Source: Polychytrium aggregatum (taxonomy: Eukaryota > Chytridiomycota > Chytridiomycetes > Polychytriales). From it: 64,000 bases of DNA. The stretch is taken from assembly GCF_025602895.1 (NCBI RefSeq), contig NW_026516203.1:248001-312000 (forward strand). The letters run 5' to 3'. Of this stretch, positions 1 to 64,000 are shown piece after piece (position 1 is the stretch's first letter; every line of letters starts with the position of its first letter). Under the pieces are notes generated by a model. The model made no database searches, was not told the origin of the DNA, and saw only the letters and a list, made by a program, of their open reading frames with translations. The translations under genes were made by a program, and so were the position numbers.

Positions 1-46
1 CGCCGAGAGCGTCACGGCCTGGGTCAAGCTCCACGTCAAGGCCTAA
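1..46 (+). CDS. 3' end of a gene entering from the left (partial)
   Basis: The first 46 bases read openly as a 14-residue tail ending in TAA at 44-46, with G or C at nearly every third codon position, as in the real exons of this window. The residues (AESVTAWVKLHVKA) are too few to name a family. It could also be chance, since the stretch is so short. Confidence 0.35.
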   Translation, partial: AESVTAWVKLHVKA

Positions 47-490
47 ACACCTTGCTGGGCTCACCTTTCTCCTCAACCTCCAGCCGTTCTCCTCAACCTC
101 CCACCGATTCCAACTCCTTCCTCTCCGCTCCAGGAACAAAAGCTCTAGTTTTTCCCGACTGACAAATGCGCACGTTTGTGTGTGGACGCATCGCTGATCC
201 TGCGCAGAGAAGCGAAGCGGCAGGATCTCCAGATCCACCCCGGCTGTAGTTCCCGAATACATTCACCCAGTTAGTTGTCTCTGGATCGGCTCTCCTCCGG
301 CCTTGTGGTGCACCAAACCATAGTGCACGGTCCATGGGAGCAAAAGCGAGACAGCTATCGACAGTGCAGTACAGCATGGGTCGTCTATATACATGGTGAG
401 GAGGACGCACAGTCGCGGCAGGAACAACACAACACAACATAACGGGGGTCGCATCGGTTGTGGGAGGAGGGGGGCTGGTCATGACTTGGG

Positions 491-3400
491 TCATGACTTG
501 GATCGGATAACGTCAAACTGGCTCAAGAAGATCGGATCGAGCTCCTGGATATTGACGGTGCATCCCTGTACAATGAACTGAGAGAGACCCAGGTCGGCTG
601 CAACTTGATTCCACAGGTCCTGGGGCACCCACGGCCCCATCGCCAGGTCCCAGACCGAGTAGATCAGCGACCGGTAGCGCCTCACGGCCTCGCGCGCAAT
701 CTCGCGGCTGCGGACCCGCGGCGAGATCCGGATCATGCTCTTGCGGAAGATGTCCTTGAAGAACTTTGACGGGTGCTCGGTGAACTGGGGCCGGGGCTGG
801 TGGCTGTACTGGTCGTTTCGGATCCATTTCATGATCAACGGCTCGATCGGCTGGGCCGGGTTGAGCCGGTACGAAATGATATTGATCTGATAGATGGATA
901 GTAGATGGGTGGATGGATAGTGGATGGGTGGAGGATGGAGACACACACAGTCAGGCTGGAGAATCCGCTGTATCACCCATGCAACCAAAGCCGCATTTCC
1001 TAATCGCTCTGTTCGCCCATTCATCTGTCGGTGTGCCGTCATCGAACCAGTCCCCACCATTCGGCATATCGGTATAAAGTTGTTCAGCAAAAAGGACTTG
1101 TCGTGGCAGTGGTCTCGCTCCAGGGTGTAGATCATGCCAACGAGATGTCGGAAGATTTCGTTGGTCGAAAGACAGGTCCCGATTGCGATCGATGTCTGGC
1201 TGTTAGAGTGCTCGTCTCGCCAGAGCTCTGTCAGCCATCGTGGCAAATGGCGTGAGCAACAACACAGTTTGGAAAAGTCCGGATGCATACGGGCAAGTCG
1301 CCGGACGAAAATGTACACATGGAGGACGGGTTAGTTGGGCCGGAGCGATGCTTGAGAGCATCGATGTGCCAATGCGACAGCCGTGGAGCACAGCGAGGGC
1401 AGCATCCAGGGTCAACATAACATACCCTCGATGGCGGCCGGATAGTTGACGAGCATCATGGTGCCGTAGAACATGGTGTTCCAGTGGATGATCTCGAGCG
1501 AAAGCCGGCCAAGGATGTTTCTCTTGTTGTCGTCGAGGACATTGTCCAGGTTGGTCATCCAGCCGGGCAGGCTGGCATACCAGTTGGATAGGGTCGTGAG
1601 CGTCAGGCTCTGCCACAGGCGATATTCTTCGATCCGGGCCGTTTCCAGTTCGTATGTTTCGGCGTTGAACTCGGGCAGGCCGTTGTTGAAGAGCGAGAGG
1701 TACTGTATGGCCTGCTGCTGGATCTGGACAAACTTGAGCAGATCGATGGCGTACGTGGGTATATATGGATCGACAGCAAACGGCGCCGCTGGCACAGTAG
1801 TCAAGTCCATAGAGTCCGACAGATTCGTCCAGAGGTACTCGTTTGTCGGCGGCGAATGCACGGTCAGGTGCGTCGGCTCCGACTCGGGCGATTGGTATGC
1901 CATGATGTGGCTGGCTACCAGGTAGTTGAGATACACGCACTGGTACCAGGCACGACGGGCATGCTCGGCCTCAAGCCAGGTCTTGCCGACATACCACGAC
2001 GGACGATCTATCTTGAGGAACTGAGCTGCGTGTATGGCCATTTTGATGAAGCGACAGAGAAGCTTGACTGCGGATGTGAAGTGGGTAAGGGGGGGGAGCG
2101 ATGGTGGGATGAGCACAACGACAACCGATGGGCTGCAGAAATTCGGAATGCAGTTCGGCAATAGCAGCCTCATGCGAACACGCAAGCAGAAGGGCCGTCA
2201 CACTTACAGTCGCCCATATCTGGAAACAGAGGAGCGAGTGCACATCGAGTTTGGTGCAAAAGAGTCAGTACCGGTGTGCAGGCCGGGCGAGAGGAACATC
2301 GGTTGAGATGGCTGCTTCACTTACAAAAAGCCTGCCGACCGACCAGAAGCAGAGACTGGACCAGTTCCAGCGTTGGTGTTTCGATGGCCTCCATGGTCAA
2401 CTCCCGGGCTTTGGCAAAAAGCGGCATAATAAAGGACAGGGGAGCGCTGCCTTGGCGCTTCATCCAGAGTCCAGCGGTGAGAAGCGTGAACTTGAGGTGC
2501 TCTGGCTGGTAGCCCCAGCTAGCCCGGAGGTAGGGCTCGTATAAAAGACCCATGGAAACATACGTTCCGACACCGCACTGCACATGCAATGCACATGCGA
2601 TCACATGCGATGCCCATCGGCAAGCAGGTGTGGGTCAGCAATGCCGGTTGGGGGAAGATCAGGTAGTATGAGACGTTTGGTTGTGGATGGGGCGAGAATG
2701 GTGCCAGACTTCCGATCGTGGGACAGACAAGGATATGAGATCAGTTCGATGCAGCATGTCATGCAGTCGAGCGAACTCCCACGAGCTTCTGCGCAGCGTC
2801 ATTGGCCTAGACACAGCAGGGCAGGATGCACACGAGCCTCAGATATCGAGCCGAGCCGTCGCGCTTCCAAGACACACGACCGGCCGGGAGCCCACCTTGA
2901 AAAAGTGCCGCAGTGCATCGTGCACAAGCTCGTCCGAGACAGCAAACTGATTGGTTCCGGGCAGCCATGCTGGCCACTTGGTGTCGGGATGCGCCTGCAG
3001 CGCCAGAACAGGCTCCACGGGGCTGCTAAAGTCGCTCGGGAGTGACGAGGATTGGGAAGGCGTGGCTCTGGCGCTGCCGCCGTCGCTGCACATGCTCGCC
3101 GAATCGAAGCCGGTGGTGTCGACGGCAGACTCTAGGAATCCGCTCTGGAGGGCACCTTCGTTCTTCATTTCAAAGAGATCCAGCATCATCTCGACAAACT
3201 CCCAGGTCGCCAGCTTCTTGGCCTCTGCTGGGGCGCACCGGCCTCGAAGGACGATCATCTTGGCCATGGTCGAGGCCGGAATCCAGATGCGCCAGAACGG
3301 CGACGACGGCGTGGTCGCTGACTTGGCATTTGTGGACAGGTCCGTGGATGAGTTTGCATCCGACGACGGGCTGGAGCGCAGGTCGCCAGAGCACCCGTCC

Positions 3401-3681
3401 TGGTGGGCCGGCTCGGACTGTTCACGAGATGATTTCAGGGTCAGGGTCGTCGAGGCGCCCTTCTGCCCAATGGCAAGTCCAATCGAGTGCAGCCGCTGGA
3501 GGGCACCGGACGAGAAGCGGACCGGGGCAGTGTTGTAGAGCGAGAGCAGATTGTCGAGGAGAGTCTCGATGAAATCTGCATATGTGTCGTAGACATCCTT
3601 GAGGGAGTCGAGGCGCTCCTTCTGATGGGCGATCAAGTTGATGCGGTGTGGGGCAACCCGCTTTGTGTTGCCCTTTTGCAT
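491..3681 (-). CDS. Fungal-specific transcription factor domain protein (multi-exon)
   Basis: Probable nuclear transcription regulator. The first exon (2896-3681) starts MQKGNTKRVAPH and encodes a Ser-rich linker ending LVHDALRHFFK at a GTGGGC donor. Later exons lie near 2320-2560, 2200-2240, 1425-2060 and 491-1300. The middle exons show the fungal_trans (PF04082-like) pattern, for example ETPTLELVQSLLLVG, then KMAIHAAQFLKIDRPSWY followed by LEAEHARRAWYQCVYLNYL. The C-terminal exon ends at the stop at 491-493. Exon joins between 1300 and 2900 were not all resolved. No Zn2Cys6 cluster (CxxCRxRKxxC) is visible in the first exon or in the 600 bases upstream, although family members usually carry one. 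Either a distant first exon was missed or this member lacks the binuclear cluster. An in-frame upstream Met at 3756 is a less likely start. Confidence 0.72.
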
Positions 3682-4306
3682 GATGGTTCGCTGTCGTGAG
3701 CGGGCCGAAGAAGGATCGGCATCCAAGGCCGCGCAGGCCGGGGGAGACGTCAGCACAGGATGGGCGGGAGAAATGGTGACGGCTCCAGGTGCTCCTGGAC
3801 AGGCAAGTGGGCTGTGGGATCAGTTGAGAATAAAGCTGCTGCAGAGAGTAGCTGGGCCCGATAACACTGAGCTGGCGAGCAAGCCTGCGGGGTCAGGAGG
3901 TGGGCGAGATGGGGACGGGAACAGGGCAGGCAGATGCGATCAGGGCGGAGGACGGATAACCAAGCGGGGCTGGGCCAGAGGCGGAACAATTGTGCGAAAG
4001 GGGAGGGGTTGCGGAGGGCTTGGCGAGGGTTGTGTCCTCGCTGGTGGGATCAGCGCGCCGTTGGCGTCGTCCCGTGACGCCGGGCCTTGTCTCGGTGGCC
4101 ACGTGGGAATGCTCGCATCCATCACCCGCGATGGGTACTCCAGCCAAGACCGATGTGACAACAGCGGCTGGCGCCGACACCGATCCAACCCCATCTCACG
4201 GTGGTGGATGTTGCTCGCTCGTCACGGCCTCACATACCCTCGTGCAAGAACTGTATTGCATCAGGGACATTTGAAACAAGGCATCCCTCGTCCTTGCAGT
4301 CGTCTG

Positions 4307-6626
4307 CTACAGCCGACCAACCGATACCTGATACGGAAGCGCCGGCTGGGTGGTGCGCATCCGCTGCCGCGCCAGCAGATAGAAGTGAAAGGCAATGGCA
4401 AGCACGGGCTCGATGAGCGAGACCAGGAAGACTTGAGTGGGCACAAACGTCCGCTGCGAGTCCAGGAAACCGGGTGTCGCAATCACCACCAGAGACCAGT
4501 CACTGCATCCGAGTTCGTTCAGATCGTGTCGGCAGACATGCCAGCGCCGCCCGTTCAATGGATGGAGAGCATGTTTTCGAGCCAAGAGAGATCCCGCTGC
4601 GCGTGAGCACCACTGCAATGCAAGCAGCCCGGCAGCCGTCTCGATTGATCATGTGCGATCGATCATGTGTGCAAATGATGCTCACCGGTCAACAAAGCTT
4701 ATTGGCGTTGTGTACAGCAGATCGGCAGGCAGGTTGTCGGGCGAGAGGGTGCTGAGATATGTGAAATTATCAAACTTTGGATTCTCGTTGCTGGGATTGT
4801 AATGGCCGAGATACTGCTGCCCTGTCGGCGAGCTCGTATCAAAGAGGAGCACCACAGACTTGGATGGGAGCGTGAGGCTGGAGGCCCCCAGATAAACGAC
4901 GCTGCCCACAGAAGGAATCCATCTGTAAGCAAGCTGACATCGTATACTCGGCAACCCCACTTGACACACAGCCGACTCAATCTTGCTGTAGCCCAATCGC
5001 GATACAGGAGCCCGACTGTATCGATGCCGGGTGCAGTGGCCAGTTGCTGCCACCAGTTCCGCACGGACAGCAGCATAAATGGGGTGCGGCATCACAGCAA
5101 GTGGCCTGACTCTCACCGGTCGATTCTGGTGACACCCGCTATCAACGCCCACAACGACTGGGGCTGATTCGCAACCACAGGCACCACCGTATTGTTGACC
5201 CGGAAGAGCGGGACAAACACCAAGATACCGTATTCCGTCCGGCTCGGCACTTGCACAAGCTCGAGACGGGCTGTGACAGTCAGTCGGCCCGTTCGAGCAG
5301 CCTTGTCGATTGCATCCCGCCTCGATGGCTCAGAATAGAGATCGAAACCAATCGCTGGTCGGTTTGCTTCGACAGGCTCCTCGTACTATGAACCAGAGTT
5401 TGAGTCCAGCAAGAATGGTCAGGAGTGCCTGCGACGGCGATATCACACACTGCACACCGCAAGCCCAGACGCAATCGAAAATGGGTTCAGTCCGAGAGCA
5501 TACCTGCACCGGCACATAGGCAGGGTGGCGATTTGCCGGAATCAAGGTGCCATTCGGGGTCATTTCCGTAAATGTGTAGTTGGGGCTGTAGTTGGCCCGG
5601 CCCTCGTTTTCCCAGAACTGGCGCTGCTCATCGCCGACGACGTAGGGACAGAAGGCGATACCCTGGAGAAAATCGTTGGCCCAGAACGATGTATGCGTGG
5701 CAACCCGGAACCTGACTCGACCAAGTGTGTTGTTCTCGGCAACGAAATAGTTGGCCATCATCTAAACCCCGTCAGAGAGCAAGACCGCAACAGTCAATAT
5801 GATCGAGGAGACGACAGCAATGGCTCCGGACACAACAACATTCATGAAGGTCGTTGAGGCCAAGGCGACTTGAGCAATCGCGTTACTTGCTGATTGGTTG
5901 TTGGCGCATCTCGCTGACGGGGATTCTCTCCACCCCACCAAACCATGCTGCGAATCCCCCACAAATGTAGCTCAAGCACCAACAGCACCCGCCAGTCACC
6001 TTGGTGTAGAATGTTGAAGTGTTAATTTCGGCTTTCACTTGTGCATTGGAGATCGAGTGGTGCGCATGTGGGCGACCGCGGAACACAAACCGGTCGGATG
6101 GGCCGTCAGTCATGCTGATTTGGATCCACATTACCGTCGATTCGCCCACCCCTCCCCAATCGATCGTCAGTAGCGGCTTACACGCGGTGGCGACATTTGC
6201 AGCTGTTTCCTGGAACTGGATGGTTGCGATGGAAATCTCGTCTTGGCTGGCAATGTGCCATTTGTAGAACGCCACGGGGATAGACACGCACACGCTGACC
6301 ACCAGCGAGACCGTCGAGAAGTTGTCCAGGATGTATTGGAAGCAGCGCTTGAAGAAGGATGGGAGCGGTCGCTGTCGCGTCGGGAGCCCCTGAGGAGATC
6401 GAGCGGCATAGAAGGTATCGAGCGAATCGCTCTTGTTGATGGACTCACTGCTGCTATGGGTGTAGAGGCCCTCGTAATCATATGGTTCCAGTCGGGTGGT
6501 GAACAGCGACTCGATCCTGTTGTTGTCTGAGCGAGTTGTCCGTCGCACGCTGTTGAGGCTCTCTGTGTACAAGACGCAAGGCCGCGAGGGCACCTCTCCT
6601 TCTGAGGGGTAAGACCGCTCCTCCAT
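4307..6626 (-). CDS. CHASE-domain membrane sensor protein lacking an output domain
   Basis: Five exons (6000-6626, 5504-5761, 5117-5385, 4686-4922, 4307-4502) add up to 1587 bases, giving 528 residues and a stop. The Met at 6626 begins MEERSYPSEGEVPS. About 100 Ser/Arg-rich residues precede the first membrane segment (TVSLVVSVCVSIPVAFY). A luminal CHASE domain follows, with the family signatures FLQGIAFCPYVVGDEQRQFW, AIGFDLYSEPSRRDAID, and ARLELVQ followed by YGILVFVPLF and GVTRIDR. It closes with DWSLVVIATPGF and a second membrane segment (VFLVSLIEPVLAIAF). CHASE domains are known as extracellular ligand sensors joined to histidine kinase or nucleotide cyclase domains. Here only about 25 residues follow TM2. 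A GTATCG motif lies just before the stop, but no kinase or cyclase frame exists between this gene and its downstream neighbour. Confidence 0.82.
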
Positions 6627-7781
6627 TTTGGGCGGTTCGCCGTGGGCGTTTGCCGTCGACGTCGGCGCACCGTAGTGGTGACGGTGGCTCGCAAGTGCGG
6701 CGGTGGATATGCACCGATGCAATCGGGGAACCGCTTGCAGATGCACTCGCAGCCACGGGAGGTTGTATCAGGACCAGATAGGCCACGAGGAGCTGGATAG
6801 GAGAGAGTATGGATCCTGAACGGGACGTATCTGTGAAAGCCTGCACGGAGATGGGCACCAGCGTTGTGTGCTCCTTGATCCAGACGACAATCCACGGCCC
6901 TTCAGGCTTGGAGAGCGTGGGAATCACCCACCCAGACCTGTGGCGGTCCGGACAGGATCTCCCTCGTACGATTCCGCCGGGCTCTTCCAGGAGAATTATG
7001 GTATCAAATCATCCAGAGCGTATGCGGGCCCACTGCTTCAGCAGACGCATGGGCGGTCGGGGGCAAGTGCTCTCTTCATCCGTTTCCCAGATCAGCCCGC
7101 TAAAATGGGACTCTGATCGGTGCCTTGGACTCCCTGGAGTGTCACCCAATGCAATGCTGGCCCGTCGAGGACATCGTGGCCCGCCGAGATGCACTGTGGC
7201 TCAGATAGGGGTTGTCTGGCCCCACTAAGACCCATCCTGGCCCTGCTTGCTTCGCTATCGTGCTGTCCGTTGTGCTGTCCGTAGTGGTGTCGTTGTGCTG
7301 TCCGTAGTGGTGTCGTTGTGCTGTCGTTGTGCTGTCCATCCGGAAGCCAGGATGGCTTCGAGTCCACGTGGCCGCCTGCTGCGCGATCCGTCCCGGAGCT
7401 CTCTCCGGCTTCGATTTCCGCGATCTGGCTTTTGTCTGTCTGGTTGGATCGCAGATCGATACTGGCCAGCTCGCACCATTGCGTCTGACCCTGCCCTCGA
7501 ACGGTAACTGCAGACGCACCATCCGTCGCCACCCTCACTGCAGATGTGTCCGTAATGAGCATCCTCCTGACCCCCCTGCCGCCTTTGATCCAGCAGCTCA
7601 GTGGATCCTCGGCCGCCATCTCGAGTGTCGGCTGTCTCAAGGCGATTGTTGCTCCGTGCATCCTATCGACCAAGCTTGGCTCTTGCTAATCGCCATCGAG
7701 CACCCCCGGATCCCCTCACCGATCAGCGTCAAGTCAGCGGACCCCCTTGATTGATATCGCCACTGCCTGGCGCTGCGTCGC
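6627..7781. other. Divergent intergenic region between the CHASE gene and the Rrn6-like gene
   Basis: No convincing gene was found. Open frames on both strands are Arg/Ser/Pro-rich and have no recognisable motif. The stretch should hold both promoters. A tandem repeat sits at about 7258-7342. Confidence 0.5.
7258..7342. repeat. Tandem repeat of a GTGCTGTCCGTAGTGGTGTC-type unit
   Basis: Imperfect direct repeats built from GTGCTGTCC and GTAGTGGTGTCGTT blocks, seen directly as two full units with partial units on either side. It lies about 440 bases upstream of the next start codon. No function is evident. Confidence 0.8.
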
Positions 7782-10700
7782 ATGAGCCTCTTTGACATCC
7801 AGACCTTCGGGCTCCCCAGCACCGCCGGGCCATGTCAAGACGGGCTCGTGGGCAGTGTTGCCGCTCTTGAGTCCAACGGATCGGTTGAGCTGCATTTTAC
7901 GGGCGATAATCGAAAAGGTAGCTGTGCCCTCGCTATCAGCGGATCGTAGCGCAATGATGCGTTCCTCAAGCGATTCAATCCTGCTTGGCTCGATCTGGGG
8001 TCATGCTTGCTGTTTGAATGTGGACTGATCGTGGACTTCATAACGTGCATCCCACTGAGTCTCCTGGTGTCTCTCTGCCGCGATGGCTACGATCGTTCGT
8101 CGCCCTGTGTGTCTGGACATGCACTGATCTGCATCCGTTTTTGCCCATTGCGGCTCGGCGTTGTTGCAGATGACTACATATCCACCAGTCCGATGATCAA
8201 GATCCTGCCAAGGACAAGCATCTGGGATCCACTCCCGAAACGGTTCCTCGACCGACCCATGCTGAAAACCCGGTATATTCGGACTCAGGTGCGAGCAGTG
8301 GAGACAGTCCAGGTCCCAGCGCTCCGGCACCTCAGCAAAGTGGCCAGCCTGCATTCGAGAGCCTCAGTGGACTTGCTGGCGATATCAATCGACAGTTTGG
8401 TTGTGAAGCCGCCAGGATACCACATCGAGGAGCACTGTGGATAGCGCTTGGGGTCTCTGTCGCAACCAACCAAGGCCCTCTCTCTTCTCAGATCAAGAGC
8501 TTTCAGGATAGATTCGCAGAAGACTATATACCCACGCCGATACTTATCGACTTGCTCCGCGATAACCTGGAGAGCGACGACACCCTCGAGAAACAAGATG
8601 TGCTCCAAGGCAACGCAGTCGATGTCCTTGGCGACCCGGGATCGTCAGATGGCTCGCATTCCTGTCACCTTTTGTATCCGCACGGAGAACTCTTGAACCA
8701 GATGCGTATGTGGCTCCGTCGACGGACAATATCGCAGATGCTTGGGGACAGAATGGGCTTGCTGACTATGCGCATCTGTCAAATCCACCAGATGCCCTGC
8801 CGATTGAGCCTTCGACTCGGGGTAGTCCACTGCGGCTCGCCGACTTCCATGCGCGCCCTCCGGTGCTCAAGTTCAAGACACCGATCCGACAGATTCTTGT
8901 GCAGCGAACACCTGGATCCGTGCGTAAGTACCGCTGTACTCGCTTGAAACTCGACCTGACTGCCTTGGGCTCGAGCTTAACCTGCTTTTGCTGTCTTTGA
9001 CTCGGGTGGGGGGCTCATTCTTCCCACAGCTCTCACCGCTGTTAGAACATACGGATCGACCGCCATCGCTCGACGCAGCTCTGAGAGCCTGGATGACTGG
9101 ACAGTGATCGACTATGCCACCCTTGATGAAGAGGCGGCCCATGTTGCCTTCAGTCCCGTCATCGCACGCGAATCGGCAATACTGTCTAGATCTGGCTGCC
9201 TCTACATATGGGACATGAACCAATCCCGGAGAATCAAGTACTCGGCCGTCGAGGGTAGTCTCATGAAGCGGGATGGCTGGAAGAGTCTAGAATATGGATC
9301 GCATCCCAGATCGGTGCTGGTGGCATCGGCAAGTACATTGCGGGCAATCGACTTGCGGGTAGGCATTGTCGTGCTCACGACGCAGTTCTATCGGCAATAA
9401 TTGATGCGGCTATGCTATCGACGATCCGTGCGGCTGACTACCGACCCGTCACTCTCTGGCGTTTCCACCAGACACCCCCCACCTCGGCCTCTTCCAACAT
9501 GATTATGAGCTTCCCGCACGACAAAATCACATGCTTCAAGCGGCACCCATCATACTCCTTCCAGACCACGCTTGCGACCGAGTCCAGGCTGGTTGTCATC
9601 GACGAGCGATACACCAAGGCTCCGCTGCTTGTCTGGGCACACAGCTACCCAAAGGACGATCCAATCTCGGGGATGCAACTTTATCAGACGCCGCCAAACC
9701 CGCATGAGGTCAAGAGTACGTAGCGCACGCGTTCCACATCCTGGACACGGCTCTCTTAGCTGTGTCGATTTCATCCGCAGGGGCACTTTTGAGCTCGATC
9801 GCACTTTGTCGGGTGTGAAGTTCGATCCGAGGCTGACACCATGTCCGACCACAATGTTCCTACACAGCTCGAGTCATCATGTGGAACCGTCACGGCGCCG
9901 ACATCTCGACGATATCCTACGGCATGTCGCAGGAACAGACCGACCCTTTCGTGGCTGGCAGATCGACGGTCGATCGGATGGTCGCACCTCTGAGATTCCT
10001 GTCGCCAAGCAAGCGACTGGCCTCGCTTCACGGACACGCGTCCTTTGAGCGATATGGAGGAGCATCCAAAGGATTTGGCTACCTGCGGGAGGCCAGCAAG
10101 ATCTACTCTCCTCCGCTCATTGGTGTCGTTGCCACCCGCGACCCGTCTTGTCGAGATGGTGGAAATCTAGTGATCCAGATGGCCCTCGACGGGTCTGTGT
10201 TTGTCGGGAGCCACACGGAGGTGAGCAGCGCCCGGCTGACAGAACCCGGCTTTGAAGCACCGGACGACCCAAGCGAATACTCGCCCCACCAGATCGAGGC
10301 CGCTGTTTGCGCACACGAAGTCAAGGATTTGGCCACCCCCACGTCGCCTCAAGATCAAAGCGCCAACATCGTGAGCGTGTCGCACTCGATCCAGTGTGAG
10401 TACAACTAAACTCGCATCGAGGGTGCTTTGCTGTGCCTTGCGCATCTTCAGTCTACTCGGCTGCGATTGTGCTGAGCCTGCAGTGCCCAGTCACCGGCAG
10501 CAGCGGCGCTTCGGCTCGCAGTCCTACCTGCTGCGAACCGTCATTCTGCCGCAACACCGACTGACCCATGGATTGTTCTGCACATTCAGTTGTAGAGGCT
10601 GCACTATTCAGTCCAAGCACGCCGTCGCCTCGGTCACTCAGTTCAGGCCACCGTATGGATGCTGCCGTGGACTTGCTTTCCAGCGCAAACAACCAAACTC

Positions 10701-12079
10701 TGTAAGTCGATATCTCACTCGGATGCACTTTGCTTGAGGCCGTGTCGGTCGACGTTGAGGCGTAGTTTTCATCCGCGACGCTCTCCGAGGGTACGCTGAT
10801 GATACCATTTACTCTCCACTCAGACGAGTTCATGAGCTGCTTGCTGAGTCTGTGGGCTCGGTCGCATCCTAACGATATACAAATATCTGTCCCGTCCAGC
10901 TTCGAAGCCGAGGCTGCGTCTCGGAACACAGCTGTATCGTATGACCAAGATCACCAGCCGATCATACCGTCGGCATCCACCCCTTACTTGCTTGAAAACG
11001 ACGACATGGTGGCGGAGCTTCAAGCGGGTATCGAAATCGACGATCCCACTCGGCGGGTCATCACACGATGCTACGACTGGCGTGTCCCATCACCAAAGCC
11101 CGCAGGTGTTGCGCATGCTCGCGGCAGGTCCCTGGATGATATCCGGCGTGAGCTCAAAGCAGCTTTCTTTGGCAACCCACAGTCGACTGATCACCTCGGC
11201 GGAGAGAGTCTTGCTGCAGTCGACATGACGGACCCAGAGCAAGATATCCTCGCCCGGGTGGCCCACGACGTGTACTTGGCAAGCCGGGTCTGCTCCCACG
11301 GGCGAACCACCCTCGAAGCCATTCCGTTCAGCGACGAAAGTGAAGCCCCGTTCTCCGAGAGCGAGCCGGAACGAGCCAGCAGTGTCGCATCGGCAGGATC
11401 GCGGTTGTCGCAGTCTTCGAATCGCTGGAGACGCAAGACCCAGTCCGGCAACAGGTCCCATCCGTCCGCATCCTCCGGCGAGGATTCGACAAACTCGATG
11501 GGATCGGCCACTTCCGCAGCCTCACTTGCTGCCCGCCGGGCCGACAAAACCGTCAGCAAGGCATTCCCTCCCCAGATCATGTCGTCGCCCCATATGAGAG
11601 AGCCGACTCCTCTATCCTCAACGGCTCTGTCGCTGCGCGATCGCTGGATGAACTCGACACGATACTACAACTCTCACGAGGGTCGGGAGCTGCTGGTCTA
11701 TTCACGCCCGCTCACGAGCCACCACAAGAGAATGAACCGCACCCGAAGGGCCGAGGACGAGCTGTCGCAGCAGAAGGTCTTGGAGCTCCTGGAGGCCAAG
11801 CAAAGCCGCTCTGTCGCCCCGGCGGTCGTCAGCAGCCAACGGTCGGTCCTGTCCCAAAGCCAGCGGTCTGTGGACGCAGCCTCCCAGGACGATCCGTTTC
11901 CAGGCTCGTTCTCGCTCTCGCAGGTTACCGGAGGCCGAGCTTCCATCGCATCCGAGAGGGGATCTCAGTCTGGCTCACAGCAGAGGATGTCCATGGGCTC
12001 ACAGCAGAGGATGTCCGTGGGCGGCGGCCAGATAGGATCGCAGACTACGCCCAAGAAGAAACGCAAATCGGGCTTCTGA
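7782..12079 (+). CDS. Rrn6/TAF1C-like RNA polymerase I initiation factor
   Basis: Probable subunit of the core factor / SL1-type complex that recruits RNA polymerase I to rDNA in the nucleolus. The proposed start is MSLFDIQTFGLP at 7782, with a donor at 7918. Later exons include about 8193-8925 (ending near PVLKFKTPIRQILVQRTPGS), about 9028-9358, about 9420-9717, about 9880-10393 and a long last exon to 12079. The WD-like N-terminal half has beta-rich segments such as DWTVIDYATLDEEAAHVAF and KITCFKRHPSYSFQTTLAT. The C-terminal third is Ser/Gln-rich and ends SQTTPKKKRKSGF; a basic lysine/arginine run before a final Gly-Phe resembles what I recall of Rrn6 proteins. The join around 10390-10800 was not resolved, so the exact length is unknown. 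A search with the Rrn6 family profile (PF10214) would settle the name. Confidence 0.62.
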
Positions 12080-12642
12080 TTGTCGTCACTGCGGCCCTGT
12101 CCAGCAAATAGATGGCGATTTGCTCTTTGCACACTGCAGCATACAGTTGCCCGGCGGGATGATGTTGGCTTCAGTTCGTGGCGGAATGGGCACCCGAAGG
12201 TTTTGGTCGAGTTTGTCGGGCAGCTTTTCATGAGAGCAAGCCGAAACCGGGGTGGAAACACCTTGCCATCCCGACAATCCCCGACAGGACGAGGCGGGGC
12301 GATGCAGCGACCGAATCAGACCAGACCAGACCCATACCGCTCGCCCACTCAGCCAAAGGACAACAAGCCGTCGATCAACGGCGCTCGCGAACTCGCCGGA
12401 TGAACATTCAGGTCTAGAATGAACAAGGTTTCCAGTCTGGATCTGCGGACGCCGCAACCCAATCAACCAACGGTGACCTGCCGTTGCTCAGCCCTGGTCC
12501 AGCAGAAACCGCCACTGCCGGGGCGTCGCTTTCAGCTTGGGCGCCCGAGCTGCCCCCGGCTGATCCGCCAAAGAAGCCATTTCGTCTCGGGTTGCTCCAG
12601 CGACCGCCGTCGAGACTTATCCGTGCAAGACCGACTTACACG

Positions 12643-14895
12643 ATGCCATATTGCCTCGTCGACAGCGACACCGTTCGTCTCTTCTATGAAGTCTACGGAG
12701 ACGGTCCCAACAAGATCGTGTTGATAATGGGTATGGAGGGCCTGGACACCCCGGCTCCATGATGACGTCGCTGCTGTGGCCGAGATCCCCCGTCTCACGC
12801 TTTCTCTGGTATGATGGTCTCAGGACTGGCAGCGGATCATTCCCGGTGGGAGCCGCAGGTATGCACCAGCTGGATTGTGCCTGCGATGGAGGTCTTGGAG
12901 CCCCACGGATCCATCGTCAAGATATGGCCAAGACATGGATGCAGCTCGATGTGTCTCGATTCGGCTATCTGTTGGTCGCCCGGCTGCTGACTATTGCTTG
13001 AAAACGACGGGATCCTCGCATTGGCCTGTTGCGGGAACGGGACCACCAGATCGAATACTTCAAGCGGCTCCCAGAGTTCCAAGTGCTGGCTTTTGACAAC
13101 CGAGGTGCGAGATCCTGCTCTGGCAGCCGCAACAAGAGTAGGATGTGGCTCTTTCGGCTCAGTGATCCAACTCCCTGTCTCTGATATGCAGGTGTCGGCC
13201 ACTCGACGGTGCCGGCTGCTCGCTACACGTAAGCCGGATTCATGAACGCACTCTTGCCGACAGCTGCAGCCTGGTCAGAGCCGAGTATTAACTGGTACTC
13301 GACTGCATATTCAAGCCGGCTAATCAGTGCCTTTCTGCTGTGGTCTTGGCGTTGGGCGACGCTTCATCAGGACAAAGCGGATGGCCTTTGACGCATACGA
13401 GCTGCTGAGCCATCTCGGCTGGGACAAGGTTCACATCGTAGGATCGTCGATGGGTAATGAGCTTGCTATACATTGCATCCGTATGCGCCGGGATATAGCT
13501 GGGGCGGCTCCGAACAGTCATTAACCATTGCTACCTCACCAGGCGGCATGATATCGCAGGAGCTGACGCTTCTGTGCCCCGATAGGGTTCTTTCCCTCAC
13601 CCTGACCTCCACAAGTGCGGGCGGGGTGCCGGCGATTCCTCCGGTACGGGTTGCAGCATCAGTCAGTCCCTCCGTTGGCTGGCTCTTGCTGTTGATACTT
13701 TGTATTTGAACAGCCGTGGTATCATGCGAGCGACGCTAACGCCCTTCGAACCAACCACACAGATTGGCCTGCTGGTCGAGATGTCGTTTCTGGGGATGAA
13801 GAAGAGGCCGGAGACCAAGTTCCAGCTATTGATGAAGATTCTGTATCCAGAGGTATGGCCGATCGTCGGGTCCGCAGCGGTGGTTGAAGGGGGGAAGAAG
13901 ATTGGGTGACATCTACCTCTGCCCCGGATACTTACCCTCATCTTGCTTGACTGCAGTGGTGGCTTGCCCAAAGGTGCCCGCTTCCAGAGACAGAAGAATC
14001 CAAGGGCTGCGTCACAAATCTGGATGTCATGCGCAAGGTGGGCCGGCGTGCGGAGAGGCCAGTGGGGATTCTCGGGTATCTTGGCAGGCAGGGTCATAGT
14101 GGAAGGCAGAGGCCACAGTACTGACGTGAGAAGCATCGCTGGCAGTGGTTCTATGAGAAGGAGCTTCGGCATCCCCAGCCCTCCGAAGTCGGCCTGCGAA
14201 ATCAGCGATGGGCATGCACAACTCATCTCGTCAACAAGAGGCGGTTACTTCAGCTGAAGCACACCAACATCCCGATTCTGCTGGTGGCAGGGGACTGCGA
14301 TGCCGTAGGTGTCCGGAATTCATCGGGGGGCGCCTGTATCTGTGGAAGCTACTGCTTGATGTGAGGAGTGTGATGGTACTGAGATCGGATACTGATGTCG
14401 CTGCTGGCGAAGCGGTGTCATCTCCCTCGCCAGTGGGGCCTGATCACCCGGAACTGATTCCATGTGCCTGCATAGGTAATACGGCCCACCAACACCCTGT
14501 ATCTCTCTGCCATTCTCGAGGCTCGGACCGAGATCTTCATCGGCGGCGGCCATGGACTCACGGTGCAGTTTTCAGACCGGTACAACAAGCTTTTGCACTC
14601 GCACTTTTTGAGCGCCGTCGAGCGGTCCAGCAAGCTCCAGCGATCGCAAGCATTGGCAGGCAGCACCGGCGCACCTAATGTCGTGCTGCTCGATGCCGAC
14701 AACAGTGTCGGCGTTGTGCCGCAATCGTTCCATCCGCCGTCGCCCATGGCCGGAGAGTCTCTGGGCGAGAACGCCATTTTCAAGATCCGGCCAATCCATC
14801 GTGGTGTTGGCAAGATCGCTGCCAATGCCGACGACTGCGAGTGCGTGACGCTGGAGGACGAACTTGAGCTCCGCTGCAATGCAGAGGTGGACTAG
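12643..14895 (+). CDS. Alpha/beta hydrolase fold protein
   Basis: Serine hydrolase or esterase-like enzyme of unknown substrate, with at least nine short exons. The start is MPYCLVDSDTVRLFYEVYG at 12643. Joins that keep frame include 12730 to 12824 (IVLIMGLAADHSRWEPQ), 12858 to 13050 (IEYFKRLPEFQVLAFDNRG), 13104 to 13192 (GVGHSTVPAARYT), and then TTKRMAFDAYELLSHLGWDK. The nucleophile elbow GSSMGG is split by an intron: VHIVGSSMG before it, GMISQELTLL after it. Near the end EIFIGGGHGLTVQFSDRYN supplies the catalytic histidine. The strand order oxyanion Gly, then FDNRG, then GxSxG, then late GGGH is the classic fold. The tail of about 70 residues is acidic. The neighbouring genes give no clue to the substrate. 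Confidence 0.82.
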
Positions 14896-14959
14896 CTGCT
14901 ATCTTCGGCGCAAGTGTGTCGATATCTCAGGAGGGCAGGTTATTTTTGGCATACCAATA

Positions 14960-15289
14960 CAGCCAATCCAATAAAAACGGGACATTGGTCGTTGATCAAA
15001 TATGTTGTTGCCTCAACACATCGCCCGCTGGCCATGACCATCCAGTGATGGAATTATGGATCGGAATCAAGGACGCTTTCTCGCCCAGATGGCTCACCAC
15101 AAGCGACTCGAGAAGGCAGAGTATCTTGGTATCGAGTTAGTATGGAACTGTCCAGATGGTCGAGTGAATGCACCACACAGGAGATTGCCAACCAGGACGG
15201 GAGATAATCGCCGACTGGAGCCTACGGATCAGCAGACTTGCATCGCTGATGCCGGAAAGTAACTGTCCCGTTCCCTTATGGATAGACTG
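14960..15289. mobile_element. Short terminal-inverted-repeat element, copy 1
   Basis: The ends match as inverted repeats around AACGGGACA (14976-14984) and TGTCCCGTT (15264-15272). Weaker matching outward gives about 26 bases in all (CAGCCAATCCAATA... at the left, ...TATGGATAGACTG at the right). The core (14990-15255) differs by only about three bases from copy 2 at 24.6 kb, in the same orientation. There is no transposase; the 68-residue open frame inside has no known motif. The size and structure fit a non-autonomous MITE-like DNA transposon. It starts 65 bases after the stop of the hydrolase gene. Confidence 0.8.
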
Positions 15290-15365
15290 CACACGCCGCG
15301 TTCATCTGCCCATCCCGGCCCTGGTTCTTCTCTGCCCACGATCGGCCCAGCCCCCAGCACCCGCC

Positions 15366-16937
15366 ATGCCCGTCTGCATCTCGTGCGGCTCAGAGGTTCC
15401 ATCGCTCTATACCATCTATGGCCTAAAGCGGGACGGAAAGGCTTCGGCCATCAAGAGAACCCACTGCGTCAGTCTCCTGCATCTGCATCTGTATCGGCGT
15501 TTTGGACCAGCCGCACATGCCTGTTGCTCGATCGACCAACCAGTGCTGAAGTCAGCTCGTTGCTTTGCTTCGTTCCAGAGCCTCTGTGGCAGCTTTGCCG
15601 ACAGATACATCGAGAACGAACTCTTGATCGTGCTCATCGACATGATCCTCCTCAAGCCCGAGGCATATCGCCATCTGCTGTTCAACAGGATTCGATACGA
15701 GAACCAGGGCTGGAACGTACGTTGGATGGATTCGGCCTGGCTGGTTGGCTTGTGGTTGACCATCGTTTGGCTTCTGCTTTGATGCGCTGCTCAGCTGCTG
15801 CAGTGGTTGGTGGGCATTGGTTCTGGGCTGACGCATCTTGCTGACAATAGACCGATCTGCTCAAATTCGGAGTCGTGCTGATCCTGTTCGAAGTCTGTGA
15901 GTGTCAACGGAGGTTGTGCTTGAATAGCCTTGGACCCAAGCGTGTTCTGAGCCTCCAACTTTCCTTTCGGCAGATGTAAAGTGGTATAATCTGCAGCATC
16001 GCTTGCCGCTCGAATACACCGCGCACGAACTCGCTCGGGAGTATGCCTATATGATCTTCATTTGCGCATCAGGTATGGATCTGGGCGGTTTAGGCTGCCG
16101 AGCGGTTGGGATCCAAGCGCCTGCCTCGCTGTCGATCGTCGTTCTTGATGCATCGTTGCCGACTGACGCCGCTACCAAACCCGCCTCTGTCGCCATCCTT
16201 GCTTGCATCCGAAACGACACCGCATCTGACTCTGCTTGGATTTGCATGCTCGGATTTGCATGCCCGGATACAAATTGTGCCGTTGTTGCAAGAAATCTTG
16301 CTGTTCCATTGCGCCGTGCGCTCCTCGGTGTACTTGATCTACCGATGCCCGACACCGACGTGAGTGAATCTGGGCGGGTATTTGCGGTGTTTGCTCTGCT
16401 AGGGTGCCGTCGCCTGCCTCGAATCGCCCCCGTCCTGACCTGCTCTGTCCGTTTCTCAGGCTCAACCGCATCAATGTCGGAATCGTGGCGTGCTCCATGG
16501 GGAAGCTCATGCTGATTCCGATGGCTGTATGGAACTACAACAGCTTTTATGTCTCGTGGACGATTTCATTATTTGTGATGCTCAGCCAGTCGGAGGGCCT
16601 TGCTGGTGAGCACCATCCTGGCGGCCCTCGAATGGCAGTCAGTGGTCGATGCTGCTCTCGGCCGAGCCTTGAGATGTCCGTTTGCTCCCTTTCTCCTCTC
16701 TCTCTCTCTCTCTCTCCCGGTCTGCCAGGCAATCTCCGAGCCAGACCGTCTCGGATTGCATGGCTGGTATCTGATGCCTGCCCAACTCTGTACTTTCCTT
16801 TGCTGGTCGCAGTGTTGCTAAATGAGCACAAGCCCAGAAGCGTCATTCCTATCGTTGCCGCGGGCATGCTGTGTCGAATCGCTCTTCAGCTTCTTTGGAT
16901 CCGGTGGGATCCTCGCATGGCACTTCTGCCTCTGTAG
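15366..16937 (+). CDS. ARV1: ARV1 lipid-homeostasis protein of the ER
   Basis: Endoplasmic reticulum membrane protein involved in sterol movement and GPI/sphingolipid homeostasis. Seven exons (15366-15467, 15579-15716, 15851-15896, 15974-16072, 16293-16359, 16460-16605, 16813-16937) sum to 723 bases, giving 240 residues. The N-terminal Arv1 homology domain has the zinc ribbon: CISC in exon 1, and a second CxxC made across the first intron (THC then SLCGSFADRYIE). The hallmark LLIVLIDMILLKPEAYRHLL follows. Hydrophobic segments follow in exons 3 and 5-7. The length suits a compact Arv1. A CT-rich tract lies in the sixth intron (about 16690-16722). Confidence 0.93.
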
Positions 16938-17042
16938 ATGGCCGTGCTACAGGGTGCCATTGACCATCTGTTTCATATGCCAAGTACCCAGGACCGGTAA
17001 TACGGAACGACACACTCGCATGCATTCGGAGCGCCGTTGTCG

Positions 17043-20000
17043 CTACGAATCTCGCTTGACTTGCTCGAGAGCCTCCTCGAATGTGAGCTCTGGCTTGCGC
17101 CGCGACTCGATCTCCTAGCATGCAACCCGCCCACAAGATTATTATCGTTAGATATTGGCCAGGCCAGCAACCCCCAGCATCATCCGGATGCCAGTGCTTT
17201 TGCGTTGTGCAGCGCACTTCGCCCGAGCCTCGCTCAAGTAATAGCTAGCGCATGCAAGCCAAGCTCAATCAATCGGCACTGCAACGCAAGACGGCAAACG
17301 AATGATGGACAAGACCTACACTCCCCGCACACTTCGCAATGGTCTACCGACAGCCTCGCCTGCCGTCACCCCATTTGGCCCACCAACAACATCGAGAACA
17401 ATACCCGTTTGGTGTCCTCAAGTGTCGTATATCGAACATAGTGCGATGCATTTTGCTCATCCTCGTTCAGCTTCTGGTTCATTTTGACAAAGTCCTGGAT
17501 CAACCGCAGATGGCTTGCTAATAGATTGTTGAGAACGAATATGTTCGGATGGAATGTGGCAATCACTGCGAAGCCATAGCGACGGGGGGGTGAGAATGTT
17601 GGAATCAGAATCTATCGTGCCGCCACCGCTGGGGTGGGCGACAGAGATGCTACGAACGGTACATACATGAGAGAGAGTCGTCACCCAAGAGCGAGGTGCT
17701 TTGCGCATGCTCAATGTAGGATTGGTAATGTTGTGGGGATGACCCTGTGCTGTGCTGCTGCTGTTTGGAGGGGCGATCTGAGCGCCCGTGATGACTGCAG
17801 GTACTGCATCGATACCGCCGCTCATGACACCCTCTCAGCTCTTGACTTTTGCTGGATTCTGGCTCGCTCGGCAAAGTGCGTCGAGGCGGATCATTTCGAT
17901 CTTGAACAGGAAGCTCCTGTGACTCGCTCTGAGAGTGTGAGTCAGGAGCGCCAATAATCTCTTCGACAATACTATCCTCGTCGGCGGACGGCGTCGGCGA
18001 TACGACCTTCCCCTTTCCTTTGGAGGATCGTTTGCTGCGAGACTCTTGCTGAGATGCAGAGTTGGATGGCGAGCTTTCGCTTCGAGCATTTCTGTGCTTT
18101 TTTTTGCGCCGGCGTCTGCATTCGCTGCATCGCCGGCTGTGCGAATGCGAGGTTTGATGCGAGTGCGAGTGTTCACATACATGACAGTGGCCAGGGTGGC
18201 AGGAGTGTCCATAGTAGCCACACGGACATGTGGAACACAGATGGCACTCTGCGCCCAACCCTGTTGGTGCTCCGTCGTGGAAGAACGCAGGTCCTCTTGA
18301 TGACGATGCCGCGGGAGGTGCTCGATACTGAGGCTGAGGCGAATGTGTCGGCAGTGTCCAGTTTTGATACTGAGTTGGTGGTGGCATGGTGGGCTGGAAG
18401 GCTGTGGGATAGAATGGCATGGGCATATACGGGTACATGTACGGTGGATACGGAGGATATCCAGGAGGCTGCGCAGGAATGCTCTCGGGGTAGGGTCGTC
18501 CAGGCGAATCAGCAGAGCCAGGTGGCGGGGCAGTGTTGGTGCGTGGAGTTTGGGAATGAGCACCCTCAGAAGACGGTGTTCTCGAGGCATCTTTACGTTG
18601 CTTGGTCGAGTCCAGGCGCGGCTGAGATGCGTGAGATTGAGGGTGTCTTTTATCGTGCTTGCTGTGCTGGCGTGAGCTTGAGTTTGACGTACCGAGTGAC
18701 TCGGGCCGCGGAATTGATGAGTGGGCTTGCTTGCCGAGCGAGATGCCCTCGATACTCTCGCTCTCCGGGTTGGAGGCCAGCGAGGACGACCCGCTGACGG
18801 ACTCGCTCTTGGGGTTATCGAGATCCTGGAGGGTCAGCAGCCCGAATTTCCTGAGGGCGGCGCTATCGGAGTTTTCATCCATATTTGGAGGGGCCTCGGC
18901 TGGACGGACTTGGGACTCGTTTTCGATCTGGGCGGCGTGAGGCTTTGGCTCGCTGGATCGTGTTGGCTTGTATGGCGTGGGGGACGCATCTCGTTGCACC
19001 GGGGACAGCACTGCCGATCTGGTATTCGAGTTACTTGGAATCACGGCGTTGACAGGCACTGGTTGGGCGACTGTGGTGATCGCTGGGCTCGGGCCGGTAT
19101 GCGCATTAAGGGTGGCAAGGGTGCTGGAAGCCGTAGTGGCACCTCTGAGAGTACTTTGGCTGTGCAGGTCGGGGGTGAATCCAGTGCCTGCGACTCCATC
19201 GGCTGCTCGACCGCCGACATGAGATGTGACTGAACTCGCTTGAAGTGATACACTCGTTGGCCCGGGTACTTTCAGTCCTGTTTCCGAAGCTATCGCTGTT
19301 GGAGTCGTTTGGATCGCCGGATCGACCTGAGCGGCAGAGACGGAGATACTTATGGGCGATGACTGGAGATCCGAATCCGACGAAAGCCCATACTTTGTTT
19401 CGATCGTTTCCTTTTCGACAGGCTCTGAAGCTGCCTTTGGGGACATGGCTGCGTCTTTGGCCACACCCGTTCCCATGAATCGCTCAAAGTCGCTGCCGAT
19501 GGAGCTGCCGTCGTCAGTATCGGATGTGGATTCGGACTGCCCATGGCCGGCTCCGGGGGTAGAGCTGTTGGCTGATCTCTCCGCGGTGTCTTTGGGCGCT
19601 TGGGGTTGTTCGAGAAACCTCGCATCGTCTCCAATCTCGACCGAGGACTTGATGGTCGAAAAGGACTTCATGGCCTTGAGATAAGTGGGGCGCTGTTGAG
19701 CCACGGACTCGTGGGACTGCGACGTTTCTTTAGTCTTGAGGTACGGCGAGGACGTGGGAGGAACCGAGGTCGATCGTGTTGGAGTGGAAGCATCGTCGAG
19801 TTTGCTCTGGTGCGAAACTGGTCGTTTGAGATAGGCGGATGCCGCTGTTGTGGCAAGCGAGGTCTTGGATGTGGTCGCACTTGCGGCGTGGCTCTTGGGC
19901 TTCTTCGAGCCTCCGCTGGGTTCTTTGGCGGCGTTGCCGAGGCGCGACAGATATTCCTCAAGCTCCTCATCGGAGGAATCAAGAGAAGACTCGCTGGGGG

Positions 20001-20277
20001 TGATGCTGATACTATCGCCGAGGGCGTCGCTGTCGTCGTCGAGGTAGACTGGCTTGGCTCCGCGAAGTCCGCGTGATGGGGCCGACGAGGTTGCGGAGCC
20101 TGGATATCCAGTTGCATCATCGACCTGCAGACGGGTCGAGGAGATTGTTCGGGCCGAAGTCGCCCTCGAGAGCTTCTCGCCCCGGAGCTGCAGCTGGGCA
20201 CGCTCCAAGACGGAAAGCGCCTTGGAGGGCGATGAAGAGTCGGCTCGCGAGCCGCCTAGATACGCCTTTGCATCCAT
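17043..20277 (-). CDS. C19orf44/DUF4614-like protein with a Cys/His-rich insert
   Basis: Protein of unknown function. Exons 17667-20277, 17405-17565 and 17043-17114 sum to 2844 bases, giving 947 residues. The two 3' exons carry the part I recognise: HLRLIQDFVKMNQKL, then HYVRYTTLEDTK joined to REIESRRKPELTFEEAL, which resembles the C-terminus of vertebrate C19orf44. The N-terminal 650 residues are low-complexity Ser/Thr/Pro with an acidic patch (SSLDSSDEELEEYLSRLG). About residues 670-715 form a dense Cys/His cluster (ECHLCSTCPCGYYGHSC, HCHVCEH, RRCSEC) followed by a basic run, possibly metal-binding. It converges on ARV1, with only 105 bases between the stops, and diverges from the eIF3c gene. 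Confidence 0.7.
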
Positions 20278-20998
20278 TGCATGTCGCAGCCGGGTGTCGT
20301 TCGTTCAAGCGGCACGATGAGCGGCAGCAGAGGGCCGTGATGGAAAAGTGGACTCGGATGCGACCGCAGAGGGCGAGCCAGCAAGGTGATGCAGGCGTCG
20401 CGCCAGGAGAAGCAGAGATGGTGCGCTTCAGTCCAGGGCCAGCGACCCAGTCCCATCGACACCTGGCGCCCGACAGCCGGCCGAACCGCCGAACGCCGAG
20501 CCAGCCAGCCAGCCAGCCAGCCAGCAAACAACATGTGCATGCGGGTCTCCTCGGTGGCTGCAATCGACTCGGCATCACCACCAGCACCACCGGCACCACC
20601 GCCAGCAGTATGCACTCAGTCGTGGTCGGCTTGGCCATATCGGCCGGTTCCCACGGCCTTGCAGCACGCCAGGATCATGTCCCAGCACAGACCGTGCCAC
20701 GCTTTCGCCCCCGCACCCGGCGCGCGTCGCACACGCGCCCATATTAAATTCATTCGCCGCGCGCACTCGAACCGCACTCCAAAAACATTTTTTTTCTGTC
20801 CTGCTTGGACACACGACTCTGCCCACTTTTGAGCAGTCGCGAGCCCGGCAGCGCTTTCCCTCCAGCATCTGTCTCTCTCTCCTGCCCAAGGAGCTGACCC
20901 CCCGCTGCCTGCTCGATTGCCCGCCTGCCCCCGCTGCAGCCTGCGTGCCGCCTTCTTTCGTAGATCGCCCCGAGTAGCCACCCCCGTGCTCCGCAACC
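20278..20998. other. Divergent promoter region of the DUF4614-like and eIF3c genes
   Basis: No gene is seen. It contains a (CCAG)n run at about 20501-20524, a TATTAAAT motif near 20743 and a pyrimidine-rich stretch (TTTTTTTTCTGTCCTGC, then TCTCTCTCTCC) ahead of the eIF3c start, as is common for translation genes. Confidence 0.5.
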
Positions 20999-23900
20999 AT
21001 GTCCCGCTTCTTCGCCGCAGGATCGGACTCTGATTCCGACGACGACTACTCCGATGACAAGATCACCGACTCCGAGTCTGATCTCAGCTCCGACGTGGAC
21101 TCTGACGACTCTGACGAGTCCGACGACAACCAGCAGCAAAAGTCAAAGTCTCTGGGCTTCAACCGCTTCTTGAAGGGTGCCAAGCAGGACGACGATGACG
21201 ATGACGATGATCTCTCGGATGATGGCGAGAAGGGACGCTCGACCTCGAAAAAGGACAAGCGCTTCGAGGAAATGCGCTCGATCATCAACACTCTTGCCAA
21301 TGCAAAGAAAATCAGCGACTGGGTGGCCATTCAGAATGGTAACGTATCCGTCTCACTGGCCATTCAACCGTGCGGCATTGCCGGCCAGCGGGCCAGCTGG
21401 CATCGCCGCCATTGTCGCTGCGGCTCCGCCCTGGTTGTGGGCACTGAGCTCTTTGCCCGGCAAGAATGCATGCCGTGGCGCTGACAGAACCCCGCGGACG
21501 GAGAGGTGCTGCTCGATCGTGCCTCCAATGCGGCCGTCGATGCCGCCGGCATGATGCACCCGGCGGGAATGGACCCAGCCGTGCGGATTTGCAACCTGAT
21601 TCATGCACGATGCCCAAGCCATCTGTCCCGATCCCGAGCAGTCCCTGACGCCACCTCTGTCCTCGCTCTCCCTGTGCCTCTGGTGACTCCAGAGTTCGAG
21701 CGACTAAACAAGGCTTACGACAAGAGCAAGCACATCTTCACTTACGAAGGCATCAACCCCCGATTCTACTTCCGTGCCCTGGCTGAGCTCGAGGACTTCC
21801 TCAAAAACACATCGGCCAACAAGGATGCCACAAAAAAGATGAGCCCCTCGAGCGCAAAGGCCCTCAGCACCATGAAGCAAAAGATCAAGAAGCACAACAA
21901 GACCTTTGAGAAGGAGATCGAGGCGTGGAGACAGGTGCGTCATGGTTCTTTGTTTCGTTGATCGTCTTTGATGATGGTCTCTGCCGGCTCCGACTTTAAC
22001 TCATCTCTGCGTTTCCAGAACCCCGTCACCGTCGAGGAATCCGAGGAGGAGGCCGAGAATGCTGCCATCCAGAAGGAAGAGGCTGCCGAGGCCGCCGCCG
22101 TTGCCAAGAAGAAGAGCAAGAAGCAAGTCGAGAGCGATGAGGAGGAAGCCGAGAACGAGGACGATGGCTTTACCGTCATTGGTGCTGGCGGCAAAGTCGT
22201 GGAGATCAACCAAGAGAACCTCTTCAAGAAGCTTGCCGAGCTGCTGGAGATGCGTGGCAAGAAGGTCAGCGTCGCTGCCGAACGGGTGTCAGTCCAGCGC
22301 TGGGCCTACTACTCCACACTCATCCCTTTGTCTCTTTTTTGGCCCTACAGAGCACCGACAAGTCGGTCCATGTCTCCTCCATGCAACAAGTCCTCAAGGC
22401 TGCCTCTACCCCCTTCCAGCGTGTCCGTGTCCTTCTGGCCCTGATCCCTGCCCAGTTTGATGTCATCTCCACCACCACCACCGGCTTCTTGCCCATTGAA
22501 GTCTGGAAGAGGTACAGTCGCGTACTGAGTGTGCGTGTGCGTGCTGTGTTCTCGGAAGCTTTGGTGCTGCTCGATACGCATGCAGCATGCTCGAGATATA
22601 TGCGTGTATGAATGCACTCGGTCTATATGCTTATGAATGCACTCGTCGTGGCTTCCACTCATGCCTTCTCGTCTGGCTTCGTCCGTCGCCGCCCATCTGT
22701 ATCCCCGCAGCACTGTCGTCGAAGTCAACCAGCTCTTTGAAATCTGCGAGAAACACACCAACATTGTGATTCGAGAGTGCCGAGAAGAGGAAGTGGAGCC
22801 CCAGGTCCTGGACCAGCGTATCAACGATGGCGAGGAGGTTTCGCTCCTGGGCAACCTGTCCACCTTTGTGGACCGCCTCGATGATGAGTTCACCAAGTCT
22901 CTGCAGAACATCGACCCTCACACCACCGAGTACGTCGACCGCCTCAAGGACGAGAGCGCCCTCTATGCCCTGATTGTGCGCTGCCAACGATATCTCGAGC
23001 GCATCGGCGATGAGGCATACGTGCCCAACATGGTGTTGCGACGAGTCGAGCATCTGTACTACAAGCCTGACCACGTCATCGAGACGATCGAGAGCGCCAC
23101 AGCCACCCTCCACGAGGAGGCCAGCTTCCCTGCCGAAACCATCCCGCCGTCCAGCCTCGTTGAGACCCTCTGCACCAGCCTGTATAAGACCTCGATCAAG
23201 CCCGTCCGGATCCGCTCGCTCCTCTGCCATGTCTACCACCACGCCCTCCATGACCGGTTCCCCCAGGCTCGCGACATGATGCTGATGTCTCACTTACAGG
23301 AAACCATCTACAACGCCGATGTGCAGACCCAGATCCTCTTCAACCGCACCATGGTGCAGATCGGCCTCTGCGCCTTCCGCTGCGGTCTCATCCGCGAGTG
23401 TGCTAACGCCCTGCAGGACATCTCGTCCACCGGCAAGGTCAAAGAGCTTCTGGCCCAGGGCGTCCAGTCCCAGCGGCACTCGGAGAAGACTCCCGAGCAA
23501 GAGAAGCTCGAGAAGCAGCGCCAGCTTCCCTTCCACATGCACATCAACCTCGAGCTCCTGGAGTGCGTGTACCTGACCTGCTCGATGCTACTCGAGGTTC
23601 CCAACATGGCCATGCACCCCCACGACTCGCGCCGAAAAACAATCTCCAAGCCCTTCAGAAGGATGCTCGACTACAACGAGCGCCAGGTCTTTGTCGGTCC
23701 CCCCGAGAACACTCGCGATCACATCATGGCTGCTGCTAAGGCCCTGAGCGGCGGCGAGTGGCAGCGGTGTCGCGATCTGATCCACGCCATCAAGATCTGG
23801 GATCTGATGCCAGGTGCCGAGAAGATCAAGGAGATGCTTGCCAAGTAAGACTCGTGATGCTGTCGATAGCCTTTGTCGTGGCTCCCCCAGACCGAGTGCG

Positions 23901-24465
23901 TGAGGCAAGACTCGATGCCTTGTGCCCTAACTCTCATGATCCCCCGTTCTGTATCGACAGGAAAATCCAGGAGGAGGGTCTGCGAACCTATCTTTTCACA
24001 TACGCTCCGTACTACGACTCGCTTGGCCTCGAGCAGCTGTCGTCCATGTTCGATCTGCCCGTCGGCGCCGTCCACTCGATCGTCTCCAAGATGATCATCA
24101 ACGAGGAGCTCCATGCTTCGTTCGACCAGCCCACGAATACCATCGTGCTGCACCGATCGTCGCAGGGTGTCGAGATGTCGAGACTGGAGTATCTGGCCGG
24201 CGTCTACTCCGAGAAGATCGGCACCTTTGTCGAGTACAACGAGAAGCTGCTGGAGAGCCGCAGTGTCTCTCTGGGTCTCCAAGACCAGGTCTCTGGTGGA
24301 AACGAGAAGGGCGGCAACGCCAACCAGTCGCGTGGTGGCCAGGGCCAGCGCTTCGACAACCGCGGCAACCAGCGCCAAGGACGACAAGGCTACCAGGCCG
24401 GTGGACGCAGCAACAACCCTCGCAAGGGCGGTGCTGGTGGCCAGGGCCACCGAAAAAACTATTGA
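20999..24465 (+). CDS. NIP1: Eukaryotic translation initiation factor 3 subunit C
   Basis: Core subunit of the cytoplasmic eIF3 complex, which binds the 40S ribosome, eIF1 and eIF5. Six exons (20999-21338, 21693-21934, 22019-22264, 22351-22511, 22711-23844, 23961-24465) sum to 2628 bases, giving 875 residues, within the usual eIF3c range. The acidic N-terminus opens MSRFFAAGSDSDSDDDY. The eIF3c N-terminal domain has LNKAYDKSKH and PRFYFRALAELEDFL. The helical repeat region has PFQRVRVLLALIPAQFD. The PCI domain has RTYLFTYAPYYDSLGLEQL and VHSIVSKMIINEELHASFDQ. The tail is Gly/Arg/Gln-rich. Introns fall in phases that join cleanly (for example WVAIQN/EFERLNK and EMLAK/KIQEEGLR). The symbol is that of the yeast orthologue. 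Confidence 0.96.
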
Positions 24466-25189
24466 GCTAAACAAGCGGCGCGAAACCGCCAGGCTTTCGA
24501 TGTGTGTGTATGAGCATGTCTGTTTACAGCGTTAACAAAATTGAACGGGAATACACTGTTTTATAGCCTATCCAGTTAAAAAACGGGACATCCCGGATTT
24601 TGACCACTGATCAAATATGTTGTTGCCTCAACACATCGCCCGCTGGCCATGACCATCCAGTGATGGAATTATGGATCGGAATCAAGGACGCTTTCTCGCC
24701 CAGATGGCTCACCGCAAGCGACTCGAGAAGGCAGAGTATCTTGGTATCGAGTTAGTATGGAACTGTCCAGATGGTCGAGTGAATGCACCACACAAGAGAT
24801 TGCCAACCAGGACGGGAGACAATCGCCGACTGGAGCCTACGGATCAGCAGACTTGCATCGCTGATGCCAGAGAAGGACTGTCCCGTTTCCCTATGGACCG
24901 ATTGTATAGCCTTCATTTTGGTGGGAATACATGCTCATCCATCATTCACCATGATCATCCATTGCACCCTCGACAATACTACGCACTTGTTGAGTGTGCA
25001 GAGCAAGAGTGCGCGAGCGTGTCTGATTGTATCTGTTAGGTGGTCGCCAGGTGAGACATGGGCAGTATCCGTTGCGCCGGATTGAATATGTGGAAGCAAG
25101 CTCTGCTAGTGCTTGCAGAAACCTCAACATGCAACGCAACATGCAACAACATGCAATAACATGCAGCGCTGCGAAGGCTCTGTAGTCGA
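24466..25189. other. Convergent 3' region between eIF3c and RIT1
   Basis: No gene. It holds copy 2 of the inverted-repeat element and, at about 25125-25166, a run of AACATGCAA-type repeats that would lie in the RIT1 3' untranslated region. Confidence 0.55.
24563..24904. mobile_element. Short terminal-inverted-repeat element, copy 2
   Basis: Inner inverted repeats are AACGGGACA (24582-24590) and TGTCCCGTT (24879-24887). The core is nearly identical to copy 1 at 15.0 kb, with the same orientation and internal 5'-3' order. TATAGCCT occurs on both flanks (24562-24569 and 24905-24912) and may be an 8-base target-site duplication, as in hAT-type elements. Part of that word also aligns with copy 1, so this reading is uncertain. 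It sits about 100 bases past the eIF3c stop. Confidence 0.8.
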
Positions 25190-27438
25190 CTATTTGCTGC
25201 TCATGAAGTATGTTGTGAGTTGCTTGATCGTTGCTCGTGATGGGCGGGCCTGTCGGGGTCAGAAACAGCGAGGCGGCATGTGAGACCGGTGCTGACACAG
25301 TTGCGCTCCATGCACCTTGGCTGTTACTGGACTCACCACCGGCCGAAACGACTGGACAAACAGCAGTGCGTTCTGGATATCGTTCTTGTTGATCCGGGGC
25401 TTAGTCGTGAGTGGATCGTTGAGCACCAGGCTGCGGTCCCCGTTATTGTAGAACTGCAGCAGGGTTGCGAGCGCAATCCCAACGGATCTGTCCTTGCCCT
25501 GGGCACAGTGGAACAGCACCCGCGGCCGCGATTTTGAGTAGCACTCGGCCATTATCCGGAGAATATGTGGAATCTGGGCGCCGAGGTCATGCTGGCCCTT
25601 CTTGCCCTCCGGGATCGGCAGGTAAAAGTAGTTTGGTCGTCCGGCATTGTCAGGGTCTTCAGCAGCCCCGCAGTTGACAACCACATCAAAGTGCTCCCAG
25701 CAGCCTGGTGACCTGCCTGTGTGGACCAGCAGCAGCCAAAGCATCAACATATGACACTCGGGAGGCTTCGGCGGCTGATCCGAGATGCTTGCCTCACCTA
25801 TTCGCCGGCACCATGCCACACTCGGCCAGAACTCACCGCTACGCACACGGCCAATTGCAATTCCTGTGTCGCCGATCCAGTCAAACAAGTTTCCAGCGCC
25901 GATCGTAGCTGCATCGTCCTCGCGCAAGACCTGCTTTGCAGCGGCAACGATCTCGCGCACGGTGCTTTCACACTCGTCCTGGTCTGCTATCGCCGCGATT
26001 CGCTCGATGTTGCTCCAGAAAAGCGGCACCGTCAGACCCTGTCCATCGGAAACGCCGCAGATACAAGCCGGGTCAGCAATTGCCATGCTGTGCCGCCCCA
26101 GCGGTCCCGCGTGAACCCTGGAGGTAACCCCCACTGGCCCGCATCATTGTACCTGGCCCCACATTTCGTGGTCGTCTGCGGATCCTTGTACATATGTGTA
26201 TCCTTCGCGATCGCCCTGGCCATCCGGCACAGCTTGCGATGCAGTGACCAGGAAGATTGGAAGATAGGGAAAGCTGTCGTCCGATCTGGAGTTGTAATCG
26301 GACCAAATGGATTTGAGATGCAAAAGGTCGGTTTGATGGGTGATCCAGATGGGGCGCAGCGGCTTTGCAAGTAGAGCAGAGGCCAAAGCCATGTTGACGC
26401 TTGAGCTCTGGGGCACGGATAGCAGCATCGACGGCAGCATCGACAGCAGCGTGGAACTGAATGAGACCGAGGCGCGGACACAGACGACGGACTGCATACA
26501 GTCTCGGGCGGTGCTGGGCACCGGGAAGCAACGCCAACGAATACATGTTTTTGGAGGGCATTCTCCACTATATCGATGCAGTCCTCACCATCAGTCGCTC
26601 GACAAACATCGGGATCCGCTCCTGAATCTGTGCGTGCTCGGACCGCGAGACGACCGATGGTAGGGAGTGGAACTGAGTGTCCCACTCGACTCCTGCCTCT
26701 TGTGTCGCATTCTCCAGCGGAGCTGGCAGAGCCATCAACCGATGTCGTTCGATGGCGCTGTTGATTACACAACACCAGATCGGCACCGTTTTGGAGAGGC
26801 TGTCGGGAATGCGCTTGCCGTTTCGGGTCGAATCGACAATGACACAGCCCCCGCTGGAGCCTACGAGCTTGAGGATGTGCCAGTTGAGACGCTTCATGTT
26901 GAAGTCCCACTTGCCAAAATGCCCGTCGGTGGATTTGAAGTAAACGGATTGGTCGGCTCGCTTTGCCAGCAGTTGCGGTAGCAGTGGCACATATCGTTAC
27001 GATCGGCAGACCACACAAGCATGAGTACCGTTTCGGATGTCGGTTGCAGATGATACCAATAGACGGTTGATGCATTTGATATTTGGTCAGGGGTTCTCTG
27101 CTGCAGTGAGCCTCGACAACAGGCAAAGACATACTCGTTCTGGGTCGATATACCACGAGCCGCACCGTTCGTTGGCGACGAGTGGAAACTGTGACAGACT
27201 ATCGGCGACCTCCGTGACGAATTGGGCATCTTCTATGATAGATTTGAGGCGGTTGAACCTGGGGTTGCAGAAGCCAGACGGCCTCGGAGCTTCAGAACGA
27301 AACGCAACGAGACGAATCCGCCCCAGTCTGCGGAGTCTTGTCGAGAAGAAGCAACGGCCAGCAACAGCCCTGCTCGGACACTTACAGCGATCGGGACTCT
27401 CGCCGAATGGCCTCCCGCTGTGCCTTGTGAGAGTCCAT
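25190..27438 (-). CDS. RIT1: Initiator tRNA phosphoribosyltransferase (Rit1)
   Basis: Rit1 adds a 2'-O-ribosyl phosphate to A64 of initiator tRNA(Met), which bars it from elongation. The start MDSHKAQREAIRRESRS at 27438 is in a 53-base exon (27386-27438). It joins in frame to 27135-27258 (LFNRLKSIIEDAQFVTEVAD, then ANERCGSWYIDPE) and 26589-26960 (YFKSTDGHFGKWDFNMKRLN, then GGCVIVDSTRNGKRIPDSLS). Later exons give SALLAKPLRPIWI, YTYVQGSADDHEMW and LFWSNIERIAAIA. The C-terminal DUSP-like part has PRVLFHCAQGKDRSVGIALA, a Cys-x5-Arg loop. The last exon (25190-25249) reads ARPSRATIKQLTTYFMSSK. Some middle splice sites are approximate. It diverges from the M20 gene across 259 bases. Confidence 0.9.
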
Positions 27439-27697
27439 GGCGCCGTGCTTGCAGACAGGACGGCGGCTTGGGCTCGGCTTTTGGATGGCAGCTGGATCGC
27501 CGCAGATCGAAACCACCGGCCGATCGAAACCGCCAGCAGATCGAAGAACAGCCCAGCGGCAGAACGCGACTCGGTGCTGCGCATATCGATCCCGGCAGCC
27601 CTGGCCCGGTTTTGTCCGCCCCCTGTCTCTCTCTCCTCTCGCCCGCAGCCTCCAGCCCAGATCCAGCAGATCCAGCAGACGCACCAGACCCAGCACC

Positions 27698-29340
27698 ATG
27701 GAGCAAGTAACGGCCCTGCTCAAGCACTTGATGCAAATCGAGTCCACCACCGGCAACGAAGGCCCCGTGGCTGTGGCTCTTGGCCAGTATCTGCAGCAGC
27801 GCGGGTGGACGGTTGAGCTCCAGCCGGTCGACGCTGATGGCAAGCGACGCAACGTCTATGCCCATCGTGGAGACTCCCGCAGCAAGCCGGTGGTGCTGCT
27901 GAACTCCCATATCGACACGGTTCCGCCCTACATCCCCTTCTCCGAAGACTCGGACAAAATCTATGGACGGGGCTCCTGCGACGCCAAGGGCTCGATTGCC
28001 TCGCAGGTGGTGGCGGTCAGCCAGTTGATCGAGGAAGGCAAGCTCGCCGACGGCGATGTCGCACTGCTCTATGTCGTTGGGGAGGAAACCGACCATGCCG
28101 GCATGATCAAGGCCAACGAGGTAGGGGCCTCATGAGCATTCTCACTCAGCTGCCGTCGATTGCCCAGACGAATGTCGATGCCGTCAGCCACCAGCCTCTC
28201 CTGCCTGGTGTCCCAGCCGCAGGAATGCCTGCGTTCGGGATATTCGCATGTGCTCACTTGCCTCTGGCATCGTCATGCTTGTGTTCCTGTGCAAAGTTTG
28301 GGGGGGGGGAAACTGTAAGAGACCGACGCTCCCTTGAACCTGGTTCTCATCTCTGATCATCCGATCCGACGGCTGTTTGCTTCCACGACTCTGGCGACAT
28401 CTCTGCACCAGCTCGGTCTCGATGCCCGCTTCCTCATTGTGGGAGAGCCCACCGAGAGCTGTCTTGCCAACGGCCACAAGGTACTGCCGCACTGCTTCGA
28501 GGAGCAGGCTGCTTGAGCTGTACACTTTCGAGCCGAGTCGAGTGGCTGGCTAACGCAATCGGCTGTCGTATGGCTCTTGGTGCCATTCGCCGATCCAGGG
28601 CATCATCAAAGCGACGGTTGTCTGCAAGGGCAAGGCCGGCCATTCGGGCTATCCCGAGCGAGGCGCCTCGGCCATTGAGGCCCTCGTCAAGATCCTCCAC
28701 GATCTCCAGAGCAACACCTGGCCCGTGGACGAGCGCCTGGGCCCCACAACCATCAACCTGGGAATCGTGTCCGGCGGCGTCGCTGCGAACGTCATTCCAG
28801 AGCATGCCGAAGCACAAATCTCTGTGCGTGTCTCGGCCCAGCTGCAGCAGATCGTCGAGCGGATCCGCCACGGCGTGCAGAGCCACCAAGTTGCCGGTGT
28901 CGATGCATCGGTGCACTTTGGTGGTGTTCTGGAGCCGGTGAGATGCGAAACGGTCGAGCTGACCGGTGTCGACACTTTTACGGCCGCGTACTTTACAGGT
29001 GGGTCCCTGCTGCCCTGTATTCTCTCTGGACTCGATAGGCCATCTGGGGACCACGCAGCGGGCATCCGCGCAGTCGATCTGTTAGCTTGCATGTGCGATT
29101 GTCTTCAACCCGTTGCCACCATCTTCGAGCGGACTCTCACGGCGTTGTGACTCTCTCCGCTGCACCGTCTCTTCAGACATCCCCTTCCTGAAAGGAAACC
29201 ACCTTCCCCTCCTCATCGGCCCAGGCTCCATCAAAGTGGCCCACTCTGTCGACGAGCATGTCGAGAAGAAAGACCTGGTTCAACTTGTTGACATCTACAA
29301 GGAGCTGATTCTCAAGCTCGTTGCCCGCGCCAAGCAGTAG
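27698..29340 (+). CDS. M20 family metallopeptidase, acetylornithine deacetylase-like
   Basis: Zinc-dependent amidohydrolase; ArgE/DapE-type relatives remove acyl groups from amino acids. Four exons (27698-28120, 28412-28480, 28599-28998, 29177-29340) sum to 1056 bases, giving 351 residues, normal for the family. Metal and catalytic motifs are all present: LLNSHIDTVPP, IYGRGSCDAKGSIA, YVVGEETDHAGM, RFLIVGEPTESCLANGHKG. The dimerisation (lid) domain contains KATVVCKGKAGHSGYP and GIVSGGVAANVIPEHAEAQI. The C-terminus has DIPFLKGNHLPLLIGPGSIK. The substrate cannot be fixed from sequence alone: acetylornithine, another N-acyl amino acid or a dipeptide are all possible. Confidence 0.88.
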
Positions 29341-29962
29341 CGCAGCGGTGCCTTGGTTGTCACGGCCGAGTGCAACAGGGCATTGGTCTGCCTGACTCCC
29401 ATCTGGATGCGAATTATTACAGTGCAGTTATTCCGTCGTCACTACCACTTCGCTGCCCACAAATGGCTCCATCCATTGCGGTATGGCTGCCTCCTGCAAC
29501 GGTCAAGCTGCTGGCGCCGGTCTGTGGCCAACACACTTTGTACATAGTAAAGCAGGATGCAAGTGAACCTTGACAGGACGCGCATGCTGGCTCCATACTT
29601 TGCATCATTCGGTGTGCCTCCTTCGTTGCCGTGGCATCGCAATGCAATGCTATGTGTTGCCGATCCGTGCTCCTGCATCGGCGGCACGCATGCTCCGGGC
29701 ATGTGTCGCTCGGGGGCGACTGCAAGCAAGTGGAAAGGATTACTGCGGCCATGTGGCCGACTCTGTGATTGGACTACCGGCCTGATTGCAGCTCTGAGGG
29801 TTGCGTTCCTGTCCCAATGGGTCGCATCGGTGCTCGAATCATGCCTTGGCCTGACTAGCTATGGTTTCCAGAGAATGCCCTCTCACCTCGGCCGCTCGGC
29901 TACGCACTTCCCACGCTCAGTCAAGCCGAAACCACATCGTCTTGCAGCTCGATACCACGGCC
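29341..29962. other. Intergenic, no gene seen
   Basis: Open frames here are Cys/Arg-rich and lack motifs. It should hold the terminator of the M20 gene and the promoter of KHA1. Confidence 0.5.
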
Positions 29963-32900
29963 ATGGCGCCTCTACCGTCCAACTCCTCCGCCGTCCCGCC
30001 TCAAGGCGCTATCACCACTATCCTCGACGGCGCCTATGTGCTGGGCATCTCTCCCCTGAGCCTGTTTCTGGCTCAGTCCTTTGTCGTCATCGTTCTGGTG
30101 CGGCTGCTCAGCACTCCTCTCGTCCACATCCACCAGCCTCGCGTCATTGCCGAAATTATCGCCGGAATATGCCTCGGCCCGTCTGCCCTCGGAAAGATCC
30201 CCGGCTTCACCAATGCTCTGTTCCCAGCGCCGTCGCTCGGGTTCGTGAGTTTGCTGGCCAACTTTGGACTGCTTCTGTTCATATTCACGGTATGCGCCGC
30301 GGACGTGACAATACCGCAGCGGAGGCCGGATTGTCAATATGCCTGCGACACGAACTGCATATCATGGCGACAGGTGGCGGCATTTGAGAACGCACTGCTA
30401 TTGCCGAGTGATGTACTCAAGTCCCGCGTTGTCACGACATTGCTTCGTCTATCTTCATGCTCGCCCCCCCCCTTACATTGTCACAGATCGGTCTCGAGCT
30501 TGACATCCGCCTGCTCTGTACCAACGCCACCAAGAGCGTCGTCATCTCTCTGAGCGGAATCCTTCTACCATTTATTTGCGGCGTTGGCGTTTCCAAGCTG
30601 CTGTACGATGCTGATCAAAGTGCCGGCTTGGATGTACCCTTTGCGTCATTCATGGCCTTTCTCGGGGTGGCCATGTCCATCACGGCGTTTCCTGTCCTGG
30701 CTCGCATCATAACAGACCGCAAGCTCATATCGACCTCGGTGGCCCAGATGACGCTGTCCGCAGCGGCCATCGACGACCTCGTTGCCTGGTCGATGCTCAT
30801 TCTGGTGGTTTCCTTGGTAAGCATGCAGCGGGTGATGGTCGAGCAACTGCCCAGTCGCTGATATCCTGTTGACGGCTGAAAGCGCTTCAATTCTTTCCAG
30901 ATCAACAACTCGGGCAGCTCTCTGACAGGACTGTACACTTTTTTGCTTGTGTGCGGATATGCTGTCATTCTGGTGATTGTTTTGCGCCCCTTTCTGGAGT
31001 GGTATGTGACCCGATGCTATACCCAGGAGAAGGCCGAGGAGGGCGAGCCCGTGCCAAACCATCTGGTGACGATTGCGTTCCTGCTGATCATCGTATCGGC
31101 TTGGTTCACCGAGATCCTGGGAATCCACGGGCTCTTTGGGGCATTCCTGGTGGGGCTTGTAATGCCTCACGCAAACGGCTTTTCGTACCGGCTGGTGGAG
31201 AAGATTGAGGATGTCGTGACCATCATCTTCCTGCCTCTGGTTCGTATCGGGATGTCGCTCTTTGATGTTTCAGCAAAGCTGGCGTTGATCGTGGGTCGCA
31301 AATGGGAAGATGGGGTTATCCGCTGTGATGTATTCTGCAATGCCACCAAGACGTTGCAAATGCGTGAAGTGCTGGCAATCGACTTGCAGAATGCCGAAAT
31401 GCGACCCAGACTGACCGCTGGCTCCTATCGCATCCTGCAGTACTTTGCCAACTCGGGGCTCAACACCCGGCTTGATTTGCTCAACGACGGCACGAGTTGG
31501 GGATTCGTTGTCCTGGTGACAGTTGTCGCCTGCTTCGGCAAGATTGTGGGATGTGGTGGCTCGGCCTGGTTGCTCGGGCGTCCGTGGCGAGAATCGCTCA
31601 CGATCGGCATCCTCATGAACACGAAGGGGTAAGTCAGTGCTGGGCGAGATAGCCCTCAAAGATCGAGGTCCGGGTTGATATGGGGCCGACTCTACTCGGC
31701 GCTGTTTCTGATGAGTGCTAACCAACCACAACAACATCCACAACCACAACAACGGTGCATCGATCCAGTCTTGTCGAGCTCATTGTGCTCAACCTTGGCC
31801 TCGAGGCCAACATCATCAGCCCAAAGACCTTTACCATTATGGTCGTGATGGCGGTGCTGACAACCATGCTCAGCTCGCCGCTTGTCTCGCTCGTTTACCC
31901 ACACAAGTACCACATGGGCGAAATGAAGCCGGGCTCGTCGCACCTGTCGCTGCCAAGCCCGTACAAAAAGATCCAGTTTCAGGACCAGCAGAACCAAATC
32001 TCCCAGACCGACATCCAGCCAAGGATCGTGTCCTCGCCCCAGCTACAGAAACAGTTCTGGCAGCGTGATCCCAGCATGGGATCCAGGGTCGACTTTGATG
32101 CCCTCGGCCCTGCCCAGCGTCGCTTCTCGGTGTCGACAGCCATGTTCAGCCAAAACGAGAGGACGTTCTTGTTCTGCTTGCCGTCGCTGCAGGCCATTCC
32201 CACGGTTCTGTCGCTTGTGCACATTTTCAAGACCGGCAAGGCTGACGTCCATGTGCTGCGACTGAGGGCGCTCTCGGACCGCTACTCGTCGCTCATGATG
32301 CTGGCGTCCGAGCCCACCGAGTTCCTGGCTGCCAAGGACCTAGTCATGAACATGCTTCTGAGGCTGCTGGCCATCACTAGCGGCCATAGCATCGAGTCCC
32401 GCCTCGCCGTGGTACCGCGCGCCTCCGAGTATGCCGATCCGATCCTCGAATGTGCCTTTGAGGTGGGCTGTCGACTGATCGTCGTTCCGTATATACCGCC
32501 AAACTCGCCCTTGAACGACGGTCCGTCCCCAAGCCCGACCGGGTCCATCACCAGCTACAACAGCAACCATGACGAAGCGCCCTGGATCCGGGCTGTCTTT
32601 GAGGGCGCCCCTTGCACCTCGGTTCTGTTTGTCGACCGCGGGTTTCGCACACTCGTGCCCAGGAAGGACCCGGTCTTCCACGGCACCGCAACCGCAAGTG
32701 ACATGCATCGCATCGTCCTGTACTTTCTCGGGGGCGACGACGACCGCGAGGCCCTCATCTATGCCACGCACATCATCCACGCCACCCCATCTCAGTTCGT
32801 CCTATGCTTGCGCTGCGGGATGGCCGAGACGCTGCCCCAGGGTGTCCCTGTGCAGATGCTGTCCGAAAACAGTCTCTCGACGATCGAGATGGACTTTTCG

Positions 32901-33176
32901 CAGCTCAATCTGGCTCAGGAGTGCATCGACCTCTCGGCCGAGGACCAGGCCTTCATCTGCGACATCCTCAAGTGCATCGCTAACCGCACGGTCGTCCGGA
33001 TCGGCAAGAAAATCGACGACATCATTGACCATGCGACGTTCTTGGGCCTGGCGGGTTCGGATTTGATTGTCTTTGGACGGGACTGCTATCATACCGAGCC
33101 GGAGCTGTCCGGGTGGGTCGAAGGCAACCGCTGCCCCACCTCCGTGTCCATCGTGAAGCGACACATCAGTCACTAG
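29963..33176 (+). CDS. KHA1: K+/H+ antiporter of the CPA2 family (Kha1-like)
   Basis: Integral membrane cation/proton exchanger, probably of endomembranes (Golgi in yeast), for K+ and pH homeostasis. Five exons (29963-30289, 30487-30816, 30901-31239, 31441-31628, 31769-33176) sum to 2592 bases, giving 863 residues, close to yeast Kha1. The first two thirds hold about 12 membrane segments with CPA2 motifs: PRVIAEIIAGICLGPSALG, SITAFPVLARIITDRKL, AAAIDDLVAW, LGIHGLFGAFLVGLVMPH, and TKG joined to LVELIVLNLGL. The last exon adds a cytosolic domain of about 400 residues with paired stress-protein-like alpha/beta segments (for example RLLAITSGHSIESRLAVVP). It ends IVKRHISH. Confidence 0.94.
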
Positions 33177-33952
33177 CGCCTAGGATATCATCGTGACTGT
33201 GGTGTCATTCTTGTTGTTGCCACGTCTACCTCCATGCTCGATTCCTCTGTTATGCGGTTCAGACCACCAACTCTGCCGACTTTAGACTCCATGACGTGCC
33301 AAGGATTTGTGTGCACGAGCGAGTTCACGCGGGACTGAAGGGGCTTCACTATCGAACAATACAAAAGTATTGGCCCCCATGGCGACGAGACCAAGCAGCT
33401 GGATACCTTGCAGATGGCGACTGTTGTGCACCAATAGCTGGTGCAGCATCTCCCCCCCCCACGGGATGTTGCTTGTCTTTGGAGAAAGCCCGGTATAATT
33501 CAGAAACAGCGGTCACAGAGACAGGGGCTGAAAAGGACAGGCAGCAATGCCTGTCAGTACAAGCGGCTATTCAACAACTGACACTGGCACTGACACTGAG
33601 CACTGGCAAGCCTCCATTTTGGCGTGCGCTGTGCCGCCGAGCCATTTCAGAATCCTTCGCAGCATATGCCATCGCATGAAGCATGGTATCGAGCAAGGGT
33701 TTGTGGATTGGTCGACACCGGCTTTGCAATCAAAGGAGGACTGGAGAAGAACGTTCAAAATAGCGGTGAGGTATTGTATAGCAACGATCAGAGAGAGGAG
33801 AAGCGAAAGAAAACAACAAAGCGCAGGTCTGATCCCAAGAGAGGCACAGAGAGAGAGACAGGGAGAGAGGGAGGGAGGACTGGCAGGGCGCATCGGTGCT
33901 TTGCGGCCAATGCTTCACGCCAATGGTCCGGCCGGCCCAGACTGCCCGGTGT
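33177..33952. other. Convergent intergenic region, KHA1 / D-lactate dehydrogenase
   Basis: No gene is seen. A purine-rich stretch (GAGAGAGAGACAGGGAGAGAGGGAGG type) lies at about 33790-33880. Frames there are shadows with no motif. Confidence 0.5.
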
Positions 33953-35790
33953 CTAGAGCTTGGAAGCTCCCAGGATGGTCAGCCATTTCTTGGTCCAGAA
34001 GACCTTGCCCGGGTTCATGATGCCATTGGGGTCGACGGCGTCCTTGATCTTCCTCATGAGTTCGATGGCGTTTTCACCGAGCTCCTCAACGAGCAGTTTC
34101 ATCTTGCCCTTGCCGATGCCGTGCTCGCCAGTGACGGTGCCGTCCATGGCCAACGCTCGCTTGGCCATGCGGTCGCGGAACTCTTCGACACGTCGCAGCT
34201 GATCTTGGTCGCGATGGAGCTTGTCGGTCAGCAGGAAAACGTGGAAGTTGCCGTCGCCGGCGTGGGCGACGATGCTGCCGATGAGGTTGGACTCAACCAG
34301 GTCCTTCTTGGTAATCTCGAGGATCTCGGCCAGGTGAGAGGGCGGCACACACACATCTGTGGTCAGGATCGAGACCGAGTTGGGGTCCGGGTGGAGATGC
34401 TTGCTGGCAAAGAAAGCACGCTTGCGCACGGACCAGAGCTCATTGGCCTCCTTCTGGTTGGACGACACGTCAAAGGAGATGGAGCTGCAGGAGATACGTT
34501 GCATTCATCGCGAGCAAAGACGCATGGTGAGCATGGATAGATGCGCAGGGACGAAAGTGGGTGTGCAGGCGCATTCTGCAAGCGCATTCTGCAAGCGCAT
34601 TCTGCAGGCGCATTCTGCAGGCGCCGAGACGCTGCTTGAGGCGGACGGATCAAGCCTACACCTCGGTCCTCTGCAGTGCCATCCGTGCATGACAGCACAT
34701 GCCAGAGACGACACCACACACGCAGCCCCCAGCCTTGCTCTGTTCTGCCCAGCCTGCCTTGCCTAGCCCTGCTCTGCTCTGCCCAGACGGCTACATACCG
34801 GAACTGCTGGGCGAGCTCCTTGACTTTGGTGGACTGTTCCTTGATCGCGTTCGACGAGCCAGCAAACTCCATCAGCAGCGTGGTTTTTTCGGGCAGGGTC
34901 GTCTTGTATGCCAGGTTAACGCTCTTGACGGTCAGGTCGTCCATGAGCTCGAGGCGCTCGACAGACATGCCGCCGGCAGCGACGATGGCCTCGACGAGCT
35001 GGGCGGCCTCGCGGATGGTCTCGAACTGGACACGGGCGATCTGGGTCTCGACCGGGAGGCGCTTGAGCTTGAGGGTGATCTCGGTGATGACGCCAAGGGT
35101 GCCCTCGGAGCCGATGAAGAGGTGGGTCAGGTCGTATCCGGCCGAGCTCTTGTGGGGCCGTCTCTTGGTCTTGACGACGGTGCCGTCTGGCAGGACGGCC
35201 TTGATGCCGATGACGTTTTCCTTCATGGTGCCGTATCGCCAGGCAAAGGTGCCGGAGCACGACGTGGCGCACATGCCGCCGATGCAAGCGCCGCCTCCGG
35301 CATCGGGAGGGAAGAACAGGCCGTGCTTGTTGAGCTCGGTGTTCAGTCGCATCCAGCCGATGCCGGGCTGAACGACGCAGTCGAGATCCTTGGGGTGGAT
35401 GGCCAGGATCTTGTCCATCTTGGAGACGTCGACGAGGAGGCCGCCGATGCGGGAGGGGATGGTGTGGCCCTCGAGCGAGGTTCCGGCGGTCCAGGGAATA
35501 ACAGGGACGCTGTGCTGGTTGCAGGTCTTGAGGACATCGATGACCTGGCTCTCGCTCGAGCAGGTCACGACGGCGTGGGGCAGGCGAGGCGAGTGGTAGG
35601 AAAAGTCGTGCGAGCTGGAGGCAAGGTCGCCTTGGTCAGTCACGACGGCGTCAGCCGGCAGCTTGGTCTTGAGCTGCTCCAGGCACGTTCCAAGGCCAGG
35701 GGGGTGGTAGGCCGGGGACTGGGGCTTGAGCGACTTTTGTTTCATGGAGGCGAAGAGGCGACAGGGACGAGCGGGAGCAAGCGGGAGCAA
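33953..35790 (-). CDS. FAD-dependent D-lactate dehydrogenase ending in SKL
   Basis: Flavoenzyme of the FAD_binding_4 / FAD-oxidase_C family that oxidises D-lactate (or a related D-2-hydroxyacid) to the keto acid. Two exons (34799-35790 and 33953-34484) sum to 1524 bases, giving 507 residues, the size of animal LDHD. The PCMH-type FAD domain contains VIPWTAGTSLEGHTIPSRIG, PDAGGGACIGGMCATSCSG and TKRRPHKSSAGYDLTHLFIG. The C-terminal domain contains IGSIVAHAGDGNFHVFLL (metal and flavin site) and DGTVTGEHGIGKGKMKLL. The N-terminus MLPLAPARPCRLFASMKQKS is basic with no acids, compatible with a mitochondrial presequence. The last residues are ILGASKL, a textbook PTS1 peroxisomal signal. Dual targeting is possible. 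A second in-frame Met lies at 35745. Confidence 0.93.
34569..34624. repeat. 13-base tandem repeat in the D-lactate dehydrogenase intron
   Basis: Four consecutive copies of GCGCATTCTGCAR plus a partial copy, inside the only intron (34485-34798). Seen directly; no function is inferred. Confidence 0.9.
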
Positions 35791-36983
35791 GCGGGGTCAG
35801 CAGAGCCAGGCAGCAGATGAGGAGCGCAGCGGGAGGGGAAGAGCGAGGCAAATGTGCCGACGACAAGAGGTTTTGGGTGCGCAGAGAGCTGCGGCGATGA
35901 TCGAGGCAGATGGACGCAGATGGACGCAGATGCAGGCAGCGGGGACGGGCCCGGGGTGGGCTTCTTTTGGGACGACCGGGGTTCCAGAAGGCCGAGGATC
36001 GGCTGCGCGGAAAGTGACGGACAATGACGCAGGCGACGCGGAGGGCTGTGCGGACAGAACAGCGGTGCGATGCCGGCAAGACGAACAATGCGGGCGATGT
36101 GGGCAATGCGGACGATGTGGGCGATGCGGATGGGAAAAGTGGTCGACTCGCACGTCCTGGCCATGTCTCTGGCTGTGGGATTAATCGACCGTGGTGCTCG
36201 TCCAGTGTAAATCCCATCAGAGCAAGATGTTCATCCAGACGTGCTTTCCCACACCCAGCGACCGGCGACGAACACTGCCATGCATTTGCCATGCATTTGC
36301 CATGCATTTGCCTTGCATTTGTCTTGCATTTGCCTTGCATTTGCCTTGCATTTGTCTTGCATACTCCGTATAGTTCGTGCCCTGCATGTGCCCACAACTC
36401 TCGCCACACCTTCACGGCGGCCACGCCCTTGTTTGGATTGGAGGCCTCCCCCCGATACTCTGCAGCCAAAACAATACTTCGCCACCTCCTCCCCCAAGAT
36501 ACTGCCGCACAAGGAGTCCGTAAGAGAGGCAGGGGCTGGTGTGTTCCACGTCCTTCACCCTAGATCTACCACACAGCAGCCGGTGCACTATCAGGACGAG
36601 AGGAGAGGCGCATTGCCCACCCCAACAAGTCCTTCCAAGTTGCCAAACAAACGCCTCGATGATACGCCGCATGCGCCGTATGCGCCGGTGTTAAATAATC
36701 GAGGGCTCCGGCCCGATCCCACTTCTCGATCATCACCCATCTCACTCGGACTTGCATCTTGAGCCGATCCACCAACAGCCTGATCGCTGGATCTTCCCGC
36801 TTCTGCACCGAACACTCGCCGCTGAATCTTCAAGTTCTTCCTGCGAACGTTCACTGATTTCCCTCCCCCCCCTCTCCTACTCAATTCTCCGACCAAATCA
36901 CCTGCATTTCTTCTGACCCGAGCGATCCCGACCCCCCCCCTTTTGCCGCCCTCGCTTCGCTTCGCCTCGTCTCACACACTGCC
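35791..36983. other. Intergenic region with short repeats
   Basis: It separates the divergent D-lactate dehydrogenase gene and the small ORF at 36984. No protein motif is seen in either direction. It contains alternating GCGATGYGGRC-type words near 36060-36130 and an 11-base tandem repeat at 36276-36362. A TTAAATAA motif lies near 36689. Confidence 0.5.
36276..36362. repeat. 11-base tandem repeat (ATGCATTTGCC type)
   Basis: About eight tandem copies of TGCATTTGCCA/T or close variants with a CATTTGTCTTG alternate. It lies about 0.5 kb upstream of the D-lactate dehydrogenase start. Seen directly. Confidence 0.9.
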
Positions 36984-37244
36984 ATGTCCGCCATTGCCCA
37001 GTCCCGCTGCGGCGCCAGCCTATTCTTTCCCACGCCGGTCCAGTCCCATGCCGACCTGAGCGAGCGAAAGCACTTCAACAAGAACTATGTCATCGACTCG
37101 ATCATGCACCTCGCCGGCCCAGACCCGGTCGAGCACAGGCCCACGTCTAACTCGAGCGCCCACACCACCACCCGCCAGAGAACCATGGACACCTACATGA
37201 TGCACTCGAATGCACAGGCCCACAAGACGAGATTCGGATACTGA
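36984..37244 (+). CDS. Small hypothetical protein (86 residues)
   Basis: Not a recognised family. The intact frame opens MSAIAQSRCGASLFFPTP and ends AHKTRFGY. It is preceded by a long CT-rich leader (CCCTCCCCCCCCTCTCC, then CCGACCCCCCCCCTTTTG), a common 5' feature of expressed fungal genes. The protein is hydrophilic and His/Ser/Thr-rich, with one short conserved-looking block (LSERKHFNKNYVIDSIMHLA). No intron is needed. It could be chance, but the codons are more G/C-ending than those of surrounding non-coding frames. Confidence 0.42.
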   Translation: MSAIAQSRCGASLFFPTPVQSHADLSERKHFNKNYVIDSIMHLAGPDPVEHRPTSNSSAHTTTRQRTMDTYMMHSNAQAHKTRFGY

Positions 37245-39507
37245 TGAGGTGAGGCTTTGGGAGGGTGGGCGGAAGGAAGACAGGAGGGAAGGAAGAAGGT
37301 GGGACCCATCTGATGAAAAAAAAAAAAGGAAGAAGGTGTGAGAAAGAAGCGAGGAGAGCCGGACCAGCCAGGTTTAGTAACTGTGGGGCACACTCCGTTC
37401 TGTTGCTGGGGCATACACCACCTCCGCCTTGGGACGATAAACTGACGCTATCCTCCGCGCTGGCTCCCGATGTTGCAGCTTCGGCTCCCGGTTCAATCGT
37501 TAGCCCAGTCGTCCATTCAGCTGTCTGCTCGGTCGCCAGCAGCAGACGCACCAGACGCAGCAAGCACGATACCCATATTCCCGCCTTGCTGTCTCCTGTT
37601 GTCTTCGTTTCTTGCATGTTCGATGTAGCCCCAAAGTCGTCTGACTTTGGATGTGCATGTATTTGTTTCCCTGCCCCTTCCTCTCGCTCCTCGCTTCCCA
37701 CTTGTATCAATGAGTGAGGCATCGCATCCCTGGGGGTCTCCAGCTCTGACCAGCGGGTCTCCATTGCCGATGAATATACCACATATGAATACCCCCATCG
37801 GGCGCTATAGCTTGCTCATCGATCGTGGGCAGGGTAGAATAGAGCCCCATATCCATCCATGCGCCGACAGAACGAGCACAATGCACATATTTGGGATGAA
37901 CTATTCTTGCTTTCTCGAGAACTGACGCAAAAATGATAATAAACTCTATTTGGTTGGAGAGAGAGAAAGCAGCCTTGAAATAAAATGAAATATGAAAAAA
38001 TGAAATATATGGAACGAGGGGGAGGGGGTTCATGGGTGAGTAGATGGATTGGACAGGTGGGTGGGTGGATCAAGAGCGATAGCAATAGCAGCCGTTGAGG
38101 CAGACGAGCGGCAAGCAGAAAATAAGAAACGAGTGGCAAAGCTCACGCCGGGGCAAGGGTCAAAATTCTTTGCTTTCTTGCAAACAAAGATGGGATATAG
38201 CAACGCGGAGTTTGGGAGAAATGGCAGGAGGGGAGGGAGGGGGGAGGGATGGGAGACCACATCAGAGGAGACCACATCAGAGGAGAGCACAGCAGAGGGA
38301 GAAAGAGAGTACTAGAAACACATTGTCAAAAAAGACATCCGGCAAAGGCGGTGGCGATCATGGCGCAATAATGATAGAGCAAAAGTGCATGAAAAGAACG
38401 AGAGAGCGAGAGTCTATGTGCGGAGATTGGTGAGACGAGAGAAAGAGCGAGAGAAGGATTGAGGCGAGAATGATTGCTCTCTGAGAATACGGGCGGCTAT
38501 TCAGCTATCGTAAAGGAGGGTGCGGATCGGAAGGAGAGAGAAGGGGCGGACGGACATGGGATAGCAAGAGTGAGAACACAAAAGGTGCAAGACAGCGAGG
38601 AAGCAAGGAGGGATGGAAAAAGTAATGGGCGAGGCAAAGTGAGGAGCCAGCACTGGCGGCGTTCGCTGGATTGGAACGGAAGAAAGAGAGAGAGAGAGAG
38701 AGAAAGATAGATAGAACGAAAGAAAGGAGAAGACGAAAATGGGAGGAGTGAAGCGAATTAATACTGTGTCTTGGTACATCGACAGCTCACGCTACTGCTT
38801 CTGGTTTTGAGAGGACAGAGGAGACATCAATAGAACCCGACGCGGCCTTTTGGTTCTTCCTTTGGCTTATTGTTTGACTTGGCTTGGGAAGCTAATGTGT
38901 GTTTGTTCGAACCAATGTCGAGAGATTTTGACCGGGAGCACGAAACGAAACAGCTGGAGGGGGGGGGAAGTTCGGCTCGTTGGGAGGAGTCATTAGGGGA
39001 GCAACTCGTAGAGCGGAGGAGGGGGGAAGAGGAGACGAAGGAAAGAGGGTGCCGCTGCAGAGAACTAAAGCAGTAAATAAACTTTTGAAGGGATACTTGA
39101 CGATAGTAAAAATATAGGGATATAAGGTTTAAAAGTATAAAAGGAATCATATGGGAAAGCCGGGAGCTTCGGCATTTGTAAATATTCCTTGGAGGGAGGA
39201 ACGCGGCTGAGGCAAGGCGTTCCCTTTCGGATTTGCGAGTAGTTTTGGGCGGTTCTTAGTGCAGCCAGGATCGGAGGCGGAGGAGGAGGAGGAGGAGGAG
39301 AGAATCGGCGTGGGCTGAGAGTTGATTGAGAGTGTACCTTCGTGCGAAAATGAGATTAGATGTGCGGCATGCCAGCTGATGCTGTGTCATGGTCAGAGCT
39401 TGACCAGGAAGTGCAGAGATGGTGCTGGAAGATCACTGGACGCGCGGGCGTGGGGGCGCTCGGTTTGGTCCTGGTGCCATGAGCAGACATGCTCGGATGA
39501 TCCTCGA
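37245..39507. other. Purine-skewed, low-complexity non-coding stretch
   Basis: No supported gene. The plus strand is strongly purine-rich (GAGAGA, GGAAGG, AAAGAAAG words), with A-runs near 37315-37330, a (GA)n run at about 38686-38702 and a (GGA)n run at about 39275-39300. The minus-strand frames are CT-rich artefacts. Its 3' end (minus sense) would include the untranslated tail of the VIP1 gene. Confidence 0.6.
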
Positions 39508-42132
39508 TCAAAAAAATGGAGGCGTCGTCTTTTGACGCTTTCTGTTGAAGTAAGGCGGGCGCGGGATGATCGACCGCCGCCTGGGCAGCAGCGGCGGGTT
39601 GCTAGGCTTGGGCTCGGGGCCGTTTTGAAAGGGCACCACGAGGGCCGAGTCACAGCTGTGGCGGCGGCCGAGGAGCTCCATGGGCTTGTTGAAGACGTTG
39701 ATCAGGGGCTGGGCGATGGCGCTGAAGCTCTTGCGATGCGGCAGAGGGGGCCTTGGTATCGAGAAGGGGCTGGACCGCGCGCCGTTGGAGGAGCTCGAGG
39801 CGTCGTCTCTCAGCGCCCGCGGAACAGGCACACGCACTGGGGCAGTTGCGGACACAGAGCAGACGCACAGGTCAGCTCCCTGGTCGGCACAGGCGTCCGC
39901 GTGCGGCATGGGCGGTGGGTCCGTCGCGGCGGCAGATGGCTTACCCGAGTCCGTCGGGACCAGCGACGGAATCAGGCCCTTGTCGATGGCCTGGGTGAAC
40001 AGGCGGTCGACGACCTTGGTCCAGTTGGCGGCATATTCGTCCGAGCCCTTGACCATCGACCAGCCGTTGACGTCGATCACGTACGACTTGCCGTTGACGC
40101 GCAGGAGATCGAATCCACACACCGTTTGCTCAAAGGCCAGCGTCAGGCGACGGGCAATCTCGGTCTCCTCGGGGGTCAGGGCTGTGACGACGCGCTTCTC
40201 CTTGCCATCCGGGGTCCGCTCGACGACGCCGTCAATGACGGGCGATTTGCGGGTTTCGGCATGGACGTAGTGCTCGCCAACAGCATAGACCTTGACATCG
40301 ACGGCGTTGTCGGGAAACAGATACTGCTCATAGACATACGAGCCTACGGTGCGGATGCTGCAGTTTTCCGAGTGAGCGCTCGAGCGGTTCTTGACCTGGT
40401 TACGTTCCAGTATGTTGGGGGGGGGACGGCGAATGCCAGAAGGAGTGGTGGCGGTGAGAGCCAGATACGAACGGCATCAAAGCGCATTAGACAAGTCAAG
40501 AGTCGTCAGTGCGTGCGTTGGTCACCCGCCATCCAGCCGCGGCATATACCTTGCGGAAGAGCTTCTGGACGCCCTGGTTGTTTTTAAAGTAGACGTGGAC
40601 GTTATGGTCTTCCGAGTTGACGGGCTTTTCGACAAAGGGTCGACACATGGGCTCCGGCGTCAGCATGCCGTCGGCAAGGATTGGGCCGTCCTTGCTTGGC
40701 AAAGTCGAGGGCGAGAACAGCGACGATGAGACTGAAACATCCACGCCAAACTTTTCGAGGACTTCCTGGACGATATCGGCGTCGTAACTGGGGATGCTCT
40801 GCGAGCCGGCCCGATTGATGGCGATCCGGGGTACGGTCGGGATGTTGAGCGAGTCCAGGATGGCAAGAACGACACGGCGATCCAGCAGGAGATGTTGGTA
40901 CATGGGCGAGTTGAGGACGTAGGGGTTGCGCAGACGCACGTAGGCGACGGCCTTGTGGAGGGGAAAGTCCGAGGAGTGGAAGGTGATCAGGAAGTGTACA
41001 CGGGGCCAGGATTCTATCGCTGTGAGCGCGAGAGATGGCATGTGTGTGAGATTTCCGACGAGGAAAGAGTATCCAGGAAATGAAGGCCGTGGTGCCGAGG
41101 CCCGAGGGCAGGACGTCAAGTCGATGCACGAAAGGAGTGGGAATGTGGGGTCAGTGCTCCGATATGCATGGCATGGATTGTATACGCGCGGTCCTTGATC
41201 CGAGCGTCAGGATGGCCACGAGCAGGGCAGTCGGCTGGGGGGGGAGCGTCTCCTGGACAGGACTTACGCTCATTGAGGATCGTCTTTTCCGGGAAAGTGA
41301 TGATCTCATAGTTGGAAGTGTGTTCGAGATGCGACAGGAGGGTCTTCATGGATTTGGAGGTTGCTGTAGCGCCGAGTCGCAAAGGACGGGACAGCCGACG
41401 CGAGGATGTCATGAAAGGAATCGCCAGCGCGATCCAACAGGAAATATAGATAACGAGAGATGCAATCGATTAGACGCGTGGTTACGGGATGGCTCCTTCG
41501 GTAAGAGTTGATCCAGGCTCGGAACGGTCACGCAGACAATCGGTGGGACGAGCCATCGGGTCAGGATATTGGGATGTGGTGGAATGCGATGGGATATGAT
41601 CAAGTGGAGTGCGATGGGATATGATCAAGTGGAATCGACGACAAAGGCGATCGACTCTGACGCATGAGTCACAGCCGAGGGACAAGCACGCAGACCCAAG
41701 AACCCGCCAGCGCCCAGCCCGACGGGCGCAATCATCCAAGGGTTGCGCGAGTGATTCACTGGCGGAATTGCAGGAGGGTGTTGCACCCATGGCTGGACTG
41801 GCAGCCCGGACGCTGATCTGGTGATCAAGGCTGGCCGGGCTCACGGCCAGCCAGACCGTCACCCAGTGGCAGCATCCGTCTCGCTGTTCGTCTCGCCTCG
41901 CTTGACCCTCGCCGCCTGCATCTCGATCACGTCGAGAGGGAGGGTTGGGGATTCTTATTCGGCGAGGCAGCAGAAAGGGCCTGTCCTGAGTGCGGGAACG
42001 GATCGTCCGACACTGATCGGCTCTTGAGGGGGGCGGGGTGAGGTCGAATACTCTCGCAGGGATGGATTCAAGAGAGAAAGAGGGGGGGGGAGAGCTCACC
42101 TTTCTTCTCCATAGCGCAAACTCCGACCAGAT
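39508..42132 (-). CDS. VIP1: Diphosphoinositol pentakisphosphate kinase (Vip1/PPIP5K), kinase domain only; 5' exon not found
   Basis: ATP-grasp kinase that makes inositol pyrophosphates (1-PP-InsP5, InsP8) used in phosphate and stress signalling. Exons recognised: 42100-42132 (LVGVCAMEKK), 41268-41363 (ATSKSMKTLLSHLEHTS, then EIITFPEKTILNE), 40550-41019 and 39508-40395. They join in frame, giving IESWPRVHFLITF, DFPLHKAVAYVRLRNPYVLN, PFVEKPVNSEDHNVHVYF, DVKVYAVGEHYVHAETRKSP and TVCGFDLLRVNGKSYVIDVN. The catalytic lobe is complete. After it come only about 140 Pro/Ser/Arg-rich residues and a stop at 39508. The C-terminal histidine acid phosphatase-like domain (RHxDRTPKQK) found in typical Vip1 proteins is absent here and downstream. 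The acceptor before LVGVCAM shows that an earlier exon lies upstream (above 42133). Confidence 0.88.
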
Positions 42133-42817
42133 CTGAGCGATGGCGACATTTAGGTGCGAGGCGAGGCAATCGATTATTTTTTTTTTTCGCCCGGAAGATG
42201 AAAAGGAGGGAAGGGAAGGGAAGGGGAAGAGAGCAGTCCAGAATAATGGCAAGCGGGTGTACATGGCCGAAAGATAGTCGGTTAATGAGCATATTGACAA
42301 GTAGCGCACCCGTCAGCAATGACCAGCAATCACCGTCAGCATTGTGGGCCCTCCATGCGGAGAGGTGAACCCCTCCCTTTGGTCTTTGGCGCCTTTCCAT
42401 CAGTGCACTGGGTGCAATGCATGAGAGCAAGAGTGAAATGGAGGAGAGCAAAAGTGCATGCAGCAATGACAGGTGTCCGTCCAGACAACGGCCACGCAGC
42501 GCAAGCCGACGCAAGACGACATGGTGGAGAATGGGGGGGGTTGTATGCAAGACTGGGGCAGAGCGGCAGTAATGGCAGCAAACAGCAAACAACGAACATC
42601 GATGTCAAGGAATCGAGACAGACGCCGATGTAACAGAATCGAGGAAGCCATCGAAACAGAACGGGGCAGTGATTGAGAGGATGGGATCAAGGTGGCATTC
42701 GGAGTAGAGGCGAGAAAGCAAAGCGACGCCTACATTTGCGAGGCAGCGGGCCGTTTGAGATGGTCATTTCCGGCATGTGCGGCTGTAAGGTTTGGACGAT
42801 GGCGGAGGATTGCTGGG

Positions 42818-42838
42818 TGGTGGTGGTGGTGGTGGTGG
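42818..42838. repeat. (GGT)n trinucleotide run
   Basis: Seven uninterrupted GGT-type units in the purine-rich region upstream of VIP1. Confidence 0.9.
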
Positions 42839-43561
42839 CCAGATGATAGAGTCAGTGCTGAAGCTGGGCGAGGCAGCAGAGATTGGCAAGTCGAGTCGGG
42901 TCGAGTTGGTCGAGTTGGTCGAGTTGGTCGATTACCGAAAGAGATGGACTTGTCCAGCAGAGTGGTGCTGGGAAAAGACGAGGATGGTGCTAGAAAAGCG
43001 GGGGCTCGTGGGTGGAAGGAGAGAGGGGACCGGAGCGGGAGCGAGGGCTTTGGATGATGAGAGCGGGCCGAGCAGGCGTTAAGCGGAGCGTTGAGCGGGC
43101 TCTGAAAGACGATAGACGAGGCGGGATTGGGGCCGATGCGGCTATCGATATCGATAGCGAGCGGGAATGGCTGGGGACAGCTGGGGAGGCGGGCGAGAGG
43201 AAGAGAGAGAACAGCAGCTGGCCGAGTTGGAGACCGGGGGGTGTGCCAGGTAAAGCCAGCAAGCCAAGAGGGGGATGGGCGAGCAGGGCGGGAAGGATAG
43301 GCGTTGGGAATGGCCAAGAGAGAGCCAGGCCAGGCCGGTGAAATATCCAAAGGGGCGACTGGTGCAACAGCAGACAGGAATTCCAAGGCAGAGCCGGCGC
43401 AAGAGGCTTGGGGGAAGGGGCGACGAGGGCGAATTATAAGGGCGACGAAGGGGGCTCTCGGGAAGGGCAAGGCACCAAGCCAAAGGGTTGCTGGGAGAGG
43501 AGCATGCGGCGAGAGCGAGCGAGAAGGTGCGGTGGAGAGAGGGAGAGGGCAAGGTGGAACT

Positions 43562-43643
43562 GAGAGAGAGGGAGAGAGAGGGAGAGAGGGAGAGAGAGGG
43601 AGAGAGAGGGAGAGAGAGGGAGAGAGGGAGAGAGAGGGAGAGA
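43562..43643. repeat. (GAGAGAGG)n purine tract
   Basis: Eighty bases made only of G and A in GAGAGG/GAGAGAGG units. Such mirror-like purine tracts can form triplex (H-DNA). Seen directly. Confidence 0.9.
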
Positions 43644-44556
43644 ACGAGGCGAACCGACAGCGAGGCCGCAGCGAGATCGGCAGGCCGACTGTGCGCCCTG
43701 TGCGCTGCACCGATCAATATCGCCCAAAAGCGGTTTGGCCTGGGTGTCTCGCCCGTGTTGCTGCTGTATCCCCTCGTGTCCCTGGCTGGTGTCGATTTGT
43801 CCGAGGCCGTCGCTTGTCGGGGCGGGGGGGGGCTGGGCAGTGCTCTGCAATTGGTCCAGCACTGCGCGATGCTGCTCTTGCTCTTGCTCTTGCATTTACA
43901 GTCGCATTTGCAGCGATGCCCTCGCGATTGCGGTGGCTGCTGGCCAGACTTGGATTCTGGACCAAGTCTCGGCTGGATCTCTCTCCCCGTGGATCTCCTG
44001 TTCGCCCTCGAGGTGCGCGATTGTCCCAAGCCAGCCGAACAGAACCCGGCCGCTTCCCGCTCTCGCTCCCTCGCTCCCTCGCTCCCTCGCCCTCTCTCCT
44101 CTCCCCGCATTCTCGCCCGTGGGCTCAGCAGCAGCACCGGCCCACAAAGACCCGGTCACAAGGCCGATCCAGCAAGCCAACACAAAGACCACGCGCCATC
44201 ACCGGCTGCAGCAATCCACCCGCAAGGCGACGTGTGCGCGGACACCCGCGTTTGCGTGACGCCAGCCAGCCAGCGGCTGGCCAGGGACGCTGCCTGCTGC
44301 GCCGATGGTCCTCGCACGCGCCTCGCGCGCTCTCGCATGCTCTCGCCTGTTCTCGCTGCGCCGCGAGACTGTGGCGGTGCCCGCTGTCACACGCAGCGTG
44401 ACACGTGTGTGATGTGCATTCCGCTGTGAGATGTGTGCTGCTGCAACCACCTCTGTGTCGCGAGATTCATTCGGTTGCTGATCATGTCCAATGCACCCGC
44501 CCTCGATAGTCGATACTCGATGCTCGATCTGTTTGCCCGCGGCGTTGGCCTGGCCG

Positions 44557-44640
44557 CTCCATCGAACCCGCTCCATCGAACCCGCTCCATCGAACCCGCT
44601 CCATCGAACCCGCTCCATCGAACCCGCTCCATCGAACCCG
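44557..44640. repeat. 14-base tandem repeat, six exact copies
   Basis: CTCCATCGAACCCG is repeated six times with no mismatch (84 bases). The unit length is not a multiple of three, so the open frame running through it cycles through three reading frames and is unlikely to be coding. Confidence 0.95.
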
Positions 44641-45734
44641 ATCCACCGCTCCTCCAGTCTGGGCTGGTCCGCACTTTGGACCGACTCCCACCATGGCTCC
44701 CCTGTGTGGTCCTCCCGACCGCCTGCTCGATCGGAGGTTTCCCACGGGGTGCTTTCCTCTCCTCCAAGGCCAAACCCGATTCGCCCAGGCCTTGGCAGGT
44801 CCAGAAACGTGCGCCCTTGGACTGGCCTCCGTCTGAATCCATCGCCTCTGTTGGGGCTGTTCTGTCGCCGGCCCTGGCCATGAGGGCTTCCATACCTGTT
44901 GGGATGTCCTGCGGGAGCCGGCGCAGCACGATCCGAATACCTGCTCCAACGAGCTCTGCAGCACCAGATCCGGCACCGCTCCTCGTCGCTTGTGCTGGCC
45001 GGAGAGCGACGGTCTCTGCGAGTCCACGCCATGTCTCCACGGATCAGACTCGCTCTCTGCCGCCGGGGATCTGCCGCGGGAAATCCGGGCACAACCAGGG
45101 CTGGATCGGCGGAGGGAGAGCTCTGGCCCACCAAGGCAACCCGGGAAGATCAGAGGTTGGACCAGCAGACCCCAGAGGCGCCCAAAGTCCGCTCTGGCCC
45201 GAGTCGCCGCGATCAACATCATGTTATCGCTGCTGTCCTATTGCATCGGCCATCTCTTACTTTCACTGCGTCTTGTCTCGTTGCCGCTGCGTCTTGCTTC
45301 GTTGCCGCGGCGTCTGGACTTGTTGCCGCTGCTATCTGCTGCCATCTTCTGCTGCGATTCCGCCCCGGACCTGTTCGCATGCACGTCCTCGATTGAGCCC
45401 GGTGGGCTGCGTGCCGTGTCCGAGATAGCGCAGACACTGTCGCCAGGGCAAGATTCAGAGTGTCCTCCGTGACGACACTCTGCCGGCGTGCAAACGACAT
45501 GGCCGTCGGCCGCTGGGCCGGGTCCAGTCTTTAGGGACCAGCCTCAGCGCATCTTGGCTGGCTGATCTTCCATACGCTCTTGCATGCCCGGCGCGATGCG
45601 ATGCGGTGCAATCCAATCCAATGCGGTGCGGTGCGATCCAATGCGATCTGAGATACGGTGCAAACGAAGCACTTGCGGGTCTCGATGCGGCCCTCTTCCT
45701 GCTTCCCACCGTATCGAAAATCTGCCATACCCTT

Positions 45735-45784
45735 CGACCGATCTCGACCGTTTTCGACCGATCTCGACCGATCTCGGCCGATCC
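45735..45784. repeat. 10-base tandem repeat (CGACCGATCT)
   Basis: Five tandem units CGACCGATCT, CGACCGTTTT, CGACCGATCT, CGACCGATCT, CGGCCGATCC. A second cluster of GATGCGGTGC/GATCCAATGC words lies just upstream at about 45594-45650. Confidence 0.9.
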
Positions 45785-46347
45785 CGGGCGCCTCGACTCG
45801 CCCATGCAGGGATTGGGTTTGGTGCCGCTCTGACTCCCTGTCGCTGCCGACGGTGTTGTTGTTGCTCAGAATGAACTGGACGACACAACAAAGGACACCG
45901 CCAACCAGGCGGTCTGTCATATGAATTGGGGCAAGTTTTTCCTTTGCTGCTTCCTTCGGCCTGCGACATTCGGTTCTCTCTTCGTCGCCTATCAGGCTCG
46001 TCCAAGCCACGAAACGCTGCTCCAACCAGTGGCTCACCAGAGCGCCCCAGCCTCATTTGCTCCACGCAGACCCCACTCTGCCCAGCCCGCCATCGATATT
46101 CCGGCCCTCGTCGACTCCTGCTGCATCCCCACCTCTCAGCGCCCTTGGGCCAAGAGTCGCTTCCCAGCCTCGCCCATTCTGCTCCTTTGCCCCTGACCCT
46201 TCCCTGCATCGGCCATCGCTTCGTTTCCACCCGGTCCAGCTCAACCTGCCTGACTCGACCCAGTTCGATTGAGTCCTGCCCTGCCCTATCCAGCCCTATC
46301 CAGTCCACCTCAATCCAGCCCAGTTCACGCCACCCACTCGCATCAGC

Positions 46348-49300
46348 ATGCCTTCGACTGCCGCATCGAAGCGGCATCGTCCCCGCAAACCCGTCTCCGT
46401 CTCATCGCCCCGTCGTCCCGCTCGCTCGTCTGCCCTACCGAGCGCCAAGGCCCACTTTCCCTCGCTCGGCGATTCGGCCGTACTGTCTGACGGATCCGGC
46501 TCCTCCACCGACGAGGACGACCTCGACTTTCCGCTGCTCAAGCACCGGCACTCTGCTACGGATTCCGCGGAGACCACGCCTGTCGTCGACGCCGATGGCG
46601 ATCCCATGCATACTTATGCCGAGGACCAACCCGAGCCCGCCAGCTACAAGCGATTCAGCTCGTCGCAGCTCAAGGCCAAGGTCATGAAGGGCAGCCTGAG
46701 CGCCCGGAGAAGCATTATGCACGCCCTCACTCGGTGGCCGTTGCTGGTAAGCATGTCGTTTTGTCCAAGCCCTGTGCATATCTCTGTGCTGGTTCTTTGG
46801 TGGCTCTCGGCATCCTCTCCACCACGGCAATGCGTCCCAGCGCCACCCGCGGCTGGAAGCTGGCTCCCTGAATGAGCCGTCAGCTATTCCGTATCGATCT
46901 CCATCCGCATCCCATCGACTCGACTGGCTTCCTGCTTCCGTCGCCACTGACCATTTTGCACCAACCAACTCACCCTCCACTCCACACCGACCCGCACGCC
47001 ATTGCACAGCTCTTTGTCTTTTGCGCCGTCCTGATCGACCTGATCTTCTACATCACCGTCCGCAACTGGGTGTCATGGTGGGAGTATCTCGTCACTTGGC
47101 GCGGGCACAAACGCCAGGTCCACGACCGTATCCACAAGGCTCGCCAGTTTGAAGAGTGGGAGTCGGCCGCCAAGGAGCTCGACGATATCATGGGCAACGA
47201 CGAGTGGAAGAAGGAGAAGGAGTGCTCCTACTATGACTACAAGCTCATCGATAAGATCTCCCGAAGGCTCCGCCGGTAAGCCTGCATGAGCATTGCAGCA
47301 TATGATACCCAGACCCGACTCTGGCAACCCTCTGGATCGACCCTCATCTCGCCCACATCGCACCGACTGTTTCTTCTGTAGGCACCGACTCTCTGGCACT
47401 CCCGGTGCCGCCAGGGAGATGCGCAAGATCCTGCAGCACTCGGCCTGCAAAGCCAACATCGGTGGCATCGAAAACGAGACGCTGTACTCGCGGACCTACC
47501 TGGGCACCAAGAGCCTGGTCGAAGAGTTTGTCGCCGAGGTGCTTGCCTCGCTCGAGTTTGTTGTCCAGTCCGAGGATCTGTCGCTGGAGGAGAAGCGCAT
47601 CTTTCTCAAGTCGGCCTCGCGCACATACGGCAAGACGGCATTCTGTCTCAGCGGAGGCGCTACATTCGGATACTACTCATGTAAGTCGCTGGAGTGGCCG
47701 TGGCTCACGGGAGTGATTCGGGCCTCGCTCCGTTACCCCTTTCTCCAACAAGGCTGGAGCACAAACGAGCCGCGGCTCTGGATGCGAGGCCAACACAGTA
47801 TTTGGCGATCTCCCTGGACGGCTCTCGAGCCGTCTGCAACCCAAACCACTCTGCCCCCATCATCTGCCTTGTGTATGCATGCGTGCATACATCATCATGT
47901 GTCTCCTGTACGTTTCTGGATGCGACAAAGCTATCACGCAGAAACGTAGCCTCTAACACTCCTGCATCGTGTTTCTTGCCACCCGGTCGAACGGCGGCTG
48001 CGTTTGTCAATGGACAGTGGGTATGTTCTCGCGGCCAGCCTTGGCCGACCGTTGTCTGCACGATGGCGATTGGGTCTGTGTCTGGAATCGCTTGCCCGCT
48101 AACCCCGCCGCTCATCACCCATAGGCGTTGTGAAGGCATTGCACGAACACGACCTGCTGCCGAACGTCATCACCGGCACTAGTGCCGGTAGCTTGGTTGG
48201 TGAGCATCTCATTCACATACACAGAGACAGTCCTGGGCTGGCGTAAACACTCCCGCACCTCAAGGACCGCCCTGGATATCATGTGTGCCCAGCCCGGTCG
48301 CTTGGCCGACTTGTGGGTCGCAAAGCTGTTGTTCTCACGCTATTTCACTTGCATCAGCCGCCATGATCTGCACCCGGACCGACGACGAGCTCCGCAGCGA
48401 AATCTTCACCCCGGACCTCTACAGACACTTGAGGCCGTGCTCCGACTCGGTGTGGACCCGCACCAAGCGCTTCTGGACAACCGGCTCGATGTTCAACTCG
48501 CAGGATTGGTATGAGAAGGTCAAGTGGATCACCAAGGGCCACTTGACCTTCATGGAGGCCTACAAGCGCACCGGCCGCGTGCTCAACATTGCCGTCGTTG
48601 CCACAGAGCCGCACTCGCCCCCGAAGCTCCTCAACTACATTACGGTATGAGTCAGGGACAGCGCCGCCGCCTGCCGTTCGCAAATCCGCCCCCTGTGTCT
48701 GACCGATATCCACAGAAACCGCGGCTGCGTTGAAGTATACTGCTGAGCGAGTGCCCACTGCCGGACCGCTCTGTTTTCTTCGGGAGGCTGGTTCTAACCC
48801 TATAGCCCTGGGCTTGCAGGCGCCCGATGTTATCATTTCCTCGGCTATCCTCGCCTCGGCCGCCATCCCGGGCATCCTCGACGCCGTGGAGCTCATCAGC
48901 AAGACCGAGAAGGGTGACTATGTGCCCTTCCGCGGTGTCGGCAAGCGATGGCGCGATGGCTCGCTCCGGACGGATATCCCCGAGCGCGAGCTGCACCAGC
49001 TCTTCAACATCAACTACACGATCGTGAGCCAGTGCAATCCGCATATCCTTGTGTTCTTTTACCAGGGCCGCGGAAGCCCGGGCTATCCAGTCGCTCACCG
49101 TCACGGCCGCGGATGGTAAGTTTGCAGTGGGTGCATATGCTGCTGCTGGGCTGGTTTCCAGACTCTGGCAAGCGAGAGGAGGCGCATGGAATGCCTTTGG
49201 TCTCCACAAGACTGAAGCCACCTCGACCTTCTTGTCGTCCCGCAGGCGCGGCGGCTTCCTCGCCTCGGCGATCATCCAGCACTTCAAACTCGACCTGCTC

Positions 49301-49783
49301 AAGTGGCTCCGGCTCCTCCGAGACCTCGATCTGCTGCCCAAAGTGATGGGCACGGACCTGTCGCGTCTCTGGCTCCAGCGCTTCGAGGGCTCGGTCACCA
49401 TTCTGCCCCAGCCCATTCTCGAAGACTACCTGTGCATTCTCACAGACCCGACCCGCGACCGCATGGTGCGGTATCTCAGCCACGGCCAGGTGCGGTGCTG
49501 GCCCAAGCTCCACATGATCAGCAACCGGCTCCGGATCGAGCAACTACTGCGAAGGCTTGGCAAACAGCTCTCTGCGCGCACCGGCGCCACGAGTGGCAAG
49601 CCGGCAGACCTTGAACTCGAAGCTGGGGCTCGCCCTGTTGCGGCATCGCACAGACCGGGATCATCGGCCAACTGCAACAGCATCAGCTCGATCGAGTCGG
49701 TGCAGTGGGACCACAAGCCTGCCCCTCCCAGCCCCGTCGAGAACGAGTGGAGCAGCGACGACGACTACTGGTGGAACAGCTGA
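46348..49783 (+). CDS. Patatin-like lipase of the SDP1/Tgl3-Tgl4-Tgl5 type
   Basis: Probable triacylglycerol lipase / acyl hydrolase of lipid droplets or ER. Seven exons (46348-46746, 47010-47275, 47382-47680, 48125-48199, 48358-48644, 48820-49115, 49246-49783) sum to 2160 bases, giving 719 residues. Order: a Ser-rich N-terminus of about 130 residues; one membrane segment (LFVFCAVLIDLIFYITV); the DUF3336 region (FEEWESAAKELDDIMGNDEW); then the patatin core. The core has oxyanion loop FCLSGGATFGYYS, nucleophile elbow GTSAGSLV and the catalytic Asp in GKRWRDGSLRTDIP. The intron between the oxyanion loop and the nucleophile is the largest (about 440 bases). A Ser-rich acidic tail ends SSDDDYWWNS. 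The substrate is inferred from the family only. Confidence 0.93.
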
Positions 49784-50303
49784 GCACGGCCAACGCTTGC
49801 AATCCGCGGCTCAGCGCCCCCCCCCCGCGATCCCCACCCGTCTGTTCCTACGAGCCAGTGTCGTTGTGTTCGAGCCGTAGACTTTGATTCCCCCATCCTC
49901 CACGCTACAAGCCCTCCTCTCCTCTGTCTATCTTGAATGCCCGAGCCAGAGACATCGGCTCCGTGTCGTCACTCTTAGGCGCACCTTGTATATTCCTTTG
50001 CTCTTCCCTCTCTTCTCCACGCCAGCTTCGTAGATAACCCTGTAGACTATACTTTTACGCGGTACATATACTTGATGGTCCGCGCGGAGCCATCGGTCCA
50101 TCCGATCCATCCGCGATAGGATATGGTCCTTGCTCCTTGAATCCCCTCGTCCGCCTTTATTCCATTTGTTATCGTTGTTATTCCTGCCTCCGCTTCTTTA
50201 TTCTTATCGTATGCTGAGCTCCCAGTTTGAAACGAAATGCCCCTGTCACTGTGGGACCAAACAACTCCTTCCCTCCCTCGCTCCCTCATCCAGAATGGAT
50301 GGC
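49784..50303. other. Convergent intergenic region, lipase / PRM1
   Basis: No gene seen. It should contain both 3' ends. It is T-rich, with TTATTCC/TTATTCTTATC words near 50160-50210. Confidence 0.5.
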
Positions 50304-52931
50304 CTATGGCCACTCCGTCTCGCCACTACTGCCGAGGCTATCCTGGTCGCTGTCACGGTGCTCGCTGTGTGTCGGCTGCTCGAGCAACATGATGCTTGAA
50401 TGCCACGATGCTCGCAACTCCGATCGCGAGTCGGACGGATGGAGCCGTCGATCACGCACTCTGTCGAGCCACCCAAGGGCCTGCGTTCGAATCTGAGGAC
50501 AACGGAGCAGTGGAACCCGGAACGAGATGCGGGCTCGAAGTCGCTGGACAAGTGGCGGCGGCATCGACACCGACATCGACTCCGACTCCGACTCCGACTC
50601 CAGGACTGGGAGCTTTGGTACTGGCTGCGGCTCGAGGCCATTTCTGCCTGGAGTAGCAGCCATCGTTTGTTCCGTCGATGGCGCTTCTGGAGCAGGATCG
50701 TTGAGGGTCCTGTCCCCTGGGTGCGGTGATCCTGGACAGCTCTCCAAAGATATGAGCGAGGGCGTGAACGGATCCTGGTGATATCGCTCCCGATTGCTGT
50801 CTTTGAGGCTGCCATCGCTGAGGTCGAGACTGAGCTTTGCCATCGGGCCAGCGACGACGCTTTGGCTATCGGCTCGTGGACTTGGCGTTGGAATCGCAAT
50901 GACGGGAATGGCCCACGAAAGCAGCAACCGGAGACACGCAAGCCAAAAGACCAGGCTTCCAAATGCCATCAGGAGCGCAAAGACATATCGGTGGCGGCAG
51001 AGCGTATCAAAGTACTTTGCCAAGATGAGATCCAGTCCAGCCGAGAGGCTGTCCGAGGACGATAACGACGACAGCTGCGAGAGCGAGGGCGAGGAGCCTT
51101 GGATCCTCAGCAACATGTCGCGGACCGAGCTTTCGTTCAGGGCCCAGGTCATGCTGCTGGCCAACGGCAAATCGATCCGGAGCCGGGAGCGGGCCTCGGT
51201 CTGGAGTTGGTTCAGCTCTTGCACGGTCAGGTTGATCTGCAGCAGACACTCGGTAAACTGCATGACGGCGTCCCGGAGCGGAGGGACAGGCGCAAAGGCA
51301 GCGCTGAGGGCCTCTGAGAATCCCGTGGCAAAGCCGGCGACGGTGGTGTTGAGGATGGCCAGGGTATTGTCGACCCAGCCAAAGAGATCGCCGTTGATCT
51401 CGCTTTCGATCTGCTGGATGCGGGTGTCGATGTCGTAGAGATAGCTGCCGAGCGACTCGTTGGCCACCTGTACAATCTTGGGCTCGACCCATGAGAGCGT
51501 CTGATTGAGCCCGGCAGCGACAGTGCGGACGAGATCTGGGCGGTGTGCTTGGATCAACCAGAGCTGGCACGAGATACTCGCGACGCCGAGCAGACCCGTG
51601 AGAAAACACAACCCGGACGGAGAATGAGATGCATAGCGGACAAGCCACTTGATGCGAGCACGAGCCGGTTGGGAAAGTGAACAGTGCCTTTCCAGTCGAG
51701 CAAAGAGGGCCGAGAGGAAGCGAGATTGTCGGGGATGGCTGGCGATGGTGTACAGCTCGGTAGACTGGCTGAGCGACCATGAGCATGCCAGTTCGGACCT
51801 GGTGCCCGGAATGACGTCCAGGTTGAGCAGCAGCGAGTGGAACGCAGCAATCTGGCGCTGCTCTTGCTGGTACTTGCGACTCTCCATCACTACATCGGCA
51901 GCAATCGACACCAGCGACAGGAAGAGCACCACCCCACAAGCCACCAGCAGCAAGAGCTGGAGGTCGGCGGCAACCTGATCGATCCACCCGAGGTCGAGCA
52001 GGTCCGAGCAGAAGGACACCGGGCTGGCGAGCGGCGGGACTGGCAGAAGGGTCGGAGAGATTGCAAGCTGGGAGATTTTGTCCCGGGCAGCATCCTCGAT
52101 TGTCTGAAAGGGTGCCGAGAAACTCTGCTCGATCGTGGCTTCGATCTGGTCGAGACTCGGGATGCTGGACGACAGATTCTGGAGGGCCTGGACGAGTGTC
52201 TCGGGGATGGTGAAGTTGAGGGCCTGGATCACACCCGAGAGCTGGATGGGATCCTGGATGCTGCCGCCGAGCGGCTGCACGATGAGGGCCAGCACATCGC
52301 CAGGGACCGTCGAGGTGATAACGGCGTTGACATGGCTCAGTCCGCTCTGCAGGGCCTGATCGACCGCCTGGATCTGGGTGTTCAGAAATGCCCGGATCTC
52401 CTCGGCATGCTGAGCGAGCGTTCCGACGGTGGCCTGCAGCACCGTATCCATGGTGCAGAGCAGCAGCCGCTGATAGCGGCGGATGAGATACAGCAGCACA
52501 TTGTGCAGCAGCTGGATGCCGCCCTGGACGAGGCTTGCCGTACGATTGAGAGCCACGTTTGATGCCGACAGCACCAATTCATTTGTGGATGCTGCAGCAT
52601 AGTGAGGGAAGGATGAGACCGTTGTTGCTGCCGACTCGAGCGACCAGCATGCCGAGGACAGATCGGTCTTGGCGGCATCGCGGTAGTCGCCGACGACGAA
52701 CAGCAGCGACACCAGATTGGCAAGAACGAGGAGCAGCGAGAAGATTTGATGGTTGGCAAAGGCACGGCTTTGACGCTCTCGGAGGGTCAGTGTCCAAGGA
52801 AGATCGGATGGGATGTGTCGCTGAGCACCGCGGGAAGCGGCCGAAGGCGACTTGGGCCAGGCTGGGAACCAGAGAGGGCGACCGCCCTTGCCAAGATGGA
52901 AACTAGCCGAGGCACCGCGGAGAAAGTCCAT
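50304..52931 (-). CDS. PRM1: Plasma membrane fusion protein Prm1
   Basis: Multi-pass plasma membrane protein that promotes membrane merger during mating cell fusion in yeasts and filamentous fungi. It is a single uninterrupted exon of 875 residues (yeast Prm1 is shorter, at about 660). Four hydrophobic segments fit the family topology: about residue 65 (IFSLLLVLANLVSLLFVVG), about 330 (LLLLVACGVVLFLSLVSIA), about 455 (GLCFLTGLLGVASISCQLWL) and about 655 (YVFALLMAFGSLVFWLACLR). Luminal loops contain N-glycosylation sites (LNRTAS, LNFTIP, LNQTLS, LNTTVAG). The conserved late block IQQIESEINGDLFGWVDN matches the Prm1 pattern. The cytosolic tail of about 190 residues is Ser/Pro-rich. The absence of introns contrasts with its neighbours. 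Confidence 0.9.
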   Translation of the reverse strand: MDFLRGASASFHLGKGGRPLWFPAWPKSPSAASRGAQRHIPSDLPWTLTLRERQSRAFANHQIFSLLLVLANLVSLLFVVGDYRDAAKTDLSSACWSLESAATTVSSFPHYAAASTNELVLSASNVALNRTASLVQGGIQLLHNVLLYLIRRYQRLLLCTMDTVLQATVGTLAQHAEEIRAFLNTQIQAVDQALQSGLSHVNAVITSTVPGDVLALIVQPLGGSIQDPIQLSGVIQALNFTIPETLVQALQNLSSSIPSLDQIEATIEQSFSAPFQTIEDAARDKISQLAISPTLLPVPPLASPVSFCSDLLDLGWIDQVAADLQLLLLVACGVVLFLSLVSIAADVVMESRKYQQEQRQIAAFHSLLLNLDVIPGTRSELACSWSLSQSTELYTIASHPRQSRFLSALFARLERHCSLSQPARARIKWLVRYASHSPSGLCFLTGLLGVASISCQLWLIQAHRPDLVRTVAAGLNQTLSWVEPKIVQVANESLGSYLYDIDTRIQQIESEINGDLFGWVDNTLAILNTTVAGFATGFSEALSAAFAPVPPLRDAVMQFTECLLQINLTVQELNQLQTEARSRLRIDLPLASSMTWALNESSVRDMLLRIQGSSPSLSQLSSLSSSDSLSAGLDLILAKYFDTLCRHRYVFALLMAFGSLVFWLACLRLLLSWAIPVIAIPTPSPRADSQSVVAGPMAKLSLDLSDGSLKDSNRERYHQDPFTPSLISLESCPGSPHPGDRTLNDPAPEAPSTEQTMAATPGRNGLEPQPVPKLPVLESESESESMSVSMPPPLVQRLRARISFRVPLLRCPQIRTQALGWLDRVRDRRLHPSDSRSELRASWHSSIMLLEQPTHSEHRDSDQDSLGSSGETEWP

Positions 52932-53216
52932 TTCTGGATGAGTGCCCGCAAACGGTGGAGCTGGAGGTGACTGGGCAAGAGGGAAGAGGACATGGCGAGC
53001 AAGCTGCTTTTTGAAGTGCGCGATGCGTGAAGGAGGCCAGGGATCAAGGGCCTTGACACGATACGGGGAGGGACGTCGTCGATGACTGATCTGTATATTT
53101 GGATATGGGTACGCTGCAGCATCGACCGGCCCACTTTGTCAGCCTGAACCGCCCTGACCCACAACAGACTCAGGGCTCGCATCTGTGGTGAGCAGCGACC
53201 AGAATCGCCGCGGAGC

Positions 53217-55744
53217 TCAAGGGCGCCAGGTGATGACTTGAATGGCTTTCTCGGCGACTTCTCTCAGCTGCTGGTTCGGCGAGCTTTCCTTGATATTCTC
53301 CAGCTACATCGGGTCGTGTTGGCCCAAACGTGGTTGGAAGAGGACAAACAGACAGTTATTGACCGAGACTGCGAGCAGTGAGCGGCATATGTGAGTTGAC
53401 AGAAACTGCCATCAAGCGGCGCACCTTCTTGATGGCGGAATGCAGCTGAAACCGTCCTCGGTAGTCCTCGGCGCAGTTGGTGATGCACTGCGGCGTGGTG
53501 GTGGGAGGAACAAACCGATAGAGCAAATCAGGATGTATATCTCGGTGAGTCCGAGTCACCCCTATTGGGCTTTGAGTCGACGGCCGCCCGGAAGCTGCAC
53601 TCCCGTCGTTCTCCCATCTGAGCGGGCACACTTTTGTGCCTGCAGTGCCCGCAGTGCCTGGATCTCTGCGTGCATAAACCCGCACCTTGATCACATTCAG
53701 AAGTACGGACTGGGATTCGTCGTTTTGAATGAGTTCCAGGAAGATCGGAACAGCGTTTTCTCGCACCAGAATGCGCTTTGCATCGCAGTCGATGGTGATA
53801 CTGGGGGGGAGATGCAATGAAGAATGGCGATTGTTGCTGCTGTTTCAGCATATGCAAGTCCATCTGTGCGCTTGCTAGACTCGCATCAGATTTGCTCCAG
53901 ATGGTCGCACCTCATAATCGCCCCAGCGGAGGCGGCCCGCACCTCGGGCTTGATGTCTTTCAGAAGCCGCATCAGTCGGGGAATCGTCTGGGGGTTCTTG
54001 ACGGCTAGCTTCTTGACCTCGGCATGGAAGCTGGCAAGGCACGGACGGTCAGATCGGGGGCGGTACTCGGAGGGAGAAGGCCCTATCCTAACGCTGATGT
54101 TTGGTTGCTGTTTCTTGAAACCTCATCGAATATGCATGTTGCCCCCCCCCATGGACAGAAGAAAAATACTTGCCAGAGCGCCATGATGCATCGACATGCC
54201 GCCACCTTGACGTCCGTGACGAGCTCGATTTGAATGAGGTCTGTGAAGATGTCGAGGGCCGAGTTGTTGACGGCATCGCGGGGAACCCATGGGGTCGAGC
54301 CGTGCCGGATGCAGTTGTAGAGGGTTTCGAGGATGACGACCTGGATATCCATGCGCTCCGTTGGGACTTTTTTGATCAGCACCGGGAGTAGCGAGAAAGA
54401 GAGGCAGCTGTCGCTGCCTGGACAAGACCAGTGTCGTTATGCGAATTGGTTGGATGAGCCGTCAGTCGCCGTCGTGCAACCTGTCGACCAAAACCTGCCG
54501 ACGTCTGTGAGTCGTCTCGACTCGGACGACCAACCTTCGCGCTGAGAAGTGACCCGGCAAAAGATATCGTGAGTCTGCTTTCGTACAAGCGGATCGGCAT
54601 CATCGAACTGGTGGGGATGGGCAGCGCAGTTGCAGTTGCAGTTGCAGTTGCAGTTGCAGTTGCAGTTGCAGTTGCAGTTGCAGTTGCAGATAAAAGTTTG
54701 CCGTCGTTAGAAGCGAGCCTGGCCACATGACAAATCAAGAGCCGCCGGGGATGGCACTGGATGGACTGGAGCAGGCGTCAACATCGAGAGACGCACCAGC
54801 TTGGCCAACTTTGCCAGGGTTCCGTTGTCGACGACGCTCTTGCGGCCGATGGCATGCGCTAATCGCGGGAACAAGATCCCCATCCGGAGCGGAGGTCGGG
54901 TTCGGATGTGCGAGATGCATGACGGCGTGGGAAAGTGAGCGACCTCGATACGGCGTGCCAACACTCATGTCCTGCACGGACTCTGCAATGCCGCTATGAC
55001 CGCAAACGGATATCGGACTCTGTATCGACCCCGAGTACCGTCGATCGTTTGAGGGTGCGAATGCTACCTCGCCGCTGCGGAAATTGCACGATGGTGTTTG
55101 CTGGTGCGGAGGAGCCCGCCTGCATACATACAGCATAGCGACCTCATGCATTCGGTCGCTTTTTGCTTGACCGTCAGATCCGTCTCTCCCAGCAGCCTCG
55201 TGAGCTTTGGTACAATCCCTGGATTGTCGGTAAGTGAGATTTTGCGCCACAGGGCAGCGAGGCGACGGCCGCGGGTCAGGACTGCTCCAGATCCCATTAC
55301 TGCTCCTTGGCTCAGCATGTGTATCGATCGGATGGCCTCTGCTTGCTCACCTTCATGCAGGGCCGACGCTATGTTTTCCGGATTATGGAACAGATCCGAT
55401 AAAAAGACCAGCGCCCGCTGACGCTCAAAAAGCTGCTCGTCAATCAGCTCGGATATCTGGCAGGGGCAACATGGGGAATGGAGCGTAAAACTCCGTCAGT
55501 GCCGCTGTCGAGAGCTCAAGAGGCTTCCCCTCCGAACGGAATCCTGTCCTGTCCTGTCCTGTCTTGTCCTATTCTGTCTTGTCCTGTCCTGCCGATGGCC
55601 AAGCGGCCTGCGTACCAGCTTGGGAACAGCCCGGCGTCCGTAGGCCAGCTGGAACTTGGTCGGGTCGACGTGAGGCGGAAGTGTCGCCGCAAGACACTCG
55701 GTCATCTCCTTGGGGCCAAGAGGTTTGTGGTAGATGCTGGCCAT
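53217..55744 (-). CDS. RSPH14: RSPH14 (RTDR1)-like armadillo protein, flagellar radial spoke
   Basis: Armadillo-repeat protein related to radial spoke head 14, a component of motile 9+2 axonemes. Many short exons. The first (55616-55744) reads MASIYHKPLGPKEMTECL, then HVDPTKFQLAYGRRAVPKL. Then comes 55351-55456 (ISELIDEQLFERQRALVFLS, then NPENIASALHE), and 55132-55218 (IVPKLTRLLGETDLTVKQKA). Later pieces are GRKSVVDNGTLAKLAKL, DDADPLVRKQTHDIFCRVTS, MDIQVVILETLYNCIRHGST, NPQTIPRLMRLLKDIKPEVR and ILVRENAVPIFLELIQ. The final exon is LENIKESSPNQQLREVAEKA then IQVITWRP, stop at 53217. Joins from 53.3 to 55.1 kb are only partly resolved. Confidence 0.82.
54627..54689. repeat. (CAGTTG)n hexanucleotide repeat in an RSPH14 intron
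   Basis: Ten and a half perfect copies of CAGTTG, between the exons coding AKLAKL and DDADPLVRK. Seen directly; a likely polymorphic microsatellite. Confidence 0.95.
55545..55593. repeat. (TCCTG)n pentanucleotide run in the first RSPH14 intron
   Basis: About nine TCCTG/TCTTG units with slight variation directly downstream (gene sense) of the first exon. Confidence 0.85.
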
Positions 55745-55792
55745 GTTGGTTTCGACACCGTATTTAGCGGCTGAGTGCGTAAGGCAGTATTG

Positions 55793-55855
55793 CTGGAGGA
55801 TCAAGAGAGGCCGCTGGAGGATCAAGAGAGGCCGCTGGAGGATCAAGAGCACTGC
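55793..55855. repeat. 21-base tandem repeat (about 2.7 copies)
   Basis: GGATCAAGAGAGGCCGCTGG-type units repeat with no mismatch until the last, partial copy. It lies about 50 bases upstream of the RSPH14 start codon. Confidence 0.9.
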
Positions 55856-56117
55856 CGAGGGAAGACCGAGTCTCAAACGCAGATGCAGCCGAGGGCTATA
55901 GCACGGGACGCCAATCAAAGGCCGCCAGACATATGCTGGCTGATCGCATTTCTGGATGATCGCATTTCTGGATGATTGCTGCCGATATCGTCAGTGAGCC
56001 CGGAAGTGATCGCAGCTCCTCTTGCGTTGAGCTCGGTCCAAAAATAAGAAGAAAAAACGAATATCTTGGGCAGCAGCATTCTCAGAAACCTCGGGAGCCC
56101 ACATCTCACCCCCAGCC

Positions 56118-56423
56118 ATGTTCTTTCGCTTCAACCGACTCCCAAAACATCGCCTGGTCCATCAATATGTCAGGTCCTGGATGCGCCAGTTGCCCAGAGC
56201 TAGCCCAGCAGTCGCTGTGCTTCCTCGGATCTTGCCTCATGCGGCGCTGTTTGGGCTCGGCTCGGCAGGAGCAGTACTTGCACTGGGTAGGCTCGGCCCG
56301 CCGGCGATCTGGATTGCGCTGCTGCATCAGCCGGTGGTCCAGGCCGGCGATATCTCGAGGCCGTCGATCCGAGAACGTCGATCCGGCGTGGCTGGTCGAG
56401 GGCCTTGCCTTCGCGTTTCTTGA
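56118..56423 (+). CDS. Possible small ORF upstream of guanylate kinase
   Basis: Unrecognised frame of 101 residues opening [20 protein letters not shown]: basic and acid-free like a mitochondrial presequence, followed by a hydrophobic stretch ([19 protein letters not shown]) that could span a membrane. No homology is recalled and the tail is Arg-rich. It may be non-coding leader DNA of the next gene. Confidence 0.22.
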
Positions 56424-56680
56424 CCAGATCTATCGGCTGCATCTCACCCGTGCTGCCCCTTGCCCTCTCTCTCGATCTTGGCACCGATTTCAATTCAACT
56501 CGCACCGCCAGCAATGTCGACGGAGCCCTGCCAGTGCGCCGGAAAGGAACAGGTACGTCCCAGCCGACAACCCGAGGCCGGCAGCCAGACTCTCTGGAAA
56601 GCCGGCCACCTCTCGCCCAGGCCAGCCACAATCCGAGGCCGTTAAATGCCAACGGCGACCAGAGGGAGCCGGAGCGCAAC

Positions 56681-57718
56681 ATGCCAGAGATATCACAGCT
56701 GACGACGCTTGCACACGCTCCCCAGGCCGCTTTCACTCCGCGCCCCATCGTGATGTGCGGCCCCTCGGGCACGGGCAAGTCAACGCTGCTCAAACGACTC
56801 TTTGCCGAGTATCCAGACAAGTTCGGCTTCAGCGTCTCTCGTGAGTGTTGGCTGAAAGGAGTTTGCTCTGTCCGCCGGCGCGGCGTGCGAGGTGGGATCG
56901 ACGATCGCATCGTCTTCATCTGGTCTAACAGCCCCCCAACCCACTATTGGTCTTGCTAACAGATACGACCCGCAAGCCCCGACCCGGTGAGGTTAACGGC
57001 AAAGACTATCACTTTGTCGAGCGCGAAGTCATGCTCCAGGAGATTAGCGTCGGCAAGTTCATCGAGAGCGCCGAGTTCTCTGGCAACATCTACGGTAAGC
57101 GAGCCAGAGGGGGGGAGCGTTGACGAAGCCCTCGGTGATTCCACTCAGGAGTCTGGTTGGAGAACCAGTCCATCACATCTGCGCCTGGATATGCACCAGG
57201 ATATTGAGAGAATCCGGTCGCCTGTTGGACCGACCCAGCGAAAAATCATTCGCTGCGGATCAGCATTGGCAGCAGCGCTTCAAGAACAGCAGGAGGGAGG
57301 CCGACAGCGATGCAGGTTTGTCGCGGCCGATGCAGTCGCTGACAGCAATTCCTCTGCCACAATCAATCAACCAGGCACCTCGTACCGCGCAATCGAGGAC
57401 GTGCTGGCGTCCGGCAAGAACGTCATCCTGGACATCGATATGCAGGGTGTGCTGATCCTGCAGCGCCAGCTTGCCTCGGGCGAACAAAAGCTCAGCGGCA
57501 AGCCGCTGTTTGTGTTCATTGCCCCGCCCAACGTCCAAGAGCTGGAGAAGCGACTGAAGGGCCGCGGAACCGAGAACGAAGAGAGCCTGGCCAAGCGCCT
57601 CGATGCGGCCAAGCGGGAGCTCGAATGGGGCCTCAAGCCTGGCTCTGTCGATGCCGTGATCGTCAACGACGACGTCGAGAAGGCGTATGTCGAGCTCAAG
57701 ACCGTGATCTTGTCGTGA
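56681..57718 (+). CDS. GUK1: Guanylate kinase
   Basis: Transfers phosphate from ATP to GMP in purine nucleotide metabolism (cytosol). Three exons (56681-56840, 56963-57094, 57375-57718) sum to 636 bases, giving 211 residues, normal for the family. The P-loop [17 protein letters not shown] is near residue 25. The first intron splits the GMP-binding signature [24 protein letters not shown] and [16 protein letters not shown] complete it. The lid/core motif is [17 protein letters not shown]. Met 56681 ([15 protein letters not shown]) is the first in frame just before the conserved core. Confidence 0.96.
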
Positions 57719-58524
57719 GGAGCATCTGTGAGTGGCGGCATCAGAGCCGGATGCCATCCAGTACCGATGTCTTTCGGGCCGTGCAGAGCCCGAAACAGAC
57801 GGCGCCCGATGTAGACGGCGACGGCAAAGTGAATAAATACCATCGCCTGCGACCACCCTTGGCCATAGACAGCTCTGTGTTCTGGGCCAGAGCGACGACT
57901 GTGAGAACTGCAATCGCCAGCCGGTACTAACCCGGGACGGCTGTGGTGTGGCAGTGCGCCGCCCCACCGCCACCACGCCGCCCGTGTGTTTGGCGCAAAC
58001 ACGGCGAGACCACACAGCGAGAGCACACAGACTGCAGAGCGCACGGCTGTTTGCTCTCGCCGAGAGGCCGCGAGGGCGAGCGAGGCCGCCGACCCGCCGC
58101 TTGTTGGTCTTCGGCTCGGGCTGGATCCGCCGTTCTCCCCGTCCAAAAACCGAGCCAGCGCAACCACCCAAGCACCAGCAGCTTCAGCAGCATCCCGGGC
58201 CGCATCCTGGGCAGCATCCCGAGCAGGCCTACGCAGGTCCAAGCAGGTCCAAGCATCGTTCGATCCGAGCGCTTGCCTCTCCCAGCAGCACATCGTCGTC
58301 ACTCTCCCCCTGCGCTCCCACCGGCCAGCTCCTCGGCATCCGTTTCTGGTCCTGTCGTCGCCTCTGGCCTGGCGCTCGCCCCTTGCAGCCCCTCCAGTTG
58401 ATATTGCCTCCCTCGCTGCCAACGACAGCCTCGGGGCAAGCGCAAGCGAATCAAGACAGATCCAAACCGACAGCAGAAAGCTCCACTCTCCTCTCTACTT
58501 GGATCGATCTCCATCGACGCCGAA
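57719..58524. other. Intergenic, no gene seen
   Basis: C-rich, with GCAGGCC/GCAGGTCCAA repeats near 58210-58250. Plus-strand open frames have no motif. It presumably holds the promoter of the MYND-presenilin transcript. Confidence 0.5.
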
Positions 58525-59136
58525 ATGTCGTCGCCTGCTCCAAGCAACGGCGAGGGCTCGTCCTCCTCCGGCACATCCTTCAGTGCCCTGCCGCCAAAGT
58601 GCGTCGTTTGTCTGAAGGATGCCCATTACATGTGCTCGCTTTGTGGGCCGGGATACCACTACTGCTCCTCCGAGTGCCAGACCGCCGACTGGAAGTCCCA
58701 CAAGCTCGTCTGCCGTGGCGTCAAGCGAAAGAATCAGTCTGAAACCGAGCCCCCGCCGGATCCCGAGAGCGCCCGGGTTTCGATGGAGCTGTCGGTCTCG
58801 CAGCAATCGTCGACTCATGGCGTAACATCGCTCGAACGCAGAGTCGGAAAGAAAGTGGTCGGGCGAGGCAACATTGCCCAGGTCATCAACAGCCATCCCA
58901 GCCACGGAGGTGTGTGCATGACCCCGGGGCTTGTGGTCCGTGTGATTGGGCCTGCCGCCGTTCGTACATGTTGCTATGCGCTGCCTTGAGCAGCCGATAG
59001 TAAGCCCGACCTTGAGCGGCTGATAGTATGCCTGACCTTTTGAGCGCCCTCTCATCTCCCAGATATACCAATGGATGTGCTGAACAACTCCAGCTCGCAA
59101 GATATCGACAATCAGGCATGTTCAAGGTTGCGATGA
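58525..59136 (+). CDS. MYND zinc-finger exons, probably the N-terminus of the presenilin gene
   Basis: Exon 58525-58909 opens MSSPAPSNGEGSSSSG and encodes a complete MYND finger, PKCVVCLKDAHYMCSLC then YHYCSSECQTADWKSHKLVC, with all seven Cys and the His in register. MYND domains bind proline-rich partner peptides. A GTGTGT donor joins to 59063, giving DIPMDVLNNSSSQDIDNQ. Read without further splicing, the frame stops at 59134-59136, making a 152-residue protein. However, CAG/GCATGT at 59115 (GC donor) or AG/GTTGCG at 59126 can splice to an acceptor at 59204 or 59212. Both combinations stay in frame with the presenilin Met at 59220. See the first finding. Confidence 0.75.
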
Positions 59137-59219
59137 TGTCGACTGTGTGGGAAGCATGTGCTTCACTCGGCCGGCCTCTAAACTAACCCATCGTCCGCCT
59201 CCAGCCTCCCAGTCCAACA

Positions 59220-61433
59220 ATGACCTCCAACACCGCGGCCGAACAAATCGAGGATATGATATTTTATACAAACCAAGTCTACATGATCATCAAGCCTGTT
59301 GTGGCATGCATCATCCTGGCAATGTTCTGGGTCAAGATCACACGGGTCTCCAACGACTACTACGACACCGGGTATGCATGCGCTGATGCTCACGAACACC
59401 CTCGGGCTGATGATGTCCGAGCTGTCCTCTAAACCAAGCTGGTATCCGCTGCTACTTGTTACAGAAACGAAGCTCCGTCAAGTTCATCGTACATTGACAA
59501 CTTGACGGGATCGTCTGGGTCGGACACGAGCGCAGCTGTCTTGGCCTCCCTCAAGACCGCCGGCATCTATCTCGCTCAGATCATCGGCGCCACCTTCGTG
59601 ATTGTGGCGCTCTTCAAGTACGGATGCATGAAGGTATATATTAGGCCCCATACGCCGCCATGTGACACATTACAATATGATAGCGGCCCGAGACTATAGA
59701 GGGCGATATACTCGTCTGGATAGTGGGGCACAAGCATATTTGCTCCAGGGCCACGGCTGTGCTAACAACCCATCTTGCCTCGTCCAAATGTGACCTTGAT
59801 CTGTGGAACAACCTCGGGCGATGCACACCAGATCCTATATGCAATCTTTGGAGTCATTGTCCTCGGTCTCCTCGGACTCTTTGGATACTTGCTCGGAAGC
59901 AGTTTGCTGATCGTCTACAATGTGCCGTTCGACTGGATCACTTTCGGCTTTTGTCTCTGGAATCTGGTCGTTGCCGGCCTCGCCATGATCTTCTGGAAAG
60001 GGCCGCTGTATCTGCAGCAAATCTACTTGGTCTTGATGAGTAGCATGATGGTACGCTTCAAGTAACCGCCCTGTCAATTGCGGCTTGATCGATCGATCGG
60101 CTGGAGATCGACCCGACGAAACTCTCCGCATGCCTTGATTGTAATCCAATCGTGTTTGCGCCGACGGTGTGGTCTCTCCTGACCCATATTCACGCCGATC
60201 ATTCGCACAGGCCTATTCGCTGACAACCCCGCAAACTCCCGCTCTGACTACTTGGATCCTGCTTGTGCTCCTTGCGATTTGGGGTATGTCGGATCGGTGT
60301 CCTGGATTCTACGACTCCTGAACGAACTCGCGCTGACCTCCATGCATCTGTCCATCCAAACCCTCCAGACTTGATTGCGGTGCTGTGCCCGTTTGGTCCG
60401 CTCCGTGTGCTGATAGAAACGGCCAAGAAGGAAGATCGGGAGATTCCAGCTCTGTTGTATTCAGGTATCACGGCTTGCTGCCGCAGCGCAAACGCCGCCT
60501 CTACTGTTGACGGAGCGGCTTGATCGACCAGCGGCGGGATTATGGCAGAGAGCACGCAGGCATTCCCGTGTCGCCGGCGATTTCCGACCACTGACAATGC
60601 TCGACTGCGACTTGTGTTCTTCAGTTATGGTTTGGATGATGGCCAGTCCTCCCGAGACACTGCCTTCGGAGCGGCGGCCGTCCCCAATCCAGCCGCCACA
60701 AGCCGTGCTGCACTCGGTCGACGACACCAGGTTCCTCGCCAACCCGTCGCCAAAATCCAAGTTCTCACTTTCGGAGTATGACGAGGACCGCGAGTTAACC
60801 TCTCTGCCGGTGACTGACCGATCGGAGAGACGAACTTCCCCGCTGCCGGCCGGCACCGCCCCAAGCCAAGCTCCTCGTCATGGCGAAGTAGTTGTTGAGG
60901 AAGGCGCAGAGCCCGAGAATCAGGACGAGGATGAGGAAGACGACGAGAAAAACGGCCTCAAGCTCGGTCTCGGCGATTTTGTCTTTTACAGCGTCTTGAT
61001 CGGCCGAGCAGGTGAGTTGCTGCACTTGGGAACAATCCCGATTTGTTTGGATGTTGTCGATGCTGAGCAGTGTGGTATCCACCGCCACGGGACAAGCACT
61101 GGGCGCCGACTCGCTGATGGCACTCACTCATTGCAACTCCCAAATCTGTTTCAAATGCATCCAGCGCTCTTCGACTGGATCACGACAATCGCCTGCATGG
61201 TTGCTGTCCTGACTGGCCTCAACACCACCATTTTCCTGCTGGTGATTTACCGAAGAGCGCTACCTGCGCTGCCGATCAGCATTGCCTTTGGCGTGCTGTT
61301 CTATTTCGTATCGTCGATTGTCCTGACGCCGTTCATGATCGATCTGGTGCAACTGTCCCCGCCTCCCAGCATCTCGCTGAGCAGCGCGCTGATCGTCGGC
61401 AAGGGCATGAACGGAGGCATGATATACGTATAG
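59220..61433 (+). CDS. Presenilin, intramembrane aspartyl protease
   Basis: Catalytic subunit type of gamma-secretase. Seven exons from the Met at 59220 (59220-59371, 59465-59633, 59832-60050, 60211-60283, 60369-60464, 60625-61011, 61165-61433) sum to 1365 bases, giving 454 residues, the usual size. All key sites are present. The first catalytic Asp is rebuilt across an intron (LLAIW then DLIAVLCPFGPLRVLIETA). The second is in GLKLGLGDFVFYSVLIGRA, and the PAL motif is in RRALPALPISIAFGVLFYF. TM1 is IIKPVVACIILAMFWVKIT; the FDWITFGFCLWN and IFWKGPLYLQQIYLVLMSSM blocks match presenilin TM4-TM5. A large acidic hydrophilic loop lies between the two Asp. Signal peptide peptidases are excluded by the LGLGD context and topology. 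Confidence 0.95.
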
Positions 61434-62585
61434 AGTGTGGCACAATGGTCATACTAATGGAAGGATAACCGAAAGAGTCTCAATTGAAAAGTTGCACTGG
61501 CGTGTCTGAATAGAAGTTGGCGCTCCCGGCCGTCAGCAATGTCATTCACAGGATCGGGGCTGCTTCAGGCTGTTGTTTTGTTTCACGTGCTGTACTTGGC
61601 CTTTGTCGTGCGAGGTTGCCTGTATCTTGCACCTGTCCTATAAAGAACACGGATACTCCATATTGTGATTCCTGATGACGCTGATGGCACTGTCCATTGC
61701 CTAATATCAACTGCCGCCGTGTCGATGGAAGGTGGGCCGCTGAGGAAAGTCCATGGCTGGCTGCTGGCGGTTGGTTGGGTGATGGAGGGGTGCATGGAGG
61801 GGTGCATGGAGGGTGAAGGTGCTGCATGCCCAGGGATGACTGATCGTGCCCCGGTTGCTGCCTCTGGATCGATTGTGGTGCTGGGTCGGCTGTTTGCGGC
61901 TGTTTGTGGCTGTTCCGGAGAGTGCTCCGTCTCTCAGGCGGGATGCGGATGCTCTCGAACATAGGATGCCTGGTGATTGCAGGCGCCAGCAGCCAGAGCA
62001 AAGCAAACATTGCCGATCGGCCAACAGAGCCGATACCCTCAACTGCATTGCCCTCAACTGCATTGCCCTCAACTGCATTGCCCTCAAGCGCCTTGTCTCC
62101 AACAGCGACACCAACAGCGACACCCAACAGAGATACCCATGCCGAGGCGGCGCCTCCATTCCCGCTCGCCACCAAAGACATTGCCTCCATGATACCCCTT
62201 GCGGCCCGCGAACCAGCCCTGCGCAAACGCGGTATCTCGCAGCCGCGCCACACGAGAGTGCGGACGCCTGCGATTGGCCAGGATCCGGGCGCTGGTCGCG
62301 ACGATACCGGCTCGGTCGTTCTGTTGCCGCGGCTTCCGCAGAACAATCGGCGCCTCGCTTCGAACACCAGATCGTCGGTATCTCTGGCCGCGTCTGGCTT
62401 GCGTGCAGCCATGATGCATCGCCGCTCCCCCCCCCCAGTCAAGACGGATATAAAAGGTCCTTGGATGGCCGGTCGGCTTCTGTCAGCATCGTCCTCTCGA
62501 CACTGCCGGGTTCTCCACCGTTCCAGCGCCTCTGCTCAAGCCATCCACACATTCTTTGGTCTCCTTTCTCGTCTCGCCAACAGCC
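61434..62585. other. Intergenic region with minisatellite-like repeats
   Basis: No gene supported. It holds GGAGGGGTGCATGG repeats near 61784-61822 and three exact copies of the 15-base CCCTCAACTGCATTG (62036-62080). A core promoter lies at its right end. Confidence 0.55.
62449..62456 (+). promoter_or_regulatory. TATA box of the small membrane protein gene
   Basis: TATAAAAG in a GC-rich setting, 130 bases before the start codon at 62586 and right after a C-run. A clear consensus TATA element; most genes in this window lack one so placed. Confidence 0.6.
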
Positions 62586-63002
62586 ATGTACATCAACAAC
62601 ACATATATCATGGATGCTGTCAATAGCACCATCACCAACACCACTGCCGCTGCTAATGCGACCTCCACCTCCACCGGCGACGACTGCAATTGGATATGTA
62701 GGTTTCCACAGCCGTGATGCATTCTCGCTCCGGTGGAGCGTCATTGGCGGCCGCTCGGCCATGTCAGTTGCGAGGGAAAGCATCCGGGTCTGACTTGTCT
62801 CTGGTATCCTCCTTTGTCTCCAGGCTGGTTGTTCCGCCCCTCGCTGGCCGCCACGTGGCTTGAGGCGGCAATCCCTCTGATCGTTTTCATTTTGGTGGTC
62901 CTTTACGTTTTTTGTGTTTATATATGCCTGTGTCTTCGCTCCGCCTGTAGTCGACGCAAGTACCGAAACTCATTCGAATCAACGAGAGTGGTTCAGATCT
63001 GA
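62586..63002 (+). CDS. Small single-pass membrane protein (96 residues)
   Basis: Unrecognised. Exons 62586-62697 and 62824-63002 sum to 291 bases. The N-terminal ~35 residues (MYINNTYIMDAVNSTITNTT...) are Asn/Thr-rich with several N-x-S/T glycosylation sites, then a Trp/Cys-containing juxtamembrane part (DDCNWICWLFRP). One strong membrane span follows (AAIPLIVFILVVLYVFCVYI), then a Cys-rich and basic cytosolic tail (CLRSACSRRKYRNSFES). There is no signal peptide, so it looks like a type III topology protein (N-terminus outside). The intron splits Cys 38. The TATA box suggests regulated expression. Confidence 0.6.
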
Positions 63003-64000
63003 GCCGAGGGCGGTCCTGTCAGCGACAGAAAGCACCGGCTGTCGCGGCATTCAGCAGCTGTGCGGCGCTGGCCATGTATATTTGTGGTGCTCGTCTGTCG
63101 GCCCGCCCTGTTCTCGTTCGCCGTCCCCACTCTGTGGGACTGCTGCGTCCAAGTTTGATCACTTGTCTCCGGCCTCATCTCCCTTTACTTCTTCGCACAC
63201 ATATCTTGTGTTTCCATTGCACTAATACATACTCAGCTCTGCATCGATCTCGATCCCAATCTCATTCTGGAGGGTGTGGTGAAGTTGGTGTCTTCTTCGA
63301 GGGCCAGAGTGGGACTCGGTGGATCACACACACAGACTTCGTCGAGGCCAGCACCTCAGTCCAGTTGCACAACACATCCCAGACGGACCGAGCCTTGCCT
63401 CTCCGCCCAGAACCAGATCCGGCGAGCTCGTGGCTCAGATCCGGCTTAGACAAATCCATTTGCTCAACTCCAGGATCCTTCGTTCAAACAATCCGCTTGG
63501 AGTATAAGCAAGGATGATCCCCGGCACGAACAGGATGCTGGTTCGCAGTGACGAAGGACTGACTGGGTTCATGTTGTCGACATCTCAGCGGAAAGCCTGT
63601 CGATTCATAGTTGCTTGCTGTCAAAACGAAATGCCACGGTCTCGATTGCGGTCCTCTACGCCCCAGTTGTTTGTTTGGGAGCACAGTCTTCACATTCAAC
63701 GTGACCTGGACAGCTCCATTCAAAAGTGTGATCGGTTCAAGGTTTTCATGTCGAACCAGCCGTCGGCCCTCCAGATGCCACGAGCACATCTCGCCATGGG
63801 GCGAACAGCGGAGCGCGTGCAGGCCCCATAAAAGTGGGTTATGTCTTCGGTGCGCCAGAGCAGCAAGGTTGTGTCCAATGGACTCGTCCTGGGCAGTACC
63901 GAGTCCGCTCAGTCCTGCCCACCCTCGAAGCACAGGCGCCGCTCGGCGGGTATAATGGGTCGCTTGGCCCTTTCCCCTCGTCTCCTTTTGTCGTTTCGGC
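63003..64000 (+). other. Unresolved coding potential at the right edge
   Basis: Open plus-strand stretches look protein-like but were not joined into a gene: GVFFEGQSGTRWITHTDFVE around 63290-63355, and KVGYVFGAPEQQGCVQWTRP followed by GQYRVRSVLPTLEAQAP from about 63705 to the window end. They may be exons of a gene that continues to the right. No family was recognised. Confidence 0.3.

Follow-up and report, generated by a model that had tools for sequence, protein, structure and literature searches.

How gamma-secretase selects its substrates is an open question, and to our knowledge its function in early-diverging fungi has been little studied. The usual motif around the first catalytic aspartate of presenilin is Tyr-Asp (YD), as given in an excerpt of PMC7768045. 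For the MYND zinc finger, the described domains to which we compare are those of DEAF-1, ETO (CBFA2T1) and BS69 (ZMYND11). According to the excerpted text of PMC3555993, the ligand of the ETO finger is touched by a Gln and a Trp that are also found in DEAF-1 (Gln529 and Trp533), and importance is also ascribed to a Thr/Ser position (Thr516 in DEAF-1); in BS69, a basic RRKR just after the finger is required for PXLXP ligands, with Arg560 essential, and this basic face is described there as unique to BS69. Introns of the GC-AG type make up less than 1% of introns in model organisms (excerpt of PMC7072748), and those of human and mouse are characterised by weaker sites and more alternative splicing (abstract of PMC7242645).

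The window analysed here is a stretch of 64,000 nucleotides of Polychytrium aggregatum (C1:248001-312000), from a genome of 64.7 Mb in 418 contigs. We propose that positions 58525-61433 probably form one nine-exon gene, the product being a presenilin of 605 residues that carries a MYND finger at its N-terminus; the two parts would be joined by removal of an 89-nt GC-AG intron (Table 1).

Table 1. Features of the MYND-presenilin locus, in window coordinates
Feature	Position	Strand	Description
Exon 1	58525..58909	+	opens with the start Met and carries the MYND finger at residues 26-63, followed by basic RGVKRK and a linker of low complexity; 3' boundary at donor GTGTGTGCAT (phase 1); basis: Pfam zf-MYND, eight C/H ligands, coding-frame preference
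Intron 1	58910..59062	+	153 nt, GT-AG; donor 9.2 bits, acceptor 6.3 bits
Exon 2	59063..59115	+	53 nt; linker DIPMDVLNNSSSQDIDNQ; first codon shared with exon 1
Proposed GC-AG intron	59116..59204	+	89 nt, phase 0; CAG/GCATGT, CTAAC branch, AG 59204
Alternative GT-AG intron (preliminary description)	59127..59212	+	donor GTTGCG, 0.7 bits; link 8.2 bits
TGA	59134..59136	+	stop of the MYND frame upon intron retention (152 aa)
Upstream ORF	59156..59386	+	76 aa, out of frame, spans the presenilin ATG
Presenilin coding region	59220..61433	+	454 aa from ATG 59220; 7 exons
Presenilin introns	59372-59464, 59634-59831, 60051-60210, 60284-60368, 60465-60624, 61012-61164	+

A complete MYND finger lies upstream of a complete presenilin

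The N-terminal domain is matched by Pfam zf-MYND (PF01753) with an E-value of 7.4e-8 (32.8 bits against a cut-off of 22.7), and all eight zinc ligands of the C4-C2HC arrangement are present (C26, C29, C37, C40, C47, C51, H59 and C63). The preliminary description of this DNA had reported a complete MYND finger 5' of presenilin, as we also find, but had divided it between a pair of exons; the finger is in fact confined to exon 1, and exon 2 contributes an 18-residue linker only. Codon statistics in exon 1 prefer the expected frame over the five others. For exon 2, the expected frame scores -1.5 against -6.9 and -8.1 for the other forward frames, while the reverse frames score -0.5, -2.5 and -15.8, so that one of them lies slightly above the expected frame. 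The intron between the two exons carries CTRAY branch-type sites 27 and 39 nt before its end.

Like the fingers of DEAF-1 and ETO, the domain combines the eight zinc ligands with the Gln, Trp and Ser/Thr contact positions, which align as Gln529/Gln52, Trp533/Trp56 and Thr516/Ser38 (numbering from the excerpt of PMC3555993). With Ser38, Gln52 and Trp56 retained, we infer that the finger is a candidate peptide-binding module, although one that would be tethered to a membrane, whereas DEAF-1 and ETO are transcription regulators. The resemblance to BS69 lies in the basic residues that directly follow the finger (RRKR in BS69, RGVKRK here); a difference is that the finger scores under the cut-off of the Pfam ZMYND11/ZMYND8 finger model. 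A PxLxP sequence, which might have allowed self-binding, does not occur within the fusion protein. Among the loci compared, no MYND paralogue shares the tail, the clearest other fingers being 35-41% identical over residues 1-63; a short tail-like match at one locus (L027), with E 0.037 in a small sequence set, was judged to be chance.

The spliced fusion product matches the presenilin profile PF01080 with an E-value of 2.8e-113 and 379 bits (cut-off 34.3), residues 167-574 aligning with profile positions 3-408 of 408, and human presenilin-1 with an E-value of 4.6e-64. The profile match begins 15 residues past the Met at 59220. The GLGD sequence (GxGD, with a catalytic Asp) is at residue 502 and PALP (the PAL motif) at 550, and Asp356, the catalytic residue in transmembrane segment 6, is aligned with that of human presenilin-1. 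The full domain and these motifs are shared with PF01080 and human presenilin-1, and the protein is a putative intramembrane protease. It differs from an ordinary presenilin in its probable N-terminal MYND module and in the replacement of YD by WD. The latter, Trp-Asp in place of Tyr-Asp, is encoded at window positions 60280-60283 and 60369-60370; we took Asp, not Tyr, as the defining residue of the motif, and the Trp codon lies whole within one exon, so WD does not arise from a misreading of the splicing. The presenilin introns themselves were picked by eye against the human sequence.

Profile and DNA searches alike found only one presenilin locus in the genome. Genes for Aph-1, nicastrin and PEN-2 lie elsewhere, each matching over the cut-off and each on two contigs. 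Many genes in the assembly occur in this way on two contigs, 98.9-99.9% identical across the 12 pairs listed of 13 (for example L007/L008, L009/L010 and L085/L086), as if two haplotypes had been assembled. The presenilin stretch is found once, so its junction has no second allele for comparison.

A candidate GC-AG intron would join the two reading frames

In the preliminary description, a CTAAC and two AG acceptors (59204 and 59212) were placed just before the presenilin Met, together with two donors in the MYND exon (GC 59116 and GT 59127) that would each keep the frame open into presenilin. These elements are all present in the sequence, the presenilin frame is open back as far as 59187, and the two pairings (59116 with 59204, 59127 with 59212) give 605 and 606 residues respectively. 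If exon 2 is skipped, with the donor at 58910 joined to 59204 or to 59212, the sequence shows that the frame does not continue into presenilin; exon 2 is therefore needed for a fusion.

We scored the candidate sites with a splice-site model built from 41 introns of this genome that lie between neighbouring Pfam matches in its chaperonin and proteasome genes, a few of them uncertainly aligned (offsets of up to 12 residues), and used for comparison a set of 48 introns, that is, these 41 and seven from the MYND-presenilin locus. The GC donor CAG/GCATGT scores 11.3 bits when its C is scored as T, and 47 of the 48 donors in the set are lower. The set holds no GC-AG intron, 41 of its members having been found with a low GC prior and the other seven chosen by eye as GT-AG. 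The acceptor at 59204 scores 6.4 bits, with the branch A of CTAAC 18 nt from the intron end; for comparison, a CTRAY at 10-40 nt is found in 20 of the 48. Counting both strands, the window has 17 acceptors that score at least as high and have a branch sequence 10-25 nt before them.

Equally good GC sites are rare, with five in 127,960 positions including the donor at the junction. Codon scores over 60 nt of flanking sequence place none of the remaining four at an evident junction, and one of them (28038) is inside continuous coding sequence; GC context alone is thus insufficient to define a donor. We had considered taking these equal-context sites elsewhere in the window to demonstrate the use of GC-AG introns; this was unsupported and was dropped. 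Codon scores leave the fusion undecided in turn, because the unspliced tail (59116-59136, score -7.7) is non-coding-like and so are the 15 nt that follow AG 59204 (59205-59219, score -5.5).

The in-frame link exceeds chance by a margin that depends on the control

Another way to view the junction is to ask how often a link of the same quality appears by chance when every GT or GC donor (the latter at 1%) may pair with any frame-keeping acceptor. The best in-frame link at the locus is the GC-AG one, with T = 12.9 bits; this value is attained by 292 in a set of 20,000 random segments of equal geometry and, after dinucleotide shuffling of 59063-59219, by 89 of 5,000 sequences. Real introns reach it in 32 of 48 cases, although 41 of these trained the model and are favoured. 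In a harsher control, in which the second frame was shifted at neighbouring coding segments, 36 of 244 reach it, against 58 of 122 same-strand neighbouring segments left unshifted. The link is thus above chance by about 3-fold to about 45-fold according to the control, which is better than chance and not overwhelming, and in the shifted-frame control the statistic is not very selective.

A fusion through the GT-AG pair would have the advantage of canonical dinucleotides and an open frame, but 40 of the 41 training donors score above GTTGCG and 821 of 5,000 shuffles yield some link at least as good, which makes it hardly credible. Of the two donors in the preliminary description, the GTTGCG site is a poor one, and the GC-AG form of the fusion is far ahead of the GT form.

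Tight spacing and an upstream ORF weigh against separate genes

A good start context surrounds the presenilin ATG at 59220 (CCAACAATG, A at -3), and the same base is found at -3 in CACC-ATG and AACC-ATG, where by our own reading two proteasome genes probably begin. This context, a presenilin domain that is whole without MYND and a proper stop that closes the unspliced MYND frame all speak for two tandem genes, namely a MYND protein of 152 residues that stops at 59136 and, from 59220 on, an ordinary presenilin, with tiny spacing or overlapping transcripts. Also in keeping with this, no such fusion was found in the titles and abstract starts among the matches listed from open-licence work, which is weak evidence for the earlier statement that no described presenilin with a MYND domain is known. 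In its presenilin, secretase and Notch passages, the excerpted text of a paper on gamma-secretase of early-diverging fungi does not mention a MYND fusion.

The arrangement would, however, require that a 3' end, a promoter and a 5' UTR be held within the 83 bases at 59137-59219 (the stop does fall just before presenilin, as had been described, but the distance had been given as 84). A presenilin mRNA begun upstream of 59156 would carry a 76-codon out-of-frame ORF over the ATG. Such an overlapping ORF is expected to depress translation, and a free-standing presenilin would therefore need a transcript start within 59157-59219, or another intron. Two genes would also leave a strong branch and acceptor in the gap, and a near-ideal in-frame GC donor in exon 2, to be accounted for. 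Elsewhere in the window, 806 bases separate the end of the guanylate kinase frame from the MYND ATG, and the eIF3c and M20 reading frames are about 3 kb apart; this intergenic comparison consists of two gaps only, in which small exons could be missed. A test of neighbour gaps over 112 kb of non-redundant loci, 34 out of 88, plus the window was not fine enough to yield an intergenic-distance distribution. On balance, we regard tandem genes as possible, if somewhat unlikely.

It is also conceivable that presenilin is transcribed from a start of its own and that the acceptor at 59204 or 59212 closes an intron in its 5' UTR, giving a protein without MYND. The acceptor and its CTAAC branch are convincing in their own right and stand just before a good ATG, but transcription would then need to begin within the MYND gene and before the acceptor, and the in-frame GC donor would become a coincidence; we consider this very unlikely.

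The GC-AG fusion, by comparison, is the best single explanation and the best-scoring structure, as judged from the same-genome splice model, the tight spacing and the upstream-ORF argument. It is favoured because finger and presenilin, both above their Pfam cut-offs, would lie in one open frame; because the donor context beats nearly all donors of the comparison set and the acceptor has its CTAAC; because so few bases separate the MYND stop from the presenilin ATG; and because the overlapping ORF at 59156 would burden a separate presenilin mRNA. The presence of Aph-1, nicastrin and PEN-2 in the genome and the retained DEAF-1/ETO contact residues were also counted for it. Counted against it were the good context of the ATG at 59220 and a presenilin domain that needs nothing before it, the rarity of GC-AG introns and their absence from the 48, the poor codon scores of 59205-59219 and the shifted-frame control. 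We hold the fusion put forward in the preliminary description to be reasonably likely, with the splicing of 59116-59204 predicted from sequence.

Possible consequences of the fusion

The N-terminus of presenilin is cytosolic, which would place the finger of a fused protein beside the gamma-secretase core. There it may recruit proline-rich (PxLxP-type) substrates or adaptors by means of Ser38, Gln52, Trp56 and RGVKRK. We can further imagine the GC-AG intron acting as a switch, such that its retention would give a free 152-residue MYND protein and its removal a finger-bearing catalytic subunit of gamma-secretase, although we think this rather unlikely. Were it so, one gene would provide soluble and membrane-tethered forms of MYND, the latter recruiting substrates to the protease or competing for it.

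If real, the fusion would be a new presenilin architecture, in the sense that two known domains are newly arranged; it would not be a novel type of system. With a peptide-binding finger built into it, such a presenilin would, if the reading is true, amount to a natural experiment in covalent substrate recruitment, set in an early-diverging fungal lineage.

Further observations in the window and genome

Comparison of the presenilin and the MYND exon with viral contigs gave no match, nor did comparison of presenilin with bacterial and archaeal contigs; these searches are uninformative on fungi. An Rfam scan of the window gave nothing at gathering scores. The chitin-synthase N-terminal domain has 13 matches in the genome, contig pairs included, and the ciliary protein IFT46 has 14 exon matches, seemingly from two distinct IFT46-type genes that are each on a contig pair (C27:29770/C113:567794 and C113:168777/C405:168286). 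The joint presence of chitin synthase and IFT46 is what a flagellated (zoosporic) fungus would be expected to show. On the minus strand of the window, at 39511-41206, two adjacent frames match the PPIP5K N-terminal and RimK/ATP-grasp domains and are probably one diphosphoinositol pentakisphosphate kinase gene.
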